Virus record (IMG/VR): IMGVR_UViG_3300022853_000048
Location: 1 to 37,359 of that record
Length of the DNA stretch: 37,359 nucleotides
Source of the DNA: a virus
Strand: one strand, 5' to 3'
The translations under genes were made by a program, and so were the position numbers. Under the pieces are notes generated by a model. It did no database searches. It was given only the letters and a program-made list of their open reading frames with translations, and had not been told where the DNA came from. Positions 1 through 37,359 of this stretch are shown piece by piece. Each line of letters begins with the position of its first letter. The first letter of the stretch is position 1.

Positions 1-26
1 TAAAAAACCCGGCGTCAACCGGGTTT
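1..26 (-). terminator. Rho-independent terminator
   Basis: An 8-bp perfect stem (AAACCCGG at 5-12, CCGGGTTT at 19-26) closes a 6-nt loop. Read on the minus strand it is followed by a T-run ending at the window edge. It lies just past the last minus-strand ORF (stop at 34), so it probably ends the terminase small subunit/nuclease transcript. Confidence 0.85.
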
Positions 27-33
27 AATTTTA

Positions 34-153
34 TTATTTTTTACGTCGTTTGGGCTTTTGTTTTATCGGCCGCCGCCGCGCCTTTTCACGATCCTGCTTT
101 TCCCACGCCTCTTTACCGTATAATAATTTGCCAAGCCAATTAAATAAAAACAT
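34..153 (-). CDS. Small basic protein, unknown function (39 aa)
   Basis: Function not recognised. The 39-codon ORF begins with an ATG placed directly after the TAA of the gene at 154-366. The motif AAGGA lies about 10 nt upstream inside that gene, which suggests coupled translation. The protein has a hydrophobic N-terminus (MFLFNWLGKLLY) and a very basic tail rich in Arg and Lys (for example KARRRPIKQKPKRRKK). The tail suggests nucleic-acid or membrane-phospholipid contact, but this is inference. It is the last gene before the terminator at 1-26. Such a short ORF could be spurious; position, spacing and composition favour a real gene. Confidence 0.55.
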   Translation of the reverse strand: MFLFNWLGKLLYGKEAWEKQDREKARRRPIKQKPKRRKK

Positions 154-366
154 TTAACCCCAATCCTTTTGGCCGCCGTCGGCTTCCCCATCAGAATAAC
201 CCGCATGATAAGCCTTTAATTCAGACGGTTTTAAATCTGTCACGCAGGTCGCGCAGTCTTTACGGCTCGTGCCACCCGTAAAGTAATGAGGGTCAACCGG
301 TCGGTTATACCAATAGTCCGCCCGTCCGCGATCATATGGACCGCCGTGTCTTTCATCATGTTTCAT
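154..366 (-). CDS. Hypothetical phage protein (70 aa)
   Basis: No domain recognised. The start is supported by GGAGA six nt before the ATG. The protein is polar and charged, with Asp/Gly/Tyr-rich ends and a single CATC pair near the middle that could bind metal only if paired with another chain. It lies downstream of the nuclease gene and directly upstream of the 39-aa ORF, so it belongs to the last part of the terminase-proximal transcript. Existence is well supported by length, start context and gene packing; function is unknown. Confidence 0.65.
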   Translation of the reverse strand: MKHDERHGGPYDRGRADYWYNRPVDPHYFTGGTSRKDCATCVTDLKPSELKAYHAGYSDGEADGGQKDWG

Positions 367-391
367 AATAATCTCCGTAGTTAGGTCTAAG

Positions 392-420
392 ATATTATGC
401 GATTATATGGGAGATATCAA
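392..420 (-). promoter_or_regulatory. Possible minus-strand promoter
   Basis: On the minus strand TTGATA (415-420) is followed after 17 nt by TAATAT (392-397). A TATAAT also occurs at 402-407 but lacks a good -35. The site overlaps the 3' end of the nuclease gene and would drive the two small genes at 366-34. The -10 match is only 4/6, so this is tentative. Confidence 0.3.
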
Positions 421-864
421 GCTCATTATCTTAACCCAGTCAAAATCTTCATCAGAAAAGTAAACCGGCGCAACTTTCAGGCCTTCCAGTTTTAAATCCA
501 TCGCGTCTTTACCGTGGTACAAATAGATCATTTGCGGCTTAGTTTTAGTTTGCAGTTTGCGGACTAAAACCCAAACGCTGGCATGACTGTGATTAGTCAG
601 CCACGCAACTTGGTGGGGTCGTAGGTCCACTGCGTTCCCAGATGTTGCCTTTAATTCTACAAAATGAAACTTACCGTTTTCATCGCAGCATAAAACATCC
701 GGGATACCCGGCATGGCCCACGTTTCAATTCGGGTACTTTTCCATGTTCTCGGGCTCTTCTGCATCCCAGTCTTCATCAACCTCCAAAAGTCGGCCTCGC
801 GCTTTGTCGCGGTTCTGGGGATTGCTCTCTCCTTCGGGAGTAACGTCGATAGTGATCGGGGCAT
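403..864 (-). CDS. PDDEXK-type (VRR-NUC/Holliday-resolvase-like) nuclease
   Basis: A small nuclease of the PD-(D/E)XK fold. Visible motifs are an upstream acidic helix (EADFWRLM, residues 23-30), RIETWAMPGIPD (45-56, catalytic Asp) and FVELKA (68-73, the E-x-K pair). A C-terminal helix containing HQVAWL follows. These match the small phage-borne VRR-NUC/endonuclease-I-like group that cuts branched or damaged DNA; near terminase such enzymes may trim packaging substrates. The annotated start makes the gene overlap the terminase small subunit by 140 nt in another frame. An internal ATG at 777 has GGAGG only 3 nt upstream and would halve the overlap, but only the longer form cleanly keeps the conserved EADFW helix. 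Fold confidence is high; the start is uncertain. Confidence 0.8.
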   Translation of the reverse strand: MPRSLSTLLPKERAIPRTATKREADFWRLMKTGMQKSPRTWKSTRIETWAMPGIPDVLCCDENGKFHFVELKATSGNAVDLRPHQVAWLTNHSHASVWVLVRKLQTKTKPQMIYLYHGKDAMDLKLEGLKVAPVYFSDEDFDWVKIMSLISPI

Positions 865-1354
865 AACTTTGTTTAATCTCCTTTAGAGCATTCAGCACTT
901 CGTCTTTGCTCATCGAATCGATGCTGCCATGACGTATTTCTGATCTGCTCACATAAATATCACCTTGCGCTTGCCCTCGCCGGTATTCAGCCTGTACGGC
1001 TGCCGAATAGGCTCCGTTGGTTAATGCGGCATCGCGGATGGTTTGAAGGTCGCGCAAATGCCTTTGGTAGTTCACACCAAACTTTTCATCCAGTTCGGCA
1101 CGATATGATTGGATAGCTGCCACAACATGGGGGCAGATGTTTGGGTTGGTCATTTCGTAAGCACGAGTGTGTGCTGATCCAACGGGGTATCCAGCATTAA
1201 CGGCAGCTTCCCGCATAGTGATCTGGCCGTCTTTTGAGACAAGCTCTTTTACAAAAAGCTCTTGCCGCCTAGTCAGGACCGCTGATTTCGTTGATTTAGG
1301 TCGCCCGCGGCTTTTGATCTTAGCAGGGGGGCTTGATTTAGCTTTCGAGGCCAT
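725..1354 (-). CDS. terS: Terminase small subunit
   Basis: The DNA-recognition subunit of the packaging motor. After a basic Lys/Ser/Pro-rich leader, residues about 28-60 carry the typical helix-turn-helix signature LTRRQELFVKELV followed by REAAVNAGYPVGSAHTRA. A central helical region (about 75-120) fits oligomerisation, and an acidic tail (EVDEDWDAEEPENMEK) would contact the large subunit. The length of 209 aa is within the usual range. The ATG at 1354 is preceded by AGGAT at 6-nt spacing. The large subunit is not in the window. The 390-bp non-coding block immediately upstream is a good place for its recognition (pac/cos) site. The last 140 nt also encode the start of the nuclease in another frame. 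Confidence 0.85.
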   Translation of the reverse strand: MASKAKSSPPAKIKSRGRPKSTKSAVLTRRQELFVKELVSKDGQITMREAAVNAGYPVGSAHTRAYEMTNPNICPHVVAAIQSYRAELDEKFGVNYQRHLRDLQTIRDAALTNGAYSAAVQAEYRRGQAQGDIYVSRSEIRHGSIDSMSKDEVLNALKEIKQSYAPITIDVTPEGESNPQNRDKARGRLLEVDEDWDAEEPENMEKYPN

Positions 1355-1661
1355 ATGAGTATCCTAGTTATTTGCAGATACTTTACTACTAAAAACGCTC
1401 TCTTGTATATATAGCTACAGAAATAAAAAAAATAAAAAAAAACTTTCAGACCCCCTTAACGCACTTTGGGCCTTTAAGGTTACACAAACTCTGGTTACGT
1501 TACATTTTTAAAAACTACTTTGTGTTACTTCTAACTCCTTATATACACAGGAGAAAACACCCAAAGTTACACGGTTACACCGGTTACGCCTATATTTACT
1601 AAAAACTTTTATTTTTTTTTTCAGATCCTATATACATATAACGCGTTTATTTGTAACCGCC

Positions 1662-1716
1662 CCGTGGTCCGCGGTTTAAGCAGCGCACAGAAAAGCCCGC
1701 GAGCCGTGGTCCGCGG
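1662..1716. repeat. 13-bp direct repeat CCGTGGTCCGCGG (two copies)
   Basis: Identical 13-mers lie at 1662-1674 and 1704-1716, 42 bp apart. The second copy forms part of the loop and right arm of the terminator at 1691-1721. The repeat may have arisen by local duplication of terminator sequence. Confidence 0.7.
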
Positions 1717-1721
1717 GCTTT
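1691..1721 (-). terminator. Rho-independent terminator
   Basis: A perfect 10-bp stem (1692-1701 with 1712-1721) and 10-nt loop. On the minus strand the stem ends in CTTTT. It follows the stop of the gene at 1744 and separates the small-gene operon from the terS block. Confidence 0.85.
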
Positions 1722-1743
1722 AAATTACGTTAAGCGCCTTATT

Positions 1744-2265
1744 TTATTGGGCTTCGTATTCGACATCGAAGATGAACGCTTCGATATTTTTGGAGTAGAG
1801 GTTGAAGGTAGTTTGTTTTTTATAGTTTGGTCCGCATACTTTAGCGCGACATATTTCGTTTGCGTTGTGCAACTTTTCTGCTTCTCTTCGAACGTCTTCT
1901 TGTCCGATGCTTAGACCGAGGCCTTCTTTTATTTGTTTTGTTGAGAAGCACATGTCTGGTTCTTCTGTTAGGAACAGCATGATTTCTTGTTGCAGTGTCA
2001 GCACGGGTTTTGTTTCGGGTTGTGTTGTTGTTTCCCCGTGTTGGTTTATTAGTTCTACTTTTATTGCTTTCCACTGTGTTGTGAATCGCGTGTTAGAAAT
2101 TACCACCATTTCCACTTGGTCTGCGACTTGCAGGTTTAGTCCTGTGGTAAATTTTGGTTCGATGAAGACTTGTTCATCGTTTTCGGTTTGAGCGAAGGCG
2201 CAATGTTTGTCTTCCAGTACGTTTATGATGACGCCTTGTTTTTTTTGTAGCAGTCCATTTAGCAT
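1744..2265 (-). CDS. Putative nucleic-acid-binding protein (OB-like + winged-helix)
   Basis: Not recognised as a named family. Residues about 8-70 read like a small beta-barrel (OB/cold-shock-like): KKQGVIINVLEDKHCAFAQT, then VFIEPKF and VADQVEMVVISN. A polar linker (about 72-88) leads to a C-terminal helix-rich part (about 90-160; QQEIMLFLTEEPDMCFSTKQ, IGQEDVRREAEKL) that looks like a winged helix. The two-domain plan suggests a DNA- or RNA-binding regulator. The start is backed by AAGGAT five nt before the ATG. It is the last gene of a minus-strand operon of small regulators and sits just before a terminator. Function is inferred from fold impressions only. Confidence 0.6.
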   Translation of the reverse strand: MLNGLLQKKQGVIINVLEDKHCAFAQTENDEQVFIEPKFTTGLNLQVADQVEMVVISNTRFTTQWKAIKVELINQHGETTTQPETKPVLTLQQEIMLFLTEEPDMCFSTKQIKEGLGLSIGQEDVRREAEKLHNANEICRAKVCGPNYKKQTTFNLYSKNIEAFIFDVEYEAQ

Positions 2266-2282
2266 GATTTATCCTTAATGCT

Positions 2283-2363
2283 TTAGGCTCCCCATTTTGT
2301 TCCGAATACTTTTTGGAACACTTGGTTGAGCATTTTTTCCATTTCCAGTTTTTCTTTTGTCAT
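2283..2363 (-). CDS. Tiny ORF, unknown function (26 aa)
   Basis: A 26-codon ORF (MTKEKLEMEKMLNQVFQKVF...) with a strong GAGGAG six nt before its ATG. The Shine-Dalgarno lies in the last codons of the zinc-ribbon gene, whose stop is 2 nt away. The peptide is a single charged amphipathic helix. The short length limits certainty; the ribosome-binding site and tight packing are the main support. Confidence 0.45.
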   Translation of the reverse strand: MTKEKLEMEKMLNQVFQKVFGTKWGA

Positions 2364-2365
2364 TT

Positions 2366-2524
2366 TCACTCCTCTTCTGTTTCTATTTCGCCTGAACCAT
2401 CGCATGTCTGGCAATGTTCGGCTATTTCGCATGGCTCGCCGATATCTCGGTCGAAGCTTTGTGGTTTATAGATTGTGACGATGGCGATACCGTCGTCACA
2501 ATCGGGGCACGGTTGTTTATTCAT
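2366..2524 (-). CDS. Small zinc-ribbon protein (52 aa)
   Basis: A 52-aa protein with two cysteine knuckles, CPDC (residues 6-9) and CQTC (about 38-41, followed by DGSGE), plus a Cys at 32. This is a treble-clef/DnaJ-type zinc ribbon. The CPDCDDG and CQTCDGSG pattern resembles the CxxCxGxG repeats of DnaJ. Phage mini-ribbons of this kind often bind nucleic acid or a host protein. Its ATG overlaps the stop of the AlpA-like gene as ATGA, implying coupled translation. The acidic C-terminus (EIETEEE) is encoded by the GAGGAG that serves as ribosome-binding site for the next ORF. Confidence 0.7.
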   Translation of the reverse strand: MNKQPCPDCDDGIAIVTIYKPQSFDRDIGEPCEIAEHCQTCDGSGEIETEEE

Positions 2525-2931
2525 CCCCAAACGATACCGACTATTCCGGCTAGGACGCCTGAGACGGCGGCCAAGATTACAAACTTATGTTTGACGTACC
2601 ATTTTGGGGTGTCGTTTAGTTTTGCCCAAGGGCTGTTTGAGAAGGGGTTAACCAAGTTTTTCAGGATTTCTTCGTGGTTTTGTTCTTGTCTTCCGATGTT
2701 TTCACCGTTGTCGAGGCCGATATTTTCTTTTTGCGGCACGAACTTCATTTCTCCTTTCCACGCCATTATGTCTTGTTCGTCCCACATTTTTTTGGTTTTT
2801 GGCCCGCGGAGCGCGGTTGACGGCACTTCGACGGGTTGGGGGAACGTACCTTCTGCTGTTCGGCGGTATATTGTGGGTTTAGCTTTACCTGTGATTTTCA
2901 TCACTTCTTCGATAGATAGTAACTTTGGCAT
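2521..2931 (-). CDS. AlpA/MerR-type HTH protein with C-terminal membrane anchor
   Basis: Residues 1-60 match the AlpA-like small HTH family: LLSIEEVMKITGKAKPTIYR, then a wing with FPQPVEV, and W..QDIMAWK. A polar linker (about 65-110) is followed by a C-terminal 19-residue hydrophobic stretch (FVILAAVSGVLAGIVGIVW), which is unusual for AlpA proteins and suggests a tail-anchored DNA-binding protein. An upstream ATG at 2943 is possible. The ATG at 2931 was chosen because GGAG sits 6 nt before it and overlaps the first codons of the longer form. A good promoter (2959-2988) lies just upstream. AlpA relatives usually control excision or late genes; no integrase is present here. Confidence 0.75.
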   Translation of the reverse strand: MPKLLSIEEVMKITGKAKPTIYRRTAEGTFPQPVEVPSTALRGPKTKKMWDEQDIMAWKGEMKFVPQKENIGLDNGENIGRQEQNHEEILKNLVNPFSNSPWAKLNDTPKWYVKHKFVILAAVSGVLAGIVGIVWG

Positions 2932-2958
2932 TTTCATCTCCATAGGTTATGCTCGCTA

Positions 2959-2988
2959 ACTATATGGGATGGTATGCGATACTGTCAA
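2959..2988 (-). promoter_or_regulatory. Sigma70-type promoter
   Basis: On the minus strand a consensus TTGACA (2983-2988), an 18-nt spacer and TATAGT (2959-2964). The predicted start lies about 20 nt before the AlpA-like gene. It sits between the stop of the 95-aa gene and the next gene, so it would launch a sub-operon covering 2931-1744. Confidence 0.65.
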
Positions 2989-2991
2989 GTG

Positions 2992-3279
2992 TCAGTGTAT
3001 TTCGTCCGAGCTTTGGTGCGTTTGTTCGTGGTCCGTTGTTTCGTGGATTGAGACTGACGCATTATGTATGCAGGACGACAGGACTTTCATTGCGGTTTCG
3101 TTATTTGGTGCGACGGACATGAGCGCGGTTAGCGTTTGCGTTAGTATTCCGCCGAGTGCTGCGCCCATATTTACATCGTTTTCTGCCAGTTCTTGGATCA
3201 GGTCTTGTGCGCAATCCATTGCGATCAGGAAGTCGTTTTTGGCTTCTTCTTCGGCTTCTCTGAGTCGCATTGATTTCAC
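2992..3279 (-). CDS. Hypothetical phage protein (95 aa)
   Basis: Function not recognised. The protein is mostly alpha-helical: an acidic N-terminal helix (LREAEEEAKNDFLIAM) and a central Ala/Leu/Thr-rich helix (GAALGGILTQTLTALMSVA) that is only mildly hydrophobic. The tail is His/Ser/Glu-rich. The GTG start at 3279 is preferred because AGGAAAG lies 6 nt upstream; the in-frame ATG three codons later has no ribosome-binding site at good spacing. It begins 1 nt after the stop of the preceding gene. Confidence 0.6.
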   Translation of the reverse strand: MKSMRLREAEEEAKNDFLIAMDCAQDLIQELAENDVNMGAALGGILTQTLTALMSVAPNNETAMKVLSSCIHNASVSIHETTDHEQTHQSSDEIH

Positions 3280-3280
3280 G

Positions 3281-3592
3281 TTAGACTTTCCTTGGCAGGT
3301 CGTATCTCTTAACGAAATCCTTTACTGAGGACAGGTTTATGCCTGTAAGTTCCGTTATTTTATTATTTGACATGTCTTTAAGTTTCATATTGTTTATGAT
3401 TTTAGCTTTTTCGGGCCATTTATCAAAGGTAATTTTGGTCCTACCGCCTAACGAACCGCTTGCTTTGCCGTTGTCCCATGCTTTTTTCATGTCTTTTTTA
3501 AGCATGTACGGGTTTTTTTTGCCGTCAATTTTATTTTGTTTTATCCAAGCATCCAAATAGAGGGCTTGGTATTTTTCGGAATCCACCTTCAT
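3281..3592 (-). CDS. Putative HTH DNA-binding protein (103 aa)
   Basis: The start at 3592 makes an ATGA overlap with the upstream gene; a longer ORF to 3628 exists but reads deep into that gene. The N-terminal half is basic and helical (YLDAWIKQNKIDGKKN). The C-terminal 35 residues form a likely helix-turn-helix, MSNNKITELTGINLSSVKDF followed by VKRYDLPRK. This resembles small phage regulators that recognise DNA through a C-terminal HTH. It sits in the early-type operon between 3795 and 2992. The DNA-binding assignment comes from the HTH pattern only. Confidence 0.6.
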   Translation of the reverse strand: MKVDSEKYQALYLDAWIKQNKIDGKKNPYMLKKDMKKAWDNGKASGSLGGRTKITFDKWPEKAKIINNMKLKDMSNNKITELTGINLSSVKDFVKRYDLPRKV

Positions 3593-3795
3593 TTGCGCGG
3601 CTCCCACGTATCCACTTCGGCGTACCATGTGCCGGTTTTACCGCTTTCTTTGACTTGGACATTGATCCATTCGTCATTTCTTGATGACAGCCACGCCAAC
3701 AGGTCTTCGCGTTTTATGCTAAGATTGCACTTAACGAAGTCGGGGGCTTTATCATTTGGTTTTTTGGCGCGTAGGCCATCAACGAAATCTGGCAT
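3589..3795 (-). CDS. Conserved marine-phage hypothetical protein (68 aa)
   Basis: This looks like a small protein type common in marine phages: FVDGLRAKKP near the N-terminus, a central APDFVKCNLSIKREDLLAWL, then EWINVQVKESGKTGTWYAEV. The pattern is one helix plus beta strands. No catalytic residues or function are known to me. The ATG is preceded by AGGGAGAAACGA, a good ribosome-binding site. A terminator hairpin (3823-3853) lies about 30 nt upstream, with no clear promoter between, so expression probably depends on read-through from the RHH gene or on an unrecognised start. Confidence 0.7.
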   Translation of the reverse strand: MPDFVDGLRAKKPNDKAPDFVKCNLSIKREDLLAWLSSRNDEWINVQVKESGKTGTWYAEVDTWEPRK

Positions 3796-3811
3796 TCGTT
3801 TCTCCCTTTTT

Positions 3812-3853
3812 TAAAAAAAATTGCCCCCAGCCGCGGGCAAGCAGTCTGGGGGC
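3812..3853 (-). terminator. Rho-independent terminator/attenuator
   Basis: GCCCCCAG (3823-3830) pairs with CTGGGGGC (3846-3853) around a 15-nt loop. On the minus strand it is followed by AATTTTTTTT. It sits after the RHH regulator and before the operon starting at 3795, so it may attenuate transcription into those genes. Confidence 0.8.
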
Positions 3854-3922
3854 GTTTTTACTACGGAGTGCAACATGCCGTTGCAGTACCTACATTACAT
3901 AGGCGTATGGGATAAGCAACAC

Positions 3923-4108
3923 TTAATCGCATACATCTTCTTTATTTTCTTCAATTGGTACGTGGCCCGCGGTCCGCGCTTCTTTATACCAGTCGAAGAC
4001 CAGTCGGAGTTGTCCGCCGATGGTTCTGCCCTCTGCTTTAGACAGGTATTTAATTTCTTCGTACACTTCCCGCGGTACAAGTACGCTTTTCCAACGTGTG
4101 GTATCCAT
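3923..4108 (-). CDS. Ribbon-helix-helix transcriptional regulator (61 aa)
   Basis: The chain is a compact Arc/MetJ/CopG-type fold: a short beta strand WKSVLVP (residues 6-12), helix 1 REVYEEIKYLSKAEG, a turn RTIGG, and helix 2 QLRLVFDWYKEAR. RHH dimers bind DNA with the paired strands, and small phage versions usually autoregulate. The ORF is open back to 4168. The ATG at 4108 is chosen because GGAG lies 9 nt upstream and the domain starts right after it. It is divergent from the ATP-grasp gene; between the two starts is a tandem ATGCAAGA repeat that is a natural operator candidate. A terminator follows about 70 nt after its stop. Confidence 0.75.
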   Translation of the reverse strand: MDTTRWKSVLVPREVYEEIKYLSKAEGRTIGGQLRLVFDWYKEARTAGHVPIEENKEDVCD

Positions 4109-4141
4109 TTTTTTTGCTCCAAGTCCCGCTTCATCTAGGAT

Positions 4142-4170
4142 ATTATAGGAGTATATGCAAGAATGCAAGA
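4142..4170. promoter_or_regulatory. Divergent promoter region with tandem 8-bp operator-like repeat
   Basis: On the minus strand TATAAT (4142-4147) is a consensus -10 for the RHH gene. The only nearby -35-like element, TTGCAT, lies 15 nt away. The perfect tandem repeat ATGCAAGA-ATGCAAGA (4155-4170) lies where that -35 would be, and 15 nt before the ATP-grasp start codon. Short tandem boxes of this size suit RHH dimers. A plus-strand promoter is not obvious. Confidence 0.5.
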
Positions 4171-4185
4171 AAAAGAGGGTTTACT

Positions 4186-4935
4186 ATGGATTATGTGTTG
4201 TTTGGACAGATGGACGATCCTAACATTGCGGCGCTGCGCCCGCATTTTGATTTATTTCTGGATCAGGCGAGTGATTATACGTGGGACATAAATACAAACA
4301 CCCTTGTTTGTAACGATGAGCGCGTTAAGATGCGCGGTTTTTTTGGCAGGGCCAATGTGTTTACAAAGAACACGCATCAACGTTTCAACAATTGGCATCT
4401 TATGGCGAATTACTTGGACGCTAACTCGCATGTGTCTCGTTATAACAGGCGTTATAACCATGGCACACCTATCAAAGCTTCTAACTTGCGTCGGGCCGTG
4501 GCCGCGGGCCTTGAGATACCGCGCACGATTATTGGCAAGGGGCCTTTGGAGGGCGATTGCATATTTAAGCCGTTGACGGGCGGGGCGCATTGCATGTCCG
4601 GCAATCAAACGAGTTGGACGGGTATTATTCAAAACCGTATGCCGGGGGTTAATCGTCGGTTATTTTTGGTCGGGGATCAGCACTTTGGCTTTAAGTTAGA
4701 GACGACGGCTTTGGATTACCGTGACGATCCGCACGTTGTTGTGACCAAAGAGGTGTTTGCGCAAGATATTGCGCACAAAGTACGGTCCGTGGCCCACGGT
4801 CTAGGTTTAACCTTTTGTGCAGCCGATTTTATGGACGACGTGTTTCTGGAAATAAACAGCGGACCGATGTTTGCGGCGTTTGATCGTGTTGTTGATGGTG
4901 CGCTTGCGAGTGCTATTCGCTCGGAGTTGGCATAA
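4186..4935 (+). CDS. ATP-grasp ligase, MvdD/graspetide-synthetase-like
   Basis: ATP-grasp enzymes activate a carboxylate as acyl-phosphate and join it to an amine, hydroxyl or thiol. Visible landmarks (249-aa form): K97 in PIKASN; GLEIPRTIIG (108-117), like the GLPVPRTLVT box of RimK/MvdD enzymes; K128 in IFKPLTGG; hinge IIQNRMPG (147-154); RRLFLVGDQHFGFKLE (157-172); DYR (177-179); D214; and the metal-binding FLEINSGP (220-227, E222 and N224). The N-terminal 95 residues form a separate pre-domain, as in graspetide synthetases. AGAGGG precedes the ATG at 4186. The ORF is open further upstream to 4096, but that part has no support. It is one of only three plus-strand genes, divergent from an RHH regulator, moron-like. 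No precursor peptide is evident. The alternative is an R2K-clade phage ATP-grasp. Fold sure; substrate unknown. Confidence 0.82.
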   Translation: MDYVLFGQMDDPNIAALRPHFDLFLDQASDYTWDINTNTLVCNDERVKMRGFFGRANVFTKNTHQRFNNWHLMANYLDANSHVSRYNRRYNHGTPIKASNLRRAVAAGLEIPRTIIGKGPLEGDCIFKPLTGGAHCMSGNQTSWTGIIQNRMPGVNRRLFLVGDQHFGFKLETTALDYRDDPHVVVTKEVFAQDIAHKVRSVAHGLGLTFCAADFMDDVFLEINSGPMFAAFDRVVDGALASAIRSELA

Positions 4936-4965
4936 AAAAACCCCCAACCTTTGCGGGCTGGGGGG
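4934..4965 (-). terminator. Rho-independent terminator of the replication operon
   Basis: CCCCCAACC (4941-4949) pairs with GG and TGGGGG at 4956-4964 with one A-C mismatch and a 5-nt loop. On the minus strand the stem is followed by TTTTTTT. It ends the long DNA polymerase transcript. The ATP-grasp stop codon abuts its plus-strand side, where there is no T-run. Confidence 0.85.
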
Positions 4966-5005
4966 AAGTTGACAAGTGAGAGGTATGTCGAGCAGTAAAG
5001 GTAGT

Positions 5006-6901
5006 TCACATGGACTCGCCCCATGATGGTCCCATTTCAATGTCACATTTACTCGGGACTTCAAGTGGTAGTACATTCTCCATTATTCTAGCAATTTCTT
5101 GGGCCTCGTCAACATCTTTAACGGACATTGCTATTTCATCGTGGATTTGGATGAGCGGCAGCTTGCCTATCTTGTAGAGAGCCACCATTGCCTTCTTTGT
5201 CATGTCGGCAGCCGACGCTTGGATCAATCTGTTCAGGGCTTTGTACGTGTAAGCCCTCTTCAGGCGTGTGGTAGGCCCGTAGGCGTCCACAGCGTCCTTG
5301 TAAGACATGGCTTTGTTCATTGCGAACGTATCCGGCTCCCACATTTCAAAGCGGCACTTACGGCCTCCCAGTGAGCGTATAGCGCCCGCCGAAGATTTCT
5401 CGTTCAGCCGGTTCATGACGCCGGTCATCAGTCCTTTAACGAACGGGACGCGCTCGTGGTATTGTTTGACCAGTTTTTTGGCCTCTTCAACAGAGATGTC
5501 CAAGCTTTCGGCCATCTTATTCACGCCCATGCCATACATCAGACCAAGGTTGATGGTCTTTGCTTGCTTACGCGGGATGTTTGTCATCTCGGCAACCATG
5601 GTGTGGAAGTCAGTTGAGGGGTCGGTGTTGTACGCTTCGACAAAATCGGCCGCCCCTTCCAGCGGAATGCCGCGTGTTTTGCCATATACATGAGCGTAAT
5701 GGACCAAGATGCGCGGTTCTTGTTGCGAGTAGTCGATAGCCGCCCACTGGTCGCCTTCTTCTGGCAGGAACAAACTACGGATCATGGGACCAAGCTCTGG
5801 GTCGCGGGCCGGGATTTGTTGTAAATTAGGGTTGGACATTGATATGCGTCCCGAAACCGTTCCGCCATCATCTGACCGGATTTGGTTAATGTGCGAATGT
5901 ATGCGCCCATCGGATCGGCAGTGTTTTATTATTGTGTTGATGAACGTGCCCGACGTTTTGTTTAGGTTACGGGCTTCAACAACCAGCTTTGCCACGGGGT
6001 GCGGGTTTTCGTTCAGGAACTGTTTAGTAAACGACGGAGCGCCTTTTTCTGTTTTGGGGTATGATATGTCCAGCTTATCGAACGCTTTTGACAGCGATTG
6101 TGCGGCCCATATCTCCACATCCGTCCCCGTGATGCGTTTAACTTCCTTCATAACTTCTTTTTCGCGCTTCAGAAGCATGTCTCTGGTCCGTTCGACGCGG
6201 TTCACGTCTATTCGAACGCCGCGCATTGTCATATCGACAAGGCAGGGCAGGAGGTCGAGTTCTATGTTAGCAATGCTCCACAGGTCTTCTTTACCTAACA
6301 TTGTGGAAAAGTAATTCCAAAGCTCCAGTGTTAAGACGGCATCGACTTCGGCGTATGGCCCGACATACATTGCAGGCATCTTCCACATCTCGGCTTTTGG
6401 ATCGACGCCAAACTCCCGCGCTGCTTGCACGAGTGCTTTCTCGGACTTAGTTTTTCCAAGGTGTTCGTATGCCAGCGCGTTTAGGCTGTAGCTGAAACGG
6501 TTTTCGTCAAGCAGGGAGGCTACCAACATGGTATCGATGATGCGTCCGTTGACCGTGAAACCCATGCGTTTGATCCAGCCCAGATCGTATTGGGCGTTGT
6601 GCATGATTTTATCGGCAGGGCATTCGAATACTTTGCGCAGCCATTTGTTGACCTGTTTTTCGTCAAGATTACCGCCGCCAAGGTGTCGGATCGGAATGTA
6701 CCCTGACCAACCGTCTACGGCTACGGCATAACCCACGACTTCCCCGTCGCCTGTTGCCCAACCCGGACCATTCTTTTTCAGGTTCGGGTCGCGTGTTTCA
6801 ACGTCGATTGCAATTTTACCTGCGCCCGTAAGGTCTGGTAGTTCGATGGGCGGAACCCATTCACTTTTGGGGGCGAACATAGCCATTTGCAAATTTGCCA
6901 T
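5006..6901 (-). CDS. polA: DNA polymerase I (family A) with 3'-5' exonuclease
   Basis: Replicative phage polymerase of 631 aa without the 5'-3' exonuclease domain. The DnaQ-like exonuclease is intact: IAIDVET (D33, E35), HNAQYD (D106), YAEVD (Y183, D187). Polymerase motif A is AAIDYSQQEPR (D390), motif B is RKQAKTINLGLMYG (R444, K448, Y456) and motif C is IQIHDE (587-589). The position equivalent to E. coli Phe762 is Leu (L452), the variant discussed for viral PolA as slower or more accurate and linked to temperate-like replication. It is the last gene of the replication operon, followed by a strong terminator; its 5' end overlaps the preceding gene by 41 nt. Confidence 0.97.
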   Translation of the reverse strand: MANLQMAMFAPKSEWVPPIELPDLTGAGKIAIDVETRDPNLKKNGPGWATGDGEVVGYAVAVDGWSGYIPIRHLGGGNLDEKQVNKWLRKVFECPADKIMHNAQYDLGWIKRMGFTVNGRIIDTMLVASLLDENRFSYSLNALAYEHLGKTKSEKALVQAAREFGVDPKAEMWKMPAMYVGPYAEVDAVLTLELWNYFSTMLGKEDLWSIANIELDLLPCLVDMTMRGVRIDVNRVERTRDMLLKREKEVMKEVKRITGTDVEIWAAQSLSKAFDKLDISYPKTEKGAPSFTKQFLNENPHPVAKLVVEARNLNKTSGTFINTIIKHCRSDGRIHSHINQIRSDDGGTVSGRISMSNPNLQQIPARDPELGPMIRSLFLPEEGDQWAAIDYSQQEPRILVHYAHVYGKTRGIPLEGAADFVEAYNTDPSTDFHTMVAEMTNIPRKQAKTINLGLMYGMGVNKMAESLDISVEEAKKLVKQYHERVPFVKGLMTGVMNRLNEKSSAGAIRSLGGRKCRFEMWEPDTFAMNKAMSYKDAVDAYGPTTRLKRAYTYKALNRLIQASAADMTKKAMVALYKIGKLPLIQIHDEIAMSVKDVDEAQEIARIMENVLPLEVPSKCDIEMGPSWGESM

Positions 6902-7223
6902 TATCTTTTATTTCCTCAATAATTTCATCTACAGGGCGTTTGTCTCTTTCGACAAACTCTGACCCGAGGGCCGTGTACCCTGCTTTATCGATCCACGAAT
7001 CCTGATGGTCGATTGTTTCGATTAACCGGCTGGTTTTTACCCAGTCCATCATCAGGGCAATGTGAGCCGGGGTTAAGTACCCGTGGCTGTTGATTGCCCC
7101 CCGCATGATGACGTTCCATCCTTCCGCGATACGAGCATGATTATCGTAAGCATCACCATAATCTTTTGCCCGGTCCCCGTTAATCAGGGATTTTGCTGCA
7201 TCCAGCACTTCGTCTCGTTTCAT
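6861..7223 (-). CDS. DUF6378-like phage protein (120 aa)
   Basis: Resembles the small phage family with GDRAKDYGDAYDNHARIAEG near the N-terminus, followed by ALMMDWVKTSRLIE and DSWIDKAGYTALGSE. The family is all-helical and often sits in nucleotide-metabolism or replication cassettes. The conserved acidic residues and His suggest a MazG/HD-like helical metal-binding scaffold, but no activity is established. The ATG overlaps the stop of the coiled-coil gene as ATGA. The 3' end runs 41 nt into the polymerase gene in another frame. Family assignment is from memory of the motif pattern. Confidence 0.75.
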   Translation of the reverse strand: MKRDEVLDAAKSLINGDRAKDYGDAYDNHARIAEGWNVIMRGAINSHGYLTPAHIALMMDWVKTSRLIETIDHQDSWIDKAGYTALGSEFVERDKRPVDEIIEEIKDNGKFANGYVRPQK

Positions 7224-7396
7224 TTATCGCCCCTCATCCATTTAATGTCTGCCAGCAACGCCGATTTTTCTTTTGTTGCGGCCTCTAATGCTTGTGTGAT
7301 CCGCGCTATTTCACTGCGCTGCACGGCAATTTTAGATTGCAGGTTACTAATAGCTTTTTCCTGCGAGTTTTTCCCATCGATCACCCATTTAGCCAT
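7220..7396 (-). CDS. Small coiled-coil protein (58 aa)
   Basis: A 58-codon ORF overlapping its upstream neighbour as TAATG and its downstream neighbour as ATGA. After MAKWVIDGKNSQ the sequence is one continuous amphipathic helix with heptad-like hydrophobics (AISNLQSKIAVQRSEIARIT, then LEAATKEKSALLADI), predicting a coiled-coil dimer. No enzyme motif. Perfect coupling at both ends makes it a convincing gene; its role is unknown. Confidence 0.65.
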   Translation of the reverse strand: MAKWVIDGKNSQEKAISNLQSKIAVQRSEIARITQALEAATKEKSALLADIKWMRGDK

Positions 7397-7614
7397 TAGT
7401 GTTCCACCTGATTAACGTAGCCGCAGAACACCAGTTCTTTAAGTTCTTCATCAAACTCGAACTTTGCGGCGGGTTGCGCCAGATCAGATTTGTTTGGGTC
7501 GTTCCACATTTTTTTAGCGCGAGCTTCACTAAAGTCTACTACGCCCATTTTTTTATATTCAGCGCGTTTTGCTATTTCTTGCGCCTTCCAGTCGTCCCAT
7601 GTCATTTTCTTCAT
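7396..7614 (-). CDS. Hypothetical phage protein (72 aa)
   Basis: Charged, helical N-terminus (MTWDDWKAQEIAKRAEYKKM) and an acidic C-terminal part (FEFDEELKELVF) with no recognised domain. GGGAGA precedes the ATG at 6 nt. The start overlaps the stop of the upstream gene as ATGA, and the stop overlaps the next ATG as TAATG. It is a coupled member of the replication operon. The composition could fit a small adaptor of the polymerase or helicase, but nothing shows this. Confidence 0.65.
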   Translation of the reverse strand: MKKMTWDDWKAQEIAKRAEYKKMGVVDFSEARAKKMWNDPNKSDLAQPAAKFEFDEELKELVFCGYVNQVEH

Positions 7615-7955
7615 GTCTTCTCTCCCTTAAACAATTTACTTTCCCACTGGCACACTTCGTTAATGTGCGTGTGCCGTGTGGTAGGACGCACCATCCCAAC
7701 CTTTTCAACCCATCCCAACTTTCGCAGGGATGTCATCATCGCGCCCCAAACGTTGTGGTGATGTGGGTCAGACATACCCTGCGCTCTGCAAAAGGCACAA
7801 ATCTTACCACCTTCTACGAAATTGTGTTCCGACAGGTATTTTGCCGCATTTTGGTAATAGGCTTGTTTCCACTCGTCGTCTGCGTGGACATAAGCGCGGT
7901 CTATTTCAGCCTCAATAAATTCAAACCGCTGTTGTTCAGAGAGGGCTTCGGTCAT
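7611..7955 (-). CDS. Conserved phage protein, possible winged-helix/treble-clef (114 aa)
   Basis: Resembles a phage family with the core HHHNVWGAMMTSLRKLGWVE followed by a basic segment (MVRPTTRHTHIN) and a Trp. The pattern reads like a helix-turn-helix, similar to small replication or transcription accessory proteins. Residues 53-66 (CAFCRAQGMSDPHH) hold two Cys and adjacent His that may bind zinc. The N-terminal 40 residues are an acidic helix. The gene is coupled to both neighbours by ATGA overlaps, directly downstream of the UvrD-like helicase, so a replication-accessory role is plausible but inferred. Confidence 0.6.
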   Translation of the reverse strand: MTEALSEQQRFEFIEAEIDRAYVHADDEWKQAYYQNAAKYLSEHNFVEGGKICAFCRAQGMSDPHHHNVWGAMMTSLRKLGWVEKVGMVRPTTRHTHINEVCQWESKLFKGEKT

Positions 7956-9469
7956 AGGTCATAACTCCTTGTCGCGTCTTCTGGTTCAACAATATACAGG
8001 TTCTGTCGGGTTCGCGTGACCCCAACGTAGAACACTCGGTGCATATCATCTGGGTTAATCCGCATTGCATTGTCCGCAGCCGCACTTAGGTCCGTGAACA
8101 GTACAACGTTATCCGCTTCACCACCCTTTGATCCGTGGATCGTGGACGCTGTGATGCGGGGAATGCCATTAAACTTCTCGCCGCGCCGCAGCATTGCAGT
8201 GATATAAGCCCTGTCAATTTCGGGCAGCTTATCCATGGCCTCTGACCATATCATTGTGCCGTCGATTAGCAGCCCATGGTTAACCATCAAGTCTTGTATG
8301 TTAACCATTTCTTTGTCGTTGAGCCCGGGTATCTTTTTGTACCCGCGTGTAATGCGTGTTCCGGTAGACATGTAGCTGAAAATCTTGCGAGCCACGTCTC
8401 CAGATATCTCTTTTCCCTTGCGCATCTGCTCCCAGCCGTTGACCGCCTCAGATATCTTTTCGCTGATGGACCGGTGGCCGCGGTAGGTAAATAGGTGACC
8501 GTTTGATTTCAGGTCACTTGCTACGGGCTGTAGTTGATATCCTGCTTGGGACAGAATTAGCCAAGAGCCCTCGGCCATGTCCAAAGAGCTTATATGGCTT
8601 ATGCGCTGCACCTTACCGCGCTCGGGTTTTGGTTCATAGCGTTTGGGAAACCTCCGCGTGATGCGGCGCACGACATTCTCTGCTAAGTTATGAACGCTCT
8701 GGGGCACACGGTATGACTGAGATAGCGTCTCTGATCCACCGGGCAGGTTTATGAAGTGATCCACATCTGCTCCCGCCCATCGGTAAATGGCTTGATCGTC
8801 ATCCCCTGCGCAATACATCCGCTTGGAGCTATCGTCTAAGATATGAGCAATATCCCATTGCAGCGGGCTTAAATCCTGCGCTTCGTCTAGGAAGCACAAG
8901 TCAAATTCAGGTCGGAACGTATTTTTTCCAGAAACAAACTGATCTAACATGTCCGTAAAATCGTATAACCCTAAACCCTTTTTGTATTCGCGCAGGCATT
9001 TGTCCACGTAATTCACAGTATTCCAGTCGTCGTCCAGATTGCTCTGGTTATATTGTTCCCGAAGGTCTACTTTGCGCAACCTTGCCAAGTTAATCAGACC
9101 CAGCACCGGATCGTTGCTCGACACTACCGACGGCATGTCGTCGTCAAAGCTGGTGTTTTTTGCTCCACCTAGCGATATTCCAATCTTCTGGCCAAGCTCT
9201 CTAAAGTTAGCTTCCTGCATAACTTGCTCTGGACGGATGTCGGTCATGGTTAGGGCAAGCGAGTGCAACGTCCGGAAGTAAATCAGGTCTTTCTTGGCGT
9301 CCAGCCCGAAGCGTTCCGCAGCGCGTTCCTTGGCCTCGTTAGCCGCTTTACGTGTAAAGGCTAGGAAAGCAATACGGTGGGGGTGTGTGCCCGCAGCCAG
9401 AGCCTCGTCCACCATGTTCAACAGCGTGGTCGTTTTGCCTGTGCCGGGAGGTCCAAATATCCTAAACAT
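7952..9469 (-). CDS. UvrD/PcrA-like SF1 DNA helicase
   Basis: A 505-aa superfamily 1A helicase, shorter than cellular UvrD. Motifs in order: Walker A GPPGTGKT (6-13); Ia AFLAFTRKAANEA; II LDEAQD (194-199); III GDDDQAIYRWAG (222-233); IV QSYRVP (251-256); V STIHGSKGGEADNVV (442-456); VI YVGVTRTR (481-488). These couple ATP hydrolysis to 3'-5' translocation. The ORF can be read upstream to a TTG at 9535, but that extension is the other frame of the small HTH gene. The ATG at 9469 starts directly at the Walker A strand and overlaps the HTH gene by 8 nt. It lies between primase and polymerase genes, so it probably unwinds the replication fork or recombination intermediates. Confidence 0.93.
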   Translation of the reverse strand: MFRIFGPPGTGKTTTLLNMVDEALAAGTHPHRIAFLAFTRKAANEAKERAAERFGLDAKKDLIYFRTLHSLALTMTDIRPEQVMQEANFRELGQKIGISLGGAKNTSFDDDMPSVVSSNDPVLGLINLARLRKVDLREQYNQSNLDDDWNTVNYVDKCLREYKKGLGLYDFTDMLDQFVSGKNTFRPEFDLCFLDEAQDLSPLQWDIAHILDDSSKRMYCAGDDDQAIYRWAGADVDHFINLPGGSETLSQSYRVPQSVHNLAENVVRRITRRFPKRYEPKPERGKVQRISHISSLDMAEGSWLILSQAGYQLQPVASDLKSNGHLFTYRGHRSISEKISEAVNGWEQMRKGKEISGDVARKIFSYMSTGTRITRGYKKIPGLNDKEMVNIQDLMVNHGLLIDGTMIWSEAMDKLPEIDRAYITAMLRRGEKFNGIPRITASTIHGSKGGEADNVVLFTDLSAAADNAMRINPDDMHRVFYVGVTRTRQNLYIVEPEDATRSYDL

Positions 9470-9614
9470 CTTTAGACGTTTCACGTTTGTATATTTGTTG
9501 GACGCGCTGTTTTGAGATGCCGAACCACTTGGCAACCGCCGTCATGGTGACGCGCTGTTCATCGATGAGGCGCACAATCTCTGCATTACGCATAGCTTTT
9601 AAAACGTTCGTCAT
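9462..9614 (-). CDS. Small HTH protein (50 aa)
   Basis: A 50-codon ORF with a clear helix-turn-helix: EIVRLIDEQRVTMTAVAKWF then GISKQRVQQIYKRE. The pattern is like the sigma70 region 4 or resolvase-type HTH, with a recognition helix SKQRVQQIYKR. The start overlaps the primase stop as TAATG, and the stop (TAG at 9462-9464) overlaps the helicase ATG. The whole protein is one DNA-binding domain, perhaps a regulator or a helicase/primase loader that binds DNA. It was previously hidden by the N-terminal extension of the helicase frame. Confidence 0.7.
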   Translation of the reverse strand: MTNVLKAMRNAEIVRLIDEQRVTMTAVAKWFGISKQRVQQIYKRETSKDV

Positions 9615-11152
9615 TAGAACGGAGCCTCTTCTTGTGACCCAAACTGTGGCGGATCAATGTTGATATCCACATTGTCGAAAGATGGTATCTGCCAAACACG
9701 GACGGCACGGCCCTTAATCTTCATCACAAGGCTACTGCCGTTGATGTCCCGTAGGCGCTGGGCGATGCGGTGCGATTTATATTCGAAGAACTTATTCTTC
9801 TTCAGGAAGTTTTCGAAGTCTTTGAGCCGGAAGTACGTGATGTTCATCTCGTCATCGGTCCAAGGCTTGCGCAACAGGATTTCTTCTTTGTCCTGTGCCA
9901 CCTGTAGGTGGGCGCAAAACTCCTCCAAATAATCGTAGAACTGTCCGCTTATACTTGCGTCCTGTGCCACTTCGATGATGGCGCTTTCGTTATCCTTCAT
10001 TTCGCTCAACAAGGTGCTGATGCGGCCTTCCCATTGGGGCTTGGCAACTGAGCGCGGCATGAAGTTAAGCTGCTCCATACATGCTTTTTGGAACGTCATC
10101 TGGTTCATCAGGGCGTCAGTGTCCATTTCTAGCGGCTCGCCGTTAACGTCCATAAACCACACTGGTGGAGTAGAGTTATACTTTCGGAGGTTCGCGATTG
10201 TAGCCCCTGCTACCGCGGCTCCTATGCCGAACTTACGTGTCCGACATAGGTCTTTGTTGCAGTGCGAATTGATCGGGGAGTCAGAACATTTGTACGCGTA
10301 ATCTTTTCGCTCTACTTGTTTGGCAACAACGTTTACCTCTGAGAGTGGCAGTGGCGGAGATATGTACTCCATGTTGAAGCGCAGTATTTCGGACTCCCAG
10401 CTATCTGGGTACGCTTTCCGTAAGTAAACGCCGATGTTAAATAAACCATTGTTACGTCCTCCTTCGCTGATGCCTGATTTGCACAGGATTTGTAGACAGG
10501 GCGGACCGTCCTTGAGTAGGTTGGTTTCGCCGCCACCCACTACTTGTAGCTTAACAATTTGTTCAGGCGTTTGAACATGTTTTTCGTATAATTCAATAAA
10601 TTCTTCTAACGTCGCAGACGTGCCGTCATCTAAGAAGCCGTAGCGCAGACCGTCTTCATGGTCGTAGTACGGCAGATTAAGGAAGTTACCTACATCACCA
10701 CGGTCAAGGTGTAGCCTTATCTGCTTTGGGAATATTTCGCTTTCGCCATATCCGAGGGCCGCGGCTATCGATTGCAGGGCCTTCTGCATATCTTTGGCGT
10801 CTGTCCAATCGCTTGCGAACAAGAAGCAGTGCGCTCCGCCTGATTTAGAGCGGCACACTACCATTGGTATTTTTAGTTTACGGATTTTATTGACAAGAAC
10901 TTTGTGGTCTAGCGGGTACTGATCGATATCAATACACCCCCACTTACAGCAATTGTCTTCGTTAATCGGTATGATGCCTAGTCCTGCACCTTTGCCAGAG
11001 AGGTGGTTGTCCCACAACTTCTGGTCCCGCGGTTCCCGTAGGATGCCCGCTTTGCCTTTGGCTTTGCCACCGGCACCTGTGTTCTCAATTTTAAAGTAGC
11101 CGTAGGCCTCTTTTAAACCATCAAAGATGGCCATAAATTTATCTGCTGACAT
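9614..11152 (-). CDS. Archaeo-eukaryotic-type primase (AEP)/primase-polymerase
   Basis: A 512-aa primase of the AEP superfamily. Signature elements: the metal-binding DxD in CIDIDQYP (D75, D77), SKSGGAHCFLF (102-112, the sGGxH motif) and FPKQ..LHL (141-149) with GNFLNLPYY. A middle helical region like PriCT (PPCLQILCKSGISEGGRNNG) follows. A later Cys cluster (C289, C298, C303, with C219) is typical of bacterial/phage AEPs and would bind zinc or a metal cluster. The C-terminal 150 residues are of unknown fold. It would lay primers for the family A polymerase. A purine-rich GGGGG lies before the ATG. No DnaG-like or DnaB-like gene is present. Confidence 0.88.
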   Translation of the reverse strand: MSADKFMAIFDGLKEAYGYFKIENTGAGGKAKGKAGILREPRDQKLWDNHLSGKGAGLGIIPINEDNCCKWGCIDIDQYPLDHKVLVNKIRKLKIPMVVCRSKSGGAHCFLFASDWTDAKDMQKALQSIAAALGYGESEIFPKQIRLHLDRGDVGNFLNLPYYDHEDGLRYGFLDDGTSATLEEFIELYEKHVQTPEQIVKLQVVGGGETNLLKDGPPCLQILCKSGISEGGRNNGLFNIGVYLRKAYPDSWESEILRFNMEYISPPLPLSEVNVVAKQVERKDYAYKCSDSPINSHCNKDLCRTRKFGIGAAVAGATIANLRKYNSTPPVWFMDVNGEPLEMDTDALMNQMTFQKACMEQLNFMPRSVAKPQWEGRISTLLSEMKDNESAIIEVAQDASISGQFYDYLEEFCAHLQVAQDKEEILLRKPWTDDEMNITYFRLKDFENFLKKNKFFEYKSHRIAQRLRDINGSSLVMKIKGRAVRVWQIPSFDNVDINIDPPQFGSQEEAPF

Positions 11153-11171
11153 TATTGCCCCCGCCCGAAAG

Positions 11172-11200
11172 AAAAACGGCGGGGCACAATTACCCCGCCG
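11172..11200 (-). terminator. Rho-independent terminator/attenuator inside the replication operon
   Basis: A perfect 8-bp stem, CGGCGGGG (11177-11184) with CCCCGCCG (11193-11200) and an 8-nt loop, followed on the minus strand by TTTTT. Placed between the SSB-like gene and the primase, it would give more SSB-like and coiled-coil transcript than downstream replication enzymes. Confidence 0.85.
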
Positions 11201-11210
11201 CGAACACTAC

Positions 11211-11993
11211 TTAAAACGGTATATCGTTCGAAGTTTGTGTTGCTTCATCGTCCGAGTGTTTCACAACAACCTCACCAGCGTTAATGCTTGCTGCAAATTC
11301 TTTAGCGCGTGTATACATGTGTGCTTCGGACACGGGGCCCGCTACAGACATTTCCCACCCGTGCCATGACCCCTTGGAGTTTTCTTCTCCAATTGTTTTC
11401 AAGTCATAGACGTAGGCAAACCGCGGTGGTGTGAAGGGTCCTTTCGATCCCATCATTGAACGTGACGCCATGATGCTGTTCCACTTACGCGACTTTTTAA
11501 GCTGCGTAGATTTCATAGCAATTAGGGCTGTTTCCATTGAGCCGTCTTCCGAGAGCAAGACAACAAAGTGCTGGTGCGTTTCTTCGATGTATTCACCAGA
11601 GCCGTCCATTACATAGTCTTTGTTATCCTCCTTGGAGCGTTGCACCTCTGGGCGCTTGTCCGCGGGGGTGTAGATCGCGGTTGGCGCACCGCTCCCAACG
11701 CCCCGTGGAGCCCACTGGATGAACCTGCGCTGATACGCGCACGGGATGACCTGAATACCTGTCTTGCCCTTGTAGAGGGCTCCTGTGACGGTATTATAGA
11801 TGTCCCCCTTGCGGGCATCCTCATTAACGTCCAGTACCGGATCATTTCCAGACAGAACTTTTAGAAATGGCAGGGCAAGGTCTTCTTGACCCAAATCCTG
11901 TAATCCATTACCGGCGTCTTCTTCGAACATCGCAGGGTTAAACTCCACGATTTCCGCTGTTTCTTTTTTTGCAACTTCTTTTGACTGTGCCAT
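11211..11993 (-). CDS. Putative single-stranded-DNA-binding protein
   Basis: A 260-aa protein resembling the phage group with FLKVLSGNDP, then GDIYNTVTGALYKGKTGI and VIPCAYQRRFIQWAPRG. The acidic C-terminal tail ends in SNDIPF, the classic SSB tip that docks replication partners. The basic/aromatic core would bind ssDNA. The start at 11993 is preferred over the longer ORF because GAGGT lies 7 nt upstream, 2 nt after the preceding stop. A strong hairpin terminator follows, suggesting high expression relative to the primase. The OB fold itself cannot be confirmed by eye. Confidence 0.7.
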   Translation of the reverse strand: MAQSKEVAKKETAEIVEFNPAMFEEDAGNGLQDLGQEDLALPFLKVLSGNDPVLDVNEDARKGDIYNTVTGALYKGKTGIQVIPCAYQRRFIQWAPRGVGSGAPTAIYTPADKRPEVQRSKEDNKDYVMDGSGEYIEETHQHFVVLLSEDGSMETALIAMKSTQLKKSRKWNSIMASRSMMGSKGPFTPPRFAYVYDLKTIGEENSKGSWHGWEMSVAGPVSEAHMYTRAKEFAASINAGEVVVKHSDDEATQTSNDIPF

Positions 11994-11994
11994 A

Positions 11995-12576
11995 TTATTT
12001 ACCTCTCTTAATGACTGCGCGTTGACCAACATAAGCTCCGAATAATTCCATCGGAAACTCTTCTCCTGCCTCGCACCTTTCTTTCACAAACGCCCGTAGG
12101 GTCTGCGGGTGAATTTCGGTTTTCTGCGTAGGCACAAAACCTTCTTGTTCAGCAAAAGCTGAAAAAGCGTTGGCTTTATCGTCCTCGCCACGGCCGAACT
12201 GGCATAAGACAGTATTTTTAATAATGTCATCGTACCCGTTATCCCGTAGCCAGTCGTAGGCTTGCGGACGATTGTTTACCAGTATGGAGGCTCCATACGT
12301 TTGTTTGACCTGAACGGTAGAACCGTCATCCAAGGCAAACGAAGATATGCCTATTTCTGCAAGCATCGCAGGCATGTCTTCATCCGTGAACTTCAAAAGC
12401 TCTTTCTTCAAACTCTTGGCTAATTGCTCAAGGTTTTCAATCTGTGCTTCATGGTCACGGATTCTTCTGGCCAACTCCGCCACCGTTTGGAGGCCTTGTT
12501 GATCTATCTTTTCGACAGAAGAGGCGATAGTGTCCTCAAAATCTTCTTCCATCATTTTTAGTACGTCGTCACTCAT
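11995..12576 (-). CDS. Phage coiled-coil protein of unknown function (193 aa)
   Basis: First gene of the minus-strand replication operon, with AAGGAG seven nt before the ATG. Residues 1-65 form a long coiled coil (RRIRDHEAQIENLEQLAKSL). A mixed domain follows (DMPAMLAEIGISSFALDDGS, QVKQTYGASILVNN) and then a helical C-terminus (HPQTLRAFVKERCE). This is a common companion of SSB-like genes in marine and T7-like phages. It probably partners the SSB-like protein, whose gene starts 2 nt after its stop, but its role is not established. Confidence 0.65.
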   Translation of the reverse strand: MSDDVLKMMEEDFEDTIASSVEKIDQQGLQTVAELARRIRDHEAQIENLEQLAKSLKKELLKFTDEDMPAMLAEIGISSFALDDGSTVQVKQTYGASILVNNRPQAYDWLRDNGYDDIIKNTVLCQFGRGEDDKANAFSAFAEQEGFVPTQKTEIHPQTLRAFVKERCEAGEEFPMELFGAYVGQRAVIKRGK

Positions 12577-12614
12577 TCCGAGTCTCCTTCGTGGTTAAAG
12601 GCACCTATCGGGCC

Positions 12615-12642
12615 TTGACAATTACAGATAATATCTTATACT
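12615..12642 (+). promoter_or_regulatory. Plus-strand sigma70-type promoter (half of symmetric pair)
   Basis: Consensus TTGACA (12615-12620), 16-nt spacer, TATACT (12637-12642). It drives the SNF2-like helicase, whose ATG is 35 nt further on. It overlaps head-to-head with the minus-strand promoter. Confidence 0.75.
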
Positions 12643-12655
12643 CTGCACTTGTCAA
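12628..12655 (-). promoter_or_regulatory. Minus-strand sigma70-type promoter (half of symmetric pair)
   Basis: On the minus strand TTGACA (12650-12655), 16-nt spacer, TATTAT (12628-12633). Both -35 and both -10 boxes are centred on 12635, and CTTGACAA/TTGTCAAG form a perfect outer inverted repeat. It drives the replication operon starting at 12576. Confidence 0.75.
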
Positions 12656-12676
12656 GCAGTTTTTAAGGAAAATAAA

Positions 12677-14125
12677 ATGCGTGGATTTGATTACAAGACC
12701 AATCCGTATGACCACCAGAGAAAAGCGTTAGAAGCTTCGTGGGCCGAGGAGTATTATGCACTGTTTATGGAGATGGGAACAGGTAAAACCAAAGTTGCTA
12801 TTGATACCATGGCGGTTCTTTACGAGGCTGGCAAGATCAATGCGGCTTTAGTCGTTGCGCCCAAAGGGGTTTATGACAACTGGGTCCAGAACGAAATCCC
12901 CGCGCATTTACCGGACCGGATCGAACGAACCTTGCTGCGTTGGACCCCCGCTAAGACAAAACGTATGGAAATAAACTTGAAAGACTTTATTGTCGGGGAC
13001 CTTAACGGCATTAAAATATTTGTCATAAACATAGAGGCGTTCTCTACGTCTCGGGGTACAGATGCGGCAACGGCCTTCCTGTACCAAAATCCCAACAATA
13101 TTGTGATAGTGGACGAAAGCACCACCATCAAAAACCGCAAAGCCGCGCGGACAAAAAACATTGTTAAGTTGCAAGAGTATTCAAAGTACCGCCGCATCCT
13201 GACAGGCTCCCCTATTACTAAGAGCCCCATGGATTTGTTCAGCCAATGCGATTTTCTTAAGAACAAGGCGCTGGGGTTTAACAGCTACTTTGCTTTTCAA
13301 GCGAGATACGCAAATATCCAGCAACGGACCATGGGGCACCGCAGTTTTCAACAGATCGTAGGATACCGCCGGTTAGACGAACTTTCGGAAAAGTTAGACA
13401 CTTTTAGCGACAGGGTTTTGAAACAGGATTGCTTAGACCTACCCGAAAAGGTTTATGTCCGTCGGAACATAGAGTTTACTCCCGAACAAAAGAAACTTTA
13501 TACGCAGATGAAGAAGCTGGCGTTAGCAAAGCTTGAAAGCGGGGAGCTTGCCACAACGGCCAGTGTCCTGACGCAGATCATGCGCCTGCAACAGATATGC
13601 TGCGGGTTTCTAAAACCCGACGATGGCGAAATAGAAACCATTCCAAGCAACCGTTTAAAAGAATTGTTGGAACTTTCTGACGAGGTTCAGGGCAAAGCTA
13701 TAATCTGGGCCACTTACACGCACGACATCTTGCGTATTGAGGAAGAGTTAAAGCTCCGGTTTGGACCGGACTCGGTAGCCACTTACTACGGCGGTACGCC
13801 ACAAGATCAACGCCAAGAGATCGTCACACGGTTTCAGGACAAGGCTGACCCCCTGCGGTTCTTTGTTGGTCAACCGCGAACCGGTGGTTACGGCATTACC
13901 TTGACGGCTGCCAACACCGTGATTTACTTTTCTAATAGTTACGATCTGGAGATTAGGTTGCAATCCGAGGACCGCGCACACCGGATCGGGCAGACAAACA
14001 AGGTAACTTATATTGATATGGTTTCGCCCGACACCATCGACGAAAAGATATTGCAGGCGTTGCGCAGTAAAATTGATATTGCGGGGCAGGTTTTAGGTGA
14101 AGACGCAAAGGACTGGTTGAAATAA
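12677..14125 (+). CDS. SNF2-like SF2 helicase/ATPase
   Basis: A 482-aa SF2 helicase of the SNF2 group. Motifs: MGTGKT (33-38); Ia LVVAPKGVYDNW; II VDEST (145-149, DEST in place of DEAH); III LTGSP (175-179); IV and V in WATYTH and GQPRTGGYGITLTAA; VI QSEDRAHRIGQ (429-439), the hallmark of SNF2 proteins. SNF2 ATPases translocate on double-stranded DNA and remodel nucleoprotein. Phage copies often stand in for the replicative helicase or strip proteins. AAGGA precedes the ATG. It is plus-strand, with its own promoter paired with the main replication promoter, so both halves should fire together. Confidence 0.92.
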   Translation: MRGFDYKTNPYDHQRKALEASWAEEYYALFMEMGTGKTKVAIDTMAVLYEAGKINAALVVAPKGVYDNWVQNEIPAHLPDRIERTLLRWTPAKTKRMEINLKDFIVGDLNGIKIFVINIEAFSTSRGTDAATAFLYQNPNNIVIVDESTTIKNRKAARTKNIVKLQEYSKYRRILTGSPITKSPMDLFSQCDFLKNKALGFNSYFAFQARYANIQQRTMGHRSFQQIVGYRRLDELSEKLDTFSDRVLKQDCLDLPEKVYVRRNIEFTPEQKKLYTQMKKLALAKLESGELATTASVLTQIMRLQQICCGFLKPDDGEIETIPSNRLKELLELSDEVQGKAIIWATYTHDILRIEEELKLRFGPDSVATYYGGTPQDQRQEIVTRFQDKADPLRFFVGQPRTGGYGITLTAANTVIYFSNSYDLEIRLQSEDRAHRIGQTNKVTYIDMVSPDTIDEKILQALRSKIDIAGQVLGEDAKDWLK

Positions 14126-14271
14126 TGACTAAACAAGAACAAATATTAACAACCCTCGAAAACAGGCTGTCAGGCCTTCTTGCGGAGACTGAAAACCGCA
14201 ACCGGCTAGGCCTCAAGCAAAAGCTTGAGGAAATCCGTAGTCTGCTAGAAATGCTGAAGGCTAGTTTATAG
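14125..14271 (+). CDS. Small coiled-coil protein (48 aa)
   Basis: A 48-codon ORF starting inside the helicase stop (TAATG), so translationally coupled. It is one amphipathic helix (QEQILTTLENRLSGLLAETE, then LKQKLEEIRSLLEMLKASL). The protein may be a partner of the helicase. Its coding sequence holds a perfect 8-bp hairpin (14211-14230). Its stop overlaps the stop of the converging lytic transglycosylase gene on the other strand by 6 nt. Confidence 0.65.
   Translation: MTKQEQILTTLENRLSGLLAETENRNRLGLKQKLEEIRSLLEMLKASL
14211..14230. other. Perfect hairpin with AAAA loop inside the 48-aa ORF
   Basis: CCTCAAGC (14211-14218), AAAA, GCTTGAGG (14223-14230). There is no T-run on either strand. It sits where the plus-strand helicase transcript and the minus-strand virion transcript converge, about 40 nt before the overlapping stops. 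It may be a weak bidirectional terminator, an RNA-stability element or chance. Confidence 0.45.
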
Positions 14272-16311
14272 CCTGAAGTTACCCTGTGGGTCGGGTCCGC
14301 GGAGCGGGGGTGGTCCAGAAACTTCCCCGCCGCTTGCAAACGCGCTAGGCATCGGTTGCTCGTAGTCATACGCGGCGTATTGTTTAAACATTTGACCAAT
14401 CCCTGTTTCTTGCGGCGGTTCTGGTCTAGCTTGGGGACGAATAAGAGGGGCAGCGGTTGCTTGCGCAACTTCGGGCTCTTGGTTCATCATCAAATATTCA
14501 CTGACCTGTTGCGGCGTAGGGGTATAACCCGGTTGCCCAATTCCTTCTGGACGCGCTCGTGGTTTTGGGGCCGGGTCTTCACCTTCGGCCATTTGAAAGA
14601 ATCCGTCCATAGCAGGCATTATTTCGCCTTCGGCGGCACCGTGGATTATAGAAACGTACTTTCGGGTTTCGTCAAAGGGCGGAACTCCGCCATACTTCCT
14701 TACATTTCCCGGGCCTGCATTATATGCGGCAAGGGCCAAGGGCACCGTACCAAAGTCCTGTAGCTGTTGCTTGAGGTATTTAATACCGCCAATCACGTTT
14801 TGTTTTGGATCGTTAGGGTCCACACCTAGTTCTTTGGCGGTTCCGGGCATAAGCTGCATAAGGCCAATGGCCCCTTTTTGGCTTACGGGGCCCTGACGGC
14901 CTCTGTTTTCTTGATATATGACGCGCAAAACTAGCTCGGGATCAACGTTTTGTTCGAGGGCTAATTCCATGGGATCAAACCCGTAGTCTTCCATTATTTT
15001 CGTTCTTACCGCGGTAAGTTGTTCCGGGGTAGCCGGGCCTTGTACCGCGCCGCCCTCCGCAAAGAGTTGGGCAGAAATCTCGGGCCCGCCGCCCATCAAA
15101 TTCGTTAGATTATTGCCGCCGCCACCGTCTTCGCCCATGGCTTGGGTAGTAGCTAAGAAACCCCCGCCGAAATCGTTAAAACCTCCGCCACCGTCTTCAC
15201 CCATGGCCATAGTGCTTGCCGAAAGGCCAAAAAAGCCGCCACTGCCGTCTTCGCCTATTGCACGGGTCATACCGCCCATAGCGCCCATAGGTGACCTTTC
15301 GGGGCTCTCAAACTGTTTCAGGCTGTCGAGGTGCATTTGTCCGCCGCCAAAACCAAAGCTTTCTTCCGCCCCAAAATGAGCGCGTTCAGCCTCGTCCACC
15401 ATGCCAACAAAGTGGCCCACATCGCCATCGATGCTGTTTTGGACGTTCTCCATAGCTTTCTGACCGTAAGTGCCCATCAAGTATTCTTGGTAGTTTTTGA
15501 GAGGAGAGCCGCGCAAGTCGGCCATTTGGCTGCCGAACTGGTTTGGCATCGGGCCGCCGGACTGTCGTTGGCTGAAAGCCTGCTCTTGAAAAAGACCGCC
15601 AATACCGCTCATATCGGGTTGTTTAGCCACAGACATGGCTGGTTGCAAACTGGCGGCATACGGGGAAGCTATTGCACCACCCTGCGCGTAATTTTGTACC
15701 ATACCACCATCTCCAAATCCCATGGCCGTGGAGCTTAGTCCTGCATTCCCGGCTAAATTAATATCTCCAGCTTGGAACCCGGCAGAGCCTGCCCCGTCCC
15801 GAACCAACTGCTCTCCAGCACCACTTCCAAAAGCGCCCGACGTGTTTCCAATAACAGCTTGTGCTGTAGCACTGGCCGCCCCACGACGTTGTGCGCGGGC
15901 TTGGGACTCTTCAATAAAAACGTCTACGTCATCGCCTGAAAAACCGGGGTCGTCAGGTGCGACAGGAGCCGACCCGCCTTCAAAAACAGGTGCGGTACTC
16001 GTAAAGTTTCCCGGAGACTTTACCGTACCAGACCAACTCTCATACGGTGTTGTTCTGTCCGTAGCATTCCATTTTTCGATGGCCGCGTTATAAGTTTCGC
16101 GGTCCTGTTGCCATTGAGCAAGGTTCGCGTTCCACGGTTCGATCTGGTTGGTGTTAAAGTCATCCACCAGCTTTTGGTAATCGCCAGCTTGTGTTTTATA
16201 CTGCCCCAAAGCGGTGTTGTAGATACCGATCCGGTTATCATAATCCTCCATGATCTTTTTGTCAGTGTCGTAGTAACGATAATCAGGAGACGCATAATTT
16301 ACAATTGACAT
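14266..16311 (-). CDS. Virion-associated lytic transglycosylase (SLT domain)
   Basis: A 681-aa internal virion protein. Residues about 440-560 form a soluble-lytic-transglycosylase domain: VIYQENRG (catalytic E468), AIGLMQLMPGTA (481-492), AAYNAGPGNV (528-537) and a final TRKYV. It would cut peptidoglycan during DNA ejection. The N-terminal 100 residues are helical and Tyr/Trp/Asn-rich. The middle is low-complexity Gly-rich, with three imperfect repeats of the AMGEDGGGG type (about 349-400). Short YAQGGAI, FAEGGAV and FASGGEV motifs also occur in other virion proteins here. It is the last gene of the virion operon and converges on the helicase operon without an obvious terminator. Confidence 0.9.
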   Translation of the reverse strand: MSIVNYASPDYRYYDTDKKIMEDYDNRIGIYNTALGQYKTQAGDYQKLVDDFNTNQIEPWNANLAQWQQDRETYNAAIEKWNATDRTTPYESWSGTVKSPGNFTSTAPVFEGGSAPVAPDDPGFSGDDVDVFIEESQARAQRRGAASATAQAVIGNTSGAFGSGAGEQLVRDGAGSAGFQAGDINLAGNAGLSSTAMGFGDGGMVQNYAQGGAIASPYAASLQPAMSVAKQPDMSGIGGLFQEQAFSQRQSGGPMPNQFGSQMADLRGSPLKNYQEYLMGTYGQKAMENVQNSIDGDVGHFVGMVDEAERAHFGAEESFGFGGGQMHLDSLKQFESPERSPMGAMGGMTRAIGEDGSGGFFGLSASTMAMGEDGGGGFNDFGGGFLATTQAMGEDGGGGNNLTNLMGGGPEISAQLFAEGGAVQGPATPEQLTAVRTKIMEDYGFDPMELALEQNVDPELVLRVIYQENRGRQGPVSQKGAIGLMQLMPGTAKELGVDPNDPKQNVIGGIKYLKQQLQDFGTVPLALAAYNAGPGNVRKYGGVPPFDETRKYVSIIHGAAEGEIMPAMDGFFQMAEGEDPAPKPRARPEGIGQPGYTPTPQQVSEYLMMNQEPEVAQATAAPLIRPQARPEPPQETGIGQMFKQYAAYDYEQPMPSAFASGGEVSGPPPLRGPDPQGNFRL

Positions 16312-16312
16312 G

Positions 16313-19300
16313 TTAACCCCCTAAACTTCCAATCCCACTTTTCATCAACTGCGTTGTTGAGTCATTTGGGAACATTGCAGCGTACCTAGTCCTGTCAACC
16401 GGTCCAGAAGATTGTACAGGTGCCACTTGGGGTGGCGCAGCGGCCTGTTGGACAGGACTAGGCTGAGTAACCGCACCGGGTAAGGCGGGAGGTCCCTCCG
16501 GTGCGGTATTCAATGACCCTTCTTGGTCTGAAGGGGGTAAGGGTCTTTGTGGTTCAGACGGAACAGTAAATTTTTCTGTTTCTTCGTCTGTTTCACGAAT
16601 TATTGAAGGAGGGCTTCTTCGTATCGGAGAGAAGCCTAAATCTTTAAGCATGTTTCCGACGCGCTCGGCGAGACGAACACGTTCTTTGTCATTACGCGGT
16701 TTGCGCATCATAGCTGCCAAAAGTGTTGGGTTAGCCATCAATTCGGACATAACGTCCGTCTGTAATGCCGCCGGAATGTCGTTAAATATACGACGCATTG
16801 TTTCGGCACCTTGACCCGCAGCGATAAGAGCGCCGGGGCCACTTTGACCGCCAGTAAACATGCGTTGTGCGCGAGTACCAATTGCAGAACCTGTAATGCC
16901 TAAGTAAAAATCAAACAAAGGTCCCGCACGATCCACCAGTTCCCCGATATCACCCGCTTTTTCCGAAGCTTCAAACCGAACCATTTCAGACAAATAGGTC
17001 TTTAGGTTGGAAAGTTCTGCTTCGTTCATTACTTTGTTTTCCTTCATCCAGTCCACTAACGATACGCGGCCTCTGGAGCCCTTTATAGGACGAAACATGT
17101 CATCATATAGGGTGCTTGGGCTAAAGGTCCCCGAGTGGCTGCCACCCGCCTTTGTCGCGGCCCATTCTAAAATGGAAGACTTCAAACCGGTCATGGCTTG
17201 TTCCCGCGCGTCTTCGGGGGCGTTTGTAACAACGCTTAAAAGTCGGTCCAACCCTTGGATCGGGGCTCTTGTGTTAATAGCTCGTGCAATGGCCGTTGTC
17301 GGGCTTTCTGTTCCATACACCCTACGGCCTGTATCACTCATCACAGGGTTCATGAGGTCATAAAAGCTTAATTGAGCCAACTCTTCCGCTTGGTTCTTTC
17401 GATTAATCTCAGAAGACTCTCTTAGAAGAACGTTTGCACTTTCGGCATTTTGTAAATCAAACTGTAACCCGGGAAATTGGTCAAGCACGTCTTTGTTTTT
17501 AGCAACCCACTTAGCCAAAGCATCGGGGTTTACCTCACCAGTATTGGGATCAAAAGCCTCTGACCGCGCATTCCGAAGGATTTGCTCCGTAACGCCGCGC
17601 AACGTTCCTATGGTTGTTTCCGCATCAGCCAAGCCTTCTTCTACCGCAAACATCCCGATTTCGTTAATTTGTTCAAGACGCAGATAGGTTGGATCATTTC
17701 CGCCCTGAAGGATGCGACGAGCCAGTAACTCTGGTCCCATGCTCGCGGCTCCCGAGCCTTTTGTTTTTGTGGCTTCGCCCGCAAAAGCCCGAGTGAACGT
17801 GTCATTAAGAGAGCGCGAATACGAACGAGCCATGTCATACGAGAACCGGTAATCATTTGCCTCCGGTCCCAACGATGCGCCACCTAGATCGTCTAACATG
17901 GCACTGGCCATTTCATTAGCAATCCTAGCGGAGTTATAATCAGGGTTTTCCCCGGAGGAAAAACGACGTGAATAGTTTAAGGCAATGCCGCGCAGTTCCG
18001 TTAGTTCTTTTGTTGTTAACGGATCGGTTATTACCCCGGTTCCGTCGGCCGCGGGTTGGTTACCCTGCATGACCATTAAATCAGCGGTCTTGTCTAGCGC
18101 ATCCGCCAACTGACGTGTTCTAGGGGTAGACATGCGGCCGCGAGAAGAGCTTGCTTCTTGACGCAACCTTGTCAAAATATCTTGTTGTGTTGCGCCTTCG
18201 TTAGTCATCGCATCGACGATGCTACTTACACGGTTTTCATAGCTTGTACCCGCCAGCTTTGTAACGGCGTCGGTTGCCCGTCTTTGAGCCGTGACCAACT
18301 CTCCGGAAGCCGGTGCAGGCGCACCTAATCCCAACTCGTTTGTTTTACGATCAACAAATTGTTGAAGTAAAGGCATGTCGTCGGCAAGCTTACCTTGAAG
18401 CTCGGGAGAAACGCCCCTTACACTGTTCCATTTTGTTATGAAACTGGGAGTGTTAGTCGCTTCCCCCGCAGCGTTTGAAAAAGAAGTTATGTCGATTTCA
18501 GGGACAGAACCCCACAGTATTTTTTCTTTGCTTCGGGCTTGGCCTAACTGGTTTGTAATAACGTCAAAAAGTCTTTCAGAAAGCTGGATGTTGCTAGTTC
18601 CGTCTCTCGAAACAGTTTCGAAAGCTTTCAGTACGTTATCTGTGGCAAATGCCATGCGTTCATTTAGCTGTGCGCTAAACACGCCTTCGGCCAAATCCGC
18701 AGCCGTTTGAAGGGCGTCTTGGTCCCCTGTTTGGGACATTGCTAGAATTACGTTTCGCAAAGCTTTGATAGAGGCCTTAGAACCGGCGGTTCTTTCCGCG
18801 GACAGACCGCTGCCAAGCTGCTCTAAAGAGGCTTCAATAGCCAGCAAAGCAGGTGATCCGCCTTTTGCCCCCGCAGTTAGCATAATAGGTTTGCCGTCTT
18901 CGCCAACCAACAATTCGCCTAAATCGTCTCCGGCCAAACGTTGGATTACGGCTTCTACGTCTTCGCCTTCTGCTTCCAAGATATCCACGATCCGCTCAAC
19001 CGCTTTTCTTTGACGAGCGGATTTAAGCGGGGACAAAACCGCGCTTGCGCCGCCTTGTTCGTAGGTCTGTTTTACGCGACGCAATGCCGGTAGAATTTGA
19101 TCGTAATTGTTTAGAACAGGCGCTAGAGGACTGGAGGCAACAGTCGTTCCGACACCCCCCACTGTTTCGAAGAAGATGCGGGCTAACGGATCACCTTGGA
19201 AATACGTTTCTGCTACACTTGCTCCGCCCACTTGACCAACACCCGAAATGGCTTCTGCGGCAAGAAAAGGAGCAGGTGCTGCGCGGGCCGCGGACCCTGT

Positions 19301-20041
19301 TCGAGCCAGCATGTTTTGAGCGCCTTGAAGCAAACGAGTGGACCGAGACGGCGTTACGCCGTTTTCGGCTAAGTTCTTTACAAACTCGGCCGTTCCAACC
19401 CCAACGTTTTTACTAATCATGAAGGGAAAGGGCAGCCAGCCTAAAACGCCTGCGGCGGTTTTCCCGGATTCATAGGCGGCTGTTTGTCCCGGAAGCATCG
19501 GACTTTCTGGTCCCATTAACTGGTCGGTAAGTAATTCGCCGCCTTTATAGGCGGCCAAAGACCCCGCTATACCCCCCACTAAAGCAGCGGCCCCTTTTGC
19601 TACAGGGTGCGCAACGGGCACTTTTGCGCCAACTTTTGCGCCCGCCATAAAACCGCCCAGAGACGTTGTTGCGGGACCGACTTCACGTTTAAAACCGTCT
19701 AGGAACGTACCGGCTTCAATGGGGTTACCTTCGGTATCTTGCGCCAGTAAGTTTATTATTTGGTCGTTTGTAAGGCCTCTTTCTGAGGGCGGCTTGTCTT
19801 TTAAAGGTCCAAAAGTATCAAACAACGTGGAGTTACCGCTTAACAAACCTTGATAAGCGCCACTTCCTAAAACTTCTTCCGCCAGCATTTCTGCCATAAT
19901 TTGAGACGGGTTTTGACCTTCCGAGGAGAAGTTTTGCACATAGGCATCAAACTGAGGCTTGTCAAAAACCACCGGGCTATAATTAGGTCCTACGGAATCC
20001 GCTGTTACGACTTCCGGCGCGACTACATCATCTGGTCCCAT
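16313..20041 (-). CDS. Giant probable internal virion/ejection protein (1242 aa)
   Basis: No named domain recognised. Residues about 100-270 contain several Gly/Ala-rich hydrophobic helices (GAAALVGGIAGSLAAYKGGE, PFPFMISKNVGVG) that could insert into membrane or form a channel. A very long helical and charged body follows (about 330-1100). The last 150 residues are Pro/Gln-rich, ending in RYAAMFPNDS..GIGSLGG, an ending seen in related marine phage virion proteins. Size, composition and position next to the virion transglycosylase suggest an internal core protein like T7 gp15/gp16 that extends the tail during ejection. This is inference from context. Confidence 0.7.
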   Translation of the reverse strand: MGPDDVVAPEVVTADSVGPNYSPVVFDKPQFDAYVQNFSSEGQNPSQIMAEMLAEEVLGSGAYQGLLSGNSTLFDTFGPLKDKPPSERGLTNDQIINLLAQDTEGNPIEAGTFLDGFKREVGPATTSLGGFMAGAKVGAKVPVAHPVAKGAAALVGGIAGSLAAYKGGELLTDQLMGPESPMLPGQTAAYESGKTAAGVLGWLPFPFMISKNVGVGTAEFVKNLAENGVTPSRSTRLLQGAQNMLARTGSAARAAPAPFLAAEAISGVGQVGGASVAETYFQGDPLARIFFETVGGVGTTVASSPLAPVLNNYDQILPALRRVKQTYEQGGASAVLSPLKSARQRKAVERIVDILEAEGEDVEAVIQRLAGDDLGELLVGEDGKPIMLTAGAKGGSPALLAIEASLEQLGSGLSAERTAGSKASIKALRNVILAMSQTGDQDALQTAADLAEGVFSAQLNERMAFATDNVLKAFETVSRDGTSNIQLSERLFDVITNQLGQARSKEKILWGSVPEIDITSFSNAAGEATNTPSFITKWNSVRGVSPELQGKLADDMPLLQQFVDRKTNELGLGAPAPASGELVTAQRRATDAVTKLAGTSYENRVSSIVDAMTNEGATQQDILTRLRQEASSSRGRMSTPRTRQLADALDKTADLMVMQGNQPAADGTGVITDPLTTKELTELRGIALNYSRRFSSGENPDYNSARIANEMASAMLDDLGGASLGPEANDYRFSYDMARSYSRSLNDTFTRAFAGEATKTKGSGAASMGPELLARRILQGGNDPTYLRLEQINEIGMFAVEEGLADAETTIGTLRGVTEQILRNARSEAFDPNTGEVNPDALAKWVAKNKDVLDQFPGLQFDLQNAESANVLLRESSEINRKNQAEELAQLSFYDLMNPVMSDTGRRVYGTESPTTAIARAINTRAPIQGLDRLLSVVTNAPEDAREQAMTGLKSSILEWAATKAGGSHSGTFSPSTLYDDMFRPIKGSRGRVSLVDWMKENKVMNEAELSNLKTYLSEMVRFEASEKAGDIGELVDRAGPLFDFYLGITGSAIGTRAQRMFTGGQSGPGALIAAGQGAETMRRIFNDIPAALQTDVMSELMANPTLLAAMMRKPRNDKERVRLAERVGNMLKDLGFSPIRRSPPSIIRETDEETEKFTVPSEPQRPLPPSDQEGSLNTAPEGPPALPGAVTQPSPVQQAAAPPQVAPVQSSGPVDRTRYAAMFPNDSTTQLMKSGIGSLGG

Positions 20042-22977
20042 CAGGGTTTTCCGTTCTGTTGGTTCATAATGTGCTGCCTAAATCCGGCGGCCGTATCGTT
20101 ATCAACTTTTCCCGTAACGCTGCTTGGAACAGTGGCCAACATTCCTAACAATCTATCAATCTCAAAGTTGTTAGAAAGAACCGCTTGGCGGGTCTTGTCG
20201 TCTTGAATGCCGTCGTTAAGAGCCGTTAAATTTGCGCGTCTTTGTTGTTGTGCTAACGCCTTCATTTCTACCAGCTTACCTGCTTCAGACTCCGGGTTGG
20301 TAAAAAACTTGTCTGGATCAGGAAATAAAGCCCCGACCTTTTCCATTTCAGCAACAGGAAACCGTGGGTTAACTACCAAGGCTGATCGCCCTAGAATGGT
20401 AAGGCCCCGCAAGAATTGACGGTTTGCTTGGGTTCCCGAAAAAGCTTGACGAGCTTGTGGGATAAAGCCCCCAAACACGTTATCGGCAAACACTGCAAAC
20501 CCTGCGTAGGGGCCCGTACCGTTACGAGCCGCAGACATTGCATCACGCATCAGGGCCGCATCTTTGCCGGATAAATTCTGCGGGTTTTCGCGGGTTCCGC
20601 CGCGGGAGACAATTCCTAGTTGTTCGTCCATAGCCTCTAAATCGGAGCCGGCCCTTAAAGCAACTCTTTGTTTTGCCGCAATATCGTAAGCAATTGTATC
20701 GCTTAGTGGATTCACGCCGGTAGTAGGCATACTTTGCGCTGTACCGTCCGAGGCTACATAGGTTCTTCCGCCGTCATAGCTTAGAACGTTGCCCAATCCT
20801 TGAATAGCGAAGGCTTTGGCCGTCGGAGCGGTGTCAGAACTCATGTTAGAAACATTGAATTTCTGCGTACCGCCGGAGTTGGCTTCGTTGGCTTTTGCAA
20901 TAGCGGCCGCTCCACCCACGGTGGTTGCGTCAACCACCTGAGTAGTTTGGTTGCCCATATTGCGAATAACTTTGAAGTCGGGTTTGGTAGGTCCGCCTTC
21001 CGCTTGAAAGACGGACGTTGCCGTATTGTCCGCAGGATTAAATAGGACCAGATCGTTGTCCACAACCTTGAGGCTTGGTGCCAGACGATCCGCTGCCGCT
21101 TCCGCCTCGGTAAACGCCTGCTTACGAAGAGCCAAGCTTTCGTTTGCAAGCTGAGTAATCGTGCCCAAATCCAGATTACCTTGAGAGATGTCCAGACCAC
21201 GCTCTTTAAGACCGTTTGCAACGTCATTTTGAAGCTGTGTAAGCAACCGATCCTTCTCAGACTCGCTACCAGTAAAGTCCTGCATGTCGTTTTGCAGCAA
21301 ACTTTTAAAGTCTTGAGCATTGATCTGCAAGCCTTCACGAGCCGCACGATCCAACGCATTTTCCGTAGCCGTTGCCAACTGTTGATTTTGCGCCGCCGCC
21401 GAAGCAATGGTGCCCTTGTGGGCTGCCAACGCAAGGTTAAAGTCGTGCCCTTTGTCCATCTGAGCCAATTCGTAACCGTTTTTAACACCGGCCACTTGTA
21501 GGGTATTGTCCAGATCAACTGCTTTTTCGGTTACGCGCAAGCTACTATTTAACTCTGCCAACTGTCGACCCAGTTCTGCACGTTGAGCAATAGTTTTCTC
21601 ATCATTTGCAAACCCGAGGGCCTGACGTGATGCACTAGCCGCGTCAATTGCCTCCTGCAACTCACCTTTAAATTCTTGTGAAGACAAGCGTTCGGAAGTT
21701 GTAAAGTCAAACTTTGCGCCTTGAAGAACTAAATCGTGAGCTTCCGACAAACGCGCTTCTTTTACGGTTAATTCATCCCGAAGTCTAATTTGGTCCTCGG
21801 TCAGCGTACCCTTTAGGTTTTCCAATGTCCGCCGACTTTCCGACAAATCCCTTGCCAAACGTAGAGCATACCCTTGCTCTGTTTCGCCCGTTTCGCGCTG
21901 GAAGGAAAACTTATTGCCCTGCAACAGTAGCTCTTGAGCGCGTTCCGCCGCTTTTTCTACTGATTTACTTTCCGCTAAAGCGGCCGCCGCGGAGGCATCT
22001 ATCTTAGCTTGATTTTCTACTCCCAGTTTAGTCTGAGAGGACTGCAACGCTGCCATGTCTAACTGGCGTTTTTCCGCAGCTTGGCCTTGCTTAAACTTTA
22101 ATAGTTCACCCGAACGGGCTCCGATATTACCTAATACGGGTTGCGCCACTTGTGCCAAACGCTCCGCAGGGCTCATCTGACGATCCCCGGGGGTGGCAAA
22201 GGCCAATGCACCCTGCGCAATGTCAAACAACATCTGCGATTGGGTCATTTTCTTTTGTTCGTCGTAAGCCGCTTGTTGCTCGTTTCCGCCAATAAGCTGG
22301 CCATAAAGAGCCCGGTCTTGGTTAAAAAGCTCCAAGGCCCGTGGGTCAGGGGCACCGGCGACACGATTAGTGTTCTCTGGTGCAAAATACTGAACCGCGC
22401 CGCCTTGTCTAAAATTTACAGGTACAGGAGCCTCCTCGGCACCCATATTAACCGTGGACATAATACCACCGGCCATGTCCCCCTCTATAGGGGTATTCAT
22501 TGCGTCGGGAGCTAACCCGCCGATTCCTTGATCTACCGCCGCCATTTGCATGACAGGTTGGATCAGCGTTAAAACCGAGTCTGGCGTTTGTTGGGCATCT
22601 TCTTCGCCAACCATTTCGGCCAGTTCCATACGACGGTCTTGTAGGGGAGCTTGATCCCCTCGAATGGCGTTAATCACACCTTCGTAATCTTCGTTTTCCG
22701 CCGCGGCGTCGATGCCTTCAAACTGTCCCGCAGCTTGCCCTAGCATTTGTTCCAAAACCGCTGGATCGATGCCCGCTTGAGCGCCCATTCCTTCGGCTTC
22801 GCCCATGCTGCCTGCTTCAGGCTGGGGCATTCCGGCCATTGCCATTTGTGGAATTGCAGCGGGGTCTACCGCTTGCTGTGGTGCTGGGGGCATCATTGGA
22901 GAACCGCCCGCCTGCATATACCGAACCTGTCCGCCGTTTGCAAACATTTGTCGGCCCATTACACCTCTATCCATCAT
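20041..22977 (-). CDS. Large probable internal virion protein (978 aa)
   Basis: The N-terminal 40 residues contain MFANGGQV and a Met/Pro/Ala-rich stretch; a second FRQGGAV lies near 189-195. Residues about 200-320 (MLFDIAQGALAFATPGDRQM) match a conserved marine phage pattern. About 330-660 is long coiled coil (SESRRTLENLKGTLTEDQIR). The C-terminal 300 residues are mixed alpha/beta. The start ATG is the first of two tandem Met codons next to the upstream stop. An internal capsid or ejection role is inferred from size, helical content and neighbours. No enzyme motif was seen. Confidence 0.68.
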   Translation of the reverse strand: MMDRGVMGRQMFANGGQVRYMQAGGSPMMPPAPQQAVDPAAIPQMAMAGMPQPEAGSMGEAEGMGAQAGIDPAVLEQMLGQAAGQFEGIDAAAENEDYEGVINAIRGDQAPLQDRRMELAEMVGEEDAQQTPDSVLTLIQPVMQMAAVDQGIGGLAPDAMNTPIEGDMAGGIMSTVNMGAEEAPVPVNFRQGGAVQYFAPENTNRVAGAPDPRALELFNQDRALYGQLIGGNEQQAAYDEQKKMTQSQMLFDIAQGALAFATPGDRQMSPAERLAQVAQPVLGNIGARSGELLKFKQGQAAEKRQLDMAALQSSQTKLGVENQAKIDASAAAALAESKSVEKAAERAQELLLQGNKFSFQRETGETEQGYALRLARDLSESRRTLENLKGTLTEDQIRLRDELTVKEARLSEAHDLVLQGAKFDFTTSERLSSQEFKGELQEAIDAASASRQALGFANDEKTIAQRAELGRQLAELNSSLRVTEKAVDLDNTLQVAGVKNGYELAQMDKGHDFNLALAAHKGTIASAAAQNQQLATATENALDRAAREGLQINAQDFKSLLQNDMQDFTGSESEKDRLLTQLQNDVANGLKERGLDISQGNLDLGTITQLANESLALRKQAFTEAEAAADRLAPSLKVVDNDLVLFNPADNTATSVFQAEGGPTKPDFKVIRNMGNQTTQVVDATTVGGAAAIAKANEANSGGTQKFNVSNMSSDTAPTAKAFAIQGLGNVLSYDGGRTYVASDGTAQSMPTTGVNPLSDTIAYDIAAKQRVALRAGSDLEAMDEQLGIVSRGGTRENPQNLSGKDAALMRDAMSAARNGTGPYAGFAVFADNVFGGFIPQARQAFSGTQANRQFLRGLTILGRSALVVNPRFPVAEMEKVGALFPDPDKFFTNPESEAGKLVEMKALAQQQRRANLTALNDGIQDDKTRQAVLSNNFEIDRLLGMLATVPSSVTGKVDNDTAAGFRQHIMNQQNGKP

Positions 22978-25646
22978 TAAAATAACCCCGCATTTCTAGC
23001 GCCTGCCGCTGCCGACAGACCCGCTACGCCGAGCCCCAAAATACTTTGGGCTGGCGATACTGAAGGTGCCGTAGTTGCCGAAATACTTTGTTGAGACGAC
23101 GGAGCGCCCTTATAAATATCTGACAAGAAGGACACCCGTTGATATGGCTCGTAAGCTTGTTGTAGGTCTGTTTGACGCTGGGCTTCCAAACCGGCTTGAT
23201 CTTGGGCTTGGAATTGTTTGCCCACGTCGAACAGGAACCCTTGTTCTTTTTGACCCATGCTTTGACCCAATTCACCGAGAGACGCTTGACGTAATCCAAG
23301 ATTACCAAGTGCATCGCCCTGTGCCAAGCCCAATTGTCCGTATTGTGTGCCAAGTCCGCCAATGCCCTCGCCCATCCGGCCTTGCAATTCGGAGCCTTGT
23401 AGACCCAAACCGCCTGCCGCTTGTGCGCCCTGCATTCCCATGTTGGCTTGCGCCTGACCAAGCTGGCCTTGTTGACCCGCCATCTGACCGGCAAACTGCT
23501 CGCCCGCAAGAGCGGTTTGACCCGCTTGAGCGGCAATTCCAGCCTGCGCTTGAGCCCCTTGCAGCCCTAATTGGCCTTGTTGGCCAGACATCTGACCAGC
23601 TAATTGAGCCGCATTCATACCTGTTTGGGCGGAAAGTTGCTCTAAACTCATGCCCGTTTGAGCCAAAGCTTGCGCGTTGGCAGAAGCCATTTGCTCCGCG
23701 GACATTCCAATGTTGGCCGCGGCCTGCGTACCCTGTATGCCGAGTTGACCGGCTTGACCGGCACTTTGCTGCGCCAATTGCTCCGCGGACAAACCGAGTT
23801 GACCGGCTTGCTGGGAAGTCTGCGCCATAAGTTGTTGTGCCGACATTCCAGTGCTGGCCTGTTGCTGAATGAGTTGACCCGCAAGCTGTTCTGCGGAAAT
23901 ACCCAATTGAGCGGCTTGTCCGGCTAATTGACCTTGTAACTGTGCCGCGGACATGCCCAATTGACCCGCCAATTGCTCGGCTGATTGACCCAATTGACCC
24001 GCCGTGCCTAAATTCTGAGAGGCAAGCTGCTCGGCCGCCATGCCTTGCTGGCCTGCCGCTGTCTGCGCGGACAAACCAAGCTGACCTAATTGCCCCGCTT
24101 GTGTGGCCGCTAACTTTTCGCCTTCAAGCCCTAATTGACCCGCCGCAGTAGCTGCTTGCGTTCCAGCTTGAGCGCCTTGAGCGCCGAGGGACCCGGTAAG
24201 TTGCGCCGCTTGTTGGCCGCGTCCTTGCTGGGCCTCGTATGCGGTTTGCGCCCGTTGTGCAGCACTTTCAAAGCCCGCTTGACGCATCCCTGCGGCAGTC
24301 CGGCCTTGTTGTTCTAACACGTTTCTTGCCATTTCGGCTTCTTGAATACCCTGTCTTGACCCGCCAAACGCTCCCGCGCCTACGGCCTGTGCCCGCTGCC
24401 CTTGAGCCGCGATGTCACCTTGACGTTGGATGTCCGACAGAGCCTGTTGAACCGCCGCATCCTCGTACTGGTTCATAAATGCGCCAGTGGAATTGGGGTC
24501 AAACGCTCCTGTTGTTCCAGCCAAACCTGCAATGCCTTGCTGTGCGGTAGAGGTTCCTAAAGCGCCTGCCTGCTGTAAAGCGGCGGCCGCGTCACTGGTA
24601 ATACCTCGGGCACCTTGAACGGCTTGTTGACTTCCAGCCAATGCGTTTTCATACGCGCCAATACCGCCGACACCCGCTTGTTGGGCCGCGGTCCGCGCTG
24701 CGTCAGAAGAGGCTCCTAGCCCCAAAGCCGTACCCGCTGCACCCAAACGAGCGCCTAGCCCAGCATCTGCCGCGGCCTGAGAACCCATTCCTGCGGCAGC
24801 GCCCAAAGCTTGGGCTCCGCCTGATGCAACGTTACGTGCGCCCTGAATGGCCCCGGCTGTTCCGGTTCCGGCTGCGCCTGCTACGTCTTGCGCACCAAGA
24901 GCCGCGCCTTGCAGGCCTTCTTGCCCCGCTTGCGCTTGAAGGCGGGCTTGATCCGTGGCTTGATTTAAGTTCTGACCGGCTAACGTAGCGGCATCTAATG
25001 CTCCTGCACCTAATGCCCCGTAAGCTCTAGCTTGGTCAACAGACTGACCTAGTTGTCCAGCTAACGTGTTTTGAACGTTTGCTCCACCGGCTCTTGTGGC
25101 ATCGGCAACTTGCCCAGCCATGCCTGCGGCACCCGTCATCCCTTGTTGGGCAGCACTAATTTGACCGGGTATAGCGTCATAAGCAGCCAATTGGTCTGTT
25201 GTGGACTGTCCCGCGGCTAATCTCGCGTTATCGGCAGCGGTTCCAAGGCCGAGGGCCGCGGTATCTGTAGCAGATTGACCGGCCCCAATTGCGTTTGCAA
25301 TACCTTGTTGAGCCGCGGAAACTTGTCCCGGTACGGCGTCTGCGCCTGCCCGCATGTAGTCTGCGGCTTCTGTTTGGTAGGGTTGTGCGCCAGCCATGAC
25401 ACCGCCAATGGCGGTTTGGGCGTCGCCAAGCGTGTAACCGGCCTCCTCTAAGTAAGGCTGATATCCGCCAATCCCTGCTCCTGCGAGTTCCCCAGCTTTG
25501 ATTTGAAGCTGGTTCATCTCCGCAACCATGTTCGGAGGTATTGAGACGCCTTGGTCTGCTAGAGCTTTAGCGGATTTAAGTAAGCCTATTTTGTAGGCTT
25601 CAATATCCGGAGCTTCGCGGACTATCTGTTCTGTTGTTTCGACCAT
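22977..25646 (-). CDS. Ala/Gln/Gly-rich repeat virion protein (889 aa)
   Basis: Residues 1-60 are ordinary (EQIVREAPDIEAYKIGLLKS). Then comes extreme low complexity: Ala/Gly/Gln helices, a middle block (about 385-460) with DIQRQGDIAAQGQRAQAVGA and GAFGGSRQGIQEAEMARNVL, which is a conserved marine phage structural pattern, and a long repeat region (about 490-840). Units such as GQLGQSAEQLA and GQLGMSAAQLQ recur with 11- and 7-residue steps, giving amphipathic helix repeats. The chain would form a long helical rod or bundle. Position in the virion operon favours an internal or tail-tube-type structural role. It could also unfold to pass the tail. Function is unproven. Confidence 0.65.
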   Translation of the reverse strand: MVETTEQIVREAPDIEAYKIGLLKSAKALADQGVSIPPNMVAEMNQLQIKAGELAGAGIGGYQPYLEEAGYTLGDAQTAIGGVMAGAQPYQTEAADYMRAGADAVPGQVSAAQQGIANAIGAGQSATDTAALGLGTAADNARLAAGQSTTDQLAAYDAIPGQISAAQQGMTGAAGMAGQVADATRAGGANVQNTLAGQLGQSVDQARAYGALGAGALDAATLAGQNLNQATDQARLQAQAGQEGLQGAALGAQDVAGAAGTGTAGAIQGARNVASGGAQALGAAAGMGSQAAADAGLGARLGAAGTALGLGASSDAARTAAQQAGVGGIGAYENALAGSQQAVQGARGITSDAAAALQQAGALGTSTAQQGIAGLAGTTGAFDPNSTGAFMNQYEDAAVQQALSDIQRQGDIAAQGQRAQAVGAGAFGGSRQGIQEAEMARNVLEQQGRTAAGMRQAGFESAAQRAQTAYEAQQGRGQQAAQLTGSLGAQGAQAGTQAATAAGQLGLEGEKLAATQAGQLGQLGLSAQTAAGQQGMAAEQLASQNLGTAGQLGQSAEQLAGQLGMSAAQLQGQLAGQAAQLGISAEQLAGQLIQQQASTGMSAQQLMAQTSQQAGQLGLSAEQLAQQSAGQAGQLGIQGTQAAANIGMSAEQMASANAQALAQTGMSLEQLSAQTGMNAAQLAGQMSGQQGQLGLQGAQAQAGIAAQAGQTALAGEQFAGQMAGQQGQLGQAQANMGMQGAQAAGGLGLQGSELQGRMGEGIGGLGTQYGQLGLAQGDALGNLGLRQASLGELGQSMGQKEQGFLFDVGKQFQAQDQAGLEAQRQTDLQQAYEPYQRVSFLSDIYKGAPSSQQSISATTAPSVSPAQSILGLGVAGLSAAAGARNAGLF

Positions 25647-27478
25647 TACGCTGTCGCCCTTCCACGGTTCTCAAGGTTACGCATAACCGAGTACATGTTT
25701 TTTATTCCGGAGTTCATGTTGCCGCCACCCAAGCCTTTTACGGCATCGGTAGTCATTACAAATTCACCCGGCATTAACATGGCTTTAACGCTGTCTTGAT
25801 TTGGAACACCTTCGTTAGGCATTATACCGCCATTTCGGCGGGGGAATACTTGGCCACCTTGAGCAAGTGTTTGGCCAACGAATGGGCGAGCAAATGGCCC
25901 GCCCGGAGTGCTTCCCTGCAAGAAGTACGCGTTTGGATCAAGCTGTGCCGTTTGCATTTGTGGCTGACCCGGCTGTGTGCCCGCGTTTATTGCAGGAGGC
26001 TGGTAAGTGCTTAAACTTGCTATGCCGCCCATCGCTTCTTCACGAGCGCGGCGGTCTGCTTCAGCCTTGCTTATGTAAGTCCCTGTTTCAGGGTCTAAAA
26101 CCCGGTTGCCAAGGTCTGCAATCATATACTGTGACGGATCGGCATTAACAAGGTCTGTGCCCGTGATGACGTTGCCCTCTTCATCGCGCTCAACAACTCC
26201 TGCTTCTTCCATCGGAGGCGCGGTAAATCCGCCCGCCGCGGCTACACCGGCTGTTCCGAGCAATGCTGCGGGGCCGTATGTACGCATTAGTCCTGCGCTA
26301 ACCTGACCAGCCTTTTCAGCGGCCAAGGCTAAATCCGCCGCAGTGGCCGTATTTATATTTTTGCCCATTCCGGTTAAGAAATCAGTTGCTGTCGGAGCGC
26401 CCGCGTTTGGCATAAAGGCGTTTTTCAGGCCTTCCCCAATGCTAACGCCGTCGTTTGGAGTAAACACTTGTTTAATGCTTTCGGTAAAGCCCGGGGGCTT
26501 GTAACTTGCGTTCACGGCCGCTTGTTGTTTGATCTGATCCGTGGTCAACGCTACGCCGTCTGCGGCCACGTTGGTCGCGCTCGTTACAGCATCCGTTGCC
26601 ACATTCCCCCCATCAACCGTCACTAATTTTGAAGGGTCTACCGCCCCGTCAACCAAATTCATAGAGTTTGAGCCCGCAAAAGACGTACCGCCCTCGGCCG
26701 TTGGGCCCGCTTTCATGTTAGCAAAAGAAGCGCCCGAGAAATCTCCGGTCAGAGCTTTTCCAATCCCCGACATACCGGCGGACACGTTACTCAAAGCCGC
26801 CGCGTTTTGAACGCCCGTCATAAAGCCGTTGCCGCTCATGGCGCTGCCAACCCCTGCGGTAAGCCCGCCCATAGCACCCGCCATCAAGCCCGATTTAAGA
26901 GCGTCCTTTATACTACCGCCGTTAATCAACGTTGCAATTCCTGAACCCAGTGCCGCGCCGTAAATAGGTCCTAAGAAAACCGTACCTATAATTGGTAAAA
27001 CAATCGGAGCAATCTTTTTAACTACTTTAACAACGGCCTTAACGACTTTTTTAATGCCTTTAACAACGCCTTTAACAATTTTTTTCACCCATTTAAAAAA
27101 GAACTCTGGAGCGCCTGTGTCGGGGTTAAGGCTGTTTTCCTCAGAACCAACAACATACCGCTCGGGGTTTTCAATGCCTTGCGCCTCAAGAAACGCAAAG
27201 AGGGTGTCCTTCATTTCAGGATTGTCTTCAAGAAATGCCGCCGGAATAATTAGCTCGCCCGTTTGAACGTGAGCAATCGTATCGTCGCCTTCGCGGCCCA
27301 TGGCCGCCATCTTTTTGGTCAAAGCTGGAAACTGAGCAATGCCCTCATCGCCAAACTCTTCCGTCCCGTCTTCATCCGGGCCGTAAACCTCGTCCGCTTC
27401 TGCGTCCGACATCACAAAGTCTGCAATACCACCTTCAGGGACTTCCATTGCATCAATCTTTTTTGCAGCTTCTGCCAT
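25646..27478 (-). CDS. Virion protein with cationic amphipathic and hydrophobic segments (610 aa)
   Basis: Conserved marine-phage pattern at about 60-125: MGREGDDTIAHVQTGELIIP and PDTGAPEFFFKWVKK. Residues 128-155 are a Lys/Val repeat (KKIVKGVVKGIKKVVKAVV), an amphipathic cationic helix like pore-forming peptides. A hydrophobic Gly-rich region (156-215; IVLPIIGTVFLGPIYGAALG) follows. A further 300 residues are Ala/Gly/Thr-rich. The C-terminus has LAQGGQV and MLMPGEFVMTTDAVKG, a motif shared with tape-measure-like proteins. Together this suggests a membrane-active ejection protein. No catalytic residues were seen. Confidence 0.66.
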   Translation of the reverse strand: MAEAAKKIDAMEVPEGGIADFVMSDAEADEVYGPDEDGTEEFGDEGIAQFPALTKKMAAMGREGDDTIAHVQTGELIIPAAFLEDNPEMKDTLFAFLEAQGIENPERYVVGSEENSLNPDTGAPEFFFKWVKKIVKGVVKGIKKVVKAVVKVVKKIAPIVLPIIGTVFLGPIYGAALGSGIATLINGGSIKDALKSGLMAGAMGGLTAGVGSAMSGNGFMTGVQNAAALSNVSAGMSGIGKALTGDFSGASFANMKAGPTAEGGTSFAGSNSMNLVDGAVDPSKLVTVDGGNVATDAVTSATNVAADGVALTTDQIKQQAAVNASYKPPGFTESIKQVFTPNDGVSIGEGLKNAFMPNAGAPTATDFLTGMGKNINTATAADLALAAEKAGQVSAGLMRTYGPAALLGTAGVAAAGGFTAPPMEEAGVVERDEEGNVITGTDLVNADPSQYMIADLGNRVLDPETGTYISKAEADRRAREEAMGGIASLSTYQPPAINAGTQPGQPQMQTAQLDPNAYFLQGSTPGGPFARPFVGQTLAQGGQVFPRRNGGIMPNEGVPNQDSVKAMLMPGEFVMTTDAVKGLGGGNMNSGIKNMYSVMRNLENRGRATA

Positions 27479-27708
27479 TATCCCGCTCCACCAATGATGC
27501 CTTCAGGCATTGTAACTTGTATATTTGTACTTCTTTTTTCCGAACCTGTCCAACTCTGGTTGCAATCCGGGCAGATGCCGTCAGGGTAAGACGCAATTTC
27601 TTCCGCAGAGTCTACAACATTTTCACAGTTGGCGCAATGAACCGTGTCTGTGCTGGCCGATGGACGCCACTTAGAACCGTCCGACATTGTAATAATTGTA
27701 TCAGTCAT
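27478..27708 (-). CDS. Small zinc-ribbon protein in the virion operon (76 aa)
   Basis: Two knuckles CANC (25-28) and CPDC (46-49, followed by NQSWTG) form a zinc ribbon of about 30 residues. The C-terminal part (TNIQVTMPEGIIGGAG) is polar. The TDTIITMSDGSKW beginning resembles a beta strand. Both ends overlap their neighbours (ATGA, TAATG), so it is firmly part of the virion operon. It may be an assembly chaperone or minor virion protein. Zinc binding is inferred from Cys spacing. Confidence 0.7.
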   Translation of the reverse strand: MTDTIITMSDGSKWRPSASTDTVHCANCENVVDSAEEIASYPDGICPDCNQSWTGSEKRSTNIQVTMPEGIIGGAG

Positions 27709-28001
27709 GAGATTGTCACCGTTACTGTCCCGACAGAGCCTGTCGCTTGTGATCCCCTAACATAGGGGGAATAAATTAAAGGAACCCGAAGTTGGCCCCC
27801 GTGTTCAAATACCGCACCGGGCTCCAGCCCGCTGTCGTCCGATTGAAGAGCCGTGAAAACGGTAAACGTGTTCCGACCCTCTCCCGCGTTTTGCATGTTT
27901 TGCATGTAAACAGAATAAGACCGCAAAACCTCCGCAAAGTAGGACTGGTCATAGTCCTGCGGCGGAATAGGAAAATAAGGTAGGTTTAAATTCCTAGACA
28001 C
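27705..28001 (-). CDS. Hypothetical virion-operon protein (98 aa)
   Basis: The start is a GTG that overlaps the upstream TAG by 1 nt (TAGTG). The N-terminal half is Tyr/Pro/Gln-rich and partly helical (YFAEVLRSYSVYMQNMQNAG). The C-terminal half is beta-like and ends QATGSVGTVTVTIS, nearly the same as one unit of the 22-residue repeats in the protein at 36054-37223 (QATGSVGGVTVVAE). This shared unit links two genes 8 kb apart and suggests a common beta element used in assembly. The rest is not recognised. Confidence 0.6.
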   Translation of the reverse strand: MSRNLNLPYFPIPPQDYDQSYFAEVLRSYSVYMQNMQNAGEGRNTFTVFTALQSDDSGLEPGAVFEHGGQLRVPLIYSPYVRGSQATGSVGTVTVTIS

Positions 28002-30115
28002 TAGCGCCTCCCGTCGGGTCTAACTTCCACCCGAGGAGAGCCGAGCCGCCAGCCCACTCCCGTATCGTCCGTATCTATCCTAAACGCAAACGAACGTCCC
28101 CGAAGCCTTACAAACACTTGATCTGTAAATTGCTCGACAGGAACAGAAGCCGTTTTAGCTACCGTATTGCTGTTGGAATTAGAATAATTTGAGCCCGGGA
28201 AGTTACGAACCTTCAGCGTCATAGTTGCCGTGGGCGTCGGGTTAGAAGAATTTCGGAAAGTTAAGTCAGGAATAAGCCGCCGCATAAAGACAAACTGTTC
28301 GCCCTCACCCAAACTCATCTGACTGCTTTCAATATAAGAAGAAATAGCACTGGCCGGAGACGTGCTGCCGTCGTCAAAGCCAATCTCTTGGAAGTACAGA
28401 TAATGGTCCGATCCCGCCGCAATAGGGTCCGAATTAACCCCGCGGTCAAGCCAAACCGTCCGTGAAAGAGTGCCATAATACCAGATTTGCTGCTGGTAAT
28501 TGTAGGTAACGTAGCTGTCGTTTTCAGTGCTAGACGCCGAGGGGTAATACCACGTAACCTCAGAAAAAGCCGTGTTGGTAGAAGCCGTAACTTTCTGCAA
28601 CTGGTCGCTGTTTATGTTGCTGAACACATAATCACGGACCGAGCAAGGAAGGAGCTGTACCGAACCGCCATAAACATAAAACTCTTCCGCGCCCATCCAG
28701 AACACTTGGTCCTCAACAGCAATCGCGGCCAACGGACCCGCAATAGTCACGTTTGTAGATATTTCGTTAATGCCAAACGTAAACGGGGGGCCTAAATACT
28801 GCATCGCGTGAAGCGAAACGTCCGTAAATACCAGCACTTGTTGCCGAGTTTCAATGGCCGTGACAATCTCAGAGCCCGACCCAATCCGTAAATCTCCCGC
28901 CGTATTAGTGGCCAAAGACTGCCACTGAGTGACGTTTTCTTGGTCCGAAAACCTAATCAAAAGAGGGTCTTGAACACCCGGTTCCACCTCGGAATCACAA
29001 CCAAAGGCAACAACATGGCGGTCCCGATCCGAAACAAGGACTTGTTTCGCCACAATAGGCACCCGGTTAGCCCCGGGCAACGACGCAAGCTCCACGGCCC
29101 GCGTGTTTAAACCGTTACTCTTGTCCCAATAAAAGATGCCCCCGTTGCGCACGTTAATAATAAGGTCTTCACCAAAGTTGTCGTGCGACCATATCCGAAG
29201 AGTTTGGCCCGAAGCGGACAAAGAAGTGCTAGACCCCCACGCGCCGCGGGACCAGACCCCCGCTCCCCAGCCGTTTCCAACGATCGTCGTGTCGAGCCCC
29301 GTGTTAATCTGATATGCGCCGATACAGCCCGTGCCTCCGGTGCCGCTGTCGGCGCTTGTGGCGAAAACATAAGTAGCATCTAGCCCTGAGGTCGTCGTAA
29401 TGCTGTTAATCGTGCTGACGGTGCGAGCTTCTATTTGATAGCTGTTGTCGTTTATAACCTGTGTAACTTCGTACTCTTGGTTAAGAACAGTGGCCGTTAT
29501 TACGCCACCTAGTGTAGTCGCGGAAGAATATGTTACAAAATCATTGACCAAAGCGCCGTGGTTGGTGTCAGACACTATCAAAGTAGCACAGTTTACGGCG
29601 GCACCCGAAGTGTGCGTAGCCGCCGTGGTGCCGTTTACGCCTCGAACACATCCCGTTAGATTATTCCCGACCAAAGCCGCATAAGTGAGTATTTCACTAT
29701 CTATTTGAACCCGGCCCGACTCGGGGAAACCTGAACCAGACGACAACGTTATAGTTGTATCAAGCAATGATACATCTGCGCCTAGCGTGTTTGCGTTTGC
29801 CAGAAAAGTTACGTCTCCAGCCGCCGTTGTAGTTCGGATAGGCGTGATGTCGTTATACCCGCCACCTTCGTTGATGTAATACTTCAGGTGCGTCCCAACG
29901 CCCAAGTAATTAGACCCGTCCAAGGCCAACCAAGGGTGTAACGCCCGACATGTCCCCAAAAAAGCATTAGAAGACTGCTTGATCCAACCGCCAATTTTTT
30001 CTGGAAAACCAAACCGGAACCGCACTTTGTCCATATCAAACCACCCACCCTCATTTGAATATGACGTGGTTTCACGGTTGATACCGGGGCGGAATTGAAG
30101 TTTGGTCAGCGGCAT
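28001..30115 (-). CDS. Conserved marine-phage tail/adaptor protein (704 aa)
   Basis: The start at 30115 (GGAGA 7 nt upstream) gives the N-terminus MPLTKLQFRPGI, which continues with GGWFDMDKVRFRFGFPEKIG, a strongly conserved marine podovirus pattern. The bulk is beta-rich: repeated strands with Gly/Asp/Trp (WLALDGSNYLGVGTHLKYYI; GAGVWSRGAWGSS). This fits a beta-propeller, like the P22 gp10 tail adaptor family, by resemblance only. Residues about 115-178 hold a small beta module (FPESGRVQIDSEILTY..RGVNGTTAATH). The ORF is open to 30145, but the longer form lacks a ribosome-binding site. It starts the virion operon and would form part of the tail hub. Confidence 0.78.
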   Translation of the reverse strand: MPLTKLQFRPGINRETTSYSNEGGWFDMDKVRFRFGFPEKIGGWIKQSSNAFLGTCRALHPWLALDGSNYLGVGTHLKYYINEGGGYNDITPIRTTTAAGDVTFLANANTLGADVSLLDTTITLSSGSGFPESGRVQIDSEILTYAALVGNNLTGCVRGVNGTTAATHTSGAAVNCATLIVSDTNHGALVNDFVTYSSATTLGGVITATVLNQEYEVTQVINDNSYQIEARTVSTINSITTTSGLDATYVFATSADSGTGGTGCIGAYQINTGLDTTIVGNGWGAGVWSRGAWGSSTSLSASGQTLRIWSHDNFGEDLIINVRNGGIFYWDKSNGLNTRAVELASLPGANRVPIVAKQVLVSDRDRHVVAFGCDSEVEPGVQDPLLIRFSDQENVTQWQSLATNTAGDLRIGSGSEIVTAIETRQQVLVFTDVSLHAMQYLGPPFTFGINEISTNVTIAGPLAAIAVEDQVFWMGAEEFYVYGGSVQLLPCSVRDYVFSNINSDQLQKVTASTNTAFSEVTWYYPSASSTENDSYVTYNYQQQIWYYGTLSRTVWLDRGVNSDPIAAGSDHYLYFQEIGFDDGSTSPASAISSYIESSQMSLGEGEQFVFMRRLIPDLTFRNSSNPTPTATMTLKVRNFPGSNYSNSNSNTVAKTASVPVEQFTDQVFVRLRGRSFAFRIDTDDTGVGWRLGSPRVEVRPDGRR

Positions 30116-30136
30116 CAGCAATCTCCAGTTAGGGGG

Positions 30137-30142
30137 ATTATA
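30137..30142 (-). promoter_or_regulatory. Possible -10 element for the virion operon
   Basis: A perfect TATAAT on the minus strand, 22 nt before the adaptor start codon, in the gap after the endolysin gene. No good -35 lies at 17 nt, so it would need an activator or be chance. Confidence 0.35.
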
Positions 30143-30172
30143 CACAAAAGGTAAGTTTACACCAGTGTTAGG

Positions 30173-30628
30173 TCACACCATTAGCTCGAAGTGAGGACCG
30201 TCTATAAATGGGCGTTTTCCTTGGCTGCGGCGCTCATCAACGTAGCTATTCATAGCATCTTCCATAGTGCCCCCGTGGAACTGAGCGATATTTGAAATTG
30301 TCCATGCCGCGCCCCAGCGTATAGGAACATCTACTTCCCTAGCCGCTTCGGCCATAGCGTCAGCTATATCGTCGTACAAATTTAATTCCCAAGATGCCCT
30401 TGATCCGATATAGGCCATTAAATCAACGGCATGTCCGTCAAGGTGCTTACTTTTCATGGTTTGAGACGCGCCTTTCTCGACCAAGGCTCGTTGCTCTTCC
30501 AGAGTTCGCATCCCGCAGATAACACCGAAATCAATCTTGCTGCGGTGGATGGCAGAGTTGACAACCGCAATCAGGCGCTCGTCTAAGCCTTCCAACCTAT
30601 CAAGGCTGCGCTGTGATAACTTATACAT
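30173..30628 (-). CDS. Endolysin, M15-family L-alanyl-D-glutamate peptidase
   Basis: A 151-aa peptidase of the VanY/T5-endolysin type (M15). Zinc ligands are visible as SKHLDGHAVDL (H62, D69) and GPHFEL (H146), with IDGPHFE (D143) as catalytic acid; RWGAAW (104-109) is the usual Trp/Gly block. It cuts peptide cross-bridges of peptidoglycan at the end of infection. No signal peptide, so the holin must release it. AGGA lies 8 nt before the ATG. It follows the holin gene by 5 nt and is the last gene before the virion operon. Confidence 0.95.
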   Translation of the reverse strand: MYKLSQRSLDRLEGLDERLIAVVNSAIHRSKIDFGVICGMRTLEEQRALVEKGASQTMKSKHLDGHAVDLMAYIGSRASWELNLYDDIADAMAEAAREVDVPIRWGAAWTISNIAQFHGGTMEDAMNSYVDERRSQGKRPFIDGPHFELMV

Positions 30629-30633
30629 TAGAC

Positions 30634-31089
30634 TTATCCTTTTTTAAGATATTTTGAAACGGCACGGTTTCCGAACCAGAAAGACATGATGGCAGCAAAC
30701 AGACCAGAGGTTTCTGCGGTCCACATTAGCGTAACCGCAGCGGCCCAGTTGCCACCCTCGTCCATAACTTTAACCATAATTACGATTTGTACGGCAACGA
30801 ATAGGCCAAAAAAAGCATAAGTGATGACAGGGCGGACAGACCCCCTAAGTGCGTTAACAAAGCCTCCAGCGTCGATACTATCATGTTTGTAAAGCCCCTC
30901 TGTCTCTTTGATGTCTGCCTGCTTGTCTAGCATGTTCAACTGAAGCTCAGAGCGTTTGCTCATAAGTTCCATTTCGAGCTTCATGCTTTCCATCTTCTGT
31001 TTGTGTTCTTGCCCCGCCTTAAAGAAGTTCAAAACTTCTGGAAGAAACGAACTGCCGAAACCTAAAAGGCTACCCAATAATGTCATCAT
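30634..31089 (-). CDS. Holin, GTA-type three-TM family
   Basis: A 151-aa membrane protein: an N-terminal hydrophobic helix (TLLGSLLGFGSSFLPEVLNF), a charged coiled region (about 28-70), then two membrane helices, VITYAFFGLFVAVQIVIMVK (about 89-108) and MWTAETSGLFAAIMSFWFG (about 123-141), ending in NRAVSKYLKKG. The SVRPVITYAFFG and SFWFGNR signatures match the GTA holin 3TM family. It would form the inner-membrane lesion that frees the endolysin, whose gene follows by 5 nt. The start overlaps the upstream stop as TAATG. Confidence 0.85.
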   Translation of the reverse strand: MMTLLGSLLGFGSSFLPEVLNFFKAGQEHKQKMESMKLEMELMSKRSELQLNMLDKQADIKETEGLYKHDSIDAGGFVNALRGSVRPVITYAFFGLFVAVQIVIMVKVMDEGGNWAAAVTLMWTAETSGLFAAIMSFWFGNRAVSKYLKKG

Positions 31090-31283
31090 TACTTAGACTC
31101 CTTACTCATCCAAATACCAAACGAGCCTGTAAAAGCCCCTGTAACGACTGAAATTAGACCCGCTTGTGATACTGACAGGTCCGGTTGCGATAGCGCCCAT
31201 TCTAGGCAGCGAATGTACATTACAGTTGTTACCAGCATCATCAAACGTGGTAGAACTTTCCATTCATCTAGTTTAGTCGCCAT
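31089..31283 (-). CDS. Small two-TM membrane protein (64 aa), lysis cassette
   Basis: Start at 31283 with AAGGAG 8 nt upstream; the longer ORF to 31307 is less supported. Two hydrophobic stretches, VLPRLMMLVTTVMYIRCLEW (9-28) and AGLISVVTGAFTGSFGIWM (about 41-59), flank a polar loop. The C-terminus is MSKESK. Directly upstream of the holin, it may be a second holin, an antiholin or a pinholin. The start of this gene overlaps the end of a possible 41-aa ORF. Confidence 0.7.
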   Translation of the reverse strand: MATKLDEWKVLPRLMMLVTTVMYIRCLEWALSQPDLSVSQAGLISVVTGAFTGSFGIWMSKESK

Positions 31284-31398
31284 CTTCCAAACTCCTTGCG
31301 TAAGCAATAGCGTAGTTCTTGTTGTGCGTTATTATAACAACTTTTCCATGTTTGTCATATACAACGTAATTACCTCTTTTGTTGCGATATAGCTTCAA
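31273..31398 (-). CDS. Possible small protein starting at TTG (41 aa)
   Basis: In a frame between the 57-aa and 64-aa genes, the sequence KLYRNKRGNYVVYDKHGKVV then IITHNKNYAIAYARSLEDGD reads like a real folded protein, beta strands then helix. Only a TTG (31398) or CTG start is available and there is no clear ribosome-binding site. It overlaps the upstream gene by 29 nt and the next by 11 nt. It could instead be expressed as a -1/+1 frameshift extension of the 57-aa gene. Existence uncertain. Confidence 0.4.
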   Translation of the reverse strand: MKLYRNKRGNYVVYDKHGKVVIITHNKNYAIAYARSLEDGD

Positions 31399-31543
31399 AG
31401 CAATACACCGCTGTAGTGCTGCCAGTTATTAAAACCACAGCGTCTTCTTTTGCCTCTTCGCATAGCATTTCAGTAGGAAACTGCCCCAGTTGGTAGTGGG
31501 TTAAATCGTTGTTCATGAACTGAAACCAGACAAGAAACCACAT
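31370..31543 (-). CDS. Small hydrophobic-N-terminus protein (57 aa)
   Basis: The start at 31543 makes a TGATG overlap with the upstream stop, and AGGGG lies 8 nt before it. Longer in-frame starts are at 31549 or 31633. The N-terminus MWFLVWFQFMNND may be a short signal or membrane helix. The rest (QLGQFPTEMLCEEAKEDAVV) resembles small secreted proteins of marine phages that carry a Cys and a Gln/Phe pattern. The role is unknown; position suggests the lysis cassette. Confidence 0.5.
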   Translation of the reverse strand: MWFLVWFQFMNNDLTHYQLGQFPTEMLCEEAKEDAVVLITGSTTAVYCFEAISQQKR

Positions 31544-32016
31544 CACCATTTCCCCTGTTGTTTGCCCATGAAGTACAGAACAAGGGCCAAACCAGCTACA
31601 CCAGACAGGACAATCAAAGTCCCAAGCGTCCACTCAATAACGGCGCGTTGTAGCTCGGCTTTGCGGTAGACTTCTTCTTTGCGCTGCTTGCGCATTTGCG
31701 CCTCAATGTGCAAGACCTCTTTCCATGCGGATGGGCCGTAATGCCAACTGATAAAATTTTTAATTTCAGACCGCATTTCTTGCATCTTTTTCTTTTGGGC
31801 AAAGATTTCAATAGCGGTAGAAGTGTCCGACCCCTTGAAAGAATACCACGGAGGATTCTTGACTTGCTCTTCGGCAAACCCAAAATCAGAAAAAGCCTTG
31901 CCCCAAGTGGACAATTGGCCCGTCATGTCTTGGAGTTCGCGGCCAACGGCAATACCTTTTTTTATCGCGTTATATGCGCCTGTGGCTAAACTGACAGCCG
32001 TAATGGGGTCTATCAT
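31543..32016 (-). CDS. Conserved membrane-anchored marine-phage protein (157 aa)
   Basis: Start at 32016 (AAGGAG 11 nt upstream). MIDPITAVSLATGAYNAIKK and GIAVGRELQDMTGQL at the N-terminus and NPPWYSFKG in the middle match a well-known marine phage protein of unknown function. A long charged coiled region (IEIFAQKKKMQEMRSEIKNF, RKQRKEEVYRKAELQRAVIE) leads to a C-terminal membrane helix (TLGTLIVLSGVAGLALVLYF). It could be a spanin-like or injection-related tail-anchored protein, but no such role is shown. Confidence 0.75.
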   Translation of the reverse strand: MIDPITAVSLATGAYNAIKKGIAVGRELQDMTGQLSTWGKAFSDFGFAEEQVKNPPWYSFKGSDTSTAIEIFAQKKKMQEMRSEIKNFISWHYGPSAWKEVLHIEAQMRKQRKEEVYRKAELQRAVIEWTLGTLIVLSGVAGLALVLYFMGKQQGKW

Positions 32017-32192
32017 GTTAGTACAAACTCCTTCGGGCAGGCGTAGCCGGGGCTTACCCTGTATACGCGGTTGTACCAACTGCCGTTCTTGGGGACGTTA
32101 CTACAGTCGTAATAACAATACTTAAATAGCACACTCCCCGCGCCGTTTATGAACGCTTGGTTGAACCCAACGAACACCAGCACACACAGCAT
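32013..32192 (-). CDS. Small secreted Cys-containing protein (59 aa)
   Basis: The ATG at 32192 has GGAG seven nt upstream. The N-terminus MLCVLVFVGFNQAFINGAGS looks like a short signal peptide or lipoprotein-like leader. The mature part holds CYYDC, a Trp and a second Cys region (GYACPKEF), so one or two disulfides in the periplasm are plausible. The stop overlaps the next start as ATGA. It may be an outer-membrane spanin partner or host-surface factor; nothing proves it. Confidence 0.6.
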   Translation of the reverse strand: MLCVLVFVGFNQAFINGAGSVLFKYCYYDCSNVPKNGSWYNRVYRVSPGYACPKEFVLT

Positions 32193-32193
32193 T

Positions 32194-32427
32194 TTACTTC
32201 TCCATTAGTCGGTCGATCTTTTCCTCAAGCCTGTCGAATTTACCCATGATCTGCAAAAGAACCTGATTGCTATCACTCTTGGTGACATACTCCTTCGCCA
32301 TCTCTTCGCGCGTTCTGTTCAACAGAATGGTGACGCGCTTTATCTCATCGTGCTGGGACTTAATCCACCACCCTAAACCGCTGATTACTGCGGCAAATAC
32401 CATGTTCAAAAGCGCGTCCATTTCCAT
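32194..32427 (-). CDS. Single-TM coiled-coil protein (77 aa), possibly spanin- or holin-associated
   Basis: N-terminal membrane helix LLNMVFAAVISGLGWWI (about 6-22), then an amphipathic coiled coil (KSQHDEIKRVTILLNRTREE, NQVLLQIMGKFDRLEEKIDR). This is a type seen beside lysis genes in marine phages. The layout, one membrane helix plus coiled coil, fits an inner-membrane spanin subunit; the 59-aa protein next to it could be the outer partner. The last residues RLMEK sit 1 nt from the next gene. Confidence 0.65.
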   Translation of the reverse strand: MEMDALLNMVFAAVISGLGWWIKSQHDEIKRVTILLNRTREEMAKEYVTKSDSNQVLLQIMGKFDRLEEKIDRLMEK

Positions 32428-32660
32428 TAGTTTACAACTTCCGCTTCTTCAGCTTCTTCTGGTGCTTCCAGAGAGTCAGCCAGAATCTTGACGAAGGCTT
32501 CACGCCCCACGTTGAGTTGGTCTAGGTTAAAACGGGCGTTGTCCATTTTACGACCAAGATCGTTTACGTGGTTAAGCAGAACCTTCTGCTCGTCTGTCAT
32601 GTCTTCAACAAGGTATTCGATGTCGTTGACTGTGATTGGTGTTTTGTCATTTTTAGCCAT
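32427..32660 (-). CDS. Conserved marine-phage hypothetical protein (77 aa)
   Basis: Start at 32660 with AGGAG 8 nt upstream (a GTG just before it is also in frame). Core YLVEDMTDEQKVLLNHVNDL then NARFNLDQLNVGREAFVKIL is a conserved small helical protein of phages, often encoded near the tail fibre. It probably forms a helical hairpin. The acidic tail is EAPEEAEEAEVVN. A chaperone for tail fibre folding is a guess from the position. Confidence 0.7.
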   Translation of the reverse strand: MAKNDKTPITVNDIEYLVEDMTDEQKVLLNHVNDLGRKMDNARFNLDQLNVGREAFVKILADSLEAPEEAEEAEVVN

Positions 32661-32684
32661 CACTAAGTCTCCTTTAAGTTTAAG

Positions 32685-32993
32685 TTAAGCAGCCCAAGGA
32701 TTTCCAGAGGCTTCAGTTGGGTTTTGTAGTTTGTCTATCTTTGCAGCAATAGCCGCTTCTGTATCATCTTGTGATACATTCTCCCAGACCCAAACCTGCG
32801 CCATAGCTTCTGTTACATCAGCGTATGGTGTGAAGTCAGGTTGAGATGAGTCAGGGGTTAACCCTACAGTGCCATAAGATGACGCTGAGTAGTCACCGTC
32901 TACGCCAGTGCAGCGCCAGTGAATTACGTTAATGCCACCTGTTGCGATGTCGTGTTCGCAGTTAGCGATAGTCCATGTGTTTATAAGTGCCAT
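32685..32993 (-). CDS. DUF7936-like phage protein (102 aa)
   Basis: The pattern INTWTIANCEHDIATGGINV followed by IHWRCTGVDGDYSASSYGTV and the C-terminal Trp-rich region (AQVWVWENVSQDD) matches a family common downstream of tail fibre genes in marine phages. It is beta-rich and small. The ATG follows the fibre stop directly (TAAATG). It may be a fibre-associated or tail-tip protein; function not established. Confidence 0.7.
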   Translation of the reverse strand: MALINTWTIANCEHDIATGGINVIHWRCTGVDGDYSASSYGTVGLTPDSSQPDFTPYADVTEAMAQVWVWENVSQDDTEAAIAAKIDKLQNPTEASGNPWAA

Positions 32994-35900
32994 TTAAACG
33001 GCCTCCAATGCTGTTAGTCGGGCTTCCATAAGGCCGATTGTGGTTAACGCCTCTTGCAAGGCTGCTGTGAGTAGTGGCACTAGTTTGGATTTATCAATCC
33101 CCTGCATGTCTGGGACGGATCGTGTTCCCATGACGGCTTCGTCTGTCTCGGTTGCAGGTGTGACCTCGTATTCCTCATCACGCATGGCGTCTTTGGTGCC
33201 AGTTGCACACTCTGGAACGACTGCCTGTGCTTCGTGCGCAATGAAGCCATCGACACGGCTGTCGTCTACAATCCAAGCGAAGTTAACTGGCTTCAATGCC
33301 ATGACACGTTCTGTTGCGCCTGACATTGGAATAACGTCTTTTTTGAGGCGGTAATCTGAGCTTTCGTTGTAGGCTGTGGCAGAACCTGTGACTGAGATGG
33401 AGCCCACGATGTTTCCAGCATAGTAGAACTGCGCAACAGGACCAGTCGATGTATGTCGTCCTACGTTTAAGGCAGCGGCCTCGCCTACAACCGAAGAGTA
33501 CCGTCCGTCTGAACGGATAGATATACCACTACCGCTAGTATTGTTAGATGGGAATGTGTCTGAGGGGTCACCCACAAGCAAATTGCCGCCAGTGTCGAGG
33601 GTAGCAGCAACAGCACCATTTATGCCAAACTGGATGGGGGCATCGGCGGTTGTGCCGATCAGCATGTCGTTGGGGGTGGTCCCTGTGTAGGTTCCGCCGA
33701 CACCATCCTCCCCAGCAGCATTAACGAAAGAGATAACAGCGTTGTCATCTGTGCCATCTACGCCAAAGGTAATACCAGCGCCGCCCGGCTCGCCAACAGT
33801 ATTATCTCGGTCACCATTGAGATCAAGAACAGCATACCCATTAGAGTGAACAGATAGCTTACGTGTGTCTGTTGAGGTTGTGCCTGTATCCGATAGGATA
33901 ACATCACCGACAACATCGAGCTTCTCTGTGGGGCTATTCGTGCCAATCCCGACATTACCTGCGCTGTCGATGCGCATGGCTTCATTGACGAGCTTTGTAT
34001 CGGTACTTGCGTCACCATACCTAAACTGCAAATCGTTATTATCGAGAAAGAACTGCCAATCCGTAGCCGATGAAGAAAAATCTTCAAGCACGATATTAGG
34101 ACGGAACTGTGAGATTAACGCATTAAAATCATCACTAGCACCTCCTGACGGTTGCAGATGTAAAAGCGCACGAGGGCTGGTCGTCCCAATCCCCAACGAC
34201 TCAGCACTCGCATCCCAGAATAACCTTGGCGTGCTGCCTGTGTCCTCGTAGAAGCTGATGTCGCCGTTGTTCTGGATGCGCATGCGTTCTGTGCCGCCCG
34301 TGGAAGCTGCCACCGTATCAGCCGCCGGAAACCACACGCCTGTGTTTAGATCGCCTGTGTTTGTAATACTGGGAGTTGATGCCGACCCATCTGCAAACGT
34401 ACCTACGCCAGCCGTAGCAAACCCACCGTTAAACACAGCCGCAGCCGTGGTGGTCAGGACGCCTGTTACTAGGGCAGTCGTTGCCATGTTCACAGCACCA
34501 TCAATGTCCACAACGTCTAGGTTGGTTGTACCGTCTACGTCTAGGTCACCATTGAAGTCTACATTACCTGCAACAGCAAGTGTTGTAGCCATATCAACAG
34601 CGCCATCAATGTCTACAGCATCAAGGTTAGTAGTACCATCAACGTCTAGGTCAGTGCCAACAAACAGTTTCTTAGCTATACCAACACCGCCGTCAACAAT
34701 TAAAGCACCTGAAGTTGAGCTAGTTGAGTCAGTAGTCAGATTTAGGTTAACAGCACCGCTTGTATCAAGAGTTGTTACAGACGCAGTAGCAGCAGCGCCA
34801 GACCCAAGAATACCGTCTAGTGTACCAGTAAATCCAGTAGCTGTTATTTGGTCAGTTGCAGTAACACCATCAACAAACAAGTTAGCCCAACGAACACTGG
34901 TTGTACCAAGATCATCAGTGCTGTCTGTGTCTGAAACAATGTTTGAGCCACTTGTAATACCACCCGTTGCTACCTGCGCAGCCGTGGTGGTCAGGACGCC
35001 TGTCACTAGGGCAGTCGTTGCCATGTTCACAGCACCATCAATGTCCACAATGTCTAGGTTGGTTGTACCGTCTACATCTATGTCACCAGAGATGTCTAAT
35101 GAAGCAAAGACAGAGGTGCCTGTTGCTGTAACGGTGCCAGTGATGTCTACGCCTGTGGCGTTTACGTTTAACCGCTGTGTGCCAGCGACTGTCAAACCAA
35201 CTTCGTCTGCCGCAGGGAAATACAAGCCTGTGTTAAGGTCGCCTGTTGTGGTTAAAGACGGTAGTAAATTAGTCCCGTTATCCATTGAGATAACATCATC
35301 TACACTAACAACTATATCAGTCCCACCAGTCGTGTTGCCCTGTGCTAGAACCTCGGCAAGAGTGTCGAAAGAGCCGACCTGCGCGTCAACATACGCCTTA
35401 ATAGACTGTTGTGTGGACAAGGCTGTCGCGCTGTCGGAAGCCATGTTGTCTTCGTCGAGGATATTGGTAACAGACACCGCGCCTGTTCCAGAAAGATTGT
35501 CAAACTCAACCGTACCTGCGTCAACCGTACCTGTTACGGTCACGTCTCCACCGACTGTTACATTTCCAACTACATTTAACGCATCAAAATGAGCATTGTT
35601 AAACACGTTAGCCGCTACCGCTCCGGCTCCCGCGCCGTCGAAGTAAACAACCGCAGTAGTGCCAGCGGGTACTTCGTAGTCATTGGAAGCGTTATAAGTG
35701 CCTTGAAAAAGGATTATGCTGCGAGAGCCAGACAAGCTGTTGCGCACATAAATGATCTTCTCAGAGTCATTTGGCGTCAACTGAACGTATGCTGTAGCGC
35801 CTAAATCAGTGCCGTCTGTAAATGTAATCATGCGATTACGGCCATTTGAGGCTGAACCGTCACTAACCGGAAGGTTGTTCGGTGAGCCGGAGTTTCCCGC

Positions 35901-36044
35901 GCCAGCAAGTGCAATAGACACCTGACCGTCGAGCGCGGTATCTACCAGTTCAAAGTTTGTGTTAGTGGTCTCGCCCCATGTACCGGACTGTTCGCCAGTG
36001 CCGATGAGTTCGATCCCGTTATTCAGGGTGTATGTACTAGGCAT
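32994..36044 (-). CDS. Tail fibre/spike with C-terminal S74 intramolecular chaperone
   Basis: A 1016-aa host-recognition fibre. The N-terminus TLNNGIELIGTGEQSGTWGE is the usual virion-attachment domain. Repeats in the middle contain DVDGTTNLDVVDIDGAVNMA and ATTALVTGVLTTTAA, forming beta-helical stalk modules; two copies are nearly identical in DNA (34441-34550 and 34978-35087). A receptor-like part (about 640-870) holds several FNSPTE/GNVGIGT-type units (DSAGNVGIGTNSPTEKLDVV). Residues about 892-1016 are the peptidase S74 chaperone: SSDYRLKKDV then GFIAHEAQAVVPE. It trims itself off after trimer folding, likely at S896. The end is a coiled coil (LQEALTTIGLMEARLTALEA). Confidence 0.93.
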   Translation of the reverse strand: MPSTYTLNNGIELIGTGEQSGTWGETTNTNFELVDTALDGQVSIALAGAGNSGSPNNLPVSDGSASNGRNRMITFTDGTDLGATAYVQLTPNDSEKIIYVRNSLSGSRSIILFQGTYNASNDYEVPAGTTAVVYFDGAGAGAVAANVFNNAHFDALNVVGNVTVGGDVTVTGTVDAGTVEFDNLSGTGAVSVTNILDEDNMASDSATALSTQQSIKAYVDAQVGSFDTLAEVLAQGNTTGGTDIVVSVDDVISMDNGTNLLPSLTTTGDLNTGLYFPAADEVGLTVAGTQRLNVNATGVDITGTVTATGTSVFASLDISGDIDVDGTTNLDIVDIDGAVNMATTALVTGVLTTTAAQVATGGITSGSNIVSDTDSTDDLGTTSVRWANLFVDGVTATDQITATGFTGTLDGILGSGAAATASVTTLDTSGAVNLNLTTDSTSSTSGALIVDGGVGIAKKLFVGTDLDVDGTTNLDAVDIDGAVDMATTLAVAGNVDFNGDLDVDGTTNLDVVDIDGAVNMATTALVTGVLTTTAAAVFNGGFATAGVGTFADGSASTPSITNTGDLNTGVWFPAADTVAASTGGTERMRIQNNGDISFYEDTGSTPRLFWDASAESLGIGTTSPRALLHLQPSGGASDDFNALISQFRPNIVLEDFSSSATDWQFFLDNNDLQFRYGDASTDTKLVNEAMRIDSAGNVGIGTNSPTEKLDVVGDVILSDTGTTSTDTRKLSVHSNGYAVLDLNGDRDNTVGEPGGAGITFGVDGTDDNAVISFVNAAGEDGVGGTYTGTTPNDMLIGTTADAPIQFGINGAVAATLDTGGNLLVGDPSDTFPSNNTSGSGISIRSDGRYSSVVGEAAALNVGRHTSTGPVAQFYYAGNIVGSISVTGSATAYNESSDYRLKKDVIPMSGATERVMALKPVNFAWIVDDSRVDGFIAHEAQAVVPECATGTKDAMRDEEYEVTPATETDEAVMGTRSVPDMQGIDKSKLVPLLTAALQEALTTIGLMEARLTALEAV
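34441..34550 (-). repeat. Near-identical fibre repeat, copy 1
   Basis: 110 bp matching 34978-35087 with 4 differences seen by eye. It encodes a DVDGTT..DIDGAVNMAT..VLTTTAA unit of the fibre stalk. A more diverged copy lies between, near 34590-34650. Confidence 0.85.
34978..35087 (-). repeat. Near-identical fibre repeat, copy 2
   Basis: Second copy of the 110-bp unit, 537 bp from the first. In-frame recombination between the two would shorten the fibre by 179 residues. Confidence 0.85.
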
Positions 36045-36053
36045 GTTTCGATC

Positions 36054-37223
36054 CTATGCTGCTATGTCATCCCAGCTTGGGTTTTGAGACGGTGTTTCGT
36101 CATTCCAAGCAGGGGTGGAAGATGGTGTTATGGGAGTATAGCCCGGATTTTGATCTGGATCAACTTTGTTCCAGACAGGGCTTTGAGAAGGCGTTAACGG
36201 AGAGTATCCGGGGTCTTGATCGGGGATTATTCCGCCCCAAACAAGAACAGGGCCAACTTGGCCCGTAGCAGTGACGCCTGTTACAAGAACGTCCGCATTT
36301 GCGTTGGCATCGACTTGGCCGACTTGGCCTGTGCCTTCAACGCCTGTTACAAGAACGTCAACGGTGACAAAAATGCCGACTTCTACTTCACCGACAGAGC
36401 CGGCGGCTTCTAGTCCAGTAGGATTAACATCGGCATTAGCGGTAACGGCAACAGAGCCAACTGATCCGGCGGCTTCAAGGCCCGTAACAGGCGCTAGGGC
36501 ATCAGCTTCAACAACTACTGTGCCAACCTGACCCGTACCGGCAATTCCAGAGGCGGGAACAACTGCGGTGCCCGTTACGGTTACAGTGCCAAGACCACCC
36601 GTACCAGAAACACCTGTGACCGTAACATCCGCGTTGGCCTGCACAACCACGCTACCTACTGCGGATGAACCGGACAATCCCGTTACAGAAACATTAGCGT
36701 CTGCAACAATTACAACAGAGCCAACTTCCCCATTAGCTGCAACGCCATCAGGTAAGACATTGGCACCCGCAATCACTGCGACAGAACCTACTGCGCCAAG
36801 GGCCTCAACCCCGGTGGGGTTAACATTAGCGTCTGCGACAACAGTTACGCCACCAACAGAGCCTGTGGCCGCAAGGCCAGTAACTGATGTATTTGAGTCC
36901 GCCGTAACGACTACAGAGCCTACATTGCCAGTGCCAGCCACCCCAGTAGGGGTAACAACAGCCTCCGCGGTGATTGTGACCGAACCCGGAGAGCCTACAG
37001 CCTCCGATCCTGTAACATTCACGTTTGCCTCTGCGACAACAGTTACGCCACCAACAGAGCCTGTGGCTTGCAGCCCAGTCACAGGAACATTGGCCTCTGC
37101 AACGATTGTTACAGGGCCAATCTGTCCGGCTGCACCCGCGTTCGTAATAGAGTCTTCGCCAAAGGCGAGTTGACCCCACGTCCCCCGGCCCCAGCCGGAA
37201 AAGGGGACGATAACGTCAGTCAT
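36054..37223 (-). CDS. 22-residue beta-repeat surface protein (389 aa)
   Basis: N-terminus MTDVIVPFSGWGRGTWGQLA is a conserved marine phage start with Gly/Trp turns. Residues 30-317 are 13 tandem units of 22 residues (one of 24), each with a G-x-VGxVxV strand and an A-x-V-x-V-TG strand, e.g. ATGSVGGVTVVAEANVNVTG, plus a partial 14th. The repeats would build a beta-solenoid or stacked sheets. The last 60 residues hold three Pro-rich units (DQNPGYTPITPSSTPAWN). No enzyme motifs; a decoration or fibre-proximal protein is likely. The same unit ends the protein at 27705-28001. Starts with TAATG overlap. Confidence 0.7.
   Translation of the reverse strand: MTDVIVPFSGWGRGTWGQLAFGEDSITNAGAAGQIGPVTIVAEANVPVTGLQATGSVGGVTVVAEANVNVTGSEAVGSPGSVTITAEAVVTPTGVAGTGNVGSVVVTADSNTSVTGLAATGSVGGVTVVADANVNPTGVEALGAVGSVAVIAGANVLPDGVAANGEVGSVVIVADANVSVTGLSGSSAVGSVVVQANADVTVTGVSGTGGLGTVTVTGTAVVPASGIAGTGQVGTVVVEADALAPVTGLEAAGSVGSVAVTANADVNPTGLEAAGSVGEVEVGIFVTVDVLVTGVEGTGQVGQVDANANADVLVTGVTATGQVGPVLVWGGIIPDQDPGYSPLTPSQSPVWNKVDPDQNPGYTPITPSSTPAWNDETPSQNPSWDDIAA
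36273..37136 (-). repeat. 13 tandem 66-bp coding repeats
   Basis: The 22-codon units of the gene above. Most have diverged in DNA, but 36832-36869 and 37030-37067 share 38 identical bases, exactly three units (198 bp) apart, a sign of recent duplication or gene conversion. Confidence 0.85.
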
Positions 37224-37359
37224 TAGGCTATTCGAAGGATCGCGTTAGAAGCATCCGCTGTTGGGAATACGACAGTAAAGTCACCACTCGTAGATGTCTT
37301 GTCTGAACCAAAGTCCAAAATAACCACCGCTGGATCACCCGCCGCTGATTCATTGTAGA
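37223..37359 (-). CDS. C-terminal end of a truncated gene
   Basis: The frame is open from the window edge to a TAA at 37223-37225, which overlaps the next ATG as TAATG. The visible 45 residues end with SGDFTVVFPTADASNAILRI-A and include PAVVILDFGSDK, beta-rich with no recognised domain. The start lies beyond 37359. Its coupling to the repeat protein suggests a structural protein. Confidence 0.7.
   Translation of the reverse strand, partial: YNESAAGDPAVVILDFGSDKTSTSGDFTVVFPTADASNAILRIA

Follow-up and report, generated by a model that had tools for sequence, protein, structure and literature searches.

A putative phage-borne graspetide synthetase and candidate core repeats inside virion proteins of a tailed-phage lineage

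What could an ATP-grasp ligase be doing in a phage genome that places no evident precursor peptide beside it? The window, by which we mean the whole stretch of 37,359 nucleotides analysed here (positions 1 to 37,359 of IMG/VR record IMGVR_UViG_3300022853_000048), encodes such a ligase divergently from a small ribbon-helix-helix (RHH) protein (Table 1). A reading made from the letters alone, which we call the sequence-only reading, had taken the two genes as a moron-like cassette for protein modification. The answer that we consider very probable is that the ligase is a phage-borne graspetide synthetase of the type of PsnB, the plesiocin synthetase, and that it macrocyclises hairpins inside phage virion proteins. 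It draws on observations of enzyme family, fold, motifs and selection, of the cores and their co-occurrence with the enzyme, and of modular insertion and loss.

Table 1. Features of the ligase locus and of the predicted substrate in the window
Feature	Position	Strand	Remarks
RHH regulator, 61 aa	3923..4108	-	ATG at 4108; resident in nearly all relatives
Control region, operator-like segment	4134..4175		TCTAGGATATTATAGGAGTATATGCAAGAATGCAAGAAAAAG; between RHH and ATP-grasp
ATP-grasp ligase, graspetide-synthetase-like, 249 aa	4186..4935	+	ATG at 4186, stop ends at 4935; K128, Q149, D177-Y178-R179, D214, E222, N224
Intrinsic terminator of the DNA polymerase	4941..4964	-	just beyond the ATP-grasp stop
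Family A DNA polymerase	5006..6901	-	anchor gene for surveying the locus in relatives
Virion/lytic protein P0003, 681 aa, predicted substrate	14266..16311	-	three TxAxGED cores
SLT transglycosylase domain of P0003, residues 451-544	14680..14961	-	PF01464, E=4e-22
Core block of P0003: TRAIGED (349-355), STMAMGED (367-374), TTQAMGED (388-395)	15127..15267	-	Gly-rich spacer after each core

The ligase and its family

The ligase gene is genuine, with a complete frame from ATG to stop, and purifying selection acts strongly on its intact copies, with dN/dS of 0.04-0.17 for pairs at 72-96% identity. The five residues that had been picked out as the ATP-grasp set (K128, Q149, D214, E222 and N224) never vary in an alignment that extends to relatives at 47% identity, nor do they, or D177-Y178-R179, when a planctomycete homolog is added; the box GLEIPRTIIG, also named beforehand, is present at residues 108-117. 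In IMG/VR, a first set of 18 loci matched the ligase, and later searches gave relatives at 63%, about 55% and 47% identity. The 50,697 records of isolate phages held no relative of it, no match for the RHH protein and no core repeats of the kind described below. Pfam gave no family for the window protein at E<=1, and its best match in PHROGs was noise.

Profile, NCBIfam and structure comparisons all back the reading of the protein as akin to graspetide synthetases. A profile built from ten of the phage sequences and run against all PDB chains matched only five sequences, every one a graspetide synthetase: PsnB (PDB 7drm-7drp) with an E value of 6e-9, AMdnB with 8.6e-6, 9bou (named PruB in the structure search) with 1e-5, MdnB with 1.3e-3 and MdnC with 0.015. 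Among the NCBIfam models, GRASP_SAV_5884 (TIGR04187; best 1.5e-12) and MvdC were each matched by all ten relatives, and MvdD and GRASP_w_spasm by some. The window protein itself had two matches, both far below the curated cut-offs (for TIGR04187, 32 bits against a cut-off of 350), and by this measure it is a relative of the TIGR04187 subfamily and not a member. An AlphaFold2 model from a 13-sequence alignment reached pLDDT 86.9 and pTM 0.84; a model from a shallow alignment of 9 near-identical sequences reached pLDDT 40 and was discarded. When the retained model was compared with the PDB by Foldseek, PsnB stood at rank 1 (E=6e-14, TM 0.75), graspetide synthetase chains filled ranks 1-30 and RimK followed from rank 31. 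The best match is not a housekeeping enzyme, and the predicted fold is closest to graspetide synthetases.

The likeness to PsnB, the top match by both profile and predicted fold, extends to motifs and to the general plan of the system. The invariant segment LDYRDDP (DYR being residues 177-179) aligns with the DFR site of PsnB, with Tyr for Phe in the phage, and both enzymes have an xMFxxF stretch after the Mg-binding E-x-N; graspetide synthetases are said to depend critically on a DFR motif for their activity (PMC13097080). Both systems also seem to combine a single ATP-grasp enzyme with multicore substrates in which Thr donors precede Glu/Asp acceptors. The two differ in that identity is only ~17% in the structural alignment, that the 249-aa phage enzyme is cut down in its N-terminal domain and central loops, and that the phage cores lie inside large virion proteins, in contrast to a small leader-core precursor. 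Against its nearest bacterial homologs, too, the phage enzyme is ~50 residues shorter, the gaps falling in the N-terminal domain and a central loop, and these trimmed parts imply that substrate recognition must differ from that of the bacterial enzymes. The microviridin MvdC-MvdD and PruB synthetases belong to the same superfamily by NCBIfam, PDB profile and fold, but their scores are below that of PsnB and their core topology is unlike that of the phage cores.

A resident regulator and an optional ligase

The RHH gene is real as well: of 80 related contigs, nearly all have it downstream of the polymerase. Its protein matches Pfam RHH_5 with E=0.0014 and 18.7 bits, under the curated cut-off of 26. 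The ~40 bp upstream of it are conserved with or without the ATP-grasp gene, and the gap between polymerase and RHH in relatives holds about 70-260 bp, other DNA, or the ATP-grasp gene. The sequence-only reading had paired the RHH and ATP-grasp genes. The pairing stands in so far as all examined contigs with a complete ATP-grasp locus also carry RHH, in divergent or operonic arrangement, and falls in so far as many relatives have RHH and its control region but no ligase. Since they are so common alone, RHH is the resident of the locus and the ligase an optional guest on the RHH control region that was deleted several times; an obligate two-gene system was rejected on this ground. RHH would presumably regulate the ligase. 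A precursor hidden in the tail of the RHH protein was also considered and rejected, as the tail is not conserved. The polymerase terminator said to bound the ligase gene is there; as a correction, the ligase gene is not alone on the plus strand of the window, which also carries an SNF2 helicase gene at 12677-14125.

The losses can be seen in close relatives. One contig (L018) is the same as the window around the locus bar one base and carries a clean in-frame deletion of 669 bp that leaves 26 codons, and other in-frame remnants were found in L027-L029 and L112/L113. Repeated loss implies that the enzyme is dispensable in some settings. In all remnants seen (L018:2261-2340; L027:8545-8667; L112:3240-3464; L113:4989-5213) the start and the end of the gene stay in one frame, with 26, 40 or 74 codons left, and the longest carries two deletions. 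The slot of the ligase holds a 103-aa ORF in L099, by eye like a small nuclease-like protein, and 450-1300 bp of unrelated DNA stand between polymerase and RHH in other relatives. The window and a 51,861-base contig (L020, IMGVR_UViG_3300023293_000016) share their starting base and differ hardly at all over at least their first 14 kb, which suggests that this base is a true genome end or else a point at which both assemblies broke.

Cores in virion proteins and their co-occurrence with the enzyme

That no precursor adjoins the ligase is correct for the window, but substrate-like cores do occur within it, about 10 kb from the ligase gene. A scan for the core motif picked out exactly one protein of the window, P0003, which has matches among the lytic tail proteins and internal virion proteins of phages. 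Its cores sit mid-protein in a Gly-rich linker, upstream of the transglycosylase domain, and three motif matches were reached in only 1 of 100,000 shuffles of P0003. Neither a leader peptide in P0003 nor, by eye, a leader shared among core proteins was recognised. The transglycosylase gene, intact in the window, is frameshifted into two overlapping frames in the copy from the near-identical contig G001 (L123; G001:14269-16312), possibly by a sequencing or assembly error.

The consensus of 60 unique phage cores is T-T-[MQR]-A-[MVI]-G-E-[ED], with Thr at 48/60 of the first donor sites and 60/60 of the second, and with Glu in 42 and Asp in 18 at the last position; the search pattern includes the second Thr and the G-E, so that their invariance is built in. 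The cores fit TTxxxxEE-like repeats, which we take to be the plesiocin-type (group 2) core motif. Plesiocin itself consists of repeated hairpins (PMC13097080, PMC12291112).

Co-occurrence of enzyme and cores was read from long contigs around the locus. Within the window clade, each of the five distinct phages with an intact ATP-grasp gene (window/G001, G002, G003, G004 and G005) has at least two cores in one protein. The carrier is the transglycosylase in three of them, G005 having a shorter version of the frame (232 aa); in G002 and G003 it is another P/G-rich protein, of the KSLNYAYP type, and a transglycosylase homolog was not found in the contig. The KSLNYAYP homolog of the window phage (in G001) has no cores. 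Conversely, the canonical core is present in none of 11 distinct phages that have a transglycosylase homolog and the polymerase-RHH region but no intact ATP-grasp gene (G006/G007, G008, G010, G013, G014, G015, G016, G019, G023, G034 and G040). By arithmetic such a split of 5 against 11 would arise once in 4368 if random, a figure weakened by shared ancestry, the counts not being independent. The closest contrast is G010, whose polymerase is 93% identical and whose virion protein is about 75% identical over the best segment, and which has no ATP-grasp gene; in the alignment its core block is cleanly missing, i.e. the block is a clean insertion in the core-bearing protein. In G008, where the ATP-grasp gene is decayed, one core-like LSQALGEE is retained. 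Contigs L168-L182, in which cores but no ATP-grasp gene were seen, were rejected as counter-examples, as none covers the polymerase locus, and L171 and the ATP-grasp-positive phage G003 are one contig. The suggestion of a phage virion protein as a possible substrate is supported by matching cores in virion proteins of every ATP-grasp-positive phage checked.

Graspetide precursor genes usually adjoin the synthetase gene, although this does not define the class, and a precursor-like gene does adjoin it in two other settings. In a distant phage clade (L117-L121) polymerase, RHH and ATP-grasp follow in order, the start of the ligase gene overlapping the stop of RHH; in L118-L120 the ligase is followed by a long ORF that holds 5-6 cores (e.g. 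TTMAVGEE, TTQAMGEE, TRAIGED). The other setting is in planctomycetes. A first profile scan of bacterial contigs, based on a near-identical alignment, gave no cellular homolog; a more diverse alignment gave one, in a Gemmataceae genome, adjoining a gene with seven TTLALGEEGNPP-like repeats. Strong homologs were then present in 8 of 102 genomes of the same order, the Gemmatales, and in 7 of these 8 a multicore TTLALGEEGG gene is adjacent. These loci (L231-L238), at 30% identity the nearest cellular homologs found, differ from the phage system in having a small adjacent multicore protein with a twin-arginine-like N-terminus, a longer enzyme and no phage context. Their 33 cores give T-T-x-A-[LV]-G-E-E-G-[GN], and phage and planctomycete cores follow essentially one common consensus, TTxAxGEE. 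The planctomycete multicore proteins (L234:2432-3010, L237:697-1275, L238:134-1258 and neighbours) have a common N-terminal MRHPFDG-like motif and a twin-arginine-like segment, suggesting that the modified protein is exported.

Proposed modification and its alternatives

The pathway that we envision starts with the ligase being expressed from the divergent control region beside the resident, repressor-like RHH gene. With ATP, the enzyme would activate the Glu/Asp side chains of the T-T-x-A-x-G-E-[ED] segments and join them to the preceding Thr/Ser hydroxyls, so that ester (possibly amide) bonds form in each core on the intact virion protein and small nested ester hairpins result within its Gly/Pro-rich stretches. 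The substrate would here be the tail-lysin-like transglycosylase P0003, in close relatives the second P/G-rich protein, and in the distant clade the multicore protein encoded directly downstream. Characterised graspetides are all protease inhibitors (PMC8939145), and whole proteins can be substrates of a graspetide synthetase (PMC12291112). Hairpins placed in the flexible linker ahead of the transglycosylase domain could therefore shield it from host envelope proteases, inhibit these, or stiffen the linker of a protein whose task takes it into the host envelope; this specific role is tentative, and we would put it at somewhat less than an even chance. The wider proposition, that a tailed-phage lineage has a dedicated graspetide synthetase for stapling its own virion proteins and that the core block moves between these proteins, always with the enzyme, is in our judgement likely.

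The virion proteins might instead be storage forms: once cyclised, the cores would be cut out by proteolysis, and the small graspetides so freed would inhibit proteases or serve as signals, with the host or competitors as targets. We consider this rather unlikely. Known graspetides are indeed released peptides (PMC8939145), and repeated cores with flexible spacers are found in plesiocin-type precursors; however, the cores of P0003 lie mid-way in a large protein ahead of its transglycosylase domain, neither a protease nor a transporter gene was noticed next to the ligase, and no leader or cleavage site was recognised. It is less probable still that the enzyme cross-links different virion subunits, as opposed to forming hairpins within one chain. 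The synthetase ThfB can join two assembled protein chains (PMC12291112), and the cores here are repeated within Gly-rich linkers, but each core fits a compact plesiocin hairpin, with donor and acceptor in the same short segment.

That the ligase modifies a host protein, by RimK-like tagging or by cross-linking, and that the core repeats are unrelated structural repeats, is very improbable in view of the strict co-occurrence of enzyme and cores and of the ligase genes that adjoin cores in the second phage clade and in planctomycetes. RimK does come after the graspetide synthetases in the structure search, and the phage R2K ATP-grasps, also phage-carried, are predicted to modify host proteins (PMC7824862), as are other phage ATP-grasp ligases to modify proteins. 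The window protein, however, has no R2K or RimK family match (for R2K there was none in Pfam for it, nor among the members scanned at E<=10), which together with the later structural ranks led us to reject a RimK or R2K type of modifier; its best structural neighbours in BFVD reach TM of only about 0.5. To the idea that the ligase is a selfish insertion in decay that no longer has a function we give hardly any credence: the internal deletions in L018, L027-L029 and L112/L113 are independent and would suit it, but the dN/dS of the intact copies, the invariance of all catalytic-site residues and the co-retention of the cores speak against it.

If hairpins are indeed formed by a PsnB-type synthetase inside virion proteins, RiPP-type macrocyclisation would be a new kind of post-translational modification for phage particles and a natural case of a graspetide enzyme working inside large proteins, with a testable role in protease resistance or inhibition during entry. 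The enzyme kind is already known; what would be new is its carriage by a phage together with cores inside virion proteins. As far as we searched, all graspetide synthetases described so far serve small peptides made by cellular microbes, and the literature covered, for the most part without subscription papers, described no phage-borne graspetide synthetase and no cores in virion proteins. The TxAxGE[DE] repeats also make a simple search rule that finds more candidate virion substrates, those of L168-L182. The P/G-rich proteins of these contigs (e.g. L172:3-1418, L173:2818-4140, L178:3262-5568) have 2 to 9 TTxAxGEE cores each, and several of the proteins also contain dockerin-like DVNxDGxI stretches.

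Follow-up and report, generated by a model that had tools for sequence, protein, structure and literature searches.

What does a 41-bp stretch do in the gap between two diverging sets of phage replication genes, and does its symmetry carry a meaning of its own? The stretch lies at positions 12615-12655 of the viral record IMGVR_UViG_3300022853_000048, analyzed here over its whole length of 37,359 nucleotides (hereafter the window), and an earlier note had described it as a perfectly symmetric bidirectional promoter that might also be recognized by a dimeric regulator. Inspection of the sequence reveals two opposed and overlapping promoter sequences of the sigma-70 type, each with 11 of 12 matches to the consensus. 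The elements of this core are as follows.

12615-12620, plus strand: -35 box of the plus promoter, TTGACA (from the sequence and the column conservation in relatives)
12637-12642, plus strand: -10 box of the plus promoter, TATACT, spacer of 16 nt (from the sequence)
12650-12655, minus strand: -35 box of the minus promoter, TTGACA (from the sequence and the column conservation in relatives)
12628-12633, minus strand: -10 box of the minus promoter, TATTAT, spacer of 16 nt; TAATAT in many relatives (from the sequence and the relatives)
12614-12621, either strand: left arm CTTGACAA of an 8-bp inverted repeat; in the predicted minus RNA it forms +1 to +8 (from the sequence, the start being placed from the -10 position)
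12649-12656, either strand: right arm TTGTCAAG of the same repeat, also +1 to +8 of the predicted plus RNA (from the sequence, the start being placed likewise)

The coordinates of the boxes, the 16-nt spacers and the outer inverted repeat reported previously all proved correct when the sequence was inspected again. The repeat CTTGACAA/TTGTCAAG (12614-12621/12649-12656) is exact, its arms being simply the two CTTGACAA -35 regions. Read along the plus strand, the boxes come in the order -35 (plus), -10 (minus), -10 (plus), -35 (minus), with each promoter lying inside the other. It is also true that all four boxes share one centre, as had been stated, but this adds no evidence, because equal spacers on both strands force it arithmetically. 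Nor does perfect symmetry stand as a feature in its own right: the -10 boxes, side by side and 3 bp apart without overlap, differ in sequence (TATACT and TATTAT) and are not symmetry mates, and the symmetric positions outside the -35 boxes are complementary only to the degree expected from their columns (see below). The independent coincidence is the overlap of two near-consensus promoters, not their common centre.

This overlap exceeds chance. Of 400 dinucleotide-preserving shuffles of the whole window, two produced an overlapping divergent pair in which each promoter scored at least 11/12 (0.005 per shuffled window). When the threshold was lowered to at least 10/12 each, the window contained two such pairs against a shuffled mean of 0.11. 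The pattern TTGACA-N{20,40}-TGTCAA occurred once in the window where 0.04 were expected. The second, weaker overlapping promoter-like pair (10/12 each) is found at 3367-3426.

The core sits in a gap of 100 bp between a helicase gene on the plus strand and a DUF7307 gene on the minus strand. Matches to phrog and Pfam families bear out the claim that an SNF2 helicase arm is joined here to a primase/polymerase arm, and comparison of the 5-kb neighbourhood with annotated phages gave no nucleotide match. Two short motifs in the list below are likely ribosome-binding sites.

12677-14125, plus strand: SNF2-type helicase gene, the plus arm (phrog_62, 3.5e-127; PF00176)
12665-12669, plus strand: AAGGA, likely ribosome-binding site of the helicase gene (from the sequence)
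12584-12589, minus strand: AAGGAG, likely ribosome-binding site for the DUF7307 gene that heads the minus operon (from the sequence)
11995-12576, minus strand: DUF7307/Pam3 gp33-like gene, first of the minus operon (phrog_2378; PF23984, 5.7e-33)
5006-12032, minus strand: rest of the minus operon downstream of its first gene, small genes included
11211-12032, minus strand: Pam3 gp34-like gene of the minus operon
9614-11152, minus strand: AEP primase of the minus operon
7952-9535, minus strand: UvrD-like helicase of the minus operon
5006-6901, minus strand: family A DNA polymerase (PolA) of the minus operon

From the positions of the boxes, transcription would start at about 12649 on the plus and 12621 on the minus strand, 28 bp apart. 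Each -35 box would thereby double as approximately +2 to +7 of the opposite RNA, and both RNAs should begin UUGUCAAG.

Conservation among near relatives

The earlier note had proposed the aligned intergenic regions of relatives as a check, with loss of symmetry as the contrary outcome. We have used the helicase and the minus gene as queries to collect 160 viral-contig loci of the nearest group (clade A), which together with the window provided 161 upstream regions. The layout is kept in 155 of these 161 regions, in 65 distinct forms; some loci come from the same contigs and region counts are not counts of independent phages, hence the use of distinct cores or representatives in what follows. 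The distinct cores were mostly 41 bp long (59), with three of 48 bp, two of 39 bp and one of 40 bp. Throughout the 59 cores of 41 bp there is almost no variation in either set of -35 columns; conservation also holds for the -10 columns, and the spacer columns vary. The plus -35 reads TTG in 59/59, followed by A in 57, C in 57 and A in 59, and on the minus side GTCAA is found in 58-59/59, the last base of the hexamer being A in 46 and T in 13. The plus -10 box slides by 2 nt among relatives, i.e., the spacer is 16 or 18, with its final T at 12642 in 27 cores, at 12644 in 31, and at either position in 57/59. Many of the clade A plus -10 boxes have no T at position 6 at spacer 16 and require spacer 18. 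The core also persists further out, as an additional query with a distant clade A helicase retrieved more cores, including those of the basal loci L417-L420, in which the inner sequence is strongly changed and the length is still 41 bp.

A different explanation is that only one promoter is real and that the opposite boxes are fortuitous or kept for another purpose, for example as the 5' end of the other RNA. In the opposite predicted RNA each -35 box is indeed among the first bases to be transcribed and could be preserved for that reason, and in two loci (L028 and L033) the plus -35 is damaged (TTGCGA). Against this, the genes on both sides begin directly outside the core and need a promoter, and correctly spaced -10 boxes are found on both strands. 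Within 32 clade A representatives (none more than 90% alike to another of its geometry class), a -10 with A2 and T6, at least 4/6 matches and a spacer of 16-18 was present on both strands in 72%, versus 3% after shuffling of the inner sequence, a contrast that is not to be read as a probability, given that such shuffles ignore kinship. Even with spacers of 15-19 allowed, a -10 of this kind was absent from the plus strand in 5/32 and from the minus strand in 5/32. We regard a single functional direction as very unlikely.

The location within a replication module, the AT-rich centre and the inverted arms might also suggest a replication origin or some other DNA structure in place of a promoter. 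This reading appears extremely improbable: the arms are exactly the -35 consensus, conservation inside the core tracks the -10 boxes and not the inner symmetric pairs, and pattern searches of the window detected no second copy of the core motifs nearby.

Several natural variants depart from the common form. In the 48-bp cores the right half is longer by 7 bp; both -35 boxes are kept, and a minus TATAAG is present at spacer 16. In the six regions without the core (L031, L036, L037, L039, L040, and L042) the helicase gene has moved behind a UvrD-like gene; the L031-type genome retains the core upstream of the minus operon despite this relocation, next to a reading frame of only 23 codons on the other side. 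Two loci, L077 and L073, have the inner core mirrored inside a fixed 41-bp frame, with identities to the common core of 21/29 and 18/29 as reverse complement and of 10 and 8 in the forward sense; shuffles equalled the mirror match in 0 and 11 of 20000 trials, respectively, counts that are likewise not probabilities given the kinship of the phages. The mirrored inner core was also seen in their kin upstream of the helicase (L073-L075, L077, L342-L345, and L359), as if inverted between the 8-bp arms. Since the inner core can be mirrored in this manner, either half can serve either direction.

All in all, the pattern of conservation suggests that the core is quite probably an overlapping divergent promoter pair for the housekeeping (sigma-70-type) RNA polymerase of the host. 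HTVC027P, a relative belonging to clade C (see below), is reported to lack its own RNA polymerase and to use the host enzyme throughout, in the section of the source used here (PMC12753301). A search of the window's record for the T7-like RNA polymerase family gave no match, and the control genomes likewise gave none, which leaves the search uninformative.

Distant relatives and the operator question

In order to place the core within a wider group of phages, a helicase tree was built with 78 representatives of 328 proteins (the window, L001-L080, L171-L250, and L251-L421, leaving out the minus-gene loci L091-L170 and dropping proteins below 440 aa) and drawn from its midpoint root. Three proteins with too little upstream DNA were left unlabelled. 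The label 'none' marks, in the case of L031, the moved-helicase type, and in the clade B loci L175, L216, and L228 a pair that is present further upstream when 260 bp are searched. Clade A groups with clade D (DSL-LC04-like), and clade B (023Pt_psg01-like) with clade C (HTVC027P-like).

In clade B, with a type helicase sharing 54% identity with that of the window, TTGAC[AT]...GTCAA was found in 78/80 loci, the two misses both being contig ends, and 42 of the 44 distinct forms of the pair measure 37 bp. The plus strand has mostly TATAAT at spacer 19 or TATATA at 17. Minus -10 boxes at spacers 16-18 were no better than in shuffles (22% versus 26%, A2/T6 required), and the best minus match lies mostly at spacer 13, which is too short for sigma-70. 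The minus -10 of clade B is thus unconvincing, and the right arm may have some other role there. Clade C phages have TTGACT beside the minus start codon and lack the right arm, a single-armed state that fits the one-direction alternative; the exception is L334, sister to the rest of the clade, with a 37-bp pair. Clade D is without the pair and has mostly a palindromic AGTGTACACT, which reads TACACT on both strands. In most DSL-LC04-like phages (L251-L261) this AGTGTACACT is located ~60-70 bp upstream of the helicase match. Its sequence makes it a candidate bidirectional promoter with a shared -10 at the same crossroads, closer to the type known from E. coli. The stretches of HTVC023P, HTVC027P, and DSL-LC04 themselves that we looked at do not contain the TTGACA/TGTCAA pair. 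Judging by these sequences the layout is characteristic of clade A and retained in part in clade B without being universal, and since clades C and D are without the pair (L334 apart), the device is inessential to the arrangement of helicase and replication operon.

The persistence of both arms raises the possibility that CTTGACAA/TTGTCAAG is primarily an operator, its half-sites read by a dimeric regulator of phage or host origin, and that the promoters are secondary. In favour of this explanation, both arms are nearly invariant, their spacing is 41 bp in 59/65 clade A and 37 bp in 42/44 clade B distinct cores, and clade B keeps its 37-bp pair though without a good minus -10. Besides, the window encodes an AlpA/HTH_17-like protein (2521-2943), and among the matches listed in a phage-wide scan two unrelated viral contigs, L441 and L500, have the pair around a single promoter in two or three copies per contig. 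The conserved arms, however, extend no more than one or two bases beyond the -35 hexamer, and the length is loose in clade A (39, 40, 41, and 48 bp). Moreover, a pattern search found no second copy of CTTGACAA on either strand of the window, and with a single pair no regulon is visible there.

A further count concerned the dyad itself. Across 27 representatives of clade A and 21 of clade B, the symmetric positions that lie outside the -35 boxes were complementary about as often as the column compositions predict, and this speaks against recognition of the dyad by a dimeric regulator. Conservation of dyad symmetry beyond the promoter hexamers was therefore absent from these counts, save for one flanking pair next to the hexamers (C and G in clade A), complementary in 24/27 clade A versus 2/21 clade B representatives. 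The suggestion of the earlier note that a dimeric regulator might recognize the dyad is accordingly left unsupported in clade A, where nothing in the sequences indicates that the dyad as such is recognized, and the operator candidate was rejected for this clade; as the main explanation of the core it is unlikely.

Two observations touch on regulators and on similar pairs elsewhere. The AlpA/HTH_17-like product of the minus-strand gene at 2521-2943 is a small DNA-binding protein (PF05930, 3.2e-05) and by its sequence a candidate regulator of the phage; its gene has a promoter-like site of its own, TTGACA-18-TATAGT, at 2988-2959. The phage-wide pattern scan produced at least 84 matches (the tally of their lengths is that of an arbitrary sample), and among those listed, unrelated viral contigs have 40-41-bp TTGACA...TGTCAA pairs round a promoter of a single direction, with the downstream arm approximately at the start site, a finding that counts against the two-way reading of the core. 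The pairs are located at 9414-9456, 11041-11082, and 11170-11212 in L441, at 183-224 and 345-386 in L500, and at 950-991 in L438.

A conserved hairpin in the predicted minus leader

Strong conservation extends to the bases lying between the core and the minus gene, and these contain a further element.

12598-12616, minus strand: hairpin with a bulge at 12603, close to the 5' end of the leader predicted for the minus RNA; AAGGCCC-loop-GG-U-GCCUU (from covariation and folding)

The hairpin begins at about +6 of the predicted minus transcript, just past the predicted start. Along 43 distinct leaders all 301/301 pair cells are standard pairs (100%), and pairing falls to 35-66% when the partners are slid by 1-3 columns. 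Three of the seven pairs have compensatory changes (G-C to A-U or C-G; C-G to G-C or A-U), where shuffles gave 1.1 on average and 2/500 of them reached as many. The fold energy by itself is not unusual (z -0.66), so the case for the hairpin rests on covariation. A covariance model of the leader matched the window once and six long clade A records once apiece, and over the 33 loci searched it rose above noise solely at the leader site, the weak extra matches being at noise level; it was not found in 023Pt_psg01. We have also considered a repeated regulatory element and rejected it, leader and core each being single-copy in the window and the leader occurring once in each of the six long records. 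The plus leader is short, with no unusual structure. A role of the hairpin in protecting the 5' end of the mRNA or in translational control appears plausible. A comparison with Rfam gave no match for it, the only hit lying elsewhere in the stretch with an E-value of 8.8, and this conserved RNA element without an Rfam match is worth a follow-up of its own.

Proposed working and known systems

Under the preferred reading of a divergent promoter pair, the plus side would produce the helicase mRNA and the minus side the mRNA of the replication operon, opening with the conserved hairpin. As the promoters are nested within the same 41 bp, a second polymerase should find no room while one is bound. 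With a full-consensus -35 box on either side, the site should be highly occupied and transcription in each direction should restrain the other; this mutual restraint would link the output of helicase to that of the replication operon with no dedicated regulator involved. We infer such competition from the geometry and from published bidirectional promoters.

A bolder version of this scheme holds that occupancy alone sets the balance between helicase and operon, that the core can be mirrored as a unit without loss, and that the hairpin marks one of two otherwise identical 5' ends for separate control. The mirroring in the L073/L077 lineage would then have arisen possibly by template switching between the arms. 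We advance this regulator-free device tentatively and consider it rather doubtful.

At the level of sequence the core belongs to the broad class of overlapping divergent promoter pairs, with opposed promoters, overlapping -35 to -10 spans and a gene after each. Divergent phage promoters of the lambda PR/PRM type, which are not known to be nested in this way and are governed by repressors at the lifestyle switch, resemble it in controlling two transcription units, whereas here the promoters are nested within one another.

The bidirectional promoters of E. coli and Salmonella described by Warman, Grainger and colleagues offer a close comparison in the parts of the reports drawn upon here, with one short stretch containing two opposite promoters (PMC12825309, PMC10268837). 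The likeness lies in a single short stretch that serves two directions between divergent genes, a location reported for 24% of the E. coli bidirectional promoters (PMC12825309). Those promoters share their -10, with starts mostly 18 and also 10 or 23 bp apart (PMC12825309, PMC10268837), whereas the -10 boxes here are adjacent (12628-12633 and 12637-12642) and not shared, placing the core outside the narrow shared -10 type. Similarly, the definition of a bidirectional promoter calls for divergent starts 7-25 bp apart (PMC10268837), while the starts predicted here from the box positions are separated by 28 bp. According to PMC12825309, opposing polymerases cannot bind a bidirectional promoter together and competition matters at high activity. 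The five E. coli examples tested had low basal activity (PMC12825309, PMC10268837); both -35 boxes here are, in contrast, full consensus, which makes competition likelier than at those weak examples.

The Pc/Pr promoters of pLS20 are likewise divergent and coincide or overlap, the polymerase itself acting as the switch since it cannot bind both, in the part of the account consulted, which contrasts them with promoters of the lambda PR/PRM type (PMC4207663). In that system promoters of unequal strength work together with a DNA loop and a tetrameric regulator, which is encoded on one of the two sides (PMC4207663), whereas here the two promoters have similar scores and neither neighbouring gene resembles a regulator. 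Our literature search, which covered its sources in part, found no description of the core element, and bidirectional promoters are described as hardly studied in the portion of PMC12825309 used.

The core is a real and conserved promoter-like pair, ordinary in kind, and unusual for how neatly it is nested and for its wealth of natural variants. It appears that this group of phages keeps a two-way promoter at its replication crossroads, and the natural variants (the slid -10, the 7-bp insertion, the mirrored core, the arm lost in sister clades and the moved helicase) make its spacing rules directly testable.
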